Origin: a virus | Virus record (IMG/VR): IMGVR_UViG_3300023292_000021 | Location: 1 to 39,664 of that record | Strand: one strand, 5' to 3' | Length of the DNA stretch: 39,664 nt | Part shown: piece after piece, positions 1-39,664 of the stretch | How the letters are laid out: each line of letters opens with the position of its first letter | Numbering within the stretch: position 1 is the first letter of the stretch | Translations under genes and position numbers: made by a program | Notes under the pieces: generated by a model | Told to the model about the DNA's origin: nothing | The model's input: only the letters and a program-made list of their open reading frames with translations | Databases searched by the model: none

Positions 1-84
1 GTTTTGCTGAAAAAAAGGATCGGATTGTTTTTTAATCAAGAAGTTGTTTTTGCATCGTATAATTTACTAGACCCAAAAGAATAA
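1..84 (+). CDS. 3' end of the 119-aa structural-operon protein (partial)
   Basis: The window opens inside a reading frame that ends in TAA at 82-84. Its 27 residues are identical to the C-terminus of the complete gene at 38835-39191, so this is the same gene cut by the linearisation point. See that entry for its description. It has no separate function here. Confidence 0.9.
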   Translation, partial: VLLKKRIGLFFNQEVVFASYNLLDPKE

Positions 85-106
85 ACAGAGTTGAATTATT
101 TTTAAC

Positions 107-134
107 TTGCACTTTTTTTCGTGTGTCCTACAAT
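107..134 (+). promoter_or_regulatory. Putative promoter of the connector/tail operon
   Basis: TTGCAC (107-112) and TACAAT (129-134) are separated by 16 bases. The -10 overlaps a palindrome, TACAAT-TTT-ATTGTA (129-143). The right-hand copy at 39214 keeps the same core, and its palindrome survives as TACAA-N5-TTGTA despite substitutions. This suggests a conserved promoter with an operator-like element upstream of the 78-aa gene. Confidence 0.5.
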
Positions 135-168
135 TTTATTGTAATTCCTATTTCTTAACTTTTACAAA

Positions 169-405
169 ATGGGACTCAAAGCAGCGTTTTCGAGAAAAAA
201 GATCAAAAAGGATCCAAAAGTAGAGGAACCTAAAAAGATCGAGAGAGTAAAACAAAAAGAACCTGATGCAAAAGTCGGGGCAGGATGTTTCACAAAAAAC
301 GTCATGCACAAACGAGGAAATGGAACGACGATTGTTTTTAACGTTGGCCAAAAACTTGAAAAAGAAGATCCAGATTTCGACAAACTAAAACAACACTTAT
401 CTTAA
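169..405 (+). CDS. Small connector-region protein, 78 aa
   Basis: Unrecognised. The N-terminal 40 residues are Lys/Glu-rich and low in complexity. The C-terminal half, from VGAGCFTKNVMHKRG on, looks folded. The second allele at 39276 is 84 aa: it differs in the charged N-terminus by a 6-residue insertion but keeps an almost identical C-terminus. The gene ends directly at the start codon of the gp36-like gene. Position between the capsid genes and the gp36 homologue matches that of Mu gp35, but I see no convincing sequence match. The ATG follows an A-rich stretch with no Shine-Dalgarno. Confidence 0.75.
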   Translation: MGLKAAFSRKKIKKDPKVEEPKKIERVKQKEPDAKVGAGCFTKNVMHKRGNGTTIVFNVGQKLEKEDPDFDKLKQHLS

Positions 406-900
406 ATGGCTGTTGACACTTTCACGAATGCAATAAAAACACGTCGAGAAGCTGGTTTCCTCAATAATACAGACATTGATGCCACTCTCGACGTAGACCC
501 TTGTGTGGCGAGCGCAAATGGCGAAGTTTCTGGTGCAGTTGGTTCTAGGTATCAAATCCCTCTAAATACGGTAAACACGAATTACTCTGGATCTCCGGCA
601 GAGGGTTTTTTGGGAAAATTAGCGACACAAATGGCGGCCGCAGAACTCCAACTCCAACAATTTGAAGGACAGGGCGGAGAATTGCTTTCTATGGCCCAAA
701 AGAAACTCGATCTAGCAATTGAGGATTTAGACAGATTAAAAAAAGGAGAAATCACACTTGTTGATTCAGACGGAGTTGAATTGGCATTGAAAGAATCTGC
801 ACTCAGCGCAATTACAGGGTTTCCAAAAAATTCAGACTTGGCAGACACCTCAAGTCCCGAAGATAATGCAATGATTGGGAAAATTGGCGAGAAATATTAA
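406..900 (+). CDS. Mu gp36-like head-tail connector (DUF1320-like)
   Basis: A 164-aa protein resembling the DUF1320 / Mu gp36 family of head-completion proteins. Visible features are an acidic N-terminus (residues 20-32, DIDATLDVD), a short segment with the family's Arg-Tyr-x-x-Pro-Leu character (GSRYQIPL, about residues 46-53), and a long helical region (about 70-110) rich in Ala, Gln and Leu. It starts immediately after the previous stop and precedes the gpG-like gene, the order expected of a connector block. The family call is from pattern recognition and is moderate. A diverged 5' part of the same gene lies at 39531-39664. Confidence 0.7.
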   Translation: MAVDTFTNAIKTRREAGFLNNTDIDATLDVDPCVASANGEVSGAVGSRYQIPLNTVNTNYSGSPAEGFLGKLATQMAAAELQLQQFEGQGGELLSMAQKKLDLAIEDLDRLKKGEITLVDSDGVELALKESALSAITGFPKNSDLADTSSPEDNAMIGKIGEKY

Positions 901-909
901 CAAAAAAAG

Positions 910-1344
910 ATGTTTCGATTAAACGTTAAAATCCAGGGGATAAAAAAACTGGATAGGAAATTTTCGAATATAAGCAGAGGATTAGATAATTTTCGAGAAC
1001 CTTTGATGAAATCAAATGCGTTAATGAGAAGCGCGATTGATAGGAATTTTATCACGTCTGGTCGAGAATTGGGCAAGCCTTGGCAAAGCCTTTCCCCGCA
1101 AACGTTGAAAAGAAAAAAAGGAAATAAAATATTGATAGATACAGGAAAAATGCGAAAAAGTTTCGCAAGTACCATTACGCCAATGAGTGCGACGATTGTT
1201 AATAACACTCAGTATTTCAAATTTCATCAGAGCGATAAGGCGAGGTCAAGGTTGCCACGCCGAATAATGATGAGGATCGACAAAAAAAGAGAAAACGAAA
1301 TCGTCAGGATTTTCAACGCATACATAAAAAAAATTGCAAAATAA
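910..1344 (+). CDS. Phage virion morphogenesis protein (Mu gpG-like)
   Basis: A 144-aa protein with the hallmark layout of the phage virion morphogenesis / tail completion family (Mu gpG, P2 gpS). It has an N-terminal helix, then GKPWQSLSPQTLKRKK (about 56-71), then the conserved ILIDTGKMRKSF segment (about 75-86), and a final YFKFHQ patch. In this family the protein joins completed heads and tails. It is basic and 9 bases downstream of the gp36-like gene. Confidence 0.8.
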   Translation: MFRLNVKIQGIKKLDRKFSNISRGLDNFREPLMKSNALMRSAIDRNFITSGRELGKPWQSLSPQTLKRKKGNKILIDTGKMRKSFASTITPMSATIVNNTQYFKFHQSDKARSRLPRRIMMRIDKKRENEIVRIFNAYIKKIAK

Positions 1345-1368
1345 AAATGAGTTCATAGAATCGAAGTG

Positions 1369-1848
1369 ATGGACAGAATAACAGAAAAGATTATTTCATT
1401 GTTGAATGCCAACGTGAAAACACCAAGAGGAATAAATCAGATTTATGATGGTGATATTTTTCTGATTCCAAAAAACAGTATTCCGGCGATAATTGTTAAC
1501 CCGAATTCGACCGCAATTCTGACAAAAACAAATACTCAAGACCAAGATACTTACACGATAGATATTACTTTGATACTCGATGCCAGAGATTATTTCAACC
1601 AGAGCGCAACTATTAAATCAGGACTTGCAATTCTCAAAAAAATAATGGAAGAGCGGAAGTCGGGAACGAGTAACGAATTAAAAACAGATACGATTGCTTA
1701 CGCGGTTAGGAATTTTTTAGATTCTGATTCTGATTATTCTTTACGAGCAGACTCGGGAATAATTTATGGATTTAACGATCAAAGGGAGTTTCCGACGGTC
1801 GAGGCCAACCTCCAAGTCCAAGTACTTTCTAAAGTTTATACGAGATGA
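1369..1848 (+). CDS. Tail terminator candidate
   Basis: About 159 aa, from ATG 1369; GTG 1366 is an alternative one codon earlier. It begins with a helix followed by a beta-rich segment containing IPAIIVNPNS, then TYTIDITLILDARD, and ends with a strand (TVEANLQVQVLSKV). This alternation is typical of siphovirus tail terminator / Mu gp37-like (DUF1834) proteins, which cap the tail tube. Its place between the gpG-like protein and the tail genes fits. No diagnostic motif exists, so the call rests on length, fold pattern and position. Confidence 0.6.
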   Translation: MDRITEKIISLLNANVKTPRGINQIYDGDIFLIPKNSIPAIIVNPNSTAILTKTNTQDQDTYTIDITLILDARDYFNQSATIKSGLAILKKIMEERKSGTSNELKTDTIAYAVRNFLDSDSDYSLRADSGIIYGFNDQREFPTVEANLQVQVLSKVYTR

Positions 1849-1973
1849 TTGAAATGGTAAGATCATTGCCTCCAAAAAAAAATTTGTATACCATGAAAGA
1901 CGGTTCTACAATTGAGGCAGAAAATAGGAACGAAGCATTAAAAATTTATAATTCCAAAAATGCAAAAAATTAG
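1845..1973 (+). CDS. Short protein, 42 aa
   Basis: Starts with ATG overlapping the TGA stop of the previous gene, which supports translational coupling, and overlaps the next gene's start at 1960 by 14 bases. The product is polar, with a KDGSTIEAENRNEALKIYN helix. This resembles the tiny proteins often found between tail terminator and tube genes, but I do not recognise a family. Confidence 0.6.
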   Translation: MIEMVRSLPPKKNLYTMKDGSTIEAENRNEALKIYNSKNAKN

Positions 1974-2376
1974 AAGAATCGCTTTCGGCTTGTTGGTAAC
2001 ATTATTGTTGGCTGGGATAACTTACGCCGCAGTCACAAAAACGTTTGTCAGCGCTAAAAATGAAAAATCGACTTACACTTTTGTGTTGGAGGACAATCTG
2101 GATGCTTCCACGACCGTTGATATCAGCGGAGCGAATTGGACAGGGATCGCATCGAAGGGGATCACAGCAGACACGATATCCGTTCAGGTCTCTCCGCATC
2201 CAGCTCCGCCAACGGCTGACGACTGGTTCGATGTCACAGACAATGCAGGGGTAAATCCGTTCGAGGCAGCTAATAATTTTTGGCAACAAAGTCTAGTCGG
2301 ATCGAGAGCATTAAGATTCGTTAGAACGGGAGCAGTGGACGGAGACATAACAATGACATTAACACTATCAAAATAA
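1960..2376 (+). CDS. Predicted secreted beta-rich protein, 138 aa
   Basis: The N-terminus is a clear Sec signal peptide: basic MQKIRR, then a hydrophobic core (GLLVTLLLAG) and a small-residue cleavage region (TYAA, about residues 22-25). The mature part is beta-rich and Thr/Asp-rich (FVLEDNLDASTTVDISGANWTG and similar) and ends with MTLTLSK. The stop overlaps the ATG of the DGR-type target gene, so the two are probably translated together. A signal peptide is unexpected in a tail structural protein. It suggests export from the infected cell or surface display. Function unknown. Confidence 0.75.
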   Translation: MQKIRRIAFGLLVTLLLAGITYAAVTKTFVSAKNEKSTYTFVLEDNLDASTTVDISGANWTGIASKGITADTISVQVSPHPAPPTADDWFDVTDNAGVNPFEAANNFWQQSLVGSRALRFVRTGAVDGDITMTLTLSK

Positions 2377-4175
2377 TGAAAAAATTTTTAGCAACGATTC
2401 TGTTGACCATGTTTTGCGGGGTCGCCCTCGCGGCGAATGGTCCGTTTAAAGCCTCGGAATATCTAAACAAGGCTGATGATATTTTCAAAAGACTTTCTAC
2501 TGGGGCAATTTTGCCAGCTATTGTCACTGATACGATCGGAAATTCGGCGAACAGGATCACTGAGATTTGGGTTGACACTCTTGATGCGACAACGGCAACA
2601 ATCGCCGCTGTTATCACAGGAGCATTGACGGTGGACGTGACCGACCCCGAGGCTCTTTTGGTTCGAAAAAACGGAGACACTGGGGACATTTTTACAGTGG
2701 ACACGACTAATTCTCAAATTCAATTACTAGCTACTGGTGTTTTTGGAACGGCTCCGAACCCAACTCTATCTTTCGGTGATGGAGACACTGGGTTTTATGA
2801 GAGTGCGGATGATAATTTAGATATTTCTATTGGAGGTAGTGAAGCTATGAGAATTGATGAGAGTGGGAATGTGGGGATTGGGACGACTACACCCCAAGAA
2901 AAATTACATGTTGTTGGAAATCTAATTCTTCAAGATGGTTTATTTGATATAGGAGTGAAAAGTGGTGAAAAAATGCAATTTGGGATATGGAATGCTGATT
3001 GGTCTACATTTTCAACAAATATGGTAATTGACAATGTCGGTAATGTCGGAATCGGAACTGCCACACCAGCCTCAAAACTAGACGTAGCAGGTACTATCCG
3101 AGCGCAGGAAATCTGTGATGAGAATGGGGCGAATTGCCGAGATATTTCCAATGGGGAACTAAAAGGTGGTATCTTTGTGGCGGTTTCGGCAGCGTCTACT
3201 GGATCGGCGGCTCATGATGCTGTGGTTGGATACCAAGCGGCGAATGATCTGTGTAATACAGCGTCGACTGGTAGTCATGTTTGTTCTGTTGATGAAGTAC
3301 TAAATACTGTGAATAATATTACTGATCTTTCAGCTCTGTCTGGTTGGTCAGTAGGAGGAACTACTCAAGTTTGGGTTAATTCGGGAGGTGCGAAGTATGC
3401 GCCGGATGATACTCCAGTGGCAGATTGTAATGGTTGGTCAAATGCTACTGTTGATAACTTAGGTTCGTTCTGGATACTAAACTCTACTGGTGGAGGAAGC
3501 GCCGGTGTGGGTTATTGTAATACTTCCAAAGTGTTTGCTTGTTGTGAAGATACTTATATTCCAACTTGTGGGGAAGATCTTACTTATGGTGGAGAGACTT
3601 ATGGAACAGTAAAAATCGGTAATCAGTGTTGGATGGGAGAGAATCTCAATGTAGGGACAATGATTAATTCAACAAGTGGTGGAGATGGAAGCGATGGAGA
3701 ATCAGCAAATAACAGCACAATTGAGAAATATTGTTATTCCAATGATGAAGCTAATTGTACAGCTGAAGGTGGTCTTTACCAGTGGGATGAGGCAATGGCT
3801 TATGCAACAGCGGAGGGCTCACAAGGAATCTGTGCTGACGGGTGGCATATGCCAACTGATGCTGAACAAAATCAACTTGACCAGTATTTGACTGATGCTG
3901 GTAACACTTGTGTTGCTACACGTTTAGGGTGGGATTGCGACACAGCAGGAACAAAACTGAAAACAGGTGGAACATCAGGCTTTGAAGGTCTTCTTACTGG
4001 TTACCGGAGGACTGATTCTTCTTTCTACAATCAGGGGACGGGCACGAGCTATTGGTCTTCCAGTGAGAGCGGTACTAATGCGTGGAGACGTCACTTGAAT
4101 TCAAGTAACTCTACGGTCTACCGTGGCACCCTTAATAAGGGCAGCGGCTTTTCTGTCCGTTGCCTCAAGAACTGA
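2376..4175 (+). CDS. Secreted DGR-type variable protein with FISUMP / C-type-lectin-like C-terminus
   Basis: A 599-aa multidomain protein. Residues 1-20 form a Sec signal peptide (MKKFLATILLTMFCGVALA, predicted cut before ANG). Residues 85-245 hold fibre-like repeats with two NVGIGT-type motifs (GNVGIGTTTP and GNVGIGTATP), common in phage fibres and bacterial adhesins. A Cys-rich middle follows. From about residue 405 there is a FISUMP domain (GETYGTVKIGNQCWMGENLN, then GWHMPTDAEQNQLDQYL). The last 55 residues (LLTGYR, YWSSSES, NAWRRHLNSSN, GFSVRCLKN) match the variable C-type-lectin fold of DGR targets. In this family adenine-directed mutagenesis diversifies the C-terminal ligand-binding surface. 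An Avd-like gene follows 80 bases downstream, but no template repeat or reverse transcriptase is visible. It may be a receptor-binding fibre or, given the signal peptide, a protein shown on the host surface. Confidence 0.85.
   Translation: MKKFLATILLTMFCGVALAANGPFKASEYLNKADDIFKRLSTGAILPAIVTDTIGNSANRITEIWVDTLDATTATIAAVITGALTVDVTDPEALLVRKNGDTGDIFTVDTTNSQIQLLATGVFGTAPNPTLSFGDGDTGFYESADDNLDISIGGSEAMRIDESGNVGIGTTTPQEKLHVVGNLILQDGLFDIGVKSGEKMQFGIWNADWSTFSTNMVIDNVGNVGIGTATPASKLDVAGTIRAQEICDENGANCRDISNGELKGGIFVAVSAASTGSAAHDAVVGYQAANDLCNTASTGSHVCSVDEVLNTVNNITDLSALSGWSVGGTTQVWVNSGGAKYAPDDTPVADCNGWSNATVDNLGSFWILNSTGGGSAGVGYCNTSKVFACCEDTYIPTCGEDLTYGGETYGTVKIGNQCWMGENLNVGTMINSTSGGDGSDGESANNSTIEKYCYSNDEANCTAEGGLYQWDEAMAYATAEGSQGICADGWHMPTDAEQNQLDQYLTDAGNTCVATRLGWDCDTAGTKLKTGGTSGFEGLLTGYRRTDSSFYNQGTGTSYWSSSESGTNAWRRHLNSSNSTVYRGTLNKGSGFSVRCLKN
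4010..4175 (+). other. Candidate DGR variable region (VR)
   Basis: These bases encode the last ~55 residues of the FISUMP protein. The coding pattern is typical of DGR variable regions: runs of TGG/TCT/AGC/GGC codons, with the invariant GGCTTTTCTGTCCGTTGC end. The stretch looks richer in G and C than the bases around it. No second, adenine-rich copy (template repeat) occurs in the window on either strand, so which bases vary cannot be read here. Confidence 0.6.
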
Positions 4176-4215
4176 GTATCCGACTATTTGTCTATTTGAC
4201 TATTTAAGCTATTCA
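4176..4215 (+). repeat. GACTATTT-type tandem repeats just after the VR
   Basis: Immediately after the stop codon come GACTATTT, GTCTATTT, GACTATTT and AGCTATTC as consecutive imperfect octamers. Canonical DGRs carry an initiation-of-homing sequence and sometimes a cruciform at this position. The repeats could serve such a role or mark where the cassette was joined. The role is inference; the repeats themselves are plain. Confidence 0.5.
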
Positions 4216-4255
4216 GAAATGAAGAAAATCAATGTTTTAAATCTTACTAAAAGAA

Positions 4256-4597
4256 ATGGCTACATACGATAATTTACCAGTGTATAGAGTTAGTTATGAA
4301 TTATTAGTAGAGTTATTTCGTTACACGAAAGATTTTAGTAAAGAATATAAATATACAGTAGGAGAAAGTATAAAAACAGAAGTTTTAGAAATGATTAAAA
4401 ATGTTTATCGTGCTAATAGTGTAGAAAGTAAAAAAGAATATATTCGCTCAGCTCGGGAAAACGTAGAAACTATTCGTTTGTTTTTGCGACTTTTAAAAGA
4501 TTTACACCAAATAAGTTTAAAAAAATTTGTGTTTCTGAATGAAAAGATTGAATCACTTTCTAAACAGTTATTTGCTTGGCACAAATCTTCAAATTGA
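4256..4597 (+). CDS. avd: Avd-like four-helix-bundle protein (DGR accessory)
   Basis: A 113-aa all-helical protein resembling the bacterial Avd / 23S-rRNA-intervening-sequence four-helix family. The match includes the start (NLPVYRVSYELLVELFRYTK), KYTVGESIKTEVLEMI, the NVYRANS turn and the C-terminal LKKFVFLNEKIESLSKQL. In DGRs, Avd forms a pentameric barrel that binds the reverse transcriptase and the template RNA. It sits directly downstream of a FISUMP variable protein, the standard DGR gene order. Codon use (TTA, ATA, CGT) is more AT-rich than in its neighbours, which hints at separate acquisition. The stand-alone four-helix family also exists outside DGRs, but the neighbourhood favours Avd. 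Confidence 0.85.
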   Translation: MATYDNLPVYRVSYELLVELFRYTKDFSKEYKYTVGESIKTEVLEMIKNVYRANSVESKKEYIRSARENVETIRLFLRLLKDLHQISLKKFVFLNEKIESLSKQLFAWHKSSN

Positions 4598-4821
4598 ATT
4601 TTTAAGAGAAAATATTTGCTTCTTTTTTTTTATTTCTTAAAATTTATTTTAGGTCAGAGTCTTTTTTTGTTACGTACAGAAAAGAGCGAACCATTATACT
4701 CAGTTCAACAATCCTCTTGTTTCTCAAACAAGGAAATCAGTCTCATTTCTTGCGCTTAAGGAAGTTATTGAGCAAAAAATTTATTTTGACTCTCTAAAAG
4801 AGTGTGATAACTTAAAAACAA
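4598..4821. other. Non-coding spacer after avd, with hairpins
   Basis: A canonical DGR would have its template repeat and reverse transcriptase here, and neither is present. The spacer is T-rich at first (4620-4665). It holds a perfect hairpin, CTTGTTT-CTC-AAACAAG (4716-4732), and an ACTCT-N5-AGAGT inverted repeat near its end. A weak promoter-like pair, TTGACT (4786-4791) and TAACTT (4808-4813), precedes the next gene. I see no similarity to the variable region. Confidence 0.55.
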
Positions 4822-5307
4822 ATGCCAAAACCTTTTAGAAACATAATGCTGACGCTGATTCTAACCGCCTCTGGTGGGACTTTGTTTTTTAGCGGTCTAC
4901 TGTCTGACAAAAACGAATGCGAAGCGACCAGAACAGAATTATTACAAGAATTGAACGAAAAATCTTTGTCGCCGATCAGGGGGATCCAGCTCATGGGAAT
5001 AAATGAATATGGATGTGGGGTTTTGTCGAGCGATATTTCAGAAGCCAATCAATTAAAGATATCCAATCTGAGAACGGACGGAGATGTTTTTGTGTTTTAC
5101 AGCGATGCAGATTATCAAATAAGAATGGAGACCCTTCTGAATAAAAGGAAAAATCGAAAAAAAGGAGAACCGGATTACGATTCGCTTGAGGAGTTTTACG
5201 AGACTATTGCGATCCTGAATCATGCAATAAAAGGGTCTGTAAAAATTGACGGTCCAGAATTAAACAAAATCGATAAAAAGATTGCTGAAAAATTAATGAA
5301 AAAATAA
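4822..5307 (+). CDS. Predicted exported or membrane-anchored protein, 161 aa
   Basis: Residues 1-27 form a basic start (MPKPFRN) and one hydrophobic segment (IMLTLILTASGGTLFFSGLL), acting as a signal peptide or anchor. The rest is soluble and charged, with a helical C-terminus ending in LNKIDKKIAEKLMKK. No family is recognised. Together with the two upstream signal-peptide genes and avd it makes a block of non-tail genes between the tail terminator and the tail tube. Confidence 0.7.
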   Translation: MPKPFRNIMLTLILTASGGTLFFSGLLSDKNECEATRTELLQELNEKSLSPIRGIQLMGINEYGCGVLSSDISEANQLKISNLRTDGDVFVFYSDADYQIRMETLLNKRKNRKKGEPDYDSLEEFYETIAILNHAIKGSVKIDGPELNKIDKKIAEKLMKK

Positions 5308-5345
5308 ATTTGTAAAAAAATTTAACTAGCAATAAACTCTAATTG

Positions 5346-5468
5346 ATGAAAAAGGACTCTCTAAAAACAAAAGAAAAAACTTTAAAGAAGGAGTTGTATT
5401 TTAACAACAAAAATTCTGTTATGGCCACATCATTAAAAGAGGCAAATTCTTTACTTTCTAAAAAATAA
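5346..5468 (+). CDS. Short basic protein, 40 aa
   Basis: ATG 5346 to TAA 5468. The product is Lys-rich (MKKDSLKTKEKTLKKE start) and ends three bases before the tail-tube start. No family is recognised. It could be a leader peptide or a small tail-associated protein. The coding call rests on tight packing with the next gene. Confidence 0.4.
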   Translation: MKKDSLKTKEKTLKKELYFNNKNSVMATSLKEANSLLSKK

Positions 5469-5470
5469 CA

Positions 5471-6460
5471 ATGGGTGCAGAAATTGGTCGGCGTTCGCAA
5501 GTGGCAATTGGTCGTGAGGAAACATCGTATGGAACGCTTTCTGCGTCCTTGCTCGGGCTTCCGTTCACAGACTTGACGGTCAATGAGACTAAAAAGACTG
5601 TTCCGAACAATCAAGCTTATGGAAGAATTGAGAAAAATAGCGAAGGATCAAAAATTGGATCCCAAGAAGCGGAGGTTGTAATGTCTGGGGTTGTTTCAGT
5701 TGTTGCGATTGGTTACTTTTTGAAAGCAATATTCGGAACAATGACAACTGCGGACGACACGCCGGTTGCTAATTCCGACACTCACACTTTTATAGTTGAT
5801 AATGATTCAAACGAACATCCATCATATTCGATAGTTTATAAAGACGGAATTCAACAATTGGCAGTTCTCGGAGCTAGATTAAACAGTTTCACGATAAATA
5901 TCGTTGCTGGAGAATGGGCGACGTTTGAAGCAAATTTTATCGGGAAATTCCCTGTGACGAATGCTTCGTCAATTACATATACCGACGAGGAAAAATTTAC
6001 TGCGGCGATGGCATCTCTAAAGATGGGCGCAAATATAGCAGGGCTTGGAGCGGCAATTCCCGTTGTTGAAGGATCAATAATTTTCGAAAAGAACACAAAG
6101 CCTCAACCAGTATGGGGTAGCGTTGATTTGTTGAAAACAATAAATGAGGCATTCGATGTTCGGGCAGAAATAACAAAACTATGGGAAGATACCACACAAA
6201 GGGCTTTGTTTACCGGCCACACAGTTCAAGCGTTGCAAGTTAAAATAACGACTGATGTATTCGTAACAGGATCAACGCCCTACGATCTAGAAATAAATAT
6301 CAGAAACGGGAAAGTCACAGAACACGCAATTGATCGAGGACTCGACAATGTAATGGAAGAATCTTTCACTCTAATGGGTGAATATGATTTCTCTGAAGCG
6401 TCTATGGTTGACGCTGTTTTGATAAATGGTACCGACGGCTCTGTTTACGGAGTTGGGTAA
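5471..6460 (+). CDS. Major tail tube protein
   Basis: A 329-aa beta-rich protein with the layout of siphovirus tail tube proteins. It starts GAEIGRRSQVAIGREETSYGT, the usual start of this family, which describes a gated start then a barrel. Central segments include HPSYSIVYKDG and LNSFTINIVAGEWATFEANFIG, the long strand pair of the tube fold. The C-terminus is MEESFTLMGEYDFSEASM. It is followed by a strong terminator and then by the moron and chaperone genes, the usual tube-chaperone-tape order. Confidence 0.8.
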   Translation: MGAEIGRRSQVAIGREETSYGTLSASLLGLPFTDLTVNETKKTVPNNQAYGRIEKNSEGSKIGSQEAEVVMSGVVSVVAIGYFLKAIFGTMTTADDTPVANSDTHTFIVDNDSNEHPSYSIVYKDGIQQLAVLGARLNSFTINIVAGEWATFEANFIGKFPVTNASSITYTDEEKFTAAMASLKMGANIAGLGAAIPVVEGSIIFEKNTKPQPVWGSVDLLKTINEAFDVRAEITKLWEDTTQRALFTGHTVQALQVKITTDVFVTGSTPYDLEINIRNGKVTEHAIDRGLDNVMEESFTLMGEYDFSEASMVDAVLINGTDGSVYGVG

Positions 6461-6475
6461 AATAAAATTAGGAGA

Positions 6476-6519
6476 TCATTAATTAGTCTGTTCTTGGGGG
6501 CGGACTTTTTAATGATTTT
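6476..6519 (+). terminator. Intrinsic terminator after the tail tube gene
   Basis: A long hairpin: TCATTAA-TTAGTCTG (6476-6490), a G-rich loop (6491-6500), and CGGACTTT-TTAATGA (6501-6515). All but one or two positions pair, including one G-U, and TTTT follows (6516-6519). It would stop most transcription from the highly expressed tube gene, and it directly precedes an independent promoter. Confidence 0.75.
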
Positions 6520-6520
6520 G

Positions 6521-6548
6521 TTGACTTTTATTAAATGTTAGTTAATAT
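6521..6548 (+). promoter_or_regulatory. Moron promoter
   Basis: TTGACT (6521-6526) and TAATAT (6543-6548) with a 16-base spacer. The spacer has TTAAA and GTTAGTTAA, a decayed version of the palindrome found in the early promoters. The -10 ends seven bases before ATG 6556, which would give a leaderless transcript. Confidence 0.6.
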
Positions 6549-6555
6549 TTTATTG

Positions 6556-6771
6556 ATGAAGAAGAAATGTCCACATTGCGATAGCTATAGAGCAATTAGT
6601 GCTTCTGATTTCTGTTTTGGAATTTTTGTGATAGCTTGTTTATTTAGCATTTTTAATATTGCTTTTTTTATAATTGGAGTTCCATTTATAACCTGTTTTA
6701 TTCTGATGAAAATTTTTCCAAAAACGATAAAAAATCAATACGTATGCAAAAATTGTAATTTTAAATTTTAA
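6556..6771 (+). CDS. Zinc-ribbon membrane miniprotein (moron)
   Basis: A 71-aa product from ATG 6556. A longer frame starting at 6535 would begin inside the promoter, so I prefer 6556. It opens with CPHC (MKKKCPHCDSYRA), has one long hydrophobic stretch from about FCFGIFVIACLF to FITCFILM (two closely spaced membrane helices), and closes with CKNC (YVCKNCNFKF). The two Cys pairs would form a zinc ribbon on the cytoplasmic side. It lies between its own terminator and promoter and the tail chaperone gene, so it is a classic moron. Function unknown. Confidence 0.7.
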   Translation: MKKKCPHCDSYRAISASDFCFGIFVIACLFSIFNIAFFIIGVPFITCFILMKIFPKTIKNQYVCKNCNFKF

Positions 6772-7073
6772 TGAAATTAAAAGAATCCGGCATCGAGTTT
6801 AAAACTAAAGTTTTTTTGACTTATGGGGATGTCAAAAGATATGAAGAAATAATGTTTGACGGAGTTGAAACAAAAGAAAACGGAACGCTTGACCAGGGAA
6901 CGATGCTAAAAAACGTGAAGAAACAGGCCGAGGAATTGATTCTTATTTCTGTGAATCTTTTTGGCGGTAAAAAAGAGATTACTCGAGAAGATCTTTTGGG
7001 AATGCACATCAATGATTACAAACAACTGTTGAAAGAATGTGAGAAACTCATCAACGATAAAAAAAAAGCTTAA
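6771..7073 (+). CDS. Tail assembly chaperone (G-type)
   Basis: A 100-aa acidic helical protein directly upstream of the tape measure, the position of lambda gpG. It begins with a beta hairpin region (IEFKTKVFLTYGDVKRYEE) and ends in a nine-A run that encodes Lys codons just before the stop (DDKKKA-type end). A second frame without its own start continues to 7297, the expected organisation for programmed -1 frameshifting. The ATG overlaps the stop of the moron. Confidence 0.7.
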   Translation: MKLKESGIEFKTKVFLTYGDVKRYEEIMFDGVETKENGTLDQGTMLKNVKKQAEELILISVNLFGGKKEITREDLLGMHINDYKQLLKECEKLINDKKKA

Positions 7074-7297
7074 CGACTGATCAAAAAAAACAAATTGATT
7101 TTGTTCTGAAGAATAATCAGGCAGGAAAAAAAGGAATCCCAAGAATTTGGAATGATTATCAAATGTGCAAAATATTCGGATGGACACCGACACAGCTTTA
7201 CGAGCAGTCGTTTTCTATAATAAATAAATTCATTCAAATTTCTAACGTTGAGGGGCGGCATCAGAAAAAAATTGCCAAGAAAATGAAAAAAAAGTAA
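7067..7297 (+). CDS. Frameshifted extension of the tail chaperone (GT product)
   Basis: No gene would otherwise cover 7074-7304. A -1 shift on the A-run 7059-7067 moves ribosomes into a frame that stays open to TAA 7295-7297. The extension has about 76 residues: it starts SLTTDQKKQIDFVLKNN, includes IPRIWNDYQMCKIFGWTPTQL and ends in a Lys-rich tail. No early ATG exists in this frame, which argues for frameshifting. In lambda the GT fusion recruits the tape measure during tail assembly. The frameshift itself is inferred from gene order, the slippery run and the open frame. Confidence 0.65.
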   Translation, partial: SLTTDQKKQIDFVLKNNQAGKKGIPRIWNDYQMCKIFGWTPTQLYEQSFSIINKFIQISNVEGRHQKKIAKKMKKK

Positions 7298-7307
7298 ATT
7301 ATGATTG

Positions 7308-8750
7308 ATGAACGACGAATCAATTAAAATCGTTATTTCCGCGCAAAACAAAGCGAGTAAGGTTTTTGCATCGATGCGGAAAGATTTAAACAAGGTTAAA
7401 ACTTCTGCAAAAGCAGGAACAAAAAAAATAAATGATTCTTTCAAGCGGACTTCCGCTACTCTTGATCAGGCAAAATTTGCTCTCGTTGGCGTTGCGTTGG
7501 CGGCTGGGGCGCTAGGAAAAAGTATGCTCAATGCTGCATCTGATGCGGTGGAAACAAACAATAAATTCAAAGCAGTTTTCCAAGACCAAGCAGCTGAGGC
7601 CGAAAAGTTCGTTCAAAGCGTTTCGGAAAGTCTAGGAAGATCAAAAACGGACACAAGGGACGCATTGTCATCGTTTCAAGGATTCGCAAAAGGAATGGGG
7701 CTGAGTGGAAAAGAGGCGCTTGCATTCTCAACAGAGCTTCAATCTCTGTCTCTTGATTTTGCCAGTTTCAATAATTTAACCGATCAAGAATCGCTTCAAC
7801 GATTCATTTCAGGTCTTTCAGGTAGTGCTGAAGTGTTCGATCGTTTCGGTGTGAATTTAAAAGCTTCTAATTTAGATTTAAAATTGTTAGAAATGGGTTT
7901 ACCGAAAGTATCTCAGGGGGCAACAGAACTGCAAAAGGCAGTTGCTCGTTTGGAATTGATAAGAGACACGATGGGGACGCAGGGGGCGATAGGAGATGCA
8001 ATTAGAACTTCCGATGAGTTTGTTGGCACCACAAAAAGACTCTCGGGACAATTGAAAGATTTAAAAGAGACAATAGGAGCTGTCTTGATCCCAATTTTTA
8101 AGCCATTGGTTTCTTTTTTAACAAAAATTGCTGAAAAAATGAACCAGCTTTCTCCAACAACACAAAAAGTGATCGGGATTTCTATTGTGCTTACGGCGGC
8201 ACTTGCGGGACTTGGTGTCGCAATGATCGCACTCACACCAATAATCGGGTCGATGGGAATTCTCTTCACCGTGATGACTGGCCCAATTGGTGCCGTGATC
8301 GCCACTGTTGCTGCACTGATAGCAATTTTCGCGACAGATTTTTTAGGGATAAGAACTGCGGTTGAAACTGTTGGCGAGGTTATTGGATCTGTTTTGTTTA
8401 CGATGGTTAAAAAATTCAAAAGTGCGTTTGAGGCAATAACGCTATTGGCAGAAGCTTTTGCAGAAACAATGCAGTCGATAGGAGATAGGATTGCCGATGC
8501 TCTTTCTAGCGTATTCGGGGACACGGCCGAAGAATCAAGGGCCAGTCAATTCGGAACTCCGGGAACATTAGAACGATTACAACAACAGGCGACACAATTA
8601 GAAACTTCGCCATCAACAACTAATAACGAATCCAGCTTTGCGAACACAAACAATATTGTGATAAACTCAAATCAAGATCCAAAGACAATCGCAGACGAAG
8701 TGTCTGCAAAACTTTCTCGGGACATAAAAATTCAATCATTAGGAGGATAA
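7308..8750 (+). CDS. Tape measure protein
   Basis: 480 aa from ATG 7308, with TTG 7305 one codon upstream. It opens with helical DESIKIVISAQNKASKVFASMRKD, typical of tape measures. It has an extended coiled region, a TMP core segment (ALSSFQGFAKGMGLSGKEAL) and a hydrophobic Ala/Gly/Ile-rich segment at about 285-350. It is short for the family, so the tail should be short to medium in length. A clear Shine-Dalgarno (AGGAGG) for the next gene overlaps its 3' end. Confidence 0.85.
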   Translation: MNDESIKIVISAQNKASKVFASMRKDLNKVKTSAKAGTKKINDSFKRTSATLDQAKFALVGVALAAGALGKSMLNAASDAVETNNKFKAVFQDQAAEAEKFVQSVSESLGRSKTDTRDALSSFQGFAKGMGLSGKEALAFSTELQSLSLDFASFNNLTDQESLQRFISGLSGSAEVFDRFGVNLKASNLDLKLLEMGLPKVSQGATELQKAVARLELIRDTMGTQGAIGDAIRTSDEFVGTTKRLSGQLKDLKETIGAVLIPIFKPLVSFLTKIAEKMNQLSPTTQKVIGISIVLTAALAGLGVAMIALTPIIGSMGILFTVMTGPIGAVIATVAALIAIFATDFLGIRTAVETVGEVIGSVLFTMVKKFKSAFEAITLLAEAFAETMQSIGDRIADALSSVFGDTAEESRASQFGTPGTLERLQQQATQLETSPSTTNNESSFANTNNIVINSNQDPKTIADEVSAKLSRDIKIQSLGG

Positions 8751-8751
8751 C
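8740..8751 (+). promoter_or_regulatory. Strong Shine-Dalgarno for the Dit-like gene
   Basis: AGGAGG, just upstream of ATG 8752, overlaps the 3' end of the tape measure gene. It stands out because most genes here lack a recognisable Shine-Dalgarno and have an A-rich stretch instead. Confidence 0.7.
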
Positions 8752-9585
8752 ATGTACAATTCAATTCTATTTAACGGAGGACTTTACAACGGGACTTATA
8801 ATCTTGGCGGAATTTTGACTTCAAATGAGAATCTTTCTTTTAATGGATTCGGACTGCAAAATGAAAAAATCATCACTTCAAAAGTTGATTTCGAAAAAAT
8901 TGATAGAGATTTTGTAACTGCGGCCGTCCCAAACGGACATGGGAAAATAATCAATTCTGATTTTTGGAGATTAAAACGAATCACAATAAGCGGAATGATG
9001 AATGGAGCGACGAGGACAGCTCTAGATAATACGATTGACGAATTCAAAAAAGAATTAGCTGTTCAGAATAAAAATTTTGATTTTATTTTAGGTGATGGAA
9101 CAAAGAGAAGGTACTTCTGTACGGCATCGAAGATTGATGTTGATCGATCTGAACATTTCATGATAACGCTGGCAAATTTCAGAGTTATTTTTGATTGCCT
9201 TGTGCCCTTTGGCCAAGATTTAGAATATACGGTCAATGATTACACTGTCAACGAACTAGAATTTAGTGAAGTATTGGAGAATAAAGGCAACGCACCGGGA
9301 GATCCTGTTTTTCTTTTAATAGTTAATACGGCGACAGCAATCACCGGAATTAATCTAAAGAACAACACTACTTCACAAGAAATTGAAATAACCGAAACAA
9401 TAAGCGCAAGTGATGTTTTAATTTTCGATTCAGAATTAAAAAAAGTTACTCTAAACGGAACAGAGATTGATTTTGATGGACAGTTCCCTATTGTTAACGC
9501 AGGAAGTAATTCATACACGGTGACAGCCACAGGGACAGACATCGAATATGAACTAACAGCGAAGGTAATTCCTAAATATTTATAA
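8752..9585 (+). CDS. Distal tail protein (Dit-like)
   Basis: A 277-aa protein of the siphovirus Dit / phage-tail family. The N-terminus NSILFNGGLYNGTYNLGG and the N-terminal domain segment (RDFVTAAVPNGHGKIINSDFWRLKRITISG) match the Dit core that hexamerises at the tube end. A beta-sandwich C-terminal domain follows (TVNDYTVNELEF onward). Its place right after the tape measure is standard. It would form the ring joining tube and fibres. Confidence 0.8.
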   Translation: MYNSILFNGGLYNGTYNLGGILTSNENLSFNGFGLQNEKIITSKVDFEKIDRDFVTAAVPNGHGKIINSDFWRLKRITISGMMNGATRTALDNTIDEFKKELAVQNKNFDFILGDGTKRRYFCTASKIDVDRSEHFMITLANFRVIFDCLVPFGQDLEYTVNDYTVNELEFSEVLENKGNAPGDPVFLLIVNTATAITGINLKNNTTSQEIEITETISASDVLIFDSELKKVTLNGTEIDFDGQFPIVNAGSNSYTVTATGTDIEYELTAKVIPKYL

Positions 9586-9586
9586 A

Positions 9587-11248
9587 ATGTCGAATGAAAT
9601 TCTGCCGATTCCAAAGGATAATGCTTCAGCTCAACTGAATGCGTCAATTAATGCTTCTTCAACTTCAATTGTTTTGAAAGCCGGAGAGGGTGCAAATTTC
9701 CCACAGCCAATTGTTGGTCAAACAACGGGGGCTGGTTCATCTGTTTTATTGACAGAAACAGGGGTCGGAGCTTCTGGAGTCGCGGTAGGGGATTTTATTT
9801 TCAATCTTACTGACAGCGACCCTTCGAGCGATTCATGGGGGATTGCGGTCGTGACTGCTGTAAACACAAACGCTTTGACGACAACTCCGCTTCGGGGCGG
9901 ATCAGACAACCTTTGGGAAGCTTCTGATAAATGGGTTGTGAAGCCTTTCGTGATAAATCTTTCGGCTCGTACTGGCGGTGTTTTAACTGGTGCGGTCACT
10001 AAGTTTGAAAAAGTTCTGATAACAACTCGAAGCGTAGACACTTTGACAATTCCGGCAACTACTGGATACAGAGGGTTCGACGGGACGACTCCGAACAGCT
10101 TTGATGCAGACGATTTCGTCACGATCGAAGTTGATCAGTCGATTCCAGATAGTCTTTCGGTTTTAGTTTCTCTTCTTTTCCAAAACTCTCTTTGGGTTGA
10201 CGGCCAAGCAAAAATGGAGGCAGATTTAGACATGGACAGCAATCAAATAAAAAACGTTTCTGATCCAACAGACGATCAAGATGCAGCAACAAAATTATGG
10301 GCAATTACTAATTTTGTAGCAGCGGAAATTGCGGACAATCTTTTTAGAATATTAGGAAGCTCTGATGCTACAAAAAAAATAGCGTTTGAGGCGGACGAGC
10401 TAACCACAGCAACAACAAGAACAATCACAATGATTGACAAGGATGTTGATTTTAATGATTTCTTTCAATTATTAACTGCCGGCGAAGCTCTGTTGGCGGG
10501 AGATGCGTTGTGCATTCCGAGCGGGGCGCAACTTGTTCAAGATTCTTCGGATGCTGTTACTAATTTCGGAAGAGCAATAGAACAAAAGAGAGGACAGGTT
10601 TTTCTTTGCCCTGGATATGGTGGGACTTTAAATTCAATAGTTTTATCATTAAAAAAGAATGCGGCTCCAACTAGCGATGTTTTTGTAAAAATTTACGAAT
10701 CTGACAAAACAACATTATTGGGAACATCTGTAAATGTATCGGCCGCTGGACTTACGACTAGTTTCGTTGACACTGCTTTCCCTTTCTCTGGTGGGGTAAC
10801 ATTAATCCCAGGGGAAACATACTTTTTAGAAGTTGATACGTCTAGTTATGACAATACTAATTATTTAATTGCCGAAAGAACATCATCGGATGTTTATCCA
10901 TTTGGTGATTTTTGGACATATCAAACCGGTCCTTGGGTAGAAGTTGTTGGACAAGATTTATATTTTAAAATTAATTTTGCAGCATCTCTTGTTGTTTCAA
11001 GAGCTTGCGCGTGGGACCCAAACCTTCTTGATTTCATTGGATATTCACAAGAAGTAATTGCTCTTGGAAGTGATTTCGTAATAAAAGGGTCTGGGTTTGA
11101 CGAAAAAGACACCGGAATGACCGCCGGAGAATTACAATATTTGTCGGATGTTCCAGGAGAAACACAAAATTCCGCAGGAACAAATAGCGTAAAAGTAGGC
11201 AGGGCAATAACAGCAACAATAAAATCAATAATCACGCCTCCCCTGTAA
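9587..11248 (+). CDS. Tail fibre / baseplate protein with carbohydrate-binding-like domain
   Basis: A 553-aa protein. The N-terminal half has Ala/Ser/Gly/Thr-rich beta segments. About residues 210-220 carry the fibre motif DPTDDQDAATKLW, which many trimeric fibres share. Residues of about 345-450 look like a jelly-roll carbohydrate-binding module (TLNSIVLSLKKNAAPTSDVF, then GVTLIPGETYFLEVDTSSYD). It lies between Dit and the Tal-like protein, so it is probably the real receptor-binding component of the tail. Confidence 0.7.
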   Translation: MSNEILPIPKDNASAQLNASINASSTSIVLKAGEGANFPQPIVGQTTGAGSSVLLTETGVGASGVAVGDFIFNLTDSDPSSDSWGIAVVTAVNTNALTTTPLRGGSDNLWEASDKWVVKPFVINLSARTGGVLTGAVTKFEKVLITTRSVDTLTIPATTGYRGFDGTTPNSFDADDFVTIEVDQSIPDSLSVLVSLLFQNSLWVDGQAKMEADLDMDSNQIKNVSDPTDDQDAATKLWAITNFVAAEIADNLFRILGSSDATKKIAFEADELTTATTRTITMIDKDVDFNDFFQLLTAGEALLAGDALCIPSGAQLVQDSSDAVTNFGRAIEQKRGQVFLCPGYGGTLNSIVLSLKKNAAPTSDVFVKIYESDKTTLLGTSVNVSAAGLTTSFVDTAFPFSGGVTLIPGETYFLEVDTSSYDNTNYLIAERTSSDVYPFGDFWTYQTGPWVEVVGQDLYFKINFAASLVVSRACAWDPNLLDFIGYSQEVIALGSDFVIKGSGFDEKDTGMTAGELQYLSDVPGETQNSAGTNSVKVGRAITATIKSIITPPL

Positions 11249-12349
11249 ATGAAACAATTCAGCGTAAAAATTTACGATTCGTTAGCTGTTTTCCAAAAAA
11301 ATATTTCTCCAAATTTGATTCAGAACAGGATCCAGTTTGATCAGAAAATAAATGGAGGGCAGGGGCAACTGATTATTGATTTGGCGATTAATTTCGACGA
11401 ACCGCCAACGTGGACCGAAAAGTTTAATTTTATTCGTGTTTATGAATCCGATGAAGACAATTCTTCGAGATTGATTTATTCGGGTTGGATTTCTCAGCGC
11501 GTTCCATATTTTTTTGGGAACAGGCAGGGGATAAAATTGGTTTGTTTGGGATTGGTTTCGTTGATGTCGTTGTCATTGTATAAAGATGGGGCGAGTTTTG
11601 ATGTCGTTCAGAGTGCGGTTGATCCAGGGGCAGTAATTGATGATATTATTTCAACGTTCCAGGGTGTTTACCCGCCCTCTGGTGGGTTTGAATGGATCGG
11701 AAGTGATGCACAGGCAGGGATTCGTGACGGCGGGAACGTTGACACAGTTGGCACGAACATTGCGTTTACTTATGAAAAAAACACGTGGCAAGAAGCTTCT
11801 CAAAAAACAACAGATCTTGCAGACCCCGATTGGTATTGGTTTGTTGATAAGGGCGGAGATTTCTTTTTCAAAGAGAAAGCTGCTACCGCAGACCACACTT
11901 TTATTATGGGGCGACATATAAATTCAATTGAGATCCCCGACTCGATCGAGGACGTTGTAAATGATGTCACTGTGGCATATGACGGAGGAACAGAAAACGC
12001 AACGGACGCGACATCAATTACTGCTTATGGGAAACGAGAAAAATATATTAACGAATCAGCAAACACTAGCGACTCGACAACTGCACAGCAACGGGCAACG
12101 AAGGAGGTAGAAGATAACAAAAACGCAAAAATAGAGGCGACTCTCGTTTTAAACAACACTTTCGATATTGAATCAATCCGGCCAGGCCAAACTTGTAAAA
12201 TTCTCAATTTCAAAAAAGGCGCTTCGATTCTTGGTGAGAATATGAAGATTGTTTCTACGAACTACGATAATGGAGAAACTTTGAGTATCGAATTGGAAAG
12301 AGTTCGAACTTTTAGACAGGAGCTTCAAAACTTTGTTGACGGTCAATAA
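11249..12349 (+). CDS. Tail-associated hub protein (Tal/gp27-like)
   Basis: A 366-aa protein resembling siphovirus Tal / Mu gp44-like hub proteins. It starts with a beta-barrel segment (KQFSVKIYDSLAVFQKNISP) and has WISQRVPYFFG and LVCLGLVSLMSLSLY. It then has the typical domain change near DLADPDWYWFVDKGGDFFFKE, and a barrel ending FDIESIRPGQTCKILNF. The trimer would plug the Dit ring. Length is within the hub family range without a long lytic C-terminus. Confidence 0.7.
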   Translation: MKQFSVKIYDSLAVFQKNISPNLIQNRIQFDQKINGGQGQLIIDLAINFDEPPTWTEKFNFIRVYESDEDNSSRLIYSGWISQRVPYFFGNRQGIKLVCLGLVSLMSLSLYKDGASFDVVQSAVDPGAVIDDIISTFQGVYPPSGGFEWIGSDAQAGIRDGGNVDTVGTNIAFTYEKNTWQEASQKTTDLADPDWYWFVDKGGDFFFKEKAATADHTFIMGRHINSIEIPDSIEDVVNDVTVAYDGGTENATDATSITAYGKREKYINESANTSDSTTAQQRATKEVEDNKNAKIEATLVLNNTFDIESIRPGQTCKILNFKKGASILGENMKIVSTNYDNGETLSIELERVRTFRQELQNFVDGQ

Positions 12350-12386
12350 TTTTCTGCTTAAACTTGAATTACTTAATATTTACAAA

Positions 12387-12599
12387 ATGAATGCAGATTT
12401 TGCTCCAGGAAAGAAAACAATTACAGGGGTGGCGCTTTTTTTAGTTCCAATTGCCGCACAGTTTTTCGGATATTCTATTGATGCCGGATCAATTACTGAG
12501 CTTGTTTCTGAGGGTTTCACTCTTTTTGGGTTCTGTTTGTCTACTTATGGGTTGTTGATGAAATTTGTTAGAAAGTTTAAATCTTCCTTTAAAAAATAG
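12387..12599 (+). CDS. Small two-helix membrane protein, holin candidate
   Basis: A 70-aa product from ATG 12387. A longer frame opening at a TTG (12333) would overlap the hub gene and has no support. It has two membrane helices, GVALFLVPIAAQFFGYS and GFTLFGFCLSTYGLLMKFV, and a Lys/Arg-rich tail (RKFKSSFKK). Two helices with a basic C-terminus upstream of a lytic-type enzyme fit a class II holin. No family match is certain. Confidence 0.65.
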   Translation: MNADFAPGKKTITGVALFLVPIAAQFFGYSIDAGSITELVSEGFTLFGFCLSTYGLLMKFVRKFKSSFKK

Positions 12600-12602
12600 A
12601 AA

Positions 12603-12878
12603 ATGTTCGGACTCGATCTTTCTGATTCTCTGCAAATATTATTGAGTGCGACAACTCTCATTGCTGTCGTGATTACTGTTTTTTGGGGAATAAAAAAACC
12701 AAATATTAGTCAGGATCAGGAGATTGCCTTGATAAAAAAAACAATGTTTTTCTTCAGGGAATCGATCACATCTATTAAAGAGAATCACCTTGCCCACATT
12801 GAGAAGGATGTTTGCGAGTTAAAACTTAATATGAAAGAAATAATCACAATCATAAATGAGCGAATCCCAAAAAAATAA
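12603..12878 (+). CDS. Membrane-anchored coiled-coil protein, second lysis component
   Basis: A 91-aa product with one N-terminal membrane helix (ILLSATTLIAVVITVFWGI) and a long amphipathic helix with heptad leucines and isoleucines (ESITSIKENHLAHIEKDVCELKLNMKEIITIIN). It resembles XhlA/holin-associated or spanin-like proteins. Its 3' end overlaps the start of the peptidase gene by 23 bases, so translation is probably coupled. Confidence 0.6.
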   Translation: MFGLDLSDSLQILLSATTLIAVVITVFWGIKKPNISQDQEIALIKKTMFFFRESITSIKENHLAHIEKDVCELKLNMKEIITIINERIPKK

Positions 12879-13695
12879 AACGCGCAAAGCATATTTGAGG
12901 ATGCTCCGAATTTGGGCCGGAACCAAATGGGAGCCATTTTTGCGGTACTGGCTAGGGAAACGAAGAACGAAAATGACTGCGGTTGCTTATGTTGAAGAAT
13001 ATTTTCGTGAGTTTTTTGGGTACAGAAAAAAACCAAAAGTAGACAAATTGACCGCAGACGTCAGTATTGTTGGAGAAGTTGTATTTAGCGACGTTCCGAA
13101 ACGCGCTGTTAATAAAAAAGATGAAATCGACCTCTCGGGATCGTCGGAAGTAGATCAAGGTCGAGTTGGTTCGTGCGCTTGCGCGACCTTGTGTGCAATA
13201 GTACAAGACAATGCCGTTGTAATTACAAAAAACAAAAACCTAGAAATAAACTGGAAAAAGGCATGGGAACACATGAAGCGTCTCGGGATAGCGGACGACA
13301 ACGAGGGCAGTTCTTTGTTAGATAATATTTGGTATGGTCAATGGGTTGGGTATGAAGACAATTTTGGAAACATTTGGAAACTGGACAAAGTTCAGCCGAT
13401 ATCTCGTTCTGAGTGCATTGATTATATGAGAATGAAGTATCAAGTCTACACCGGATCAGCTGTTGGATCCCCGATGTGTGACAAACTTTTTAATTTTATT
13501 TTTGGAGGAAGAAAGTTCGGCCACGCTTTTCGGATCATGGGACTAACAATCAAAAACGGAATCAAAAAAATATTATCAGAAACAACTTGGAAAAATTATG
13601 GGTATAAAAAAGAGAGCCAATTTTTTATTGATCCCGAAAAAACAAACAGACTGTTTTCTTGCTACGTGATGACAATCAAAAAATATTCGATCTAA
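12856..13695 (+). CDS. Papain-like (C1) cysteine peptidase, putative lysis enzyme
   Basis: A 279-aa protein. Residues 101-110 (QGRVGSCACA) align with the papain oxyanion-hole glutamine and catalytic cysteine at the correct spacing (Gln101, Cys107). FGHAFRIMGL holds the catalytic histidine (His223), and KILSETTWKNYGYKK holds the Trp of the papain NSWG loop (Trp245). The usual Asn is replaced by Thr243. The N-terminal 60 residues are basic and Trp-rich and could bind cell wall or membrane. It directly follows two small membrane proteins, the position of an endolysin, so it may cut cross-link peptides. A host-targeted protease is the alternative. Confidence 0.7.
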   Translation: MSESQKNKTRKAYLRMLRIWAGTKWEPFLRYWLGKRRTKMTAVAYVEEYFREFFGYRKKPKVDKLTADVSIVGEVVFSDVPKRAVNKKDEIDLSGSSEVDQGRVGSCACATLCAIVQDNAVVITKNKNLEINWKKAWEHMKRLGIADDNEGSSLLDNIWYGQWVGYEDNFGNIWKLDKVQPISRSECIDYMRMKYQVYTGSAVGSPMCDKLFNFIFGGRKFGHAFRIMGLTIKNGIKKILSETTWKNYGYKKESQFFIDPEKTNRLFSCYVMTIKKYSI

Positions 13696-13955
13696 GGCGT
13701 TTGTTTTGTTGAGTTTTATATTGTCACGAGTTTATCACGTAAAGCAGAAACTCTCGCGTTTCTGTTCGATTCTGTCGCATTTCTATGCAAACAATAGTCG
13801 CTTAGTTTGATGTTCTGAACACTTATAAAAAAATCGCTAACGGAAAAGGCAAATTGAGCGTCTGAAAATATACAAAGTAAACTAAAGTAAATAAAATAAA
13901 AGGAAAAGAAATAAAACATTTACATTTTTTTTTCTACTGGTAAATTTATTCTGAA
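13696..13955. other. Intergenic region between lysis and early genes
   Basis: No supported gene on either strand. It contains a perfect hairpin CAGAAAC-TCTCGC-GTTTCTG (13745-13764), a short inverted repeat GCAT-TTCT-ATGC (13776-13787), and three imperfect direct repeats of a TTCTGTTCG / TTCTGTCGC / TTCTATGC type (13758-13788). Then comes a very AT-rich block (13825-13945). This is a natural site for a late terminator or a replication origin. I cannot tell which. Confidence 0.4.
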
Positions 13956-14108
13956 ATGGAAAATATTTACAAAAACGGCCTCGTCGAAGAAATTAAATAT
14001 TTGGATGAAAAAGTTAATGAGGAAAAATTTGATGTTAGGTTTGGCGAAAAATTGATCACAAAGCTTGCCGAATTATGGAAAATTGCTGTTGCTGAAAAAA
14101 TTAAATAA
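13956..14108 (+). CDS. Short helical protein, 50 aa
   Basis: ATG 13956 to TAA 14106-14108. The product is acidic at its start (MENIYKNGLVEEIKYLDEKV) and amphipathic at its end (KLAELWKIAVAEKIK). It lies immediately upstream of the first operator-promoter cassette, so it belongs to the preceding transcription unit. No family is recognised. Confidence 0.5.
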   Translation: MENIYKNGLVEEIKYLDEKVNEEKFDVRFGEKLITKLAELWKIAVAEKIK

Positions 14109-14115
14109 TATTTTA

Positions 14116-14144
14116 TTGACTTTAAAATAAAGATCGTTTAATAT
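14116..14144 (+). promoter_or_regulatory. Operator-promoter cassette 1 (regulator gene)
   Basis: TTGACT (14116-14121), 17-base spacer, TAATAT (14139-14144). The palindrome is TAAAG-ATC-GTTTA, one arm base away from the consensus. The ATG of the Cro-like gene is seven bases after the -10, so the transcript should be leaderless. A regulator controlling its own promoter would fit. Confidence 0.75.
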
Positions 14145-14151
14145 TTTTTAG

Positions 14152-14367
14152 ATGGAAAAACTAAACTTAAAAAATGAAATTAAAAAGCAGGGATTAAGTG
14201 TCCCGAAGCTTTCTCGTATGATCGGGATCGTTTCAGGAGAAACACCGACTCCTGTTACTGTTTGGGGTTGGGTTAATCGTGGCCGAGTTCCTAGGAACAA
14301 AAAATGGTTAAATGCTTTGGCTGAAATTTTCCACGTTAAATTCGGTGATCAATTTTTTATTAGATGA
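14152..14367 (+). CDS. Small Cro/XRE-like DNA-binding regulator
   Basis: A 71-aa helix-turn-helix protein. Helix 2-3 is visible as KLSRMIGIVSG followed by PVTVWGWVNRGRVP, with the typical WGWVNRG recognition-helix start. A C-terminal helix (KKWLNALAEIF) follows. Its length and lack of other domains fit Cro-like proteins. It is the only gene here with an obvious transcription-factor fold and is driven by a palindrome-containing promoter, so it is the natural candidate for binding the nine cassettes. That assignment is inference. Confidence 0.75.
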   Translation: MEKLNLKNEIKKQGLSVPKLSRMIGIVSGETPTPVTVWGWVNRGRVPRNKKWLNALAEIFHVKFGDQFFIR

Positions 14368-14618
14368 TATACGCAGATGTCGCCATCACAAAGATAGAAC
14401 CAAAATTCGAAGGGGCAAAACACAAAACAGAATTAAAGTTTGCATTTTATGGTTTCGAAGCTGATGAGATTATCTGGTCCGAGAGGATTGCGATCCATAA
14501 TAATAATATTTCAAAGACTAGGGGTTTAGTGGTTCCCGATATTATGCGTTTTTTTGCCAACAATAATTGGAAGAGAAGCGGCCCTTGGTCATTTTATCGA
14601 GAAAATGCGAAATTGTAG
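14364..14618 (+). CDS. Unknown protein, 84 aa
   Basis: Starts with ATG overlapping the regulator's TGA. It has an alternating beta pattern (YADVAITKIEPKF, TELKFAFYGFEADEIIWSERIAIH) and a helical C-terminus rich in aromatic residues (MRFFANNNWKRSGPWSFY). No family is recognised. Co-transcribed with the regulator, so possibly a partner or anti-repressor, but there is no direct support. Confidence 0.65.
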   Translation: MIYADVAITKIEPKFEGAKHKTELKFAFYGFEADEIIWSERIAIHNNNISKTRGLVVPDIMRFFANNNWKRSGPWSFYRENAKL

Positions 14619-14630
14619 TGTTCTTTTACT

Positions 14631-14700
14631 CTAACGGTCAATAATTAGCATTTGTACGCGGTTTAACACCGATGACGAATGTCAGCGTAAAGACCGTTAG
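14631..14700 (+). ncRNA. Structured 70-nt element, predicted three-way junction
   Basis: The element is closed by a perfect 9-bp stem CTAACGGTC (14631-14639) / GACCGTTAG (14692-14700). Inside, TACGC (14655-14659) pairs with GCGTA (14685-14689). That stem encloses two hairpins side by side, GGT-TTAAC-ACC (14660-14670) and TGAC-GAAT-GTCA (14673-14684). Nearly every base of the inner part is accounted for. It has no T-run, so it is not a simple terminator. It lies after the 84-aa gene and just before cassette 2, and is G+C-richer than its surroundings. It could be an RNA element, a processing or stability structure, or a DNA cruciform. Confidence 0.55.
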
Positions 14701-14714
14701 CGCGAGAGAATGAT

Positions 14715-14743
14715 TTGACTTTTTATTAAAGATCGTTTAAGCT
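14715..14743 (+). promoter_or_regulatory. Operator-promoter cassette 2 (tRNA-like gene and HD protein)
   Basis: TTGACT (14715-14720), 17-base spacer, TAAGCT (14738-14743), with TTAAAG-ATC-GTTTAA as the palindrome. It lies 36 bases upstream of the tRNA-like sequence, and there is no other promoter before the HD-domain gene. Confidence 0.65.
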
Positions 14744-14779
14744 TGGGTTGGTTTTTTGGTAGAAATCACTTTATCATTT

Positions 14780-14852
14780 GGAAAAGTAACTCAAAAGGTA
14801 GAGTACCGAGCATTGCGACTAGGTCATGGGGGTTCGAATCCCCCCTTTTTCC
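14780..14852 (+). tRNA. tRNA-like gene with an 8-nt anticodon loop
   Basis: Acceptor GGAAAAG pairs with CTTTTTC or TTTTTCC near 14845-14852. The D arm is ACTC / GAGT (14789-14792 / 14801-14804), and the T arm GGGGG-TTCGAAT-CCCCC (14828-14844) is perfect. The anticodon arm is unusual: A-CCGAG (14805-14810) pairs with CTAGG-T (14819-14824) with one G-A mismatch and an 8-base loop CATTGCGA. Reading U33 at 14813 gives TGC, at 14814 gives GCG. Eight-base loops occur in frameshift-suppressor tRNAs, but a degenerate tRNA or another tRNA-like RNA is equally possible. No CCA is encoded. Confidence 0.55.
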
Positions 14853-14857
14853 GCCCT

Positions 14858-14873
14858 AAAAAAGTTCTTTTTT
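14858..14873 (+). terminator. Weak hairpin after the tRNA-like gene
   Basis: AAAAAA-GTTC-TTTTTT forms a 6-bp A-T stem ending in T residues. It could be a weak terminator or processing site after the tRNA-like RNA. The stem is weak and the downstream HD gene has no other promoter, so read-through is likely. Confidence 0.3.
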
Positions 14874-14888
14874 AAAAAATAAATAAAA

Positions 14889-15323
14889 ATGTTAGCAAGA
14901 GTAATCAGATTCGCGTCAAAAGCTCATGGTGGACAAGTTCGCCGGAACGGAGATCCCTTTGTTTGTCATTTGTACCATGTGGCAAACGAGCTAGAAGGAA
15001 AAAATCAGAAAATTTTAGCGATACTCCACGACGTTGTTGAAAAAACCGAAAAAACATGGAAAGACGTTTTTGATTATTTGTCTGAGATATATTCAAAAGA
15101 AAGATCAATGATTTTATCGGAGGGTCTCAATGCTATCTCGAAAGCGGAAGATGAAACATACGATTATTATATTGCAAGGTGTGGAAAAAATGATTTGGCC
15201 AGGGAGGTTAAAATTTGCGATATAAAAGATAATTTGAAGGACTGTAAGGAGCACAAACGGAAAGAATACACGGAAGCACTCGCATTCCTAGAACATATTT
15301 CTGATATGAAGCAACCCTTTTAA
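14889..15323 (+). CDS. HD-domain (p)ppGpp-hydrolase-like protein (MESH1/SpoT-type)
   Basis: A 144-aa stand-alone HD hydrolase. The signature is clear: KAHGGQVRRNGDPFVCHLYHVA supplies His27, ILHDVVEKTEKTW holds the His47-Asp48 pair, and VKICDIKDNL holds Asp111. This is the pattern of the RelA/SpoT hydrolase domain and of MESH1-like single-domain enzymes, which remove the 3' pyrophosphate of (p)ppGpp using Mn2+. No synthetase domain is attached. A phage could use it to cancel the host's stringent response. It shares cassette 2 with the tRNA-like RNA. Substrate is inferred from the family. Confidence 0.8.
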   Translation: MLARVIRFASKAHGGQVRRNGDPFVCHLYHVANELEGKNQKILAILHDVVEKTEKTWKDVFDYLSEIYSKERSMILSEGLNAISKAEDETYDYYIARCGKNDLAREVKICDIKDNLKDCKEHKRKEYTEALAFLEHISDMKQPF

Positions 15324-15324
15324 T

Positions 15325-15353
15325 TTGCAAAAACATTAAACATTGTTTAATAT
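15325..15353 (+). promoter_or_regulatory. Operator-promoter cassette 3
   Basis: TTGCAA (15325-15330), 17-base spacer, TAATAT (15348-15353), with a perfect palindrome TTAAAC-ATT-GTTTAA. The next ATG (15365) is 11 bases after the -10. It should drive the block of overlapping small genes to 17037. Confidence 0.75.
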
Positions 15354-15364
15354 CTGATTACACC

Positions 15365-15556
15365 ATGAAAACAAAAACAAATTTATTCGGATCTTCACGA
15401 AACGAAAAACTGATCTCGAAGCTAGAAAGCCAAAAAAAAATTAACTGGTTTCTTCGAAAGATCAATGTATTCGGCAGAGTGTTTTTTCAAATAAATAAAG
15501 CAACGTTTGGTGAATCTATGGTTCGGCCAGTCTTTTCTAATCGAAAAATAACATGA
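15365..15556 (+). CDS. Small basic protein, 63 aa
   Basis: Unrecognised; basic and helical at the start (NEKLISKLESQKKINWFLRK). It is the first gene behind cassette 3 and has a four-base ATGA overlap with the next gene. Aromatic and basic residues in the middle (INVFGRVFFQINKATFGE) suggest nucleic-acid or membrane contact, but this is weak. Confidence 0.6.
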   Translation: MKTKTNLFGSSRNEKLISKLESQKKINWFLRKINVFGRVFFQINKATFGESMVRPVFSNRKIT

Positions 15557-15729
15557 TTGATTTCTCATTGGTTCGAAGGGACGGTTTTTTAAATCCGAGA
15601 AAAGCTACTACAGCAAATATTTCTCCTGGACTTTATCGTTTCTTTGAATTGATGGCTGACAAAGATCGTTTTATTAAATTGAATCGGGCAGAGCAAAAAA
15701 ACTTTAATAAAAAATGCCAAAATGACTAG
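15553..15729 (+). CDS. Small protein, 58 aa
   Basis: ATG 15553 overlaps the stop of the previous gene (ATGA). The product, starting IDFSLVRRDGFLNPRK and ending NRAEQKNFNKKCQND, is basic and has no recognised family. The tight overlap with both neighbours supports it as a real gene of the operon. Confidence 0.6.
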   Translation: MIDFSLVRRDGFLNPRKATTANISPGLYRFFELMADKDRFIKLNRAEQKNFNKKCQND

Positions 15730-15883
15730 ATGTGCTACATGCGGAAAAGAGTATGGATTCAAAATTAGATACAACCGGATTGTTCCTCAACAGACTTCGT
15801 CTGGAACGAAGAGAACGGAGAAGGTAGAAACTCGCCAATTGCTTTGGTGCTGTAGAAACCCAGTAAAATGCATAGATTCGTAG
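15722..15883 (+). CDS. Zinc-ribbon miniprotein, 53 aa
   Basis: ATG 15722 overlaps the previous stop. Cys pairs RCATCGK (Cys4, Cys7) and WCCRNPVKC (Cys43, 44, 50) suggest a zinc ribbon. The central part is basic (TSSGTKRTEKVETRQLL). It continues a run of small Cys-rich proteins. Probably a nucleic-acid-binding accessory protein; function unknown. Confidence 0.6.
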   Translation: MTRCATCGKEYGFKIRYNRIVPQQTSSGTKRTEKVETRQLLWCCRNPVKCIDS

Positions 15884-16041
15884 AAATACCGATGCCGGTA
15901 CCATGTAAGTTTTGCGGGAGGATTCTTCGGAGCAAAAAAAGCATAATAAAAAGATCCGGCAGGAAGTGTGCAAAAAACCAACAAACAAATATTTATAATT
16001 TCATCAAAAATGATCACAGTAGCGAGAGAACTAAAAAATAA
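15868..16041 (+). CDS. Zinc-binding miniprotein, 57 aa (DUF6011-like)
   Basis: ATG 15868 overlaps the previous gene. PCKFCGRILRSKKSIIKRSG followed by KCAKN gives a Cys-x-x-Cys pair and a third Cys, the layout of the short DUF6011 zinc-finger proteins common in phages. The remainder is basic and polar. The gene ends within the start of the next one. Confidence 0.6.
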   Translation: MHRFVEIPMPVPCKFCGRILRSKKSIIKRSGRKCAKNQQTNIYNFIKNDHSSERTKK

Positions 16042-16207
16042 AGACAAGGAGTCTTTGGCCAAAATATATTTTTTTTATGGATATCAAAACTCGGTATTTA
16101 GCAAAGCATTTCTGGATGAAGTAAAATATAATAATCCAATAAACGTTTTAATACAAATGGGGTTTGAGCCAGTAGGTGATCATACTTGGGTAAAAAATAA
16201 CAAATGA
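16010..16207 (+). CDS. Small protein, 65 aa
   Basis: I place the start at ATG 16010, since a frame from 15968 would overlap the previous gene by 70 bases. The product has a helix (ITVARELKNKDKESLAKIYFF) and a C-terminal fold ending MGFEPVGDHTWVKN. No family recognised. It ends four bases into the next start. Confidence 0.6.
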   Translation: MITVARELKNKDKESLAKIYFFYGYQNSVFSKAFLDEVKYNNPINVLIQMGFEPVGDHTWVKNNK

Positions 16208-16443
16208 AACTAACAATTGAACAGATTCGGAAAAACGACAACATTCCTACTTCTGAAATTGAACAGGATATTGCGGAAACGCAAAAAGAGATTGACGATT
16301 ACAAAGAAGAACTTGCCACGTTGATGAAAAGACCATCAGAAAACAAATTGAGGATCTTTGTTTTGAGGGGAGAAATATTATTACGAAAAGATTTTATTGA
16401 AAACTTGCAATGCATTTTAAATTACCGAAAAGAAAATGACTGA
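16204..16443 (+). CDS. Coiled-coil protein, 79 aa
   Basis: Two helices with heptad spacing, ISEIEQDIAETQKEIDDYKEEL-like (about residues 17-39) and LRGEILLRKDFIENLQCIL (about 53-71), joined by a Pro-Ser turn. This resembles a small helical hairpin protein. It overlaps both neighbours and so is translated as part of the operon. Confidence 0.65.
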   Translation: MKLTIEQIRKNDNIPTSEIEQDIAETQKEIDDYKEELATLMKRPSENKLRIFVLRGEILLRKDFIENLQCILNYRKEND

Positions 16444-16870
16444 AGAAAATTCCGGTATCGAAAGACGAGAGAGAAAGTTCAGAATGGTTGGTAGAAACAT
16501 AAAATTCGATAAAATAGAGATATCGAAACCATTAACAACTAAGGACTTGTTATTGGGAAGATATCCAAGTTTCTTTTCGTTGGGGAATAGGGAGGATGGT
16601 GGGAATTGTGAATTTATTGCAGAAATAGACTACACAGGACTTAAAGACGAAAACGGAGTTGGGATTTACGAGGGGAATATCGTAAAAGCAGTTGCTGAAA
16701 ATCAATTCAAAGATGAGGATCTAATTTCTGATGTTATTTTTAAAACAGATCTCCAATGGCAAATACGAAGAGGAAAAAAGTATGAGCATGGTCTTCCTTT
16801 GGTTTGGGGAGGGTGGGTGTCAATAGAAATTATCGGGAACATATTTGAAAATAAAGACCTTTTAAAATGA
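16436..16870 (+). CDS. YopX-family phage protein
   Basis: A 144-aa protein with YopX-family hallmarks: a signature middle part (YTGLKDENGVGIYEGNIV) and a C-terminus WGGWVSIEIIGNIFENKDLL that matches the family's usual EIIGNIxEN ending. YopX proteins are small beta proteins frequent in phages of many hosts; their job is unknown. The first 30 residues are basic and polar. The gene is followed by an ATGA overlap to the SWIM-finger gene. Confidence 0.85.
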   Translation: MTEENSGIERRERKFRMVGRNIKFDKIEISKPLTTKDLLLGRYPSFFSLGNREDGGNCEFIAEIDYTGLKDENGVGIYEGNIVKAVAENQFKDEDLISDVIFKTDLQWQIRRGKKYEHGLPLVWGGWVSIEIIGNIFENKDLLK

Positions 16871-17037
16871 GCGAAAAACCATTAATAAAACGAGCATTTC
16901 AAAGCGTATCAAATCCCGACGTGTTCCATCACGCATACGTTTTTGAAACTCACGATACTTGCGACTGCCCCGGCTTTGCGTTCAGAAGGAAATGTCGGCA
17001 CATAACAAAATTAAAAGAAATGTTGCGAAGCAGGTAG
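16867..17037 (+). CDS. SWIM zinc-finger miniprotein, 56 aa
   Basis: ATG 16867 overlaps the YopX stop. Residues 32-45 (CDCPGFAFRRKCRH) form the C-x-C then C-x-H pattern of a SWIM zinc finger, a domain often attached to nucleic-acid enzymes. Here it is alone. The preceding HHAYVFETHDT segment gives the beta part of the fold. Probably binds DNA, RNA or a protein partner; unproven. Confidence 0.65.
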   Translation: MSEKPLIKRAFQSVSNPDVFHHAYVFETHDTCDCPGFAFRRKCRHITKLKEMLRSR

Positions 17038-17044
17038 TTCTTTT

Positions 17045-17095
17045 ACATCTCGGGCAGAAATTTACTTTATACGAAAAACTCTCCGCCCGAGACGT
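17045..17095. other. Long hairpin with 11-bp arms
   Basis: ACATCTCGGGC (17045-17055) is complementary to GCCCGAGACGT (17085-17095) with one mismatch. The mismatch would be a G-U pair if the minus strand were transcribed. The 29-base loop is AT-rich. There is no T-run, so it is not a standard terminator. The arms are G+C-rich against an AT-rich background. Confidence 0.5.
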
Positions 17096-17107
17096 AAGCG
17101 AAAAACA

Positions 17108-17239
17108 ATGCTAATAAAAACATCAGAAACGGTGATAATTGTTCTCGAGGATCTTTTAAAAGAATGTTCCGGTGGCGGAAAATTGCGGGAACTCATTCAG
17201 AAAAAGATCGAAGAGCTTAAAAAGTCGAATAAGATTTGA
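17108..17239 (+). CDS. Small helical protein, 43 aa
   Basis: ATG 17108 to TGA 17237-17239, which overlaps the -35 of cassette 4. It encodes two predicted helices, VIIVLEDLLKECS and LRELIQKKIEELKKS, separated by GGG. No family is recognised. It could be a small oligomerising or anti-host peptide. Confidence 0.5.
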   Translation: MLIKTSETVIIVLEDLLKECSGGGKLRELIQKKIEELKKSNKI

Positions 17240-17264
17240 CAAAACATTAAACAACCTTTAATAT
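17236..17264 (+). promoter_or_regulatory. Operator-promoter cassette 4 (recT)
   Basis: TTGACA (17236-17241), 17-base spacer, TAATAT (17259-17264). The palindrome has decayed to TTAAAC-AAC-CTTTAA, so this promoter may be less tightly controlled. The recT ATG lies 16 bases after the -10. Confidence 0.7.
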
Positions 17265-17280
17265 TTAGGAAACCAAAAAC

Positions 17281-18087
17281 ATGACAGAAGAAAAATCGAT
17301 CACGTTAAAATCATTCTTGGAGGACACCGTGGCAATGAACAAAATGTCAGAAGTTTTGGGGAGGAATGCTCAAAGTTTTGTTACGACTATTCTGCAAATC
17401 GTGGCAATGAACGACTTGCTCAAAAAGGCAACCTTTGCTTCTGTTTATGGAGCGGCACTCACGGCGGCAACGATGAAGCTTCCAATTAATCCGAATTTGG
17501 GATTCGCATATATTGTCCCATACAACAACAGGAAGACGAAAAAACAGGAGGCGCAATTCCAAATGGGATGGAAGGGGTTTGTTCAACTGGCGCAAAGGAC
17601 GGGAGAATTCAAAAGCGTAAACACGGCGGAAATATACGAAAACCAATTCGAAAGCGTTGATCTGCTAACTGGAGAAATAAAACTAAAAAACGAAGCGCCA
17701 GTTGGTAAGATTGTTGGATATATCTCTCATTTTTCACTTACTAATGGATTTCAAAAATCTCTTTATGTGACAAAAGAAGAAATGGAAAAACACGCTAAAA
17801 AGTATTCACAAAGTTACAAAAAAGGATTTGGTGTTTGGGCAGATGGCGAAGACGGATTTAATGCGATGGCAAAAAAAACAGTCCTTAAACACTTACTGGC
17901 AAAATATGCTCCACTCTCAATCGAAATGCAAACAGCGATTCAGGCGGACCAAGCGGTTGTTGGCGAAAACGATTCTGAATTCGAATACCCAGACAATGAT
18001 CACGAAATCCCAAGCCCAGAAGAAAAAAAGAAAGAGCTTCGTGATAAAAAGAAGGACGGCGATTTGCTAATGCCCGAAATGCCATAA
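17281..18087 (+). CDS. recT: RecT-family single-strand annealing protein
   Basis: A 268-aa RecT/Beta-like recombinase. Key segments are GAALTAATMKLPINPNLGFA, the diagnostic LPINPNLGFAYIVPYN core of the RecT family, and KKQEAQFQMGWKGFVQLAQR. The C-terminal half includes AMAKKTVLKHLLAKYAPLS, the RecT terminal helix. The last 40 residues are acidic and disordered, a probable tail for a single-strand-binding partner. The adjacent nuclease-FtsK gene would supply the exonuclease function that RecE or lambda Exo performs elsewhere. Acts in homologous repair and replication intermediates. Confidence 0.9.
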   Translation: MTEEKSITLKSFLEDTVAMNKMSEVLGRNAQSFVTTILQIVAMNDLLKKATFASVYGAALTAATMKLPINPNLGFAYIVPYNNRKTKKQEAQFQMGWKGFVQLAQRTGEFKSVNTAEIYENQFESVDLLTGEIKLKNEAPVGKIVGYISHFSLTNGFQKSLYVTKEEMEKHAKKYSQSYKKGFGVWADGEDGFNAMAKKTVLKHLLAKYAPLSIEMQTAIQADQAVVGENDSEFEYPDNDHEIPSPEEKKKELRDKKKDGDLLMPEMP

Positions 18088-18092
18088 AAGAG

Positions 18093-18121
18093 TTGACTAT
18101 GCATTAAACATCGTTTAAGAT
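18093..18121 (+). promoter_or_regulatory. Operator-promoter cassette 5 (nuclease-FtsK fusion)
   Basis: TTGACT (18093-18098), 17-base spacer, TAAGAT (18116-18121), with a perfect TTAAAC-ATC-GTTTAA palindrome. The ATG follows 13 bases after the -10. The fusion gene thus has its own promoter, separate from recT. Confidence 0.8.
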
Positions 18122-18134
18122 AATTAAAACAAAA

Positions 18135-20129
18135 ATGAATCTATTTAAAGAATTGTCACCGGAAAAATACGAGGAAGTCGCAAGTAATTTTTTGATTAAC
18201 AGTTTCAGTTATTCTGGACTTTCTACTTTTTCTCGGCACGAAAAAGTTTTTGAAAAGGAATATATTTATGGAGAATATGGGAAGAAATCAGCGTCTTCGG
18301 TTGGTGGGAATGCCTATCACAATGCGCTTGAACAATTCTTTTTAAACAAAAAAGACGGAAAAAAAGACTTAGATCTTGTTGATTTGCAACAAATAGCTTT
18401 TGATTATGTCGATTCTATTACGGCCAATAAGTGGAAGATCCAAAAAACAACTCCATCTGTGGAGGATTGTATTATTGAAGCAAATAAAATTGTCACAAAG
18501 ACTTTGGAGAATTTTCTCGGGGAGCTAGAAGCTTATGAAGATCTTGAAATTCTCGAAGTAGAGTTGAAATTTGATGAATTTGTGACAATCAATGGTGTTG
18601 ACATTCCTCTGCCAATTCACGGGAAAATTGACATAGTTGCAAAGACGAAGGACGGAAAAATTGTTGTGATAGATCATAAATCAGGAAAAAAACACACAGC
18701 AGAAAGTGATCAGCAGTTTGTTTATTGCAAACAGGGGATTTTATACGTCCTCGGATATGAAGCTTTTTCTGGTAGAAAAGTTGACGAGTTTTGGTTCGTT
18801 GAAAACAAAATTTCGAAATACAAAAACGGAGCGAAACAACTCCAAGTACTGAAAACAGAAATAAATGATGACACTAGAAAATTGTACGAAGCGCAAGTGT
18901 ACGAGCCTTTGCGGAGAATGCTTGAGGCGACCAGCAATCCTGATTATGTTTATTTGATCAACGACGGCGACAACTGGACAAGTAAAGCAGAAATTTACGA
19001 ATTTTGGGCCAAGACAATGATTGCCGAAATTGAAGAGTTCAACGTTCCAGAAAACAAACGAGACATAATTGCAAAACGACTTAATAAAATCAGAGATGCT
19101 TCTTTGGTAGCAATTTCTCCAAAAGTTATCAAAACTTTTCAAAAAAATGCATCAGCTTTTATCACTTATGATTTATCAAACAAAAACATGACAAACCAAG
19201 AAAAAATTCAGCACCGGCTTCGATCTTTCAATCTTCCTGCACAAGTGGCGCATAAATTCGAAGGGTACTCGAGCGATACTTACTTGCTCGAAATACAGGC
19301 TGGAACAAAACTCACCGCTATTTACAAGCACAGATTGGACATTGCGAACGCTCTCGGAGTCGAGAGCGTTAGGATGGAATCAAATCTGTTTGTCTACGAA
19401 GGAAAATCTTATTTTGTTATCGAAGCATCGAAAAAAAGAGAGAAAGATTTATTTTTTGACGAAAAATATTTAAAAGATAGTAAAATTCCGGTTGGATTGA
19501 ATAATTTTGGAGAAACTGTGGTTTGGGATTTGAAAAACGAATCGACCCCAAATGCACTAGTTTGCGGATCAGTCGGGTCCGGGAAATCTGTTTGGCTTCG
19601 GAGCACGATAGAGTATGCCAAGCTTTGCGGAGTAGAGAATTTTGTAATTTTTGACCCGAAGTTTGAGTTTTTGGAATATAAAAAAGAATCTAACTTTGAA
19701 GTTTTCAATGAGATCGAAGATTGCCAAATAAAAATGATGCTGCTTATTGATGATATGGAGAGAAGAATAAGAAATCACGAGAAAAAAATGACGATGGTAA
19801 TTTTTGACGAATTTGCCGATGCGGTTTTGCAATCTAAAATTAAAGGAGGTTCGAACATTGAAGAATCAATGAGAATGCTTTTGCAAAAAGGTCGATCGTC
19901 AGGATTTAGAGTAATCGCCGCGACTCAAAGGGCATCAGTCAAAGTTATCACCGGAGATGCTAAAGTGAATTTCCCGGTTCAAATTTGCTTCCGGGTGCCA
20001 AAGGAAATCGATTCAAAAGTTGTTCTTGATGAGCCAGGGGCAGAAAGTTTGGCCGGGCAGGGGGACGGATTAATCAACAGCCCAGAGTATCCGAGCTTAA
20101 TAAGGTTTCAAGGTTTTTTTATTAAATAA
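18135..20129 (+). CDS. PD-(D/E)XK nuclease fused to an FtsK-type DNA translocase
   Basis: A 664-aa single polypeptide with two enzyme halves. Residues 25-260 carry a RecB/Cas4-like nuclease: His62 in GNAYHNALEQFF, Asp166 in HGKIDIVAK, Asp180 and Lys182 in VVIDHKSG, and a Gln...Tyr helix (QFVYCKQGILYVLGY). Residues of about 345-660 carry an FtsK/SpoIIIE-like module: a beta domain (YLLEIQAGTKLTAIYKHRLD), Walker A GSVGSGKS (478-485), Walker B VIFDEF with Asp558 and Glu559, and the sensor ATQRASVKVITGDAKVNF. The nuclease may degrade one strand and the motor could pull DNA. The arrangement parallels HerA-NurA end-resection pairs but is one gene, next to RecT. Domain reading is firm; substrate and direction are inferred. 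Confidence 0.85.
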   Translation: MNLFKELSPEKYEEVASNFLINSFSYSGLSTFSRHEKVFEKEYIYGEYGKKSASSVGGNAYHNALEQFFLNKKDGKKDLDLVDLQQIAFDYVDSITANKWKIQKTTPSVEDCIIEANKIVTKTLENFLGELEAYEDLEILEVELKFDEFVTINGVDIPLPIHGKIDIVAKTKDGKIVVIDHKSGKKHTAESDQQFVYCKQGILYVLGYEAFSGRKVDEFWFVENKISKYKNGAKQLQVLKTEINDDTRKLYEAQVYEPLRRMLEATSNPDYVYLINDGDNWTSKAEIYEFWAKTMIAEIEEFNVPENKRDIIAKRLNKIRDASLVAISPKVIKTFQKNASAFITYDLSNKNMTNQEKIQHRLRSFNLPAQVAHKFEGYSSDTYLLEIQAGTKLTAIYKHRLDIANALGVESVRMESNLFVYEGKSYFVIEASKKREKDLFFDEKYLKDSKIPVGLNNFGETVVWDLKNESTPNALVCGSVGSGKSVWLRSTIEYAKLCGVENFVIFDPKFEFLEYKKESNFEVFNEIEDCQIKMMLLIDDMERRIRNHEKKMTMVIFDEFADAVLQSKIKGGSNIEESMRMLLQKGRSSGFRVIAATQRASVKVITGDAKVNFPVQICFRVPKEIDSKVVLDEPGAESLAGQGDGLINSPEYPSLIRFQGFFIK

Positions 20130-20139
20130 TCAATATAAA

Positions 20140-20571
20140 ATGAAAGCAAAGCTTCAGAAATTAGCGGCAAACAAAGACCGTCAAGACTCATTGCAATTTC
20201 AACTAAACAAAGATCAGGTTGAGGAATTAATGGAACTCCGGAGATACGACAATGTGTTCGTTGAGTATGAGAGTGATCAGTCTACAATGCTAATCGGAGC
20301 AACCGAGGAGGATCACGATATGGACCAAGTTGGTGCGGAGAGAATTGATGAGATGAAAGATGAGGCGGCAGGTGTGATTTTTCCAAAATTGAGATTTCAG
20401 TCAACAAACACATCGATGTCCGTTTGTGTTTTGGAAGATGGATGGATCGTCACGATCACAATCTCTTTTGAAGATCCGAAAGTATTAGATCATGTAATTT
20501 CGCACAAATTGCGTGACAAAATGGTCACTCTGAAATTCACGGAGGGGAGCAATCCATTTGTTAATAAATAA
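20140..20571 (+). CDS. Unknown protein, 143 aa
   Basis: Unrecognised. Starts with a helix (KAKLQKLAANKDRQDSLQF), followed by beta-rich blocks ending KMVTLKFTEGSNP. It sits between the nuclease-FtsK fusion and a zinc-finger gene, so it belongs to the recombination block. No catalytic motif is visible. Confidence 0.6.
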   Translation: MKAKLQKLAANKDRQDSLQFQLNKDQVEELMELRRYDNVFVEYESDQSTMLIGATEEDHDMDQVGAERIDEMKDEAAGVIFPKLRFQSTNTSMSVCVLEDGWIVTITISFEDPKVLDHVISHKLRDKMVTLKFTEGSNPFVNK

Positions 20572-20573
20572 AA

Positions 20574-20894
20574 ATGACAGTGTGGTCAAGAAACAAAATC
20601 AGAAACTTTAAAAACGACTTATCGGAGCAGGATAGGATTGGCGGGGTTGGGAAATTATTCATCCCTTTCGCTTTGGACGGCTGGAGACGGGCAAGGTGTA
20701 CAGGGTGCAATAAAATATTCTATACAAAGCCAATGACACACTTTGTTTATAGAAGCAGGTTCAGAAGCAATAAAATTTGTTGTGAGTGCGACCAATTTGA
20801 AAGAGATTGGAAAAGAATGGGCACATCGGAGGATGACAAAGTTTTTGCAGAAAGAAACAAAGCTCATGGAATAATAATTAAAAAAACGAAATGA
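20574..20894 (+). CDS. Zinc-ribbon protein, 106 aa
   Basis: CTGCNKIF (about residues 42-49) and CCECDQF (about 69-75) give two Cys-x-x-Cys pairs, forming a treble-clef or zinc ribbon. The intervening stretch (YTKPMTHFVYRSRFRSNK) is basic and aromatic. It ends in an ATGA overlap with the HNH gene. Likely nucleic-acid binding in recombination. Confidence 0.6.
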   Translation: MTVWSRNKIRNFKNDLSEQDRIGGVGKLFIPFALDGWRRARCTGCNKIFYTKPMTHFVYRSRFRSNKICCECDQFERDWKRMGTSEDDKVFAERNKAHGIIIKKTK

Positions 20895-21388
20895 CAGCTC
20901 GAGAAGATGAAAACTGGCACAAAGAAGTTTGCAGTCTTGCGCATTATGTTTGCCAAGTTTGCTTGAGGGATTTCAGTTCAAATTATTTTTTTAATGAAAA
21001 AGGAAAAAATCAATATGTTTGTGGGCATCATTTGCAAGGAAAAAAAGCGCATCCGAAACTGAGGTTGAAAATTAGTAATGGGATTTGCACTTGTGATTCG
21101 GCAGATACGCAGTGCCACAAACTTTTAGAAAAGAAGACAATGACATTAGAGCAAGCTAGGAATACAGTGAAAAACATCCTATCGGCAAAGAAAGCATCTC
21201 TAAAGAATGACTTTAAAAAAATAGATGAAGGTTATAAAAAAAAGAAGATAGAAAAATTTTGGGGAGCAACGAAACCCCCGGCAAGAATGCCGAAATCAAC
21301 AGATGGCAAAAAAAAGAAAGTTAAAAACAAGGTGAAGCTTGATAGATATTGGGACAAGGAGAAGCAGAGGGTGGTTTTTATAAAATGA
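20891..21388 (+). CDS. HNH-type endonuclease-like protein
   Basis: A 165-aa protein. The zinc-binding part is VCQVCLRDF (about residues 20-28), the HH pair in YVCGHHLQGK (about 43-52), and LRLKISNGICTCDSADTQCHK, which corresponds to the usual P-x-L-R...N-G-x-x-L-C...C-H end of phage HNH folds. The C-terminal third is Lys-rich and probably binds DNA. The nuclease could cut recombination or replication intermediates. A homing role is the alternative, but there is no sign of intron insertion. Confidence 0.7.
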   Translation: MTAREDENWHKEVCSLAHYVCQVCLRDFSSNYFFNEKGKNQYVCGHHLQGKKAHPKLRLKISNGICTCDSADTQCHKLLEKKTMTLEQARNTVKNILSAKKASLKNDFKKIDEGYKKKKIEKFWGATKPPARMPKSTDGKKKKVKNKVKLDRYWDKEKQRVVFIK

Positions 21389-21391
21389 ACA

Positions 21392-21420
21392 TTGACTTTC
21401 TATTAAACATCGTTTAATAT
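21392..21420 (+). promoter_or_regulatory. Operator-promoter cassette 6 (replication genes)
   Basis: TTGACT (21392-21397), 17-base spacer, TAATAT (21415-21420), with a perfect TTAAAC-ATC-GTTTAA palindrome. ATG 21430 is only nine bases after the -10, so the initiator mRNA should be leaderless or nearly so. Confidence 0.8.
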
Positions 21421-21429
21421 TCCATCACC

Positions 21430-22215
21430 ATGAAAAACAACATTTCTTATTTCCGGCACGAAACGGAATCATACAGAAACGTAAAATTCAAAACACTTCG
21501 GTTAAAATTCGGATGGGAGGGAGAAGGGCGTTTCTGGGCATTAAACAGCATGATTGCAGATTCAAACGATTGTCGGCTAGATTTGGGAAAGAAGTTCGTG
21601 AAAGCCGACGTGGCGACAGAGTTAGGGATCTCGCTTGAAGAGTTTGATGAATTTATTGAATATTTAAAAGACGAGTGCGAACTTCTTGTTTCAGATGGCG
21701 ATACGATAACAACAAAAGATGTTCAGGAGGTTTTTCAACAGGTAATGAAAAAGAGGAATCGTGATCGAAGAACTTATGAAAAGACAGCGAAAGCGATTGT
21801 TCCGAGTGTGGAAACTAAAAAACCGATAGCGGAAAAGAAGAAATCAGCAACGAAAACAATAAAAAAGACAATTGAAAAAGGACTAATGCTTTTAATAGAA
21901 ACAGATTACCCGCGAGTAAACAAATTAAAATCTCCACTGACTGAGGATCAAGCAAAAAAACTTGAGACTGAGTTTGAGCCAGAAGCAATTCTTGATGTTC
22001 TTTCGGGAATGGAAAACAAGGCGGATCTTTTGAAGAAATATACTTCGGCAAATTTAACGATGAGAAATTGGCTGGATAGAAGGGGGACCGGAAAAAAAAC
22101 AGATTGGGAAAACTTATCCCTAGAAGAAGGAAAAAAAATGTTATCAGATCCAAAGAGTGCAGAGCTTTTACAACTTCGTAATCCTGAATTATTTTTCAAA
22201 TGTCAAAATCAATAG
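21430..22215 (+). CDS. Replication initiator / helicase loader (Lin1244-like N-terminus)
   Basis: A 261-aa protein with the DUF4373/Lin1244-like N-terminus of phage replication proteins. It has the start (NNISYFRHETESYRNVK), and KFGWEGEGRFWALNSMIAD with the ELGISLEEFDEFIEYLKDECELL winged-helix part. A Lys/Thr-rich linker follows, then a DnaD-like C-terminal part (NLTMRNWLDRR). The gene overlaps the DnaB-like helicase by 16 bases. It would recruit the helicase to the phage origin. Confidence 0.75.
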   Translation: MKNNISYFRHETESYRNVKFKTLRLKFGWEGEGRFWALNSMIADSNDCRLDLGKKFVKADVATELGISLEEFDEFIEYLKDECELLVSDGDTITTKDVQEVFQQVMKKRNRDRRTYEKTAKAIVPSVETKKPIAEKKKSATKTIKKTIEKGLMLLIETDYPRVNKLKSPLTEDQAKKLETEFEPEAILDVLSGMENKADLLKKYTSANLTMRNWLDRRGTGKKTDWENLSLEEGKKMLSDPKSAELLQLRNPELFFKCQNQ

Positions 22216-23465
22216 AATCCGAGCAGGCGGTTATCGGATGTGCTTTGCTGGACGGAAAAGTTGTTTCAGCGATTCTAGTGATATTAAATTCTGATGATTT
22301 TTTGGATAATAATTGTGTTGATGTTTTTGAGGCAATTTCTTTCTTGAAAGAAAAAGGCGAGGTTGTTGACTTGGTGACGGTGGCGACTCGAATGAAAGAG
22401 GCAAAAACTCTTGATCGAGTCGGTGGACCGGAGTTTTTGGCAGTGCTCCAAAACACCGTTCCGCTTTCTTCTCATTACGAACAATATGCAAAAAAGGTGA
22501 AACACTTTTCTTTTTTGAGAAAGTTGGTAAAGGCCGGACTGGAAATAAAATCAATCGGAGAAAATTCTGAAGAAGATGTTTTGGGGACAATTAAAAAAGT
22601 AAAAGAAGCCTTTGCCGAAACTTATAAATGTGCGGCGATTCTGGCCGGAGAACCTCCAGAAGATAAAACAGACCCGATTGACAAGCCAAACACAGGGCTT
22701 TCGTGGGGGACAAAAGATTTGGATTCAACAATAACTCCGATCGAGCGGCATCATTTTATTGTTTTGGCCGCCGAAACAAAATCAGGTAAAACTGCGTACC
22801 TTTTCGATTTGGCAATTAAAAACGCGGTAAACAAAAAAATTCTTTACATAACTTTAGAAATGTCCGGTACTCAAATTCTTTCTAGGATCGCTCGGAATTT
22901 CTCGGGAATAACAAAAGATCAATGGAGGGAGCGGAAAAAAATCCCAGAAGGGCAATACAGAGCTTATAAATCTAAAATCGATGAAATAAAATCAATCGAA
23001 GGGCTTGTGGCCTGTGGACTTAAAGACGCATCTATCCAGAGTATTTTTCGAAAAATAAAAAAAGAGAAAGCTGATCTGGTCGTTGTTGATAATATGGGAC
23101 TGATCGAAAACACGGAAAACCTGAGCCCAACTGATCACGAAACAAAGCTTTCGGCCGCTTTCGCTAGATTCTGTCATGAGCAGAATACGCCAGTTGTTTT
23201 AGTTCACCATTTCAAAAAAGGGGATGAAACAAAAAGCAACGCGCCGAGGGGATTAAATGCAATCCGGGGAAGTTCAAAAATCACTCACGATGCGGACACC
23301 GTGATTTTGTGCCACCGGACAAGATCGAATAATTATGATCTAACAAAAAAAGAGAAGGCACAATTCACGATAGTTGAAGCTGCTGATCGAGATTTCGGCA
23401 CCGGCGGAGTCAAAACAGTTTATTTTCATAAAGGAACTTTCCTGGACGAATATCCAGACGAATAA
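22200..23465 (+). CDS. dnaB: DnaB-like replicative helicase
   Basis: A 421-aa DnaB-family helicase. The N-terminal domain (SIESEQAVIGCALLDGK; VGGPEFLAVLQNTVP) interacts with primase. The RecA core has Walker A AETKSGKT (Glu192-Thr198), in which the usual first Gly is replaced by Ala. LYITLEMSG is the typical second strand, Walker B is ADLVVVDNMGLI, and VVLVHHFKK is motif H3. The C-terminal ADRDFGTGG is the Arg-finger segment (RNG in canonical DnaB). Directly coupled to the initiator. Confidence 0.9.
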   Translation: MSKSIESEQAVIGCALLDGKVVSAILVILNSDDFLDNNCVDVFEAISFLKEKGEVVDLVTVATRMKEAKTLDRVGGPEFLAVLQNTVPLSSHYEQYAKKVKHFSFLRKLVKAGLEIKSIGENSEEDVLGTIKKVKEAFAETYKCAAILAGEPPEDKTDPIDKPNTGLSWGTKDLDSTITPIERHHFIVLAAETKSGKTAYLFDLAIKNAVNKKILYITLEMSGTQILSRIARNFSGITKDQWRERKKIPEGQYRAYKSKIDEIKSIEGLVACGLKDASIQSIFRKIKKEKADLVVVDNMGLIENTENLSPTDHETKLSAAFARFCHEQNTPVVLVHHFKKGDETKSNAPRGLNAIRGSSKITHDADTVILCHRTRSNNYDLTKKEKAQFTIVEAADRDFGTGGVKTVYFHKGTFLDEYPDE

Positions 23466-23484
23466 AAACAACCAGGATTTTAAA

Positions 23485-23655
23485 ATGATAAAACATTGTC
23501 CCGATTGCGGCGAGGAGTTAGTTCTTAGGATGAACAAAGAAAGTGGAGAAAAGTTCTACGGATGCTCTGCTTATCCAGAATGTAATTATGTTGAGGAGAT
23601 CCACGGAGATGATGATGGATTTGGCGAAAGGCGATCTGAGATCAATTTTCGTTAG
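23485..23655 (+). CDS. Topoisomerase-type C4 zinc-finger miniprotein, 56 aa
   Basis: ATG 23485 to the stop at 23655. CPDCGEELVLRM...FYGCSAYPECNY is the C4 zinc finger found at the C-terminus of type IA topoisomerases, here alone. It likely binds single-stranded DNA. It is the last gene of the replication operon before cassette 7. A longer frame starting inside the helicase is not supported. Confidence 0.7.
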   Translation: MIKHCPDCGEELVLRMNKESGEKFYGCSAYPECNYVEEIHGDDDGFGERRSEINFR

Positions 23656-23681
23656 GTTTTTGGAAAAAGGTCGAAAAATAC

Positions 23682-23710
23682 TTGCTTTTTTATTAAACAT
23701 CGTTTAAGAT
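23682..23710 (+). promoter_or_regulatory. Operator-promoter cassette 7
   Basis: TTGCTT (23682-23687), 17-base spacer, TAAGAT (23705-23710), with a perfect TTAAAC-ATC-GTTTAA palindrome. It drives the membrane and small-protein block that starts at 23732. Confidence 0.75.
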
Positions 23711-23731
23711 TAGGGAAATCAACAAACAAAA

Positions 23732-23911
23732 ATGAATTTAAACAAAAAAATCGGCAAACAGGAAAGAATCTTTGCGGTTTCTATTCTCGGAGCGATTCTG
23801 TTCTATCTATATTCTCAGGACGGATTTTTGCTCGGGGTTTTCGTTCCTTTGTTGATGCTGTTTTGTGTTTACCTTCTTTTATTGTTTGCTTTTGCTTTTA
23901 TTAAATATTAA
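23732..23911 (+). CDS. Two-helix membrane protein, 59 aa
   Basis: ATG 23732 to TAA 23911. Two hydrophobic helices (IFAVSILGAILFYLYS and GVFVPLLMLFCVYLLLLFAFAFI) are preceded by a basic start. The next gene begins three bases later. A small membrane protein expressed from a tightly regulated early promoter could modify the host membrane or block superinfection; function unknown. Confidence 0.6.
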   Translation: MNLNKKIGKQERIFAVSILGAILFYLYSQDGFLLGVFVPLLMLFCVYLLLLFAFAFIKY

Positions 23912-23913
23912 CG

Positions 23914-24477
23914 ATGAATCTTGAAAAAATCCGGTTCCGACTAATCCTTTCATTGAAACTTCTGATCTTACTGTTTTTTGTCGCGGTCATTTCGATTGCA
24001 ACGATCAAGGCAACAAGGGCAATTTCTGAATGGAAAAAAGCAGAAAATCTGGTCCAAAATTCCGAGCGGTTAAATTTGGAATTAATTTTGGCAGAATCAG
24101 ACTTGGAATTAGTCAAAAGAATGGAGTTCGACATGACCAAAAAAATAAGAAAAGCAGAGATTGAGTTGGAAGAATTGAGAAATTATGAAAAGAAATACAC
24201 AAAAGACGTCAAGGATCTCGCAAAAATCACCGTAGAGCAGTTAATTTGTAAAAAAGCCATTGCGGATGGCAGATTGGCAGTTTTCGACGGAGACACGCAA
24301 ATACAGGCAAAAATAATTGCGAAGGCGAATAAATTTTGTGCCGCAGAGGATGTCCCGGAATTCCTAAAAAAAGAAGTCGTTGTGAAAATGAAAACTGTTT
24401 ATGTTGACCCCTACGAATATGGGGCAGAACTTATTGAGGGATTTGATCAGCAGGAAGAATATTATTCTGAATACTAA
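23914..24477 (+). CDS. Membrane-anchored coiled-coil protein, 187 aa
   Basis: A membrane helix near residues 10-32 (LILSLKLLILLFFVAVISIA) is followed by a long coiled coil (about residues 40-110, with heptad-rich RLNLELILAESDLELVKRM and IRKAEIELEELRNYEKKY). The C-terminus is acidic and tyrosine-rich (FDQQEEYYSEY). No family is recognised. Its pairing with the two-helix protein upstream suggests a membrane complex. Confidence 0.6.
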   Translation: MNLEKIRFRLILSLKLLILLFFVAVISIATIKATRAISEWKKAENLVQNSERLNLELILAESDLELVKRMEFDMTKKIRKAEIELEELRNYEKKYTKDVKDLAKITVEQLICKKAIADGRLAVFDGDTQIQAKIIAKANKFCAAEDVPEFLKKEVVVKMKTVYVDPYEYGAELIEGFDQQEEYYSEY

Positions 24478-24480
24478 AAA

Positions 24481-24639
24481 ATGAATATACAAGAAAACAT
24501 GGAATCGTTGCGAAAACAAAACCCAAAAAAAGATTATCGTTTGCAATGGTGTGATGGGTGCTGTGGAACTAGAATTTCAACTCGCGACTCGAAAAATGAT
24601 CGATGGTATTGTACGCGTTGTTCAAAATTTAATTCCTAA
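24481..24639 (+). CDS. Zinc-ribbon miniprotein, 52 aa
   Basis: ATG 24481 to TAA 24639. WCDGCCGTRISTRD and WYCTRCSKF give the two Cys-x-x-Cys pairs of a zinc ribbon. It follows the coiled-coil gene closely. Probably a nucleic-acid-binding accessory. Confidence 0.6.
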   Translation: MNIQENMESLRKQNPKKDYRLQWCDGCCGTRISTRDSKNDRWYCTRCSKFNS

Positions 24640-24650
24640 CAAATAAACAA

Positions 24651-24857
24651 ATGACTACTACTACTGAAAAAACGGCTACAAAAAGACGACCATCAATAAT
24701 GGAAAGCCCTAAATACAAACAGGGATATTCTGATGGATACCGAGACGGAAAAATATTAATGCTAAAACATGCAATGACATCAGCAGAATTAGCCACCGAA
24801 CCAATACCAGTAATAATTAAAGGAAAAACTTTTATTAATTTTGAACGAAATGACTAA
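24651..24857 (+). CDS. Small protein, 68 aa
   Basis: A Thr/Lys-rich N-terminus (TTTTEKTATKRR) and a YKQGYSDGYRDGK segment. The C-terminus is a short beta pair (PVIIKGKTFINF). No family recognised. Overlaps the next gene by 8 bases with the preferred start. Confidence 0.55.
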   Translation: MTTTTEKTATKRRPSIMESPKYKQGYSDGYRDGKILMLKHAMTSAELATEPIPVIIKGKTFINFERND

Positions 24858-25044
24858 ATTATACCAATCGGCTGACGCGTCTTATTGTTTCGGTTCAGAA
24901 TGCAAAAGGAAAGATATTTACTGCAAAGAACCTAGACTTGATGGTTCTAGGGGGAGGGAAATTAGAGACTCAAAAACAGATGAGTTACTGGGCACTGTCT
25001 CCAGCTCAATAAAACAATGTATTGCTAACCGAAAAGAAAAATGA
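24850..25044 (+). CDS. Cys-rich small protein, 64 aa
   Basis: I prefer ATG 24850 over TTG 24841. The N-terminal part has four Cys residues (YCFGSECKRKDIYCKE and a later KQCIAN), so a metal-binding or structural Cys role is possible. The middle is very basic and Arg-rich (GSRGREIRDSK). It ends in an ATGA overlap with the next gene. Similar in style to the 86-aa Cys-rich gene at 26643. Confidence 0.5.
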   Translation: MTKLYQSADASYCFGSECKRKDIYCKEPRLDGSRGREIRDSKTDELLGTVSSSIKQCIANRKEK

Positions 25045-25595
25045 AAAAAACAGAAGCAGATTCCATAATTGATTCGTTAGCTAAAAAAACGCTTTCGTTT
25101 GGACAGAAAGTTAAAACAGCTAGGGGAATTGAGACAGTCGTAAGGTCGTGGGCGGCTTCGCCAGATTACGTACACCCTGATAGCGATTGGAAGGGTGGGT
25201 ACGAGGTTGTATCAACTATTTTTAACGATACTCATTATTACGAGGAATATCGTTACTCACATAAAATGAAAGGAGAGTGGAATGGTAAAAAATTTGAAAT
25301 TCTCGGACACGAAATAATGCTCGGAAATATTCTTGAAAAACTTATGTATACGAAGAGTTTTACAATGCAAAACGTAGCACTTATCACGAGAAGGTGGGGA
25401 GAGTGCCTTGCTGGAACTAATGGCACAAAGAAGACAGGACTAACCAAATCTCTTCAACAAATAATCGCAGAGAGTGGGTATGAAGAAATAGAACACTATC
25501 GTGGAGAACAAGAACCACTTATGGAACAAGTCCTCAAATCACCAGCAAAGGAGTTACTCGAAAATATTAAAGCACTAATTGATTTATTGAAATGA
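25041..25595 (+). CDS. Unknown protein, 184 aa
   Basis: Unrecognised. Helical start (MKKTEADSIIDSLAKKTLSF), a central beta region with many aromatics (WAASPDYVHPDSDWKGGYEVV, HYYEEYRYSHKMKGEW), and a helical C-terminus (AKELLENIKALIDLLK). ATGA overlaps at both ends support the gene. It is one of a run of unknown early genes that vary widely between phages. Confidence 0.6.
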   Translation: MKKTEADSIIDSLAKKTLSFGQKVKTARGIETVVRSWAASPDYVHPDSDWKGGYEVVSTIFNDTHYYEEYRYSHKMKGEWNGKKFEILGHEIMLGNILEKLMYTKSFTMQNVALITRRWGECLAGTNGTKKTGLTKSLQQIIAESGYEEIEHYRGEQEPLMEQVLKSPAKELLENIKALIDLLK

Positions 25596-25780
25596 AAGAA
25601 TGTAAAAAATGTGGACACAAAACAAAAAGAACTTATATGAAAATATCTAAGCAAGAGGCTTTTACTCTTAGAGTAATCCTTGGTTTGTTTATTAAAAATA
25701 TTCCAAGGAAAAGTGGACAAACTACATCTAAAAAACTTTATATTAGAATTAAGGAATTTATTGAAGAATTTACAAAATGA
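25592..25780 (+). CDS. Small zinc-finger-like protein, 62 aa
   Basis: KECKKCGHKTKRTY carries one Cys-x-x-Cys pair, followed by a basic helical stretch with hydrophobic patches (AFTLRVILGLFIKNI, LYIRIKEFIEEF). Overlaps both neighbours by four bases. Unknown function. Confidence 0.55.
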   Translation: MKECKKCGHKTKRTYMKISKQEAFTLRVILGLFIKNIPRKSGQTTSKKLYIRIKEFIEEFTK

Positions 25781-26166
25781 ACAAATCTGACAAACTGATT
25801 ACGTTACCCCAAGCCAAAGAATTATCCGAACTTTGTAAAGAAAAGGGTATAGTTCTTATGGAGAGTGAGTATGTTTGGAGAAATCACCCATTGGCGAAAA
25901 CTTTCACTGCTGCAACTGCAGCAATAGTTGAACTCGAGGGAGAAAAGCCACAAAAAAGAGATTACAAAGCGTTTTGTTGTGCAGAGTTGGGGGTGATATT
26001 GATGTCTAAATATGCAATAATTCTGAATAAATTAGAAGAGTTTCATTGTATTCTAGAACCAGAGGGAAACTTTGGAGGGGGGAGAACTGAAACAGGGAAA
26101 ACAATGGCAGAAAGTATGTGTGCAATGCTAATATATCTAATCAGTAACGGGTATTTAACTAAATAA
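25777..26166 (+). CDS. Unknown protein, 129 aa
   Basis: Unrecognised. Start (LITLPQAKELSELCKEKGIVLMESEYVW), an Ala-rich helix (TFTAATAAIVELE), a GGGRTETGKTM segment with Walker-like spacing but no other ATPase features, and a hydrophobic C-terminus (MCAMLIYLISNGYL). Because the Gly-rich piece stands alone, I do not call it an ATPase. Confidence 0.55.
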   Translation: MNKSDKLITLPQAKELSELCKEKGIVLMESEYVWRNHPLAKTFTAATAAIVELEGEKPQKRDYKAFCCAELGVILMSKYAIILNKLEEFHCILEPEGNFGGGRTETGKTMAESMCAMLIYLISNGYLTK

Positions 26167-26169
26167 AAC

Positions 26170-26646
26170 ATGATAACAGTGAAATCAATATCGGAAGCAG
26201 TAGAATTCCCAAACTCTATCGACGATGAACAGATAGAAAAAATGATTCATAAGACCTTTGATTTCAAGGTGATAGAAAGGGTTGTAGAAATTAGGGAAAT
26301 ATTAAAAAAAGGAAAATCGGCATTACTTCTTTGTAAGGGGTATGTCGGAAATGGTCATTACTCTTTTGGTGGATACAAGTGGAAGGTTATTACTCCATTT
26401 CACGACGGAAGCACTTTCTACACAACAGACCGATTTAGGAATAAAACAGATGCAAAGAAAGCCTCCTATGAAATCTACCGAGGGCAAAGTCTCGTCTGCG
26501 GTGTTGAAGAATCCTACCCAACAAAATTTACATCTGAGCACTTCGGTTCGTATATGAAAGAAAAAATAAACTTTCTCGTGTCTCCCAACGAAAGAACCAA
26601 GGAGTGGCTGAAAAAAAGATATTTACCACCCAATACTAGAAAATGA
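26170..26646 (+). CDS. Unknown protein, 158 aa
   Basis: Unrecognised. Helical start (IDDEQIEKMIHKTFDFKVIERVV), central GKSALLLCKGYVGNGHYSFGG, and a basic C-terminus. Overlaps the following gene start (ATGA). Belongs to the block of unknown genes behind cassette 7. Confidence 0.55.
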   Translation: MITVKSISEAVEFPNSIDDEQIEKMIHKTFDFKVIERVVEIREILKKGKSALLLCKGYVGNGHYSFGGYKWKVITPFHDGSTFYTTDRFRNKTDAKKASYEIYRGQSLVCGVEESYPTKFTSEHFGSYMKEKINFLVSPNERTKEWLKKRYLPPNTRK

Positions 26647-26903
26647 AAACAACCGAAAACGATTCCGTACCAAATCACATCCTAGAAACTTGCCACGCTT
26701 GCTCGTCAAAAAACATATTCTGTGAAGATACTCTAAATGGTAGAAATATCCTGAGTGATAAAACAGGAGAAATAATTCTCACAAGTCACCAAGATATTTA
26801 CGAGTGTGCGGAAAAGTATTGCGGGAAATGCCGAGCAGTCCTTTGTCAAGCTACATCACAACAAAGGGTAGAGTGTGAAATGAGAAAACGATTAATTAAT
26901 TAA
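26643..26903 (+). CDS. Cys-rich protein, 86 aa
   Basis: Two Cys clusters, ETCHACSSKNIFCED and ECAEKYCGKCRAVLC, give the spacing of one or two zinc-binding sites. The C-terminus is basic. Similar in style to the 64-aa gene at 24850, so these may be related; I cannot align them confidently. Confidence 0.55.
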   Translation: MKTTENDSVPNHILETCHACSSKNIFCEDTLNGRNILSDKTGEIILTSHQDIYECAEKYCGKCRAVLCQATSQQRVECEMRKRLIN

Positions 26904-26905
26904 TA

Positions 26906-27100
26906 ATGACAAAACAAATTCTAACGATCAAACAGTGGAACTTGCCTGAAGGCTCAAAGGTTAGAAATGGAGGCGAAATCCTTACTTTCATGAGAATGGA
27001 CAAAATAACTGCCGTTTGGAAAACCCAAAAGGGAGAAGAAAAACGCGGGAATTTCAATGGCTTTGTGAAGGAGGGGCTTTTTTACGTTCCTGTTATTTGA
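26906..27100 (+). CDS. Small beta protein, 64 aa
   Basis: Short beta-rich product (TIKQWNLPEGSKVRNGGEIL, MRMDKITAVWKTQKGEEKRG, FVKEGLFYVPVI) that looks like a small SH3- or OB-like barrel. No family identified. Last gene before cassette 8. Confidence 0.55.
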   Translation: MTKQILTIKQWNLPEGSKVRNGGEILTFMRMDKITAVWKTQKGEEKRGNFNGFVKEGLFYVPVI

Positions 27101-27111
27101 ACGAGAAAGTT

Positions 27112-27140
27112 TTGACAAAAAAGTAAACATTGTTTAATTT
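27112..27140 (+). promoter_or_regulatory. Operator-promoter cassette 8 (methyltransferase operon)
   Basis: TTGACA (27112-27117), 17-base spacer, TAATTT (27135-27140), with GTAAAC-ATT-GTTTAA as palindrome. It drives the methyltransferase, the SemiSWEET-like gene and probably metK. Confidence 0.75.
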
Positions 27141-27163
27141 AAAAAAGACATAAATCCAAAAAA

Positions 27164-28342
27164 ATGAATCTTTCAGATCTAAAAAAGAACCCGAAAAACC
27201 CAAGAACAATCACGAAAGAAATGCTCGAAAAGCTGAAAAACTCAATAAAGAATTTTGAAAGAATGCTCGTGATTCGGCCAATGATTATTGACGAAAACAA
27301 TGTAATTCTTGGCGGGAATCAGCGATTTAATGCCCTAGAAGCTTTAGGATATGAAGAAATCCCTGACACTTGGGTAAAAAAAGAGGAAGGATTGACAGAA
27401 GAACAAAAAAGGGAGTTTGTTGTAAAAGATAACGTTGGGTTTGGGGCATGGGATTTTGAACAACTTGCGAATGATTATTCGATCGAGGAACTTGAGGATT
27501 GGGGGATGGAGAACATTGTTTTCCCGGAAATAGTCGAAGATGGCAAAACGGATCCAAACGAGGTTCCTGAGCCGCCAAAAATTGCAAAAACAGTTCGAGG
27601 GGATTTATACGAACTTGGTGGACATCGTGTTCTTTGTGGAGATAGCACAATTGTTGCTGACGTTGAAAAGCTGATGGGTGGAAAAAAAGCAAAAATGTTG
27701 CACACTGACCCTCCCTATGGTGTTGATTGCGAAGGAATAGAAAACGACAACATGAAAGGAGAAAAATTAAGAGAATTTATAACCAATGCTCTTTCAAATG
27801 CTTTTGTGTTTCTTGAGGGAGGATCTAATGTTTATATTTGGCACGCTGATATTCATTCCTACGAATTTATCGGAGCAATGAGAGACTCGGGATTTGTTCA
27901 GGCAAAACCCCCTGTGATTCAGTGGGTTAAGGATCGTTTAGTCCTAAGTCGCGGAGATTATCACTCGAGAAACGAGCCATGTTTATACGGATGGAAGAAA
28001 GGAAAAAACAGAAAAAGAGTTGAGGATAGAACACAGGACACAATATGGGAGTTCCCAAAACCAGAAAAATCAGATTCACATCCAACAATGAAGCCCGTTG
28101 AGCTTTGTGAAAGAGCAATTACAAACAGCTCTGAAAAAGGATGGATTGTTCTTGATCTTTTTCTTGGCGCTGGATCAACTACTATTGCTTGCCAAAAAAC
28201 CAAAAGAAAGTGTTATGGAATGGAAATAGACGAGAAATATTGCGACGTGATCGTTCAACGTTGGTTAAATTTTACAGAAGAAACAGAATTCAAATTAAAC
28301 GGAAAAAAAATAACAAAAGCAAAATGGGAATCCTCGAAATAA
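27164..28342 (+). CDS. ParB-like domain plus DNA methyltransferase (N4/N6-type)
   Basis: A 392-aa fusion common in phages. Residues 1-70 are a ParB/Srx-like domain (LKKNPKNPRTITKEML, VILGGNQRFNALEAL). The methyltransferase has DPPYGV (182-187), the catalytic DPPY motif of amino-methyltransferases acting on adenine N6 or cytosine N4. Near the C-terminus VLDLFLGAGSTT is the SAM-binding FxGxG loop, in the permuted motif order with DPPY first. It would methylate the phage DNA and so protect it from host restriction. Recognition sequence cannot be read. SAM would come from the metK gene three genes downstream. Confidence 0.85.
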   Translation: MNLSDLKKNPKNPRTITKEMLEKLKNSIKNFERMLVIRPMIIDENNVILGGNQRFNALEALGYEEIPDTWVKKEEGLTEEQKREFVVKDNVGFGAWDFEQLANDYSIEELEDWGMENIVFPEIVEDGKTDPNEVPEPPKIAKTVRGDLYELGGHRVLCGDSTIVADVEKLMGGKKAKMLHTDPPYGVDCEGIENDNMKGEKLREFITNALSNAFVFLEGGSNVYIWHADIHSYEFIGAMRDSGFVQAKPPVIQWVKDRLVLSRGDYHSRNEPCLYGWKKGKNRKRVEDRTQDTIWEFPKPEKSDSHPTMKPVELCERAITNSSEKGWIVLDLFLGAGSTTIACQKTKRKCYGMEIDEKYCDVIVQRWLNFTEETEFKLNGKKITKAKWESSK

Positions 28343-28584
28343 TCTTTTGGCTTCCGGCAGTTATTTTTCTTTTTTCGGGAATCCCGCAAACAGTAAAAAT
28401 ACTCAAAACAAAAAAGGCAGATGATATTTCTGAATGGACATATGGATTAACTGTGCTGGCGGTAGGGATAATTTTGGTTGATGCAATTATTGAGTCGAAC
28501 TGGAGCATTGCATTTTCGAACGGAGTTTCTTTTATAATCACAGGCACAAATTTTTGCTTAATTCTTTACTTTCAAAAAAAATGA
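28324..28584 (+). CDS. SemiSWEET-like PQ-loop membrane protein
   Basis: 86 aa from ATG 28324; an earlier in-frame start lies within the methyltransferase gene and is not supported. The sequence has three membrane helices and the PQ-loop signature GIPQTVKILKTKKADDIS, followed by a second helix with an Asn-rich end (SNWSIAFSNGVSFI) where SemiSWEETs have their conserved Asn. SemiSWEETs are homodimeric sugar transporters of about 85-100 aa. The substrate here is unknown, and other PQ-loop proteins carry amino acids. Uncommon cargo for a phage. Confidence 0.75.
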   Translation: MGILEIIFWLPAVIFLFSGIPQTVKILKTKKADDISEWTYGLTVLAVGIILVDAIIESNWSIAFSNGVSFIITGTNFCLILYFQKK

Positions 28585-28700
28585 AAAAACAAAAAACAGA
28601 AGAATCGAGACCTCTCCAAAAATGGTTTGATGATCTAAAAATAAAGCAAACAAATCACATGGACAAAAGGGGAAACTTAACACGGCCACCAAAAAAATAA
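28581..28700 (+). CDS. Short charged peptide, 39 aa
   Basis: ATG 28581 overlaps the SemiSWEET stop. The product is basic and polar with one LQKWFDDLKIKQ amphipathic helix. It ends 19 bases before metK. May be a regulatory or bystander peptide; the coding call rests on the overlap. Confidence 0.45.
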   Translation: MKKQKTEESRPLQKWFDDLKIKQTNHMDKRGNLTRPPKK

Positions 28701-28719
28701 TTCTTAAAAACCAATTACT

Positions 28720-29733
28720 ATGAAAACAGCTGAAAGTGTAAGTCCTCAACATCCCGATAAATTGTGCGATCAAATATCGGATGCAATTTTGGACGAATGT
28801 TTGAAACAAGATCCGTTGTCTCGGGTAGCAGTGGAAACAATGGGAGGGCATGGGATCGTAACCGTAACTGGGGAAGTGACGACGAATGCTTTTTTCGACG
28901 CTCGGGAAATCGTGGAGCGGATTGCGCCAGGGAACGGGGTCCAGATCAACATTGTTAAACAATCCCAGGACATCGCAAACGGTGTCGACCCAGGGGGCGC
29001 AGGTGATCAGGGGATTATGGTCGGGTATGCTTGCAAGGATAATCCAGCGATGATCCCGCAAGAGCAATTTTTGGCCCGGGATTTATGCCAATTTATATGG
29101 GGGGCAACAATTGCTGACGGACACCAGGACGGAAAAACCCAAATCACGCTAGATGATGATGGTAAAATTGAAACAATCGTCGCGAGTTTTTGTAATATTA
29201 AAAAGGATGTTTTAGCAAAACTGGTAAGGACGTGGGGAATCCAAAACTCAAAACACACAAAATCTTTAGACGGATCAGCAATAGACGGATTTATCGTTCA
29301 CATTAATCCAGCGGGAGATTGGGATCAAGGAGGGTTCGAAGCCGACACTGGTTTAACCGGCCGTAAGCTTGTCGTTGATAATTACGGTCCACAGGTTCCA
29401 CTTGGAGGGGGGTGCTTTTCAGGAAAAGATTCAACAAAGGTTGATCGTTCCGGGGCATACAAAGCGAGACAATTGGCAGTTAAGTATTTGATAAAAGGAG
29501 GATGCGATCGATGCATTGTTCATTTGGCCTATGCGATCGGAGTAAGTATGCCAGTAATGGCGACTGCAATTTGTTTATGGGACGGAAATGAAAAAGCCGA
29601 AAGAATAAACATCCCAATTACTGATGAACTTTCTCCAAAGGCAATAATAAAAGATCTTGGACTGAGGAAACCAATTTTTGAAGAAACGGCAAAGTGGGGG
29701 CATTTCGGGAGCGGTTTTTTATGGGATAAATAA
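28720..29733 (+). CDS. metK: S-adenosylmethionine synthetase
   Basis: A 337-aa MetK. Motifs are well kept: ATP-binding HPDK (11-14) followed by DQISDAIL, GAGDQG (93-98), DGKTQ (about 137-141), the DTGLTGRKLVVD loop (209-220), and the GGGCFSGKDSTKVDRSGAY segment (about 229-247) that holds the catalytic Lys and Asp. Bacterial MetK is usually 380-400 aa, so this one is shorter. It would make SAM from Met and ATP. It lies in the same operon direction as the DNA methyltransferase, so a self-supply role is plausible. Confidence 0.9.
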   Translation: MKTAESVSPQHPDKLCDQISDAILDECLKQDPLSRVAVETMGGHGIVTVTGEVTTNAFFDAREIVERIAPGNGVQINIVKQSQDIANGVDPGGAGDQGIMVGYACKDNPAMIPQEQFLARDLCQFIWGATIADGHQDGKTQITLDDDGKIETIVASFCNIKKDVLAKLVRTWGIQNSKHTKSLDGSAIDGFIVHINPAGDWDQGGFEADTGLTGRKLVVDNYGPQVPLGGGCFSGKDSTKVDRSGAYKARQLAVKYLIKGGCDRCIVHLAYAIGVSMPVMATAICLWDGNEKAERINIPITDELSPKAIIKDLGLRKPIFEETAKWGHFGSGFLWDK

Positions 29734-29734
29734 A

Positions 29735-29908
29735 ATGGGAACTGAGACAATGGCTTTCGGAAAAAGAAGGGTGATAAAGTCTAAGCTCCATGACGGGAAA
29801 GCGATGGTTCTCAAGCAGGCTATTATTAATTGTATGAGGCAGGGGGTAATCATAGAACTAATTGACTTCACGCCGGAACAATTCGAGTATTTTTTAAGCA
29901 AAATTTAA
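29735..29908 (+). CDS. Small protein, 57 aa
   Basis: I prefer ATG 29735, right after the metK stop. Basic start (GTETMAFGKRRVIKSKLHDG) and helical rest (AMVLKQAIINCMRQGVIIELI). Unrecognised. A longer frame would start inside metK. Confidence 0.5.
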   Translation: MGTETMAFGKRRVIKSKLHDGKAMVLKQAIINCMRQGVIIELIDFTPEQFEYFLSKI

Positions 29909-29909
29909 G

Positions 29910-30137
29910 ATGATGGAAAAAACACAAGCCGAACTACAGAAAGGGTACGTCGCAAAACAACGTAGAATTGCGGGAGATCACAAAGCGTTTGAGAACAGGA
30001 TCGAGTTTACTAAGAATTCTTGGAAAAGCTTGAAATTGAGTTTTGGAAGGCGGAGGGCAAGAAAGGAATTCAGAAAAGATTTCGGATCAAATTTGTCGGA
30101 GATCGTAAATAAAAAGTTTTTCGTAGCAAATAACTAA
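29910..30137 (+). CDS. Small basic protein, 75 aa
   Basis: Very Lys/Arg-rich (KSWKSLKLSFGRRRARKEF), suggesting nucleic-acid contact. Begins with ATGATG, one base after the previous stop. No family is recognised. Confidence 0.55.
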   Translation: MMEKTQAELQKGYVAKQRRIAGDHKAFENRIEFTKNSWKSLKLSFGRRRARKEFRKDFGSNLSEIVNKKFFVANN

Positions 30138-30143
30138 TTACAA

Positions 30144-30356
30144 ATGAAATTGAAAGTAAAATTCAAACCAGGTTCTATTCTCGGTAGAGAAACAATGGTT
30201 TTCGTAGAAGACGAAAAAGGAAAGCACATGATTCCTTTTTCTAAACTAAAGGTTGAGGCAGACGCTGAGAATCTTTTAACAATAAAATTTGAAATCGTGA
30301 TGCCATTTGTTGACGAAGAGAATTGTTTCGTTAAGGATTTATTTAAAACAAAATGA
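30144..30356 (+). CDS. Small beta protein, 70 aa
   Basis: Alternating hydrophobic strands (KLKVKFKPGSI, TMVFVEDEKGKHMIPF, LLTIKFEIVMPF) suggest a compact beta barrel. Overlaps the next gene by four bases. Unknown function. Confidence 0.55.
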   Translation: MKLKVKFKPGSILGRETMVFVEDEKGKHMIPFSKLKVEADAENLLTIKFEIVMPFVDEENCFVKDLFKTK

Positions 30357-30517
30357 ATACTGTAAAACACAAATACGCGTGCAGAATTAAAAAAGGGCAA
30401 ATGGTTTGCTTGAATGATCGTGGTGAAGTATTCCCAGTGTTTCCAAGTATTCTCCAGAAGGCTGAGTTGTTAATCGGGACCATTCGCAGAGCTTTTAAAA
30501 AAATTCAAAATGTATGA
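30353..30517 (+). CDS. Small basic protein, 54 aa
   Basis: ATG 30353 overlaps the previous stop. KYACRIKKGQMVCLNDRGEVF and a helical end (AELLIGTIRRAFKKI). Unrecognised. Overlaps the next gene by eight bases. Confidence 0.5.
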   Translation: MNTVKHKYACRIKKGQMVCLNDRGEVFPVFPSILQKAELLIGTIRRAFKKIQNV

Positions 30518-30677
30518 AGTACCAACGCCAGAAGAATGCGGATTTGAGGACAATGAAACCGTTGGGATTGCAAAGCCAAGGATGGATTTTAAGGAGATAG
30601 AGCCTGAGTCTTCTTGGATTCCTGTTGTTGTCGCAATATGTGTAATTCTTTATGGATTAATAGTATGTTTAAAATGA
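30510..30677 (+). CDS. Single-helix membrane protein, 55 aa
   Basis: ATG 30510 overlaps the stop of the previous gene. Polar N-terminus and one C-terminal membrane helix (WIPVVVAICVILYGLIVCL). A small tail-anchored phage membrane protein; function unknown. Confidence 0.55.
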   Translation: MYEVPTPEECGFEDNETVGIAKPRMDFKEIEPESSWIPVVVAICVILYGLIVCLK

Positions 30678-30823
30678 AAAAAAGAGAATTCAATAAGAAA
30701 AACAAAGAATTCATGGAGAACGGACTTTGTGGTAAATGTAAAAAAGAAAGAGAGCTTGATAAGGAATGGGTTCGCATTTGTAAGAAGTGTTTTGATAATT
30801 TTCTAGACAAAATAAAAGAGTAA
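30674..30823 (+). CDS. Zinc-ribbon miniprotein, 49 aa
   Basis: ATG 30674 overlaps the previous TGA; an in-frame ATG at 30665 is the alternative. LCGKCKKERE and RICKKCFDNF hold two Cys-x-x-Cys pairs. It is the last early gene before cassette 9 and the terminase genes. Confidence 0.55.
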   Translation: MKKREFNKKNKEFMENGLCGKCKKERELDKEWVRICKKCFDNFLDKIKE

Positions 30824-30827
30824 TTAA

Positions 30828-30856
30828 TTGACTTGAGAATAAAGATTGTTTAATGT
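30828..30856 (+). promoter_or_regulatory. Operator-promoter cassette 9 (packaging operon)
   Basis: TTGACT (30828-30833), 17-base spacer, TAATGT (30851-30856), with ATAAAG-ATT-GTTTAA as palindrome. The ATG of the next gene is 12 bases after the -10. This carries the same operator into the packaging/head operon. Confidence 0.75.
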
Positions 30857-30868
30857 TCGAGTCAAAAA

Positions 30869-31399
30869 ATGCCTGTAAAAAAACATAACAAAGCTGAATT
30901 GTGGAAGTCGTTCTTGGAGAGCGAATATTTAAGTGTTCAAGCGTGGGGAAAGGAAAGCGGATTTACAGCGAAAAAAAATAAAAATAGGTTGTTGAAAGGA
31001 ATTGAATCCATAACTAAGGGATGGGGAGTAAAAAAAGAAACCTTTTTAAAGAAAGCGATTGTAAAGTTTGAGGAGAAGTTCAGCACCGAATTAGAGAGGA
31101 ATTGGAGCAAGGCAATGAAGAACGCGTCGATGGCGGAGATGAAGATAATTAATGACATGGCGGCGGTCATTCACTCTGGGGCAACTCCTAGGAACACGCA
31201 GGATTTTGAGCGGGTATTCAAGATGTTTCGATTGGTTCTTGGCAAATCAACAAACAACAATCAGAATACGAACGCGAATTTAAACATTCCGTTAGCGGAA
31301 GACGAAGAAAAGAAGATTGGGGAAATAATCTCAAGAAACAATGCCTTTTATAACAGACCAGGACTGGAAACTTTTGAGGGAGAAAAAAACGAGGATTGA
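30869..31399 (+). CDS. Small terminase subunit candidate
   Basis: A 176-aa helical protein directly upstream of TerL, overlapping it by 59 bases. The N-terminal half has a DNA-binding-like helical start (KAELWKSFLESEYLSVQAWGKES), and the middle is a charged coiled region (FEEKFSTELERNWSKAMKNAS). The Asn-rich stretch (KSTNNNQNTNANLN) is a flexible linker. Assigned as TerS by position, length and helical content; sequence identity to a family is not visible. Confidence 0.6.
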   Translation: MPVKKHNKAELWKSFLESEYLSVQAWGKESGFTAKKNKNRLLKGIESITKGWGVKKETFLKKAIVKFEEKFSTELERNWSKAMKNASMAEMKIINDMAAVIHSGATPRNTQDFERVFKMFRLVLGKSTNNNQNTNANLNIPLAEDEEKKIGEIISRNNAFYNRPGLETFEGEKNED

Positions 31400-32918
31400 G
31401 CTGTGCAGGCATAGTTTCAAACACTTCTTTTTTTGGTACTTCTCGAAATACATGCACCACGCGACCCCTATGTATCATTATCAAATGTTCGAGGATTGCC
31501 AGTTCAGTGGTTTTCAATATTTAATTTGGATCATGTTCCGGGATAGCGCAAAAACTTCTTTGGCGCGTGCCTTGGTCGTTTGGTGGATTGTGTACGAAAA
31601 AAAGATGAATATCGGATGGGTTGGGTATGATCTGAAAAAAGCCGGAAAAAATGCTCGAGCGATCGCCAACGAATTACAGGCAAACGCAAAGATAAATCAG
31701 GACTTCGGGCAATTGTACTACGAGGAAGAACAAAAGGTCAGGCAATCCAAGCCGAAAATGGTTGCAGACTTCGTTTGTGCGAACGGGGTATTCTTTAGGG
31801 CTCTTTCGACTCAAATTTCGACACGTGGTGAGTTAGAGGCGGAGTTTCGGCCAGACGGTTACGTGATAGACGATTTCGAGAACGATAAAACAAAAGGATC
31901 GTTCCTGAAAACTCAAAGTGTGATCGATTTTATTGATGAAACAATTTCAGGAACGAGTGTTGATTGTGATATTTTGTTTCTTTGTAATTACATCACTAAA
32001 TACGGAAGTGTCGAATATTTGAAGAAAAAAGCTCATAAAAATAAAAACTGGGCTGTTCGGCAGGTTGCATTGATCGAGAAAGGGAAGATTACTTGGCCGT
32101 CGAAGTTTATGATGACCGATGAGGAAATGGAAAAATACAACGAGGGAAGAAAAAAGAAGGAACGTGTGAAAAGCATTGAAACTATGAAACGAGACATGGG
32201 ATCTGCGCGGTTCGGTCAGGAGGATTTGAATATTCCTGAAGCGGAGGGCGGAAACATCGTAAAGGATGTTTGGTTCAAGGATGGGCGCGGTCGATACGAG
32301 AAGTCTAAAATATTGGTCGATGACAAGGGCGATTTCTTTTGGGTTACTGAACACGGAAATATTCGAGGAGTTGCTTTTACGGCATCAGATCCGGCAATCT
32401 CTAAAAAAGAAACGTCGGATGAACGATCGATTGTAACGATCGTTAAATTTGTTATTCGTGGAACAAAGCCCTTGCAAACTTACTACTTGGTTTTTGAGTC
32501 AAAGGCTGGGAGATGGGGACTTCTCGATTATGGGAAAGAACTAAAAATCACAAGGGAGAGCTTTAACCCGAGAAAGATCGGAGTTGAATCAAATGGTGTG
32601 CAGGAAGTTTTCAGAGAAGTTTTCGCTACAAACGACATAAGCACGGTTGCTTTGAATCCTGATGGCGACAAAGTCAGGCGAATGATGAGGAACGTTGGGG
32701 ATTTAGAATATGGCCGAGTTCTTTTTCCATTTGATGGAAGTTGTGACAATTGTTTAAATGAATTAATCTCTTTTACAGGAAAAGACGGAGAACCTGACAA
32801 TCTGGTTGATGGTTTCAATTACGCTATGCAGATGGCGAAAGAAGGAGGATCATCAGATTACAAAGACGAGGAGACAGACGAAACCACAAGTGCCGAAGGT
32901 GCCAAGCAAAAATTCTAA
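31341..32918 (+). CDS. Large terminase subunit (TerL)
   Basis: A 525-aa packaging motor. The ATPase has a Walker A variant MFRDSAKTSLA with Arg67, Lys71 and Thr72, the form typical of terminases, and Walker B DGYVIDDFE with Asp177, Asp178 and Glu180. The C-terminal RNase-H-like nuclease is visible in AFTASDPAISKKETSDE (first Asp), KIGVESNGVQ, and DGFNYAMQM (last Asp). This pairs with the portal that follows. It cuts and pumps the concatemer during packaging. Confidence 0.9.
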   Translation: MPFITDQDWKLLREKKTRIELCRHSFKHFFFWYFSKYMHHATPMYHYQMFEDCQFSGFQYLIWIMFRDSAKTSLARALVVWWIVYEKKMNIGWVGYDLKKAGKNARAIANELQANAKINQDFGQLYYEEEQKVRQSKPKMVADFVCANGVFFRALSTQISTRGELEAEFRPDGYVIDDFENDKTKGSFLKTQSVIDFIDETISGTSVDCDILFLCNYITKYGSVEYLKKKAHKNKNWAVRQVALIEKGKITWPSKFMMTDEEMEKYNEGRKKKERVKSIETMKRDMGSARFGQEDLNIPEAEGGNIVKDVWFKDGRGRYEKSKILVDDKGDFFWVTEHGNIRGVAFTASDPAISKKETSDERSIVTIVKFVIRGTKPLQTYYLVFESKAGRWGLLDYGKELKITRESFNPRKIGVESNGVQEVFREVFATNDISTVALNPDGDKVRRMMRNVGDLEYGRVLFPFDGSCDNCLNELISFTGKDGEPDNLVDGFNYAMQMAKEGGSSDYKDEETDETTSAEGAKQKF

Positions 32919-32956
32919 ATTTGATTTTAAATAAAAGAATTATAATAATAAAACTG

Positions 32957-35326
32957 ATGCCAAAAGAAATTGGATATTCCGGGACCGAAATCTTCTCAGG
33001 ATTCATTACTGAGGATTACAATGTAAAACTCCAATTCCCTCAGTCGATTGATGTTTTTGAGGAAATGAGAAAGGGTGATGCTACTGTTCAGGCAGTTTTA
33101 AAAGCAATTAAGCTCCCAATAATCAACGGGACTTTTTTCGTTACTCCAGCGAGTGACGACAAACGAGACATTGAGATTGCGGAGTTTGTAAATACGCAAT
33201 TTTTTAAACGGTTGGTTTTCAAAAGTTTTATTTCTAAAATCTTAATCGCGTTCGATTTCGGGTTCATGACATTTGAGAAAGTGTTTCAACGTGAAGGAGA
33301 TAAAATCTTCTATAAAAAATTTGCCGATCGTTTGCCGAAAAGTATTCAGAACTGGATCACGACAAAAGAATTTGCAAGGGACCACGAACATCCAGGAATC
33401 GAGCAAAACATAATGAACGATCTTACTCCAACAAAAGACGGAAGGAATGTTAAGATTCCTGGTTGGAAATTGTTTCGATACACAGTAGATCAAGAAGGAG
33501 AGAATTATGAGGGGGTTAGTATTTTGCGTGCGCCCTACAAGCACTGGTTCATGAAGAACTCGGCCTATAAAATAGAACTCATCTCAGCAGAGCGAACCGG
33601 AGCGGGGATACCCGTTGCGAGGAAAACTGTGGAAGGAGACATCAAAGACGCAGAGAAAGCAGAAGTGACGGCAACACTAAAAGGATTGAGGGCAAATGAG
33701 AAGGCCCACTTAATTGAACCTTTCGGATGGGAGTTCAGATTTGAAAGCCCAAGTTCACAATTCGATTTTGAAAAGATGATCAATCATCACGACCGAGAAA
33801 TCACAAAAAGCTCGTTGGCACAATTCTTGGAGTTGGGAGTGAACAAAGGCGCGCTTTCTCAAAGTAAGTCGGATCAAGATTTGTTTTTAAAATCAATCAT
33901 GGCTCACGTAGCGATGATTCTTGAGAAGATTAATCGGGAATTGGTGACTGAGATTGTTTTAATGAATTTCGATAACGTGAAAGAGTTCCCGAAGATCGAA
34001 GTTTCAGGTATTGAGCGAGACGATATGGAAGGGCTTTCAAACGCTGTTCAAAGATTAGGGCAGGCTGGATTCATTACCCCTGACTTGGACACAGAAAACA
34101 CTCTCCGAAAGAAACTCAAATTCCCCGAAAAAGAAGAGGAAGATTTTGTTCCACCGGCAAACAGAAAACAGGATGACGTTGATCCTGACGACAAAAAGAA
34201 AGCAAAGGAAAAGGAAAAAATAAAAGAGGAAAAAACAGAAAAAAAAAAGCTTAGTTTAGCTAGGATTGATTTGCAGGACGGGAAACCGGCTACAAAGCGA
34301 GAACGGGATTTTGTTAAAAACATCACTAAAAACGAGAAGATCATCTCGAAAGAGTTTTCTGTTTTGGAAAAAGACGTTTCGAAAATAAACAAATCTTTGG
34401 ATAAATTCTTGACCTCAAAATACAAAGAAGCAAAAACGATTGAGAAGAACGGAGAGATTCGGCTTTCTCGTTCTGGGAATTCCAAGCTGATTAAAGAAAT
34501 GACGGATCGAGTCTCCGAGGATTGGGATGTTTTCAATAAGAAATGGAACAACGCAAGCATCGCAAAAAGACTTGCAGATGAAGGATTCGAACGTGGATCC
34601 AAATCTGCTGAGAAACTTTCTGTCGCATGGGCTGCTCGTGGGTTCCGTTTCAATATTAGTAAGGTGATAAAGAACGCACCGATCAACGTTAACGAAAAGA
34701 TTAATGATCACTTCGGAACTGAGGCTGTTGTGGCGGTGGCGATTGCATCAATCTCAAGCATGGTCACCTCGGCAACGAATGACAATCAAATGAAACTGAG
34801 CTTTGAGACTTACCCACGAAGCTCATTCAAACAAGCAGTGGCAGATGATTTTCCAGATGTGGAGAAATTCAAGATGGTTTTGCCGGAAGGAGAAACTGAA
34901 CGATTGCTGAAGGAACGGCCAGGGGGATTCTCAATTTTAAATGTTTTCACAATATTGACGATCGCAGAATGGGCAAAGAAACGAGAAGATGAAAACGGTA
35001 ACCCCATAATTTTCCCGGTGCATCCGAATTCAAAAGATTATTATTTGCCGATACTTCCTGAAGACGAAGAAGAGGAAAAAGACATCAGCAGAAAACAACG
35101 AAAGCTATTGGAGGAAGCAAAGGATTTATCCCTGAGTGATGACAAGTCTAAAATAGCGAATTGTTATAATCGAATGCGGACAGAGTTTCTAAACGGAGAA
35201 AGGAAAAGTTTCTCATACGACGAAAGGGGAATGATTAAGGATTTGACCGATAAACATTTGGCCGGAGAAATAGGGGCGTTGGAAATAATCGAAACACTTG
35301 ATCAGAGTTTTTCCACGGCCGAATAA
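32957..35326 (+). CDS. Portal protein, DUF935-like, with long C-terminal extension
   Basis: 789 aa from ATG 32957. The start at 32921 adds a short hydrophobic stretch and is less likely. Residues of about 1-400 match Mu gp29 / DUF935-type portals (FSGFITEDYNVKLQFPQS, FDFGFMTFEKVFQ, GAGIPVARKTVEGD, FLELGVNKGALSQS). From about residue 400 there is an Asp/Lys-rich linker (PDDKKKAKEKEKIKEEK) and then an extension of more than 300 residues, mostly helical and without a recognised domain. It may be a fused minor head protein. Forms the dodecameric DNA gate. Confidence 0.8.
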   Translation: MPKEIGYSGTEIFSGFITEDYNVKLQFPQSIDVFEEMRKGDATVQAVLKAIKLPIINGTFFVTPASDDKRDIEIAEFVNTQFFKRLVFKSFISKILIAFDFGFMTFEKVFQREGDKIFYKKFADRLPKSIQNWITTKEFARDHEHPGIEQNIMNDLTPTKDGRNVKIPGWKLFRYTVDQEGENYEGVSILRAPYKHWFMKNSAYKIELISAERTGAGIPVARKTVEGDIKDAEKAEVTATLKGLRANEKAHLIEPFGWEFRFESPSSQFDFEKMINHHDREITKSSLAQFLELGVNKGALSQSKSDQDLFLKSIMAHVAMILEKINRELVTEIVLMNFDNVKEFPKIEVSGIERDDMEGLSNAVQRLGQAGFITPDLDTENTLRKKLKFPEKEEEDFVPPANRKQDDVDPDDKKKAKEKEKIKEEKTEKKKLSLARIDLQDGKPATKRERDFVKNITKNEKIISKEFSVLEKDVSKINKSLDKFLTSKYKEAKTIEKNGEIRLSRSGNSKLIKEMTDRVSEDWDVFNKKWNNASIAKRLADEGFERGSKSAEKLSVAWAARGFRFNISKVIKNAPINVNEKINDHFGTEAVVAVAIASISSMVTSATNDNQMKLSFETYPRSSFKQAVADDFPDVEKFKMVLPEGETERLLKERPGGFSILNVFTILTIAEWAKKREDENGNPIIFPVHPNSKDYYLPILPEDEEEEKDISRKQRKLLEEAKDLSLSDDKSKIANCYNRMRTEFLNGERKSFSYDERGMIKDLTDKHLAGEIGALEIIETLDQSFSTAE

Positions 35327-35335
35327 AAAAAGATT

Positions 35336-35365
35336 TTGACAAGCAGATTGTTTTAGAAATATGAT
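35336..35365 (+). promoter_or_regulatory. Capsid operon promoter
   Basis: TTGACA (35336-35341), 18-base spacer, TATGAT (35360-35365), close to the sigma70 consensus. The spacer holds AGATTGTTTTA, a remnant of the early operator half-site. The ATG of the protease gene is six bases after the -10, so the mRNA should be leaderless. Confidence 0.75.
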
Positions 35366-35371
35366 AGGCGC

Positions 35372-36526
35372 ATGAAGAAACATTTCTTTTTTAGTTACAA
35401 CCTACAATCCGAGGAAGGCAAGTGGCAACAAATCCTTCGTGTTATTGATGCGAGTAATTCCATGAGGGGAGTTAAAGTCACAAAAAAAGACCTCCAGGAG
35501 ATGGTTGATAATTTCAATGCTAATGTTTTAAAACAAAAGAAAAACGAATTGCAGGTTAATTACAGTCACGAATCATACGCTGAAGCGGCGGGATGGATCA
35601 CAGAAGTTAGGATAAAAGGAAAATTCCTTGAGGCCCTAATCCGTTGGACTCCAGCGGCAAAAACTAAAATAGAAGAAGAAGAATTTAGATATTTTTCCGC
35701 AGAATTCGCACCAGCTTGGCAAGATGTCGAGTCTGAAGAGGCGCACACAAACGTATTACTAGGCGCGGCTCTCACAAATATTCCCTTTGTCTCCGGCATG
35801 AAAGCCGTGACACTTAGCGATGATGGAGGAAGCGAAGGTAAATTTATATTTTTTAAAACCGATTTAGAGATGAAAAACTTTAAAAAACTACTTTTGGCTT
35901 TGCAATCGAAGCAAAATGTTTCTATTGGTGAAGCTGAATTGATGAAACTACAATTTGCCACTCTTTCCGAAGAAGAACAAACTTCACTCCAAGCTGAGGT
36001 CACAAAAGTTGAGACTCTAGCAAAAGAAAACGAAGCAACTTCCAAAACAGAAAAAGAAGAATTGAGTACGAAACTTGCTGAAGCAGAAAAAGCTCTTGCA
36101 TTAGCACAAGACGGAGAGACTGATCAAGTGAAAAAACTTGCTAAAGATCTCAAAGAGTCGCAGGCAACAACTTCTGAACTTCAGAAAGGTCATGATAAAC
36201 TCAAACTAGATCTTCGAACAAAGGATCTAACCGAGCAAATCACGGAACTTGCCGACAAAGGGAAAGTTCTTGCGAAAGACATCGAGGCCACTGTTGATAT
36301 GGCATTATCTCAGGGGTCAGAGGAAAAACAAAACAAGTTTGTTGAATTCCTTTCAAATATGCCACAGAAGGTTGATTTCAGTGAAATTGGTAGTTCTACC
36401 GCAGAAGATGCGTCAGAGGATGCCAAGATTGCCAAAATTAACAAACTTGCGGATGAGGCGTTCGCAACGGACAAGTCTAAAACACTTGGCCAACACCGAG
36501 AACATTTCACTCGTGAACTTTCATAG
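35372..36526 (+). CDS. Head maturation protease / scaffold (Mu gpI-like)
   Basis: A 384-aa protein with the Mu I / phage_GPI-type layout. N-terminal protease segments are NELQVNYSHESYAEAAGWI with the catalytic-type His, FRYFSAEFAPAWQDV, and VLLGAALTNIPFVSGMKAV. From about residue 165 it becomes a long coiled coil rich in Glu, Lys, Ala and Leu (SEEEQTSLQAEVTKVETLAK), the scaffold part, ending near GQHREHFTREL. It would cleave itself and guide assembly of the head. Confidence 0.85.
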   Translation: MKKHFFFSYNLQSEEGKWQQILRVIDASNSMRGVKVTKKDLQEMVDNFNANVLKQKKNELQVNYSHESYAEAAGWITEVRIKGKFLEALIRWTPAAKTKIEEEEFRYFSAEFAPAWQDVESEEAHTNVLLGAALTNIPFVSGMKAVTLSDDGGSEGKFIFFKTDLEMKNFKKLLLALQSKQNVSIGEAELMKLQFATLSEEEQTSLQAEVTKVETLAKENEATSKTEKEELSTKLAEAEKALALAQDGETDQVKKLAKDLKESQATTSELQKGHDKLKLDLRTKDLTEQITELADKGKVLAKDIEATVDMALSQGSEEKQNKFVEFLSNMPQKVDFSEIGSSTAEDASEDAKIAKINKLADEAFATDKSKTLGQHREHFTRELS

Positions 36527-36565
36527 TTGAATAATTCTCGTTTTTTTATTCCTAAAACTTAAACA

Positions 36566-36967
36566 ATGCCATCAACAGCAACAGCACCGATTTATGGTGA
36601 CAGACGGGGAAAATCTGTCAGAATGGATAGCGACCTTTCTGCAAAAGCAGGACATGCGGTCGATTTCGACGCGACAGATGAAAACGTTGTGAACTTGGTT
36701 GAGGATGGGGCAACACAAGCCTTTATTCTTGACGAAGGGAATGACGGTTCGTCAGTAGAGACAGTTGGAGTTATCGCAATAAGCGGTCGAACAATAGCAA
36801 AACTTTTGGGAACAGTAGTAGCGGGTGATCCGCTCGTTCCAACCACAGGAGGAGCACTTATTAAAGCAACGGTTGACACAGAATACGTTTGTGCGAACGC
36901 GCTTCAGTCAGGTGTTTCAGGGGACGAGATAGAAGTTGAAGCAAACCAGGGAACTCTAGCTGGATAA
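36566..36967 (+). CDS. Capsid decoration protein (DUF2190-like)
   Basis: A 133-aa beta protein matching the DUF2190 type. It has a typical hydrophobic start (GDRRGKSVRMDSDLSAKAGHA) and VGVIAISGRTIAKLLGTVVAGDPLVPTT, which carries the family's GDPLV motif. These proteins stud the capsid surface. Located between the protease and the major capsid gene, the standard position. Confidence 0.75.
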   Translation: MPSTATAPIYGDRRGKSVRMDSDLSAKAGHAVDFDATDENVVNLVEDGATQAFILDEGNDGSSVETVGVIAISGRTIAKLLGTVVAGDPLVPTTGGALIKATVDTEYVCANALQSGVSGDEIEVEANQGTLAG

Positions 36968-37005
36968 TTCTAGAAACTTTTCATATTTATTAATTTGCAT
37001 ACAAA

Positions 37006-37953
37006 ATGCCATTTCCAACATTACAAACCGGAAGAGTGGATAAGCAACTTACGAATATTTCATTAGCCTACACGAATGAAAACTTCATTCATGATAAAAT
37101 TCTTCCATTGGTTCCAAACCTAGCGGAAGAAACAGGGGTGATCGGAAAATTCGCTGACAATGCCCACTTTAGAACTTTTGAATCGGTTCGTGCCATCAAT
37201 GACCTTGGTGAACATTTCATCGATTACAAACAAACCAACGATACTGCATACGCAATTCAATTTCACGATCTAGCAAAAACAATTCCAGATCGAATCAAGA
37301 GACAATTTCAAAAACCATTTGATGCAAGAAACGATGCATTAAGAGTTTTGGAGTCTTCTCGTGAATTAGAAATGGAGGTAGGGTTGGCGACAGCATTGGC
37401 CGACACTTCGATTCTTACTAACAATGCCACTCCATCAGTCCTTTGGGATGACCCAACTTCAGATCCATTGGGAGACATGGAGACAGCGAGACAGGCAATT
37501 AGGCTTGCCATTGGGAGATTCCCAAATAAGGGATGGACAAATTCAGTTGTTATTTCAAAACTTAAAACACATCCTCAGTTTGTTGCGAAATTTACTGGTG
37601 GTGGTGTAATAGCTGTTTTGACTGACGAGAATGTAGTCACCGTAATAAAGAGCCACCTTAAGTTAAAAGAACTTCTGGTTGGTGAAGCGATCAAAGCTAC
37701 TTCAAAACAAGGACAAACCCTAACAAAAGGAGAAGTTTGGTCCGACGATTTCGGACTTTTCTTCGCTCCCGATGTTGCGTCACTTCACACTCCGTCATTC
37801 GGATACAGATTCGAAATGGCAGGGCAAAACAAACGAGTTTCCAATCGGAGACATGTTTCAGATCGTGGAGATGTTACTGAGCTCGATTGGGCTTACCAAG
37901 ATAAGATTTTGGACGTAAATTCCGCTTATCTTTTGGACCAAGTTATTACTTAA
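37006..37953 (+). CDS. Major capsid protein
   Basis: A 315-aa HK97-fold-type MCP. Segments of the family are ENFIHDKILPLVPNLAEETG near the N-terminus, WDDPTSDPLGDMETARQAIR (a common MCP segment), GWTNSVVISKLKTHPQFV, ELLVGEAIKATSKQGQ, and a final VTELDWAYQDKILDVNSAYLL. Its position after the protease and decoration genes fits. It should be the most abundant protein of the particle. Confidence 0.85.
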   Translation: MPFPTLQTGRVDKQLTNISLAYTNENFIHDKILPLVPNLAEETGVIGKFADNAHFRTFESVRAINDLGEHFIDYKQTNDTAYAIQFHDLAKTIPDRIKRQFQKPFDARNDALRVLESSRELEMEVGLATALADTSILTNNATPSVLWDDPTSDPLGDMETARQAIRLAIGRFPNKGWTNSVVISKLKTHPQFVAKFTGGGVIAVLTDENVVTVIKSHLKLKELLVGEAIKATSKQGQTLTKGEVWSDDFGLFFAPDVASLHTPSFGYRFEMAGQNKRVSNRRHVSDRGDVTELDWAYQDKILDVNSAYLLDQVIT

Positions 37954-37971
37954 TCTTAACCCCTTTATAAG

Positions 37972-38754
37972 ATGTCATTCTTAGAAAAACTATTTCGGGG
38001 GACGATTGCAACAAGTATTGAGCGGGAGATGGGACACGTTGAAACCGTGAACTCTCAATCCGTTCGAGTAATAGCAAGGGATTCAAGCAACTTAATCTCT
38101 AAATGCTCAGGGCTTGTCGTTCCTACTGCCGCAAGTGCACTTTATGCCAAAGGTTGTGTGTTCGTGAAAACAAACGCATTGACCGGCATCGATGGATCAT
38201 ACAGAAACATCGGCACGGCGGCATCATGTTTGTTCAAACAGTTTAGTTCTGTTAGTTACGAGGACGTTTCGGATGGTGGAGCATCCAACGGTCCAATAAT
38301 TAAAAAGACTTTACAACCTGGAGAAGCATATACTGGCACAACTGCCGGACTCATGGTCAAAAACTATGGGGATGCAACCGCAACCGTTCCGAGTGGAGAA
38401 TTTACTGGTCTCTATGTTAATCTGAAAGGATTGCATACTGATCCAGGAAATAACACTTCACTAATTTCGGCCCACGTTCATGCTTCAAACACAACTGTTG
38501 TCCACGCTGGACTTTGGCTGTATGGAGACATGACGAATGGAGTTAAAATGTCTGGTTCGACACTTACGAGTGCGATAGACATTTCTGAAGCGACTGCTGT
38601 CACAAATTTAGCAAACTTGCCGGCGGCCGCTACTGACAAAGTGTTAGAAGCAAACTCAGGGTCTGTTCCTGGCTCTTGTAATTACGTTGTTCGTGTTGCA
38701 ACGCAGACAGGGACACCGATTTATCTTTTGGGCTTCACTTCGAAACCAAGTTAG
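37972..38754 (+). CDS. Unknown structural protein, 260 aa
   Basis: Follows the MCP closely. Mostly beta, with Gly/Thr/Ala-rich repeats (SDGGASNGPIIKKTLQPGEA, TVPSGEFTGLYVNLKGLHTD, ISAHVHASNTTVVHAGLWLYG). The pattern resembles capsid-associated or fibre-like beta proteins. No family is recognised. A terminator follows, so its expression equals that of the capsid genes. Confidence 0.6.
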   Translation: MSFLEKLFRGTIATSIEREMGHVETVNSQSVRVIARDSSNLISKCSGLVVPTAASALYAKGCVFVKTNALTGIDGSYRNIGTAASCLFKQFSSVSYEDVSDGGASNGPIIKKTLQPGEAYTGTTAGLMVKNYGDATATVPSGEFTGLYVNLKGLHTDPGNNTSLISAHVHASNTTVVHAGLWLYGDMTNGVKMSGSTLTSAIDISEATAVTNLANLPAAATDKVLEANSGSVPGSCNYVVRVATQTGTPIYLLGFTSKPS

Positions 38755-38790
38755 AAATCGGACGGTCATTAAATTGACTTTAATAAAAAA

Positions 38791-38821
38791 ATGGTGCAGA
38801 ATTCGTCTGTACCATTTTTTT
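38791..38821 (+). terminator. Intrinsic terminator after the capsid genes
   Basis: ATGGTGCAGA (38791-38800), loop ATTCG, TCTGTACCAT (38806-38815), a 10-bp stem with one G-U pair, flanked by A- and T-runs. The flanking A-run makes it potentially bidirectional. It would lower transcription into the 119-aa gene and beyond compared with the capsid genes. Confidence 0.8.
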
Positions 38822-38834
38822 AAACCAATTAATG

Positions 38835-39191
38835 ATGAAAATCGATTTTTCACAAACGCTTACAGGAATTGAGGGGAAGGCAATTCGAGACCTTAAAGAA
38901 ACTGACGAATTAGACGAAAACGGAGCAAAAAAGACCGTATTGGTAGACGTAACATTGGACGAGATTTGTAAAAAAGCACTTCTGACAGTATTTGTTCAAC
39001 ATAACGAACCGGAAAGTCTTGATGAAGTAAAAAAATTCGAATACGCACAATTTGCACAAAAAATATTCCAAAATCCGAGTGGACTCGATGTCACGATGGA
39101 GGAAATTGTTTTGCTGAAAAAAAGGATCGGATTGTTTTTTAATCAAGAAGTTGTTTTTGCATCGTATAATTTACTAGACCCAAAAGAATAA
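38835..39191 (+). CDS. Structural-operon protein, 118-119 aa
   Basis: Starts with ATGATG (38832 or 38835). Acidic helical protein (DLKETDELDENGAKK; TLDEICKKALLTVFVQHN; KKFEYAQFAQKIFQNP), ending with NQEVVFASYNLLDPKE. It looks like a small siphovirus connector or tail-assembly chaperone protein, but I cannot identify the family. The 3' end is repeated at 1-84. Confidence 0.6.
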   Translation: MKIDFSQTLTGIEGKAIRDLKETDELDENGAKKTVLVDVTLDEICKKALLTVFVQHNEPESLDEVKKFEYAQFAQKIFQNPSGLDVTMEEIVLLKKRIGLFFNQEVVFASYNLLDPKE

Positions 39192-39213
39192 ACAGAGTTG
39201 AATTATTTTTAAC

Positions 39214-39241
39214 TTGCACTTTTTTTCGTGTGTTCTACAAT
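39214..39241 (+). promoter_or_regulatory. Putative promoter, right copy
   Basis: TTGCAC (39214-39219) and TACAAT (39236-39241) with 16 bases between them, as in the left copy. The downstream palindrome is shortened to TACAA-N5-TTGTA, which keeps the symmetry through substitution. Confidence 0.5.
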
Positions 39242-39275
39242 TTTTTTGTAATTACTATTTTTTAACTTCCACAAA

Positions 39276-39530
39276 ATGGGACTCAAATCAGCGTTTTCGA
39301 AGAAAAAGATCAAAGAAGATCCTAAAGGAGAAGTAAAAGGAGAAGAGGTAAAACAGACAGAACTTGAGCGAGTAGAGCAAAAAGAACCTGATGCAAAAGT
39401 CGGGGCAGGATGTTTCACAAAAAACGTCATGCACAAACGAGGAAATGGTACTACTATTGTTTTCAATGTTGGCCAAAAACTCGAGAAAGAAGATCCAGAT
39501 TTCGATAAATTAAAAAAACACCTATCCTAA
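39276..39530 (+). CDS. Small connector-region protein, 84 aa (second allele)
   Basis: The allele of the 78-aa gene at 169. The charged N-terminus is longer by six residues (KGEVKGEEVKQTELERVEQ region) while the C-terminal 45 residues are nearly unchanged (FTKNVMHKRGNGTT). Selection therefore seems to preserve the C-terminal domain and tolerate change in the N-terminal tail. Function unknown. Confidence 0.75.
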   Translation: MGLKSAFSKKKIKEDPKGEVKGEEVKQTELERVEQKEPDAKVGAGCFTKNVMHKRGNGTTIVFNVGQKLEKEDPDFDKLKKHLS

Positions 39531-39664
39531 ATGGCGGTTGATACTTTCACAGATAACACAAAAACGCGTCGAGAGGCTGGATTTCTGAACAATACAGACA
39601 TTTCTACCACTCTCGACGTAGACCCTTGTGTGGCGAGCGCAAATGGCGAAGTTTCTGGTGCAGT
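39531..39664 (+). CDS. Mu gp36-like connector, 5' part (second allele, truncated by window end)
   Basis: The same gene as 406-900, cut by the end of the window. Residues 1-26 differ at several positions (TDNTKTR versus TNAIKTR, ISTTLDVD versus IDATLDVD), after which the bases are identical. Confidence 0.8.
   Translation, partial: MAVDTFTDNTKTRREAGFLNNTDISTTLDVDPCVASANGEVSGA

Follow-up and report, generated by a model that had tools for sequence, protein, structure and literature searches.

How does a phage genome come to hold the target gene and the accessory protein Avd of a diversity-generating retroelement (DGR) with neither a reverse transcriptase (RT) nor a template repeat (TR)? The locus lies in IMG/VR record IMGVR_UViG_3300023292_000021, the whole of which (39,664 bases) is referred to here as the window. 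From the letters alone, the original prediction had described it as an orphan DGR that, if the genome is complete, must either be diversified in trans or be frozen. The features on which the answer turns are listed below, in window coordinates.

1-539, no strand: contig start overlapping the contig end (39108-39664), which closes the map at about 39.1 kb
1960-2376, + strand: exported protein with a signal-peptide-like N terminus, directly upstream of the target; a core gene of the phage family (related phages have a 58% identical homologue in this position)
2376-4175, + strand: DGR-type target of 599 aa, with a signal-peptide-like N terminus, a fibre-like N-terminal part and a C-terminal FISUMP lectin-like domain (3609-4172)
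3996-4175, + strand: variable-region-like (VR-like) 3' end of the target, which aligns with the TRs of Patescibacteria DGRs (best about 72% identity)
4146-4165, + strand: IMH-like 20-mer GGCTTTTCTGTCCGTTGCCT, found as an exact 20-mer at FISUMP gene 3' ends elsewhere
4256-4597, + strand: Avd, four-helix-bundle accessory protein of 113 aa (profile, homologue and structure model)
4653-4776, + strand: 5' leader of the DGR template RNA, up to the expected TR start, its 3' part partly degraded (covariance model R1 and alignment)
4777-4821, + strand: site of the missing TR and RT, a short intergenic stretch (45 bases) before the next phage gene, with no TR or RT similarity
4822-5307, + strand: next phage gene, a membrane or exported-like protein (related phage L128 has a weak homologue, 28%, in this position)

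A closed phage genome

The window encodes TerL (31341-32918), a portal (32921-35326), a head maturation protease (35372-36526) and a major head protein (37006-37953), and the tail genes start at base 910, with Phage_tail_S at 910-1344 and the tail tube at 5471-6460. RecT, DnaB, an N6/N4 methyltransferase and an S-AdoMet synthetase are also encoded. Adjoining RecT, a single open reading frame (18135-20129) combines two halves, one like a PD-(D/E)XK exonuclease and the other an FtsK-like ATPase. An intergenic motif, TTGACTTT...AAAGATCGTTTAA, recurs at 6485, 14093, 14706, 23673 and 30805, and its copies are probably phage promoters or operators.

Completeness, which the original prediction had left as an "if", can be settled: the genome is complete, with a closed map of about 39.1 kb. 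The overlap between the contig ends spans 557 columns at ~88% identity and is exact over its first ~126 and last ~57 bases, and window bases 1-81 are the end of the gene at 38832-39191. The two ends are divergent strain variants (about 88%) of one locus, a sign of strain mixture in the assembly. The order of genes across the junction was read from related phages, namely L117/L123/L127 (IMGVR_UViG_3300005939_000728), L126 and L128 (IMGVR_UViG_3300031227_000298), in which the major head protein is followed by the 37972, 169, 406, 910, 1366 and 1960 genes and then by the target N terminus. Because the ends overlap at one locus and the relatives are collinear across the junction, there is no gap able to hide an RT, which excludes an assembly gap as the cause of its absence. 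Collapse of the VR and TR repeats during assembly can be rejected by reasoning, as it would join the VR to the RT and drop Avd; here, Avd and the leader are present and no TR follows.

Searches with TerL, the tail tube and gene 4822 gave no close phage relatives; those used here were found via the portal and gene 1960. Of these, L128 keeps the whole gene order. At its target locus, a fibre-like gene that lacks FISUMP (3228-4826) precedes another exported protein, whose C terminus is a FISUMP domain (4768-7053); the homologue of gene 4822 and the tail tube come next, and no Avd, leader or RT was found within the 13.2 kb examined. An exported lectin-tipped protein thus recurs at the target locus in this family of phages, accompanied by differing machinery or by none.

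Target, Avd and their relatives in Patescibacteria

The target and Avd stand in DGR order, as first described, and both families are matched by profile. The lectin-type end of the target, first recognized by its motifs, proved to be a FISUMP (C-lectin-like) domain, matched by PF09603 (1.4e-31) and TIGR02145 (1.8e-31). The protein also matches a tail fibre PHROG, its N-terminal 154 aa are 55% identical in a related phage, and a signal-peptide-like start, read directly from the sequence, is common to the target and the genes on both sides of it. A PDB sequence search with the FISUMP profile gave no match, and the fold model of the domain (pLDDT 54) is too poor for use. Directly past the target stop codon (4173-4255) lie short tandem 8-mers such as GACTATTT, which resemble the GACTCTTT repeats found after the VR of two Patescibacteria DGRs (L066 and L004).

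Avd is matched by PF22296 (4.7e-13) and by the PHROG 'Avd protein of DGR' (6.3e-21). Its structure model (pLDDT 87) matches Bordetella Avd (4dwl), while a PDB sequence search with the Avd profile returned nothing. The protein is 71% identical to a chromosomal Patescibacteria Avd (G337:C22, L067), and the Avds of known phage records reach only 31% identity to it. In the tree, it falls among the chromosomal Avds of Patescibacteria DGRs, closer to them than to the Avds from other known phages; its end branch measures 0.16 and that of its nearest relative, L067, 0.24. In the dN/dS analysis of avd, synonymous sites were saturated. Judged by its sequence, Avd is intact, not fast-evolving and free of decay. 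In IMG/VR, eight loci carry related Avds, and all eight have an RT close by.

Complete DGRs of the same type can be found in Patescibacteria (CPR). Scanning for the 20 conserved bases at the end of the VR led to Ca. Moranbacteria UBA4824 (DHFM01000057.1, L004) and BP7.bin63 (JAJXZR010000015.1, L003/L066), each with a FISUMP target, Avd, TR and RT, and a further search of 131 genomes of UBA4824's order and a phylum-wide sample of 380 added a dozen more. Wherever the contig extends far enough, the order in related loci is target, Avd, leader, TR, RT. The closest locus, that of G337 (L067), adjoins rpoB/rpoC and ribosomal protein genes and is therefore chromosomal; its RT runs off the contig end. 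The window shares with these DGRs the FISUMP target (domain up to 59-64% identical), an Avd (47-71% identity), the structured leader, the IMH-like 3' end and the order of parts; it differs in having neither TR nor RT, and in being a phage. In addition, relatives of its TerL in Patescibacteria chromosomes (about 22-31% identity) usually lie beside an N6/N4 methyltransferase related to that of the window, and TerL in known phage records gives only about 22% identity over half of the protein. Taken with the affinities of Avd and the leader, these TerL and methyltransferase relationships suggest that the phage host is probably a patescibacterium.

The RNA leader, the missing template and the variable region

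In Patescibacteria DGRs, both sequence and structure of the interval from Avd to TR are conserved. The interval holds two hairpins, one on the 5' side and one of the form CUCUUG...CAAGGA, and a closing helix (CAAUAAYC/GRUUAUU) whose end lies immediately before the TR. Covariation is strong: pairs changed on both sides make up 19 of 27 in a model-fitted alignment, which leans towards its own structure. Matches to this leader in the 131 and 380 Patescibacteria genomes fall inside DGRs with the order target, Avd, leader, TR, RT. No Rfam family matches it. In Pseudomonas phage Cruim01, a similar place, from Avd to RT, is taken by the structured Rfam RNA RT-15 (RF03018), but the Patescibacteria leader does not match it.

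The 750 bases after Avd had been described as holding no RT and no TR. This is so, but they are not empty, as a DGR RNA leader lies at 4653 to about 4776. Covariance model R1, which was built without the window, matches 4653-4800 globally with 44.6 bits (E 1.9e-10), the next match in the window having an E of 0.69. By hand alignment, leader homology stops near 4776 at GTTATTGAGC, which corresponds to the final bases ahead of the TR. A nine-leader model gives the window 30 bits (E 4e-6), compared with 50-71 bits for four held-out Patescibacteria leaders, and the broken pairs are mostly in the closing helix. On these alignments, the leader of the window is real and partly degraded. In several IMG/VR phages, Avd is followed by a more degenerate form of the leader, including cases with the RT upstream or on the other strand. 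A second, partial leader-like hairpin (26.6 bits), perhaps a flanking element, lies downstream of the RT of one Patescibacteria DGR (L062, 1627-1706, - strand).

The absence of the remaining parts holds across the window, as had been claimed. The RVT_1 profile finds no RT in it and does give matches in control genomes; tblastn of ten DGR RTs yields chance matches only. Ungapped scans of both strands, in which template adenines were free to mismatch, found no TR to pair with the VR or with another segment of the window. The template repeats of the relatives match the window at the VR and elsewhere only at chance level. As for another TR/VR pair in the genome, the only candidate was the contig-end overlap, and all other matches were A-rich chance matches or promoter-like repeats. 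Outside the phage, a matching TR was sought in about 520 Patescibacteria genomes, a sample covering a minority of the species of the phylum; none was found, the best reaching about 72%. The expectation of a host RT accompanied by a TR that agrees with the VR outside adenines was thus not borne out in the Patescibacteria genomes searched.

The VR itself says less. Cognate VR/TR pairs of Patescibacteria DGRs differ almost only at template adenines (e.g., at 22 of 54 A and 0 of 126 other sites), so these DGRs have been active. Compared with the relatives' TR, the VR of the window is changed at 11 of 15 template asparagine codons, against 5 of 32 other conserved codons (p = 2e-4). However, in other bacteria, FISUMP genes near which no DGR RT was detected (judged by similarity to ten DGR RTs in up to 8 kb of flanking sequence) are changed at 10-15 of 14-15 Asn sites. 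Substitutions at TR asparagine codons were accordingly dropped as proof of past mutagenesis; as a sequence pattern they are not diagnostic, being unable to separate DGR-driven from ordinary FISUMP divergence. The exact 20-mer occurs at the FISUMP gene 3' end in 11 bacterial contig stretches, two of which are complete Patescibacteria DGRs.

Fate of the truncated cassette

That an RT-less, TR-less remnant stands in a complete genome was supported; 'orphan', however, is better replaced by 'truncated', as target, Avd and leader keep their canonical order. We consider it probable, though well short of certain, that a DGR was cut at the TR boundary, captured and frozen in cis in a phage whose host is probably a patescibacterium. 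A FISUMP lectin domain would sit on a phage fibre-like exported protein, followed by an Avd and a template-RNA leader from a Patescibacteria-type DGR. The break would lie at the 5' boundary of the TR, with the TR and RT lost. The RNA on which RT and Avd act in BPP-1 contains the TR (PMC12875486). A phage without RT and TR cannot make cDNA, and the VR would for this reason be frozen in cis, leaving an ordinary binding domain with the sequence it held when the machinery was lost. The phage lineage would once have had a full cassette, the lectin would be displayed and bind a ligand, and diversification would have stopped. Avd and the leader would be remnants, or Avd may have been retained for another use. 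Since no close relative with a full cassette at the target locus was found, loss from a full cassette, as opposed to capture of a partial one, is what we infer. Three further points count against a truncated and frozen cassette. An undecayed Avd fits poorly with a dead cassette, though a recent loss or another role for Avd would account for it; one genome only shows the truncation with Avd and leader kept; and a single assembled genome may represent one variant of a mixed population, its contig ends differing in strain.

Diversification in trans, the other half of the original alternative, would have a host chromosomal DGR provide RT and template and the phage provide the target and its own Avd. 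Patescibacteria DGRs do have a related Avd and leader and an identical IMH-like 20-mer, the Avd of the phage is intact and conserved, related phage L128 likewise has a FISUMP lectin and no RT in 13 kb, and RT-less targets are reported to be diversified in trans in Thiohalocapsa (PMC10907252). Even so, borrowing in trans is unsupported by our results and seems unlikely to us. The best TR match, at about 72%, is far from cognate pairs in Patescibacteria, which mostly differ only at adenines. A leader cut at the TR has no evident use in trans and is partly degraded, and the VR pattern is common to FISUMP genes without a detected DGR RT within 8 kb.

The strain mixture at the contig ends raises another reading, in which the assembled genome is one RT-less structural variant and others in the population keep TR and RT and diversify in cis. 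Structural variants whose RT and TR are intact have been reported at an apparently incomplete Thiohalocapsa locus (PMC10907252), and an intact, non-accelerated Avd fits a recent loss. No RT-bearing variant was found, however, and the partly degraded leader suggests an older loss; we judge this reading about as unlikely as borrowing in trans. It is very improbable that the phage never had a DGR, with FISUMP as an ordinary lectin domain and Avd and leader as a fragment that is inert or serves another use: FISUMP genes with no DGR RT detected close by do occur in other bacteria and in L128, but Avd and leader stand behind the target in canonical order and spacing, and the domain closely resembles those of Patescibacteria DGR targets.

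The proposed truncated and frozen cassette can be set beside known systems. Complete phage DGRs (Bordetella BPP-1, Burkholderia phage Magia, IMG/VR L071/L074) have the target, Avd and phage context of the window but, unlike it, encode an RT. Borrowing of a host retroelement by a phage had been put forward as a new arrangement; RT-less partial DGRs and trans activity have already been described in cells (PMC4372165, PMC10907252). In DUSEL4 Nanoarchaeota, partial DGRs have a target with a variable region and no RT, and whether they are fossils or remotely diversified was left open (PMC4372165). These share the RT-less target with the window but are cellular and were described as target, VR and cis elements only, whereas the phage keeps Avd and leader. 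Thiohalocapsa PB-PSB1 likewise has loci without RT and/or TR; diversification was observed there, and for some of its VRs another place in the genome holds a TR that agrees at every non-adenine site (PMC10907252), whereas no such TR is known for the window. Our search of the open-access literature turned up no description of a phage genome that keeps target, Avd and leader while lacking TR and RT.

The closed genome of this phage thus documents a DGR cut at its template boundary, with Avd and an RNA leader left in place, and its analysis has brought to light a structured RNA leader, absent from Rfam, in Patescibacteria DGRs. Such a truncated phage DGR makes the diversification in trans of targets outside the element testable in a phage-host pair. 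If diversification in trans were true here, the phage, having shed its RT and template, would be parasitising the mutagenic retroelement of its host and adding its own Avd.

Follow-up and report, generated by a model that had tools for sequence, protein, structure and literature searches.

A phage-encoded nuclease–FtsK motor fusion beside exchangeable annealing proteins with a short common C-terminal tail

The fusion gene and its surroundings

The stretch of phage DNA that was analysed (IMG/VR record IMGVR_UViG_3300023292_000021; all of its 39,664 nucleotides are called the window here) carries a gene for a RecT annealing protein followed by a single long gene in which a nuclease is joined to an FtsK-type motor. 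The features of the window referred to below are as follows, with the basis of each in brackets:

17236-17264, + strand: sigma70-like promoter of recT, with an operator-like site at 17246-17262 (pattern match)
17281-18087, + strand: RecT annealing protein, the partner in the window, 268 aa (PF03837, E 1e-42; phrog_148, E 4e-69; TIGR00616, above cut-off)
18019-18084, + strand: C-terminal tail of RecT, EEKKKELRDKKKDGDLLMPEMP, ending in the common [LM]P motif
18093-18121, + strand: sigma70-like promoter of the fusion gene, TTGACT-17-TAAGAT, with an operator-like palindrome at 18103-18119 in the spacer (pattern match)
18135-20129, + strand: nuclease-FtsK fusion gene, 664 aa (open frame, Pfam/PHROG, alignment, AlphaFold)
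18204-18923, + strand: PD-(D/E)XK nuclease domain of RecB/Cas4 type, aa 24-263 (PF12705, E 1e-13; invariant motifs; Foldseek)
19179-19388, + strand: FtsK alpha domain, aa 349-418 (PF17854, E 1e-6; aligns with FtsK motor structures)
19482-20126, + strand: FtsK beta (RecA-like) motor domain, aa 450-664 (PF01580; Z 30 to 6t8b; invariant residues)
21430-22215, + strand: replication-initiation-like protein (Lin1244_N, phrog_2562)
22200-23465, + strand: DnaB-type helicase (DnaB N and C domains)
14126, 14725, 15335, 17246, 18103, 21402, 23692, 27122 and 30838: operator-like sites

The original prediction, made from the letters of the DNA, was that a continuous frame here encodes both a nuclease and an FtsK-type half, and this is borne out by a stop-free single frame of 664 residues with Pfam matches in both halves. 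In the Pfam search, PDDEXK_1 was found in the N-terminal half (residues 24-263, E 1e-13; PF12705 score of 52 bits against a cut-off of 22), and FtsK_alpha (349-418, E 1e-6) and FtsK_SpoIIIE (from residue 450, E 7e-9) in the C-terminal half, all of them exceeding the curated cut-offs. In PHROGs, the exonuclease families 69 and 1218 correspond to the N-terminal half and the FtsK families 1358 and 3551 to the C-terminal one, and no single family in Pfam, PHROGs, NCBIfam or PADLOC contains both. The residues named earlier (Asp166, Asp180, Lys182, Walker A at 478-485 and Asp558/Glu559) are all correct, and to them are added features that had been overlooked, i.e., GxxxH at 58-62, QxxxY at 200-204 and the FtsK alpha domain. 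The nuclease motifs thus comprise GxxxH, D166, D180-H-K182 and QxxxY, while those of the beta domain comprise Walker A, DE at 558-559 and TQRAS at 597-601. The alpha/beta motor spans residues 349-664, and the chain stops after the beta domain, with the nuclease as its N-terminus and with neither the gamma nor the membrane domain of FtsK.

Both recT and the fusion gene are preceded by a promoter of the form TTGACW-17-TAnnnT with a palindrome-like operator between the hexamers. The near-palindromic operator, ATTAAA[CG]AT[CT]GTTTAAT, lies mostly between the -35 and -10 elements of sigma70-like promoters just upstream of genes. Since this pattern has 18 matches on both strands of the window, at about ten places, against 1.6 expected, the fusion gene's own promoter reflects a phage-wide regulon and nothing peculiar to this gene. 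In most relatives the fusion gene overlaps its upstream neighbour, leaving no space for a promoter between them. The separate, controlled promoter that had been predicted is present in the window, as one of several, and is not a feature of the family.

Two further observations concern the rest of the window. The gene at 27164-28342 encodes a DNA methyltransferase whose N-terminal domain is ParB-like (phrog_498, phrog_620), and a tRNA T-arm-like element, GGGGGTTCGAATCCCCC, lies at 14828-14845; ARAGORN found no tRNA in the window, and the element is possibly a tRNA remnant or an attachment site.

Identity and conservation of the two halves

AlphaFold2 with a 104-row alignment gave a model with a mean pLDDT of 91.4 and a pTM of 0.57, in which both domains are well predicted and their mutual placement is not. 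In a VIA-align comparison, a first, shallower model matched the FtsK motor on double-stranded DNA (6t8b) with Z 30.0 over 304 residues (rmsd 2.8), the matched region being residues 352-664. FtsK chains scored Z 25-30 and HerA chains Z 19 or less. The closest solved structure by sequence is likewise an FtsK (2ius), and Foldseek with the better model placed FtsK first, with Dna2, AdnA, the Cas4-like ACE1 and RecE, which relate to the nuclease half, among the further matches. NurA was not among the Foldseek matches listed, where the nuclease half pairs with RecB-type folds. Because of these structure and sequence matches, the protein is identified as a RecB-family nuclease on an FtsK motor that is devoid of the FtsK membrane and gamma domains. 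The nuclease scores above the cut-off of the RecB/Cas4-type PD-(D/E)XK class (PF12705) and has all of its motifs, and the motor has the alpha and beta domains, the Walker A and B motifs and the fold of the FtsK/SpoIIIE class. Cas4 proper has conserved cysteines for an iron-sulphur cluster; the nuclease half has no invariant or near-invariant cysteine in the 104-row alignment.

The resemblance to HerA-NurA pairs that had been drawn earlier therefore needed refinement: the motor is of the FtsK type, with alpha and beta domains, and the nuclease is of the RecB/Cas4 type. HerA was ruled out as the identity of the motor by its lower Z scores and by the presence of the alpha domain, and a full FtsK orthologue was ruled out because the N-terminus is a nuclease and the chain ends at the beta domain. 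A recent capture of the motor from a host FtsK is unsupported, its identity to host and phage FtsK proteins being about equal (25-30%).

Full-length relatives were collected from IMG/VR contigs (11 loci, then 78) and from GTDB genomes (35 loci). The carriers are phage contigs and bacterial genomes, mostly of Bacteroidota, and include isolates of Tenacibaculum, Chitinophaga, Dysgonomonas, Flavihumibacter, Pedobacter, Flavobacterium, Chryseobacterium and Wenyingzhuangia. The gene is sporadic: another 394 genomes, drawn from the same phylum as a Tenacibaculum carrier, contained no copy. No GenBank phage record matched over 80% of the fusion; among the matches listed, the motor part alone was covered, or nearly so, and the best-ranked phage record, MT839394, contains an ordinary FtsK. 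The nearest fusion (locus L090, 63% identity) comes from a MAG contig of low coverage that bears the label Gracilibacteria. In the window itself TGA is the stop codon in 11 of 39 genes examined, and the promoters are plain sigma70-like.

In an alignment (A7) of 104 homologues, with 48-63% identity to the window protein, H62, D166, D180, K182, Q200, Y204, G478, G483, K484, E559, Q598 and R599 are invariant, and H181 and D558 almost invariant. Apart from L075, which has a frameshift, and a few loci truncated at contig ends, all are single frames. With the catalytic residues of nuclease and motor kept in 104 homologues, and with more than 100 of them full-length in one frame, the gene is neither an assembly artefact or chance join of two genes nor a decayed gene, and both objections raised beforehand to the original prediction fall away. 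The nuclease-motor fusion is thus supported as genuine and conserved, with both halves intact and tied to a recombination module. As a separate observation, the motor of most homologues contains, behind the Walker B helix, a variable insertion that reaches about 40 residues (columns 585-622 of alignment A1); the window protein, in which its place would be after residue 571, has none.

Exchanged annealing partners and their common tail

The neighbourhood of RecT that had been noted holds: PF03837 is matched at 17281-18087, and recT ends 47 bp upstream of the fusion gene. A survey of genomes for the fusion next to recT, which had been proposed, showed that the fusion recurs and that RecT is only one of many partners. 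The gene directly upstream belongs to one of many clusters that are unrelated by BLAST, usually overlaps the start of the fusion gene by 1 or 4 bases, and encodes an annealing protein in nearly all loci, which is the gene adjacency of SynExo recombinases. The partners comprise RecT (PF03837), RecT-like (phrog_561), Bet-like, Erf (PF04404), Rad52 (PF04098) and Sak4-like proteins, the last being RecA relatives (AAA_24, phrog_1366 and, weakly, phrog_124). Several of these families are remote members of one Rad52-like superfamily (PMC9870868). Since Sak4 is of the RecA type, at least two unrelated folds are found among the partners. Three clusters have no assigned function, and all three are candidate new annealing-protein families by their position and tail:

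L004:7126-7998 and 29 other loci: phrog_3657, the largest of the three (30 loci), in annealing-protein position and with the tail
L051:5303-5983 and L003:5076-5669: two unnamed clusters, in annealing-protein position and with the tail

When the nine kinds of partner were mapped on a FastTree tree built from the fusion proteins, 33 changes were required, between the possible minimum of 8 and the mean of 63 for shuffled labels; the partners are therefore inherited for some time and yet often exchanged. A recent exchange is seen in loci L027 and L033, whose fusion genes are 98% identical in DNA next to unrelated partners; DNA identity in this pair sets in no earlier than the partner gene's final codons. 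A split form, with a separate nuclease or motor, was not found within about 3 kb in control loci. In locus L008 a gene for an HNH-type, homing-like endonuclease (L008:7477-8004) lies between the annealing gene and the fusion gene.

The partners have in common the last few residues of the chain. Leucine or methionine is second to last in 108 of 111 partner proteins, and 84 of the 111 end in [LM]P-COOH; about a quarter have LL, LM, LK or a similar end instead. Among other open reading frames of the same loci, 11 of 2126 end in [LM]P. The three partners that lack L/M at the second-last place are a frameshifted one whose other frame ends in GEEMP (L030), one ending in DLPS (L080), and the product of a locus with no annealing-type gene at the upstream position (L042). 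Locus L106, which gave no partner, is also frameshifted, and another of its frames ends in NDMP; L100 has its annealing gene one gene further up, with the end SPTLM. A basic KKxxL[KR] stretch precedes the tail in many partners, though not in Rad52 and in few Sak4 and Erf proteins.

Such an ending might be a by-product of the gene junction, produced by an overlapping ATGA start or by a conserved recombination joint, and have nothing to do with docking. The 1- or 4-base overlap of most pairs fits with this, as does the identity that begins within the partner's last codons in the recent exchange, and nevertheless the explanation is very improbable. Only 3 of 392 other genes that overlap the next gene end in [LM]P, which rules out overlap as such as the cause of the tail; the tail is kept where the genes are apart, i.e., in the window (47 bp and a promoter), in L118 (29 bp) and in L008, where the partner ends in KMEMP despite the intervening HNH gene; and both synonymous and Leu/Met codons vary. 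As the second-last residue is encoded by TTA, TTG, CTG, CTT, CTC, CTA or ATG, selection for the tail acts at the level of the protein.

As a control, viral contigs were searched for members of five partner families as such. An [LM]P end occurred in 34 of the 39 distinct proteins that had the fusion gene immediately behind them and in none of 313 that did not; a pooled Fisher test, which ignores relatedness, gave p ~8e-62 (78/105 against 0/313). On trees of the five families that leave out the last 50 residues of the chain, the fusion switched between present and absent 14, 10, 4, 2 and 3 times. A broader definition of the tail that was chosen post hoc ([LM] at the penultimate position followed by P, L, M, K, A or Y) fitted all 85 proteins that have the fusion and 12 of the 313 that lack it. 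About 18 of 20 independent contrasts on supported branches went in the expected direction and none in the opposite one; single families are mostly underpowered for significance by themselves.

This association bears on a second explanation, namely that the nuclease-motor does work with the annealing protein and the tail binds another companion of the module, such as the binding sites of phage or host SSB, the replisome or the clamp. Small proteins of SSB-like size in some fusion loci (L022, L037, L042, L067, L091 and L111) end in DDLPF or NDLPF, which the partner tails DLP and ELP resemble minus the last Phe; Sak4 of phage HK620 functions together with the tail of the corresponding SSB (PMC5928155); and when columns of the fusion were compared with tail type in a search for the receptor, nothing survived phylogenetic pairing, for which there were only nine contrasts. 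On the other side, the tail tracks a fusion directly downstream in five families and many lineages, and the hosts of most control phages have an SSB although these phages lack the tail. SSB tips require their terminal Phe, and the partner tails are without it. On balance a different companion is unlikely, although it is the best placed of the alternatives.

Two observations were made on annealing proteins without the fusion. Proteins of different families (L135, L306, L419, L434 and L473) have a similar Y.LT..Q terminal segment, which is perhaps the Red-beta-like C-terminal domain reported as common to families (PMC8093625). In many Sak4 relatives (L247-L268) the tip is acidic and SSB-like, with Phe as its final or near-final residue (EEF, EGF, DDDPFA).

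The motor might, finally, serve mainly as a translocase for another task, e.g., packaging, segregation of the phage genome or destruction of host or rival DNA, its linkage to annealing proteins being incidental. FtsK motors otherwise move chromosomes, and the motor shows weak similarity over part of its length to SspH, mad8 and HerA from defence systems. A task of this kind is quite improbable all the same, given the near-constant pairing with annealing proteins and their common tail, the absence of the gamma domain for sequence-directed movement, the ordinary terminase and portal of the window phage, and the lack of any defence model with both halves. A known anti-phage defence system was ruled out, the PADLOC matches being partial and confined to the motor.

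A proposed resection machine and its relation to known systems

Taken together, the fusion is probably an exonuclease that resects DNA ends with the energy of ATP and corresponds to RecE or lambda Exo in a SynExo pair; the annealing partner would dock on it by its short C-terminal tail. The C-terminal motor would form a ring round double-stranded DNA at an end and pull it, and the N-terminal RecB-type nuclease domains on the ring would degrade one strand during passage of the DNA, leaving single-stranded DNA. The annealing protein encoded upstream, RecT in the window, would be held on the machine through its flexible tail ending in [LM]P-COOH and be placed on the strand as it emerges. What we infer here is degradation at the expense of ATP, the ring, the polarity, the site at which the tail binds and the hand-over of single strands. 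Resection driven by ATP and hand-over to a tail-docked partner would be analogous to what has been described elsewhere: HerA with NurA performs ATP-driven end resection that produces 3' tails (PMC9960219), and dsDNA recombination by Red-beta requires its C-terminal region and the contact with the exonuclease (PMC5052646). The use of one nuclease-motor with unrelated annealing proteins, and their repeated swaps, would follow from a docking signal that consists of only a short tail. With slightly less assurance, we favor a plug-and-socket machine, in which the fusion offers a socket for a few-residue [LM]P-COOH tail that any annealing protein, be it Rad52-like, a RecA-like Sak4 or a member of the unnamed families, can acquire, allowing free exchange.

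If this is true, phages possess an annealing system whose exonuclease is motorised, and in nature one exonuclease serves many unrelated annealing proteins; phrog_3657 and the two further unnamed families would then be new annealing proteins, and tail and gene position would help to recognise others of this kind. RecE/RecT and lambda Red are without partner exchange, which limits recombineering outside E. coli, and a portable few-residue tail would offer a simple means of linking an annealing protein of choice with an enzyme that processes ends. Neither a motorised exonuclease of this kind nor the tail was found described in the literature searched, an absence that is no proof of novelty; the system is placed among the two-component (SynExo) recombinases, as a form with a motorised exonuclease.

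In RecE/RecT and lambda Exo/Red-beta, too, the genes for an exonuclease and an annealing protein are neighbours within a phage recombination module; the exonuclease belongs to the PD-(D/E)XK superfamily (RecE is among the fold matches of the fusion), and the C-terminal part of the annealing protein is implicated in the pairing. They differ in that the exonuclease of the fusion carries an FtsK motor and that its partners are exchanged among unrelated families with a few-residue tail as the common element, whereas RecE and lambda Exo do not swap annealing partners (PMC5052646). A Red-beta-like C-terminal domain is common to Firmicutes RecT, Erf and Sak4 groups (PMC8093625) and is therefore also a C-terminal module common to unrelated annealing-protein families, but it is folded, whereas that of the fusion partners is a few-residue tail tied to one nuclease.

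As to the motor, FtsK/SpoIIIE proteins have the same alpha and beta domains with all ATPase residues; the fusion is without their membrane and gamma domains and has a nuclease in place of their N-terminus. HerA-NurA resembles it in that a nuclease and a ring translocase from the FtsK-HerA superfamily act together in end resection (presumed for the fusion), in contrast to which the fusion is one polypeptide with an FtsK alpha/beta motor (Z 30 against 19 or less) and a RecB-type nuclease, is phage-borne and is linked to annealing proteins. AddAB, AdnAB and RecBCD also join a RecB-type nuclease to an ATP-driven motor, AdnA being a fold match of the fusion; their motor, however, is an SF1 helicase on single-stranded DNA, and that of the fusion an FtsK-type pump for double-stranded DNA.
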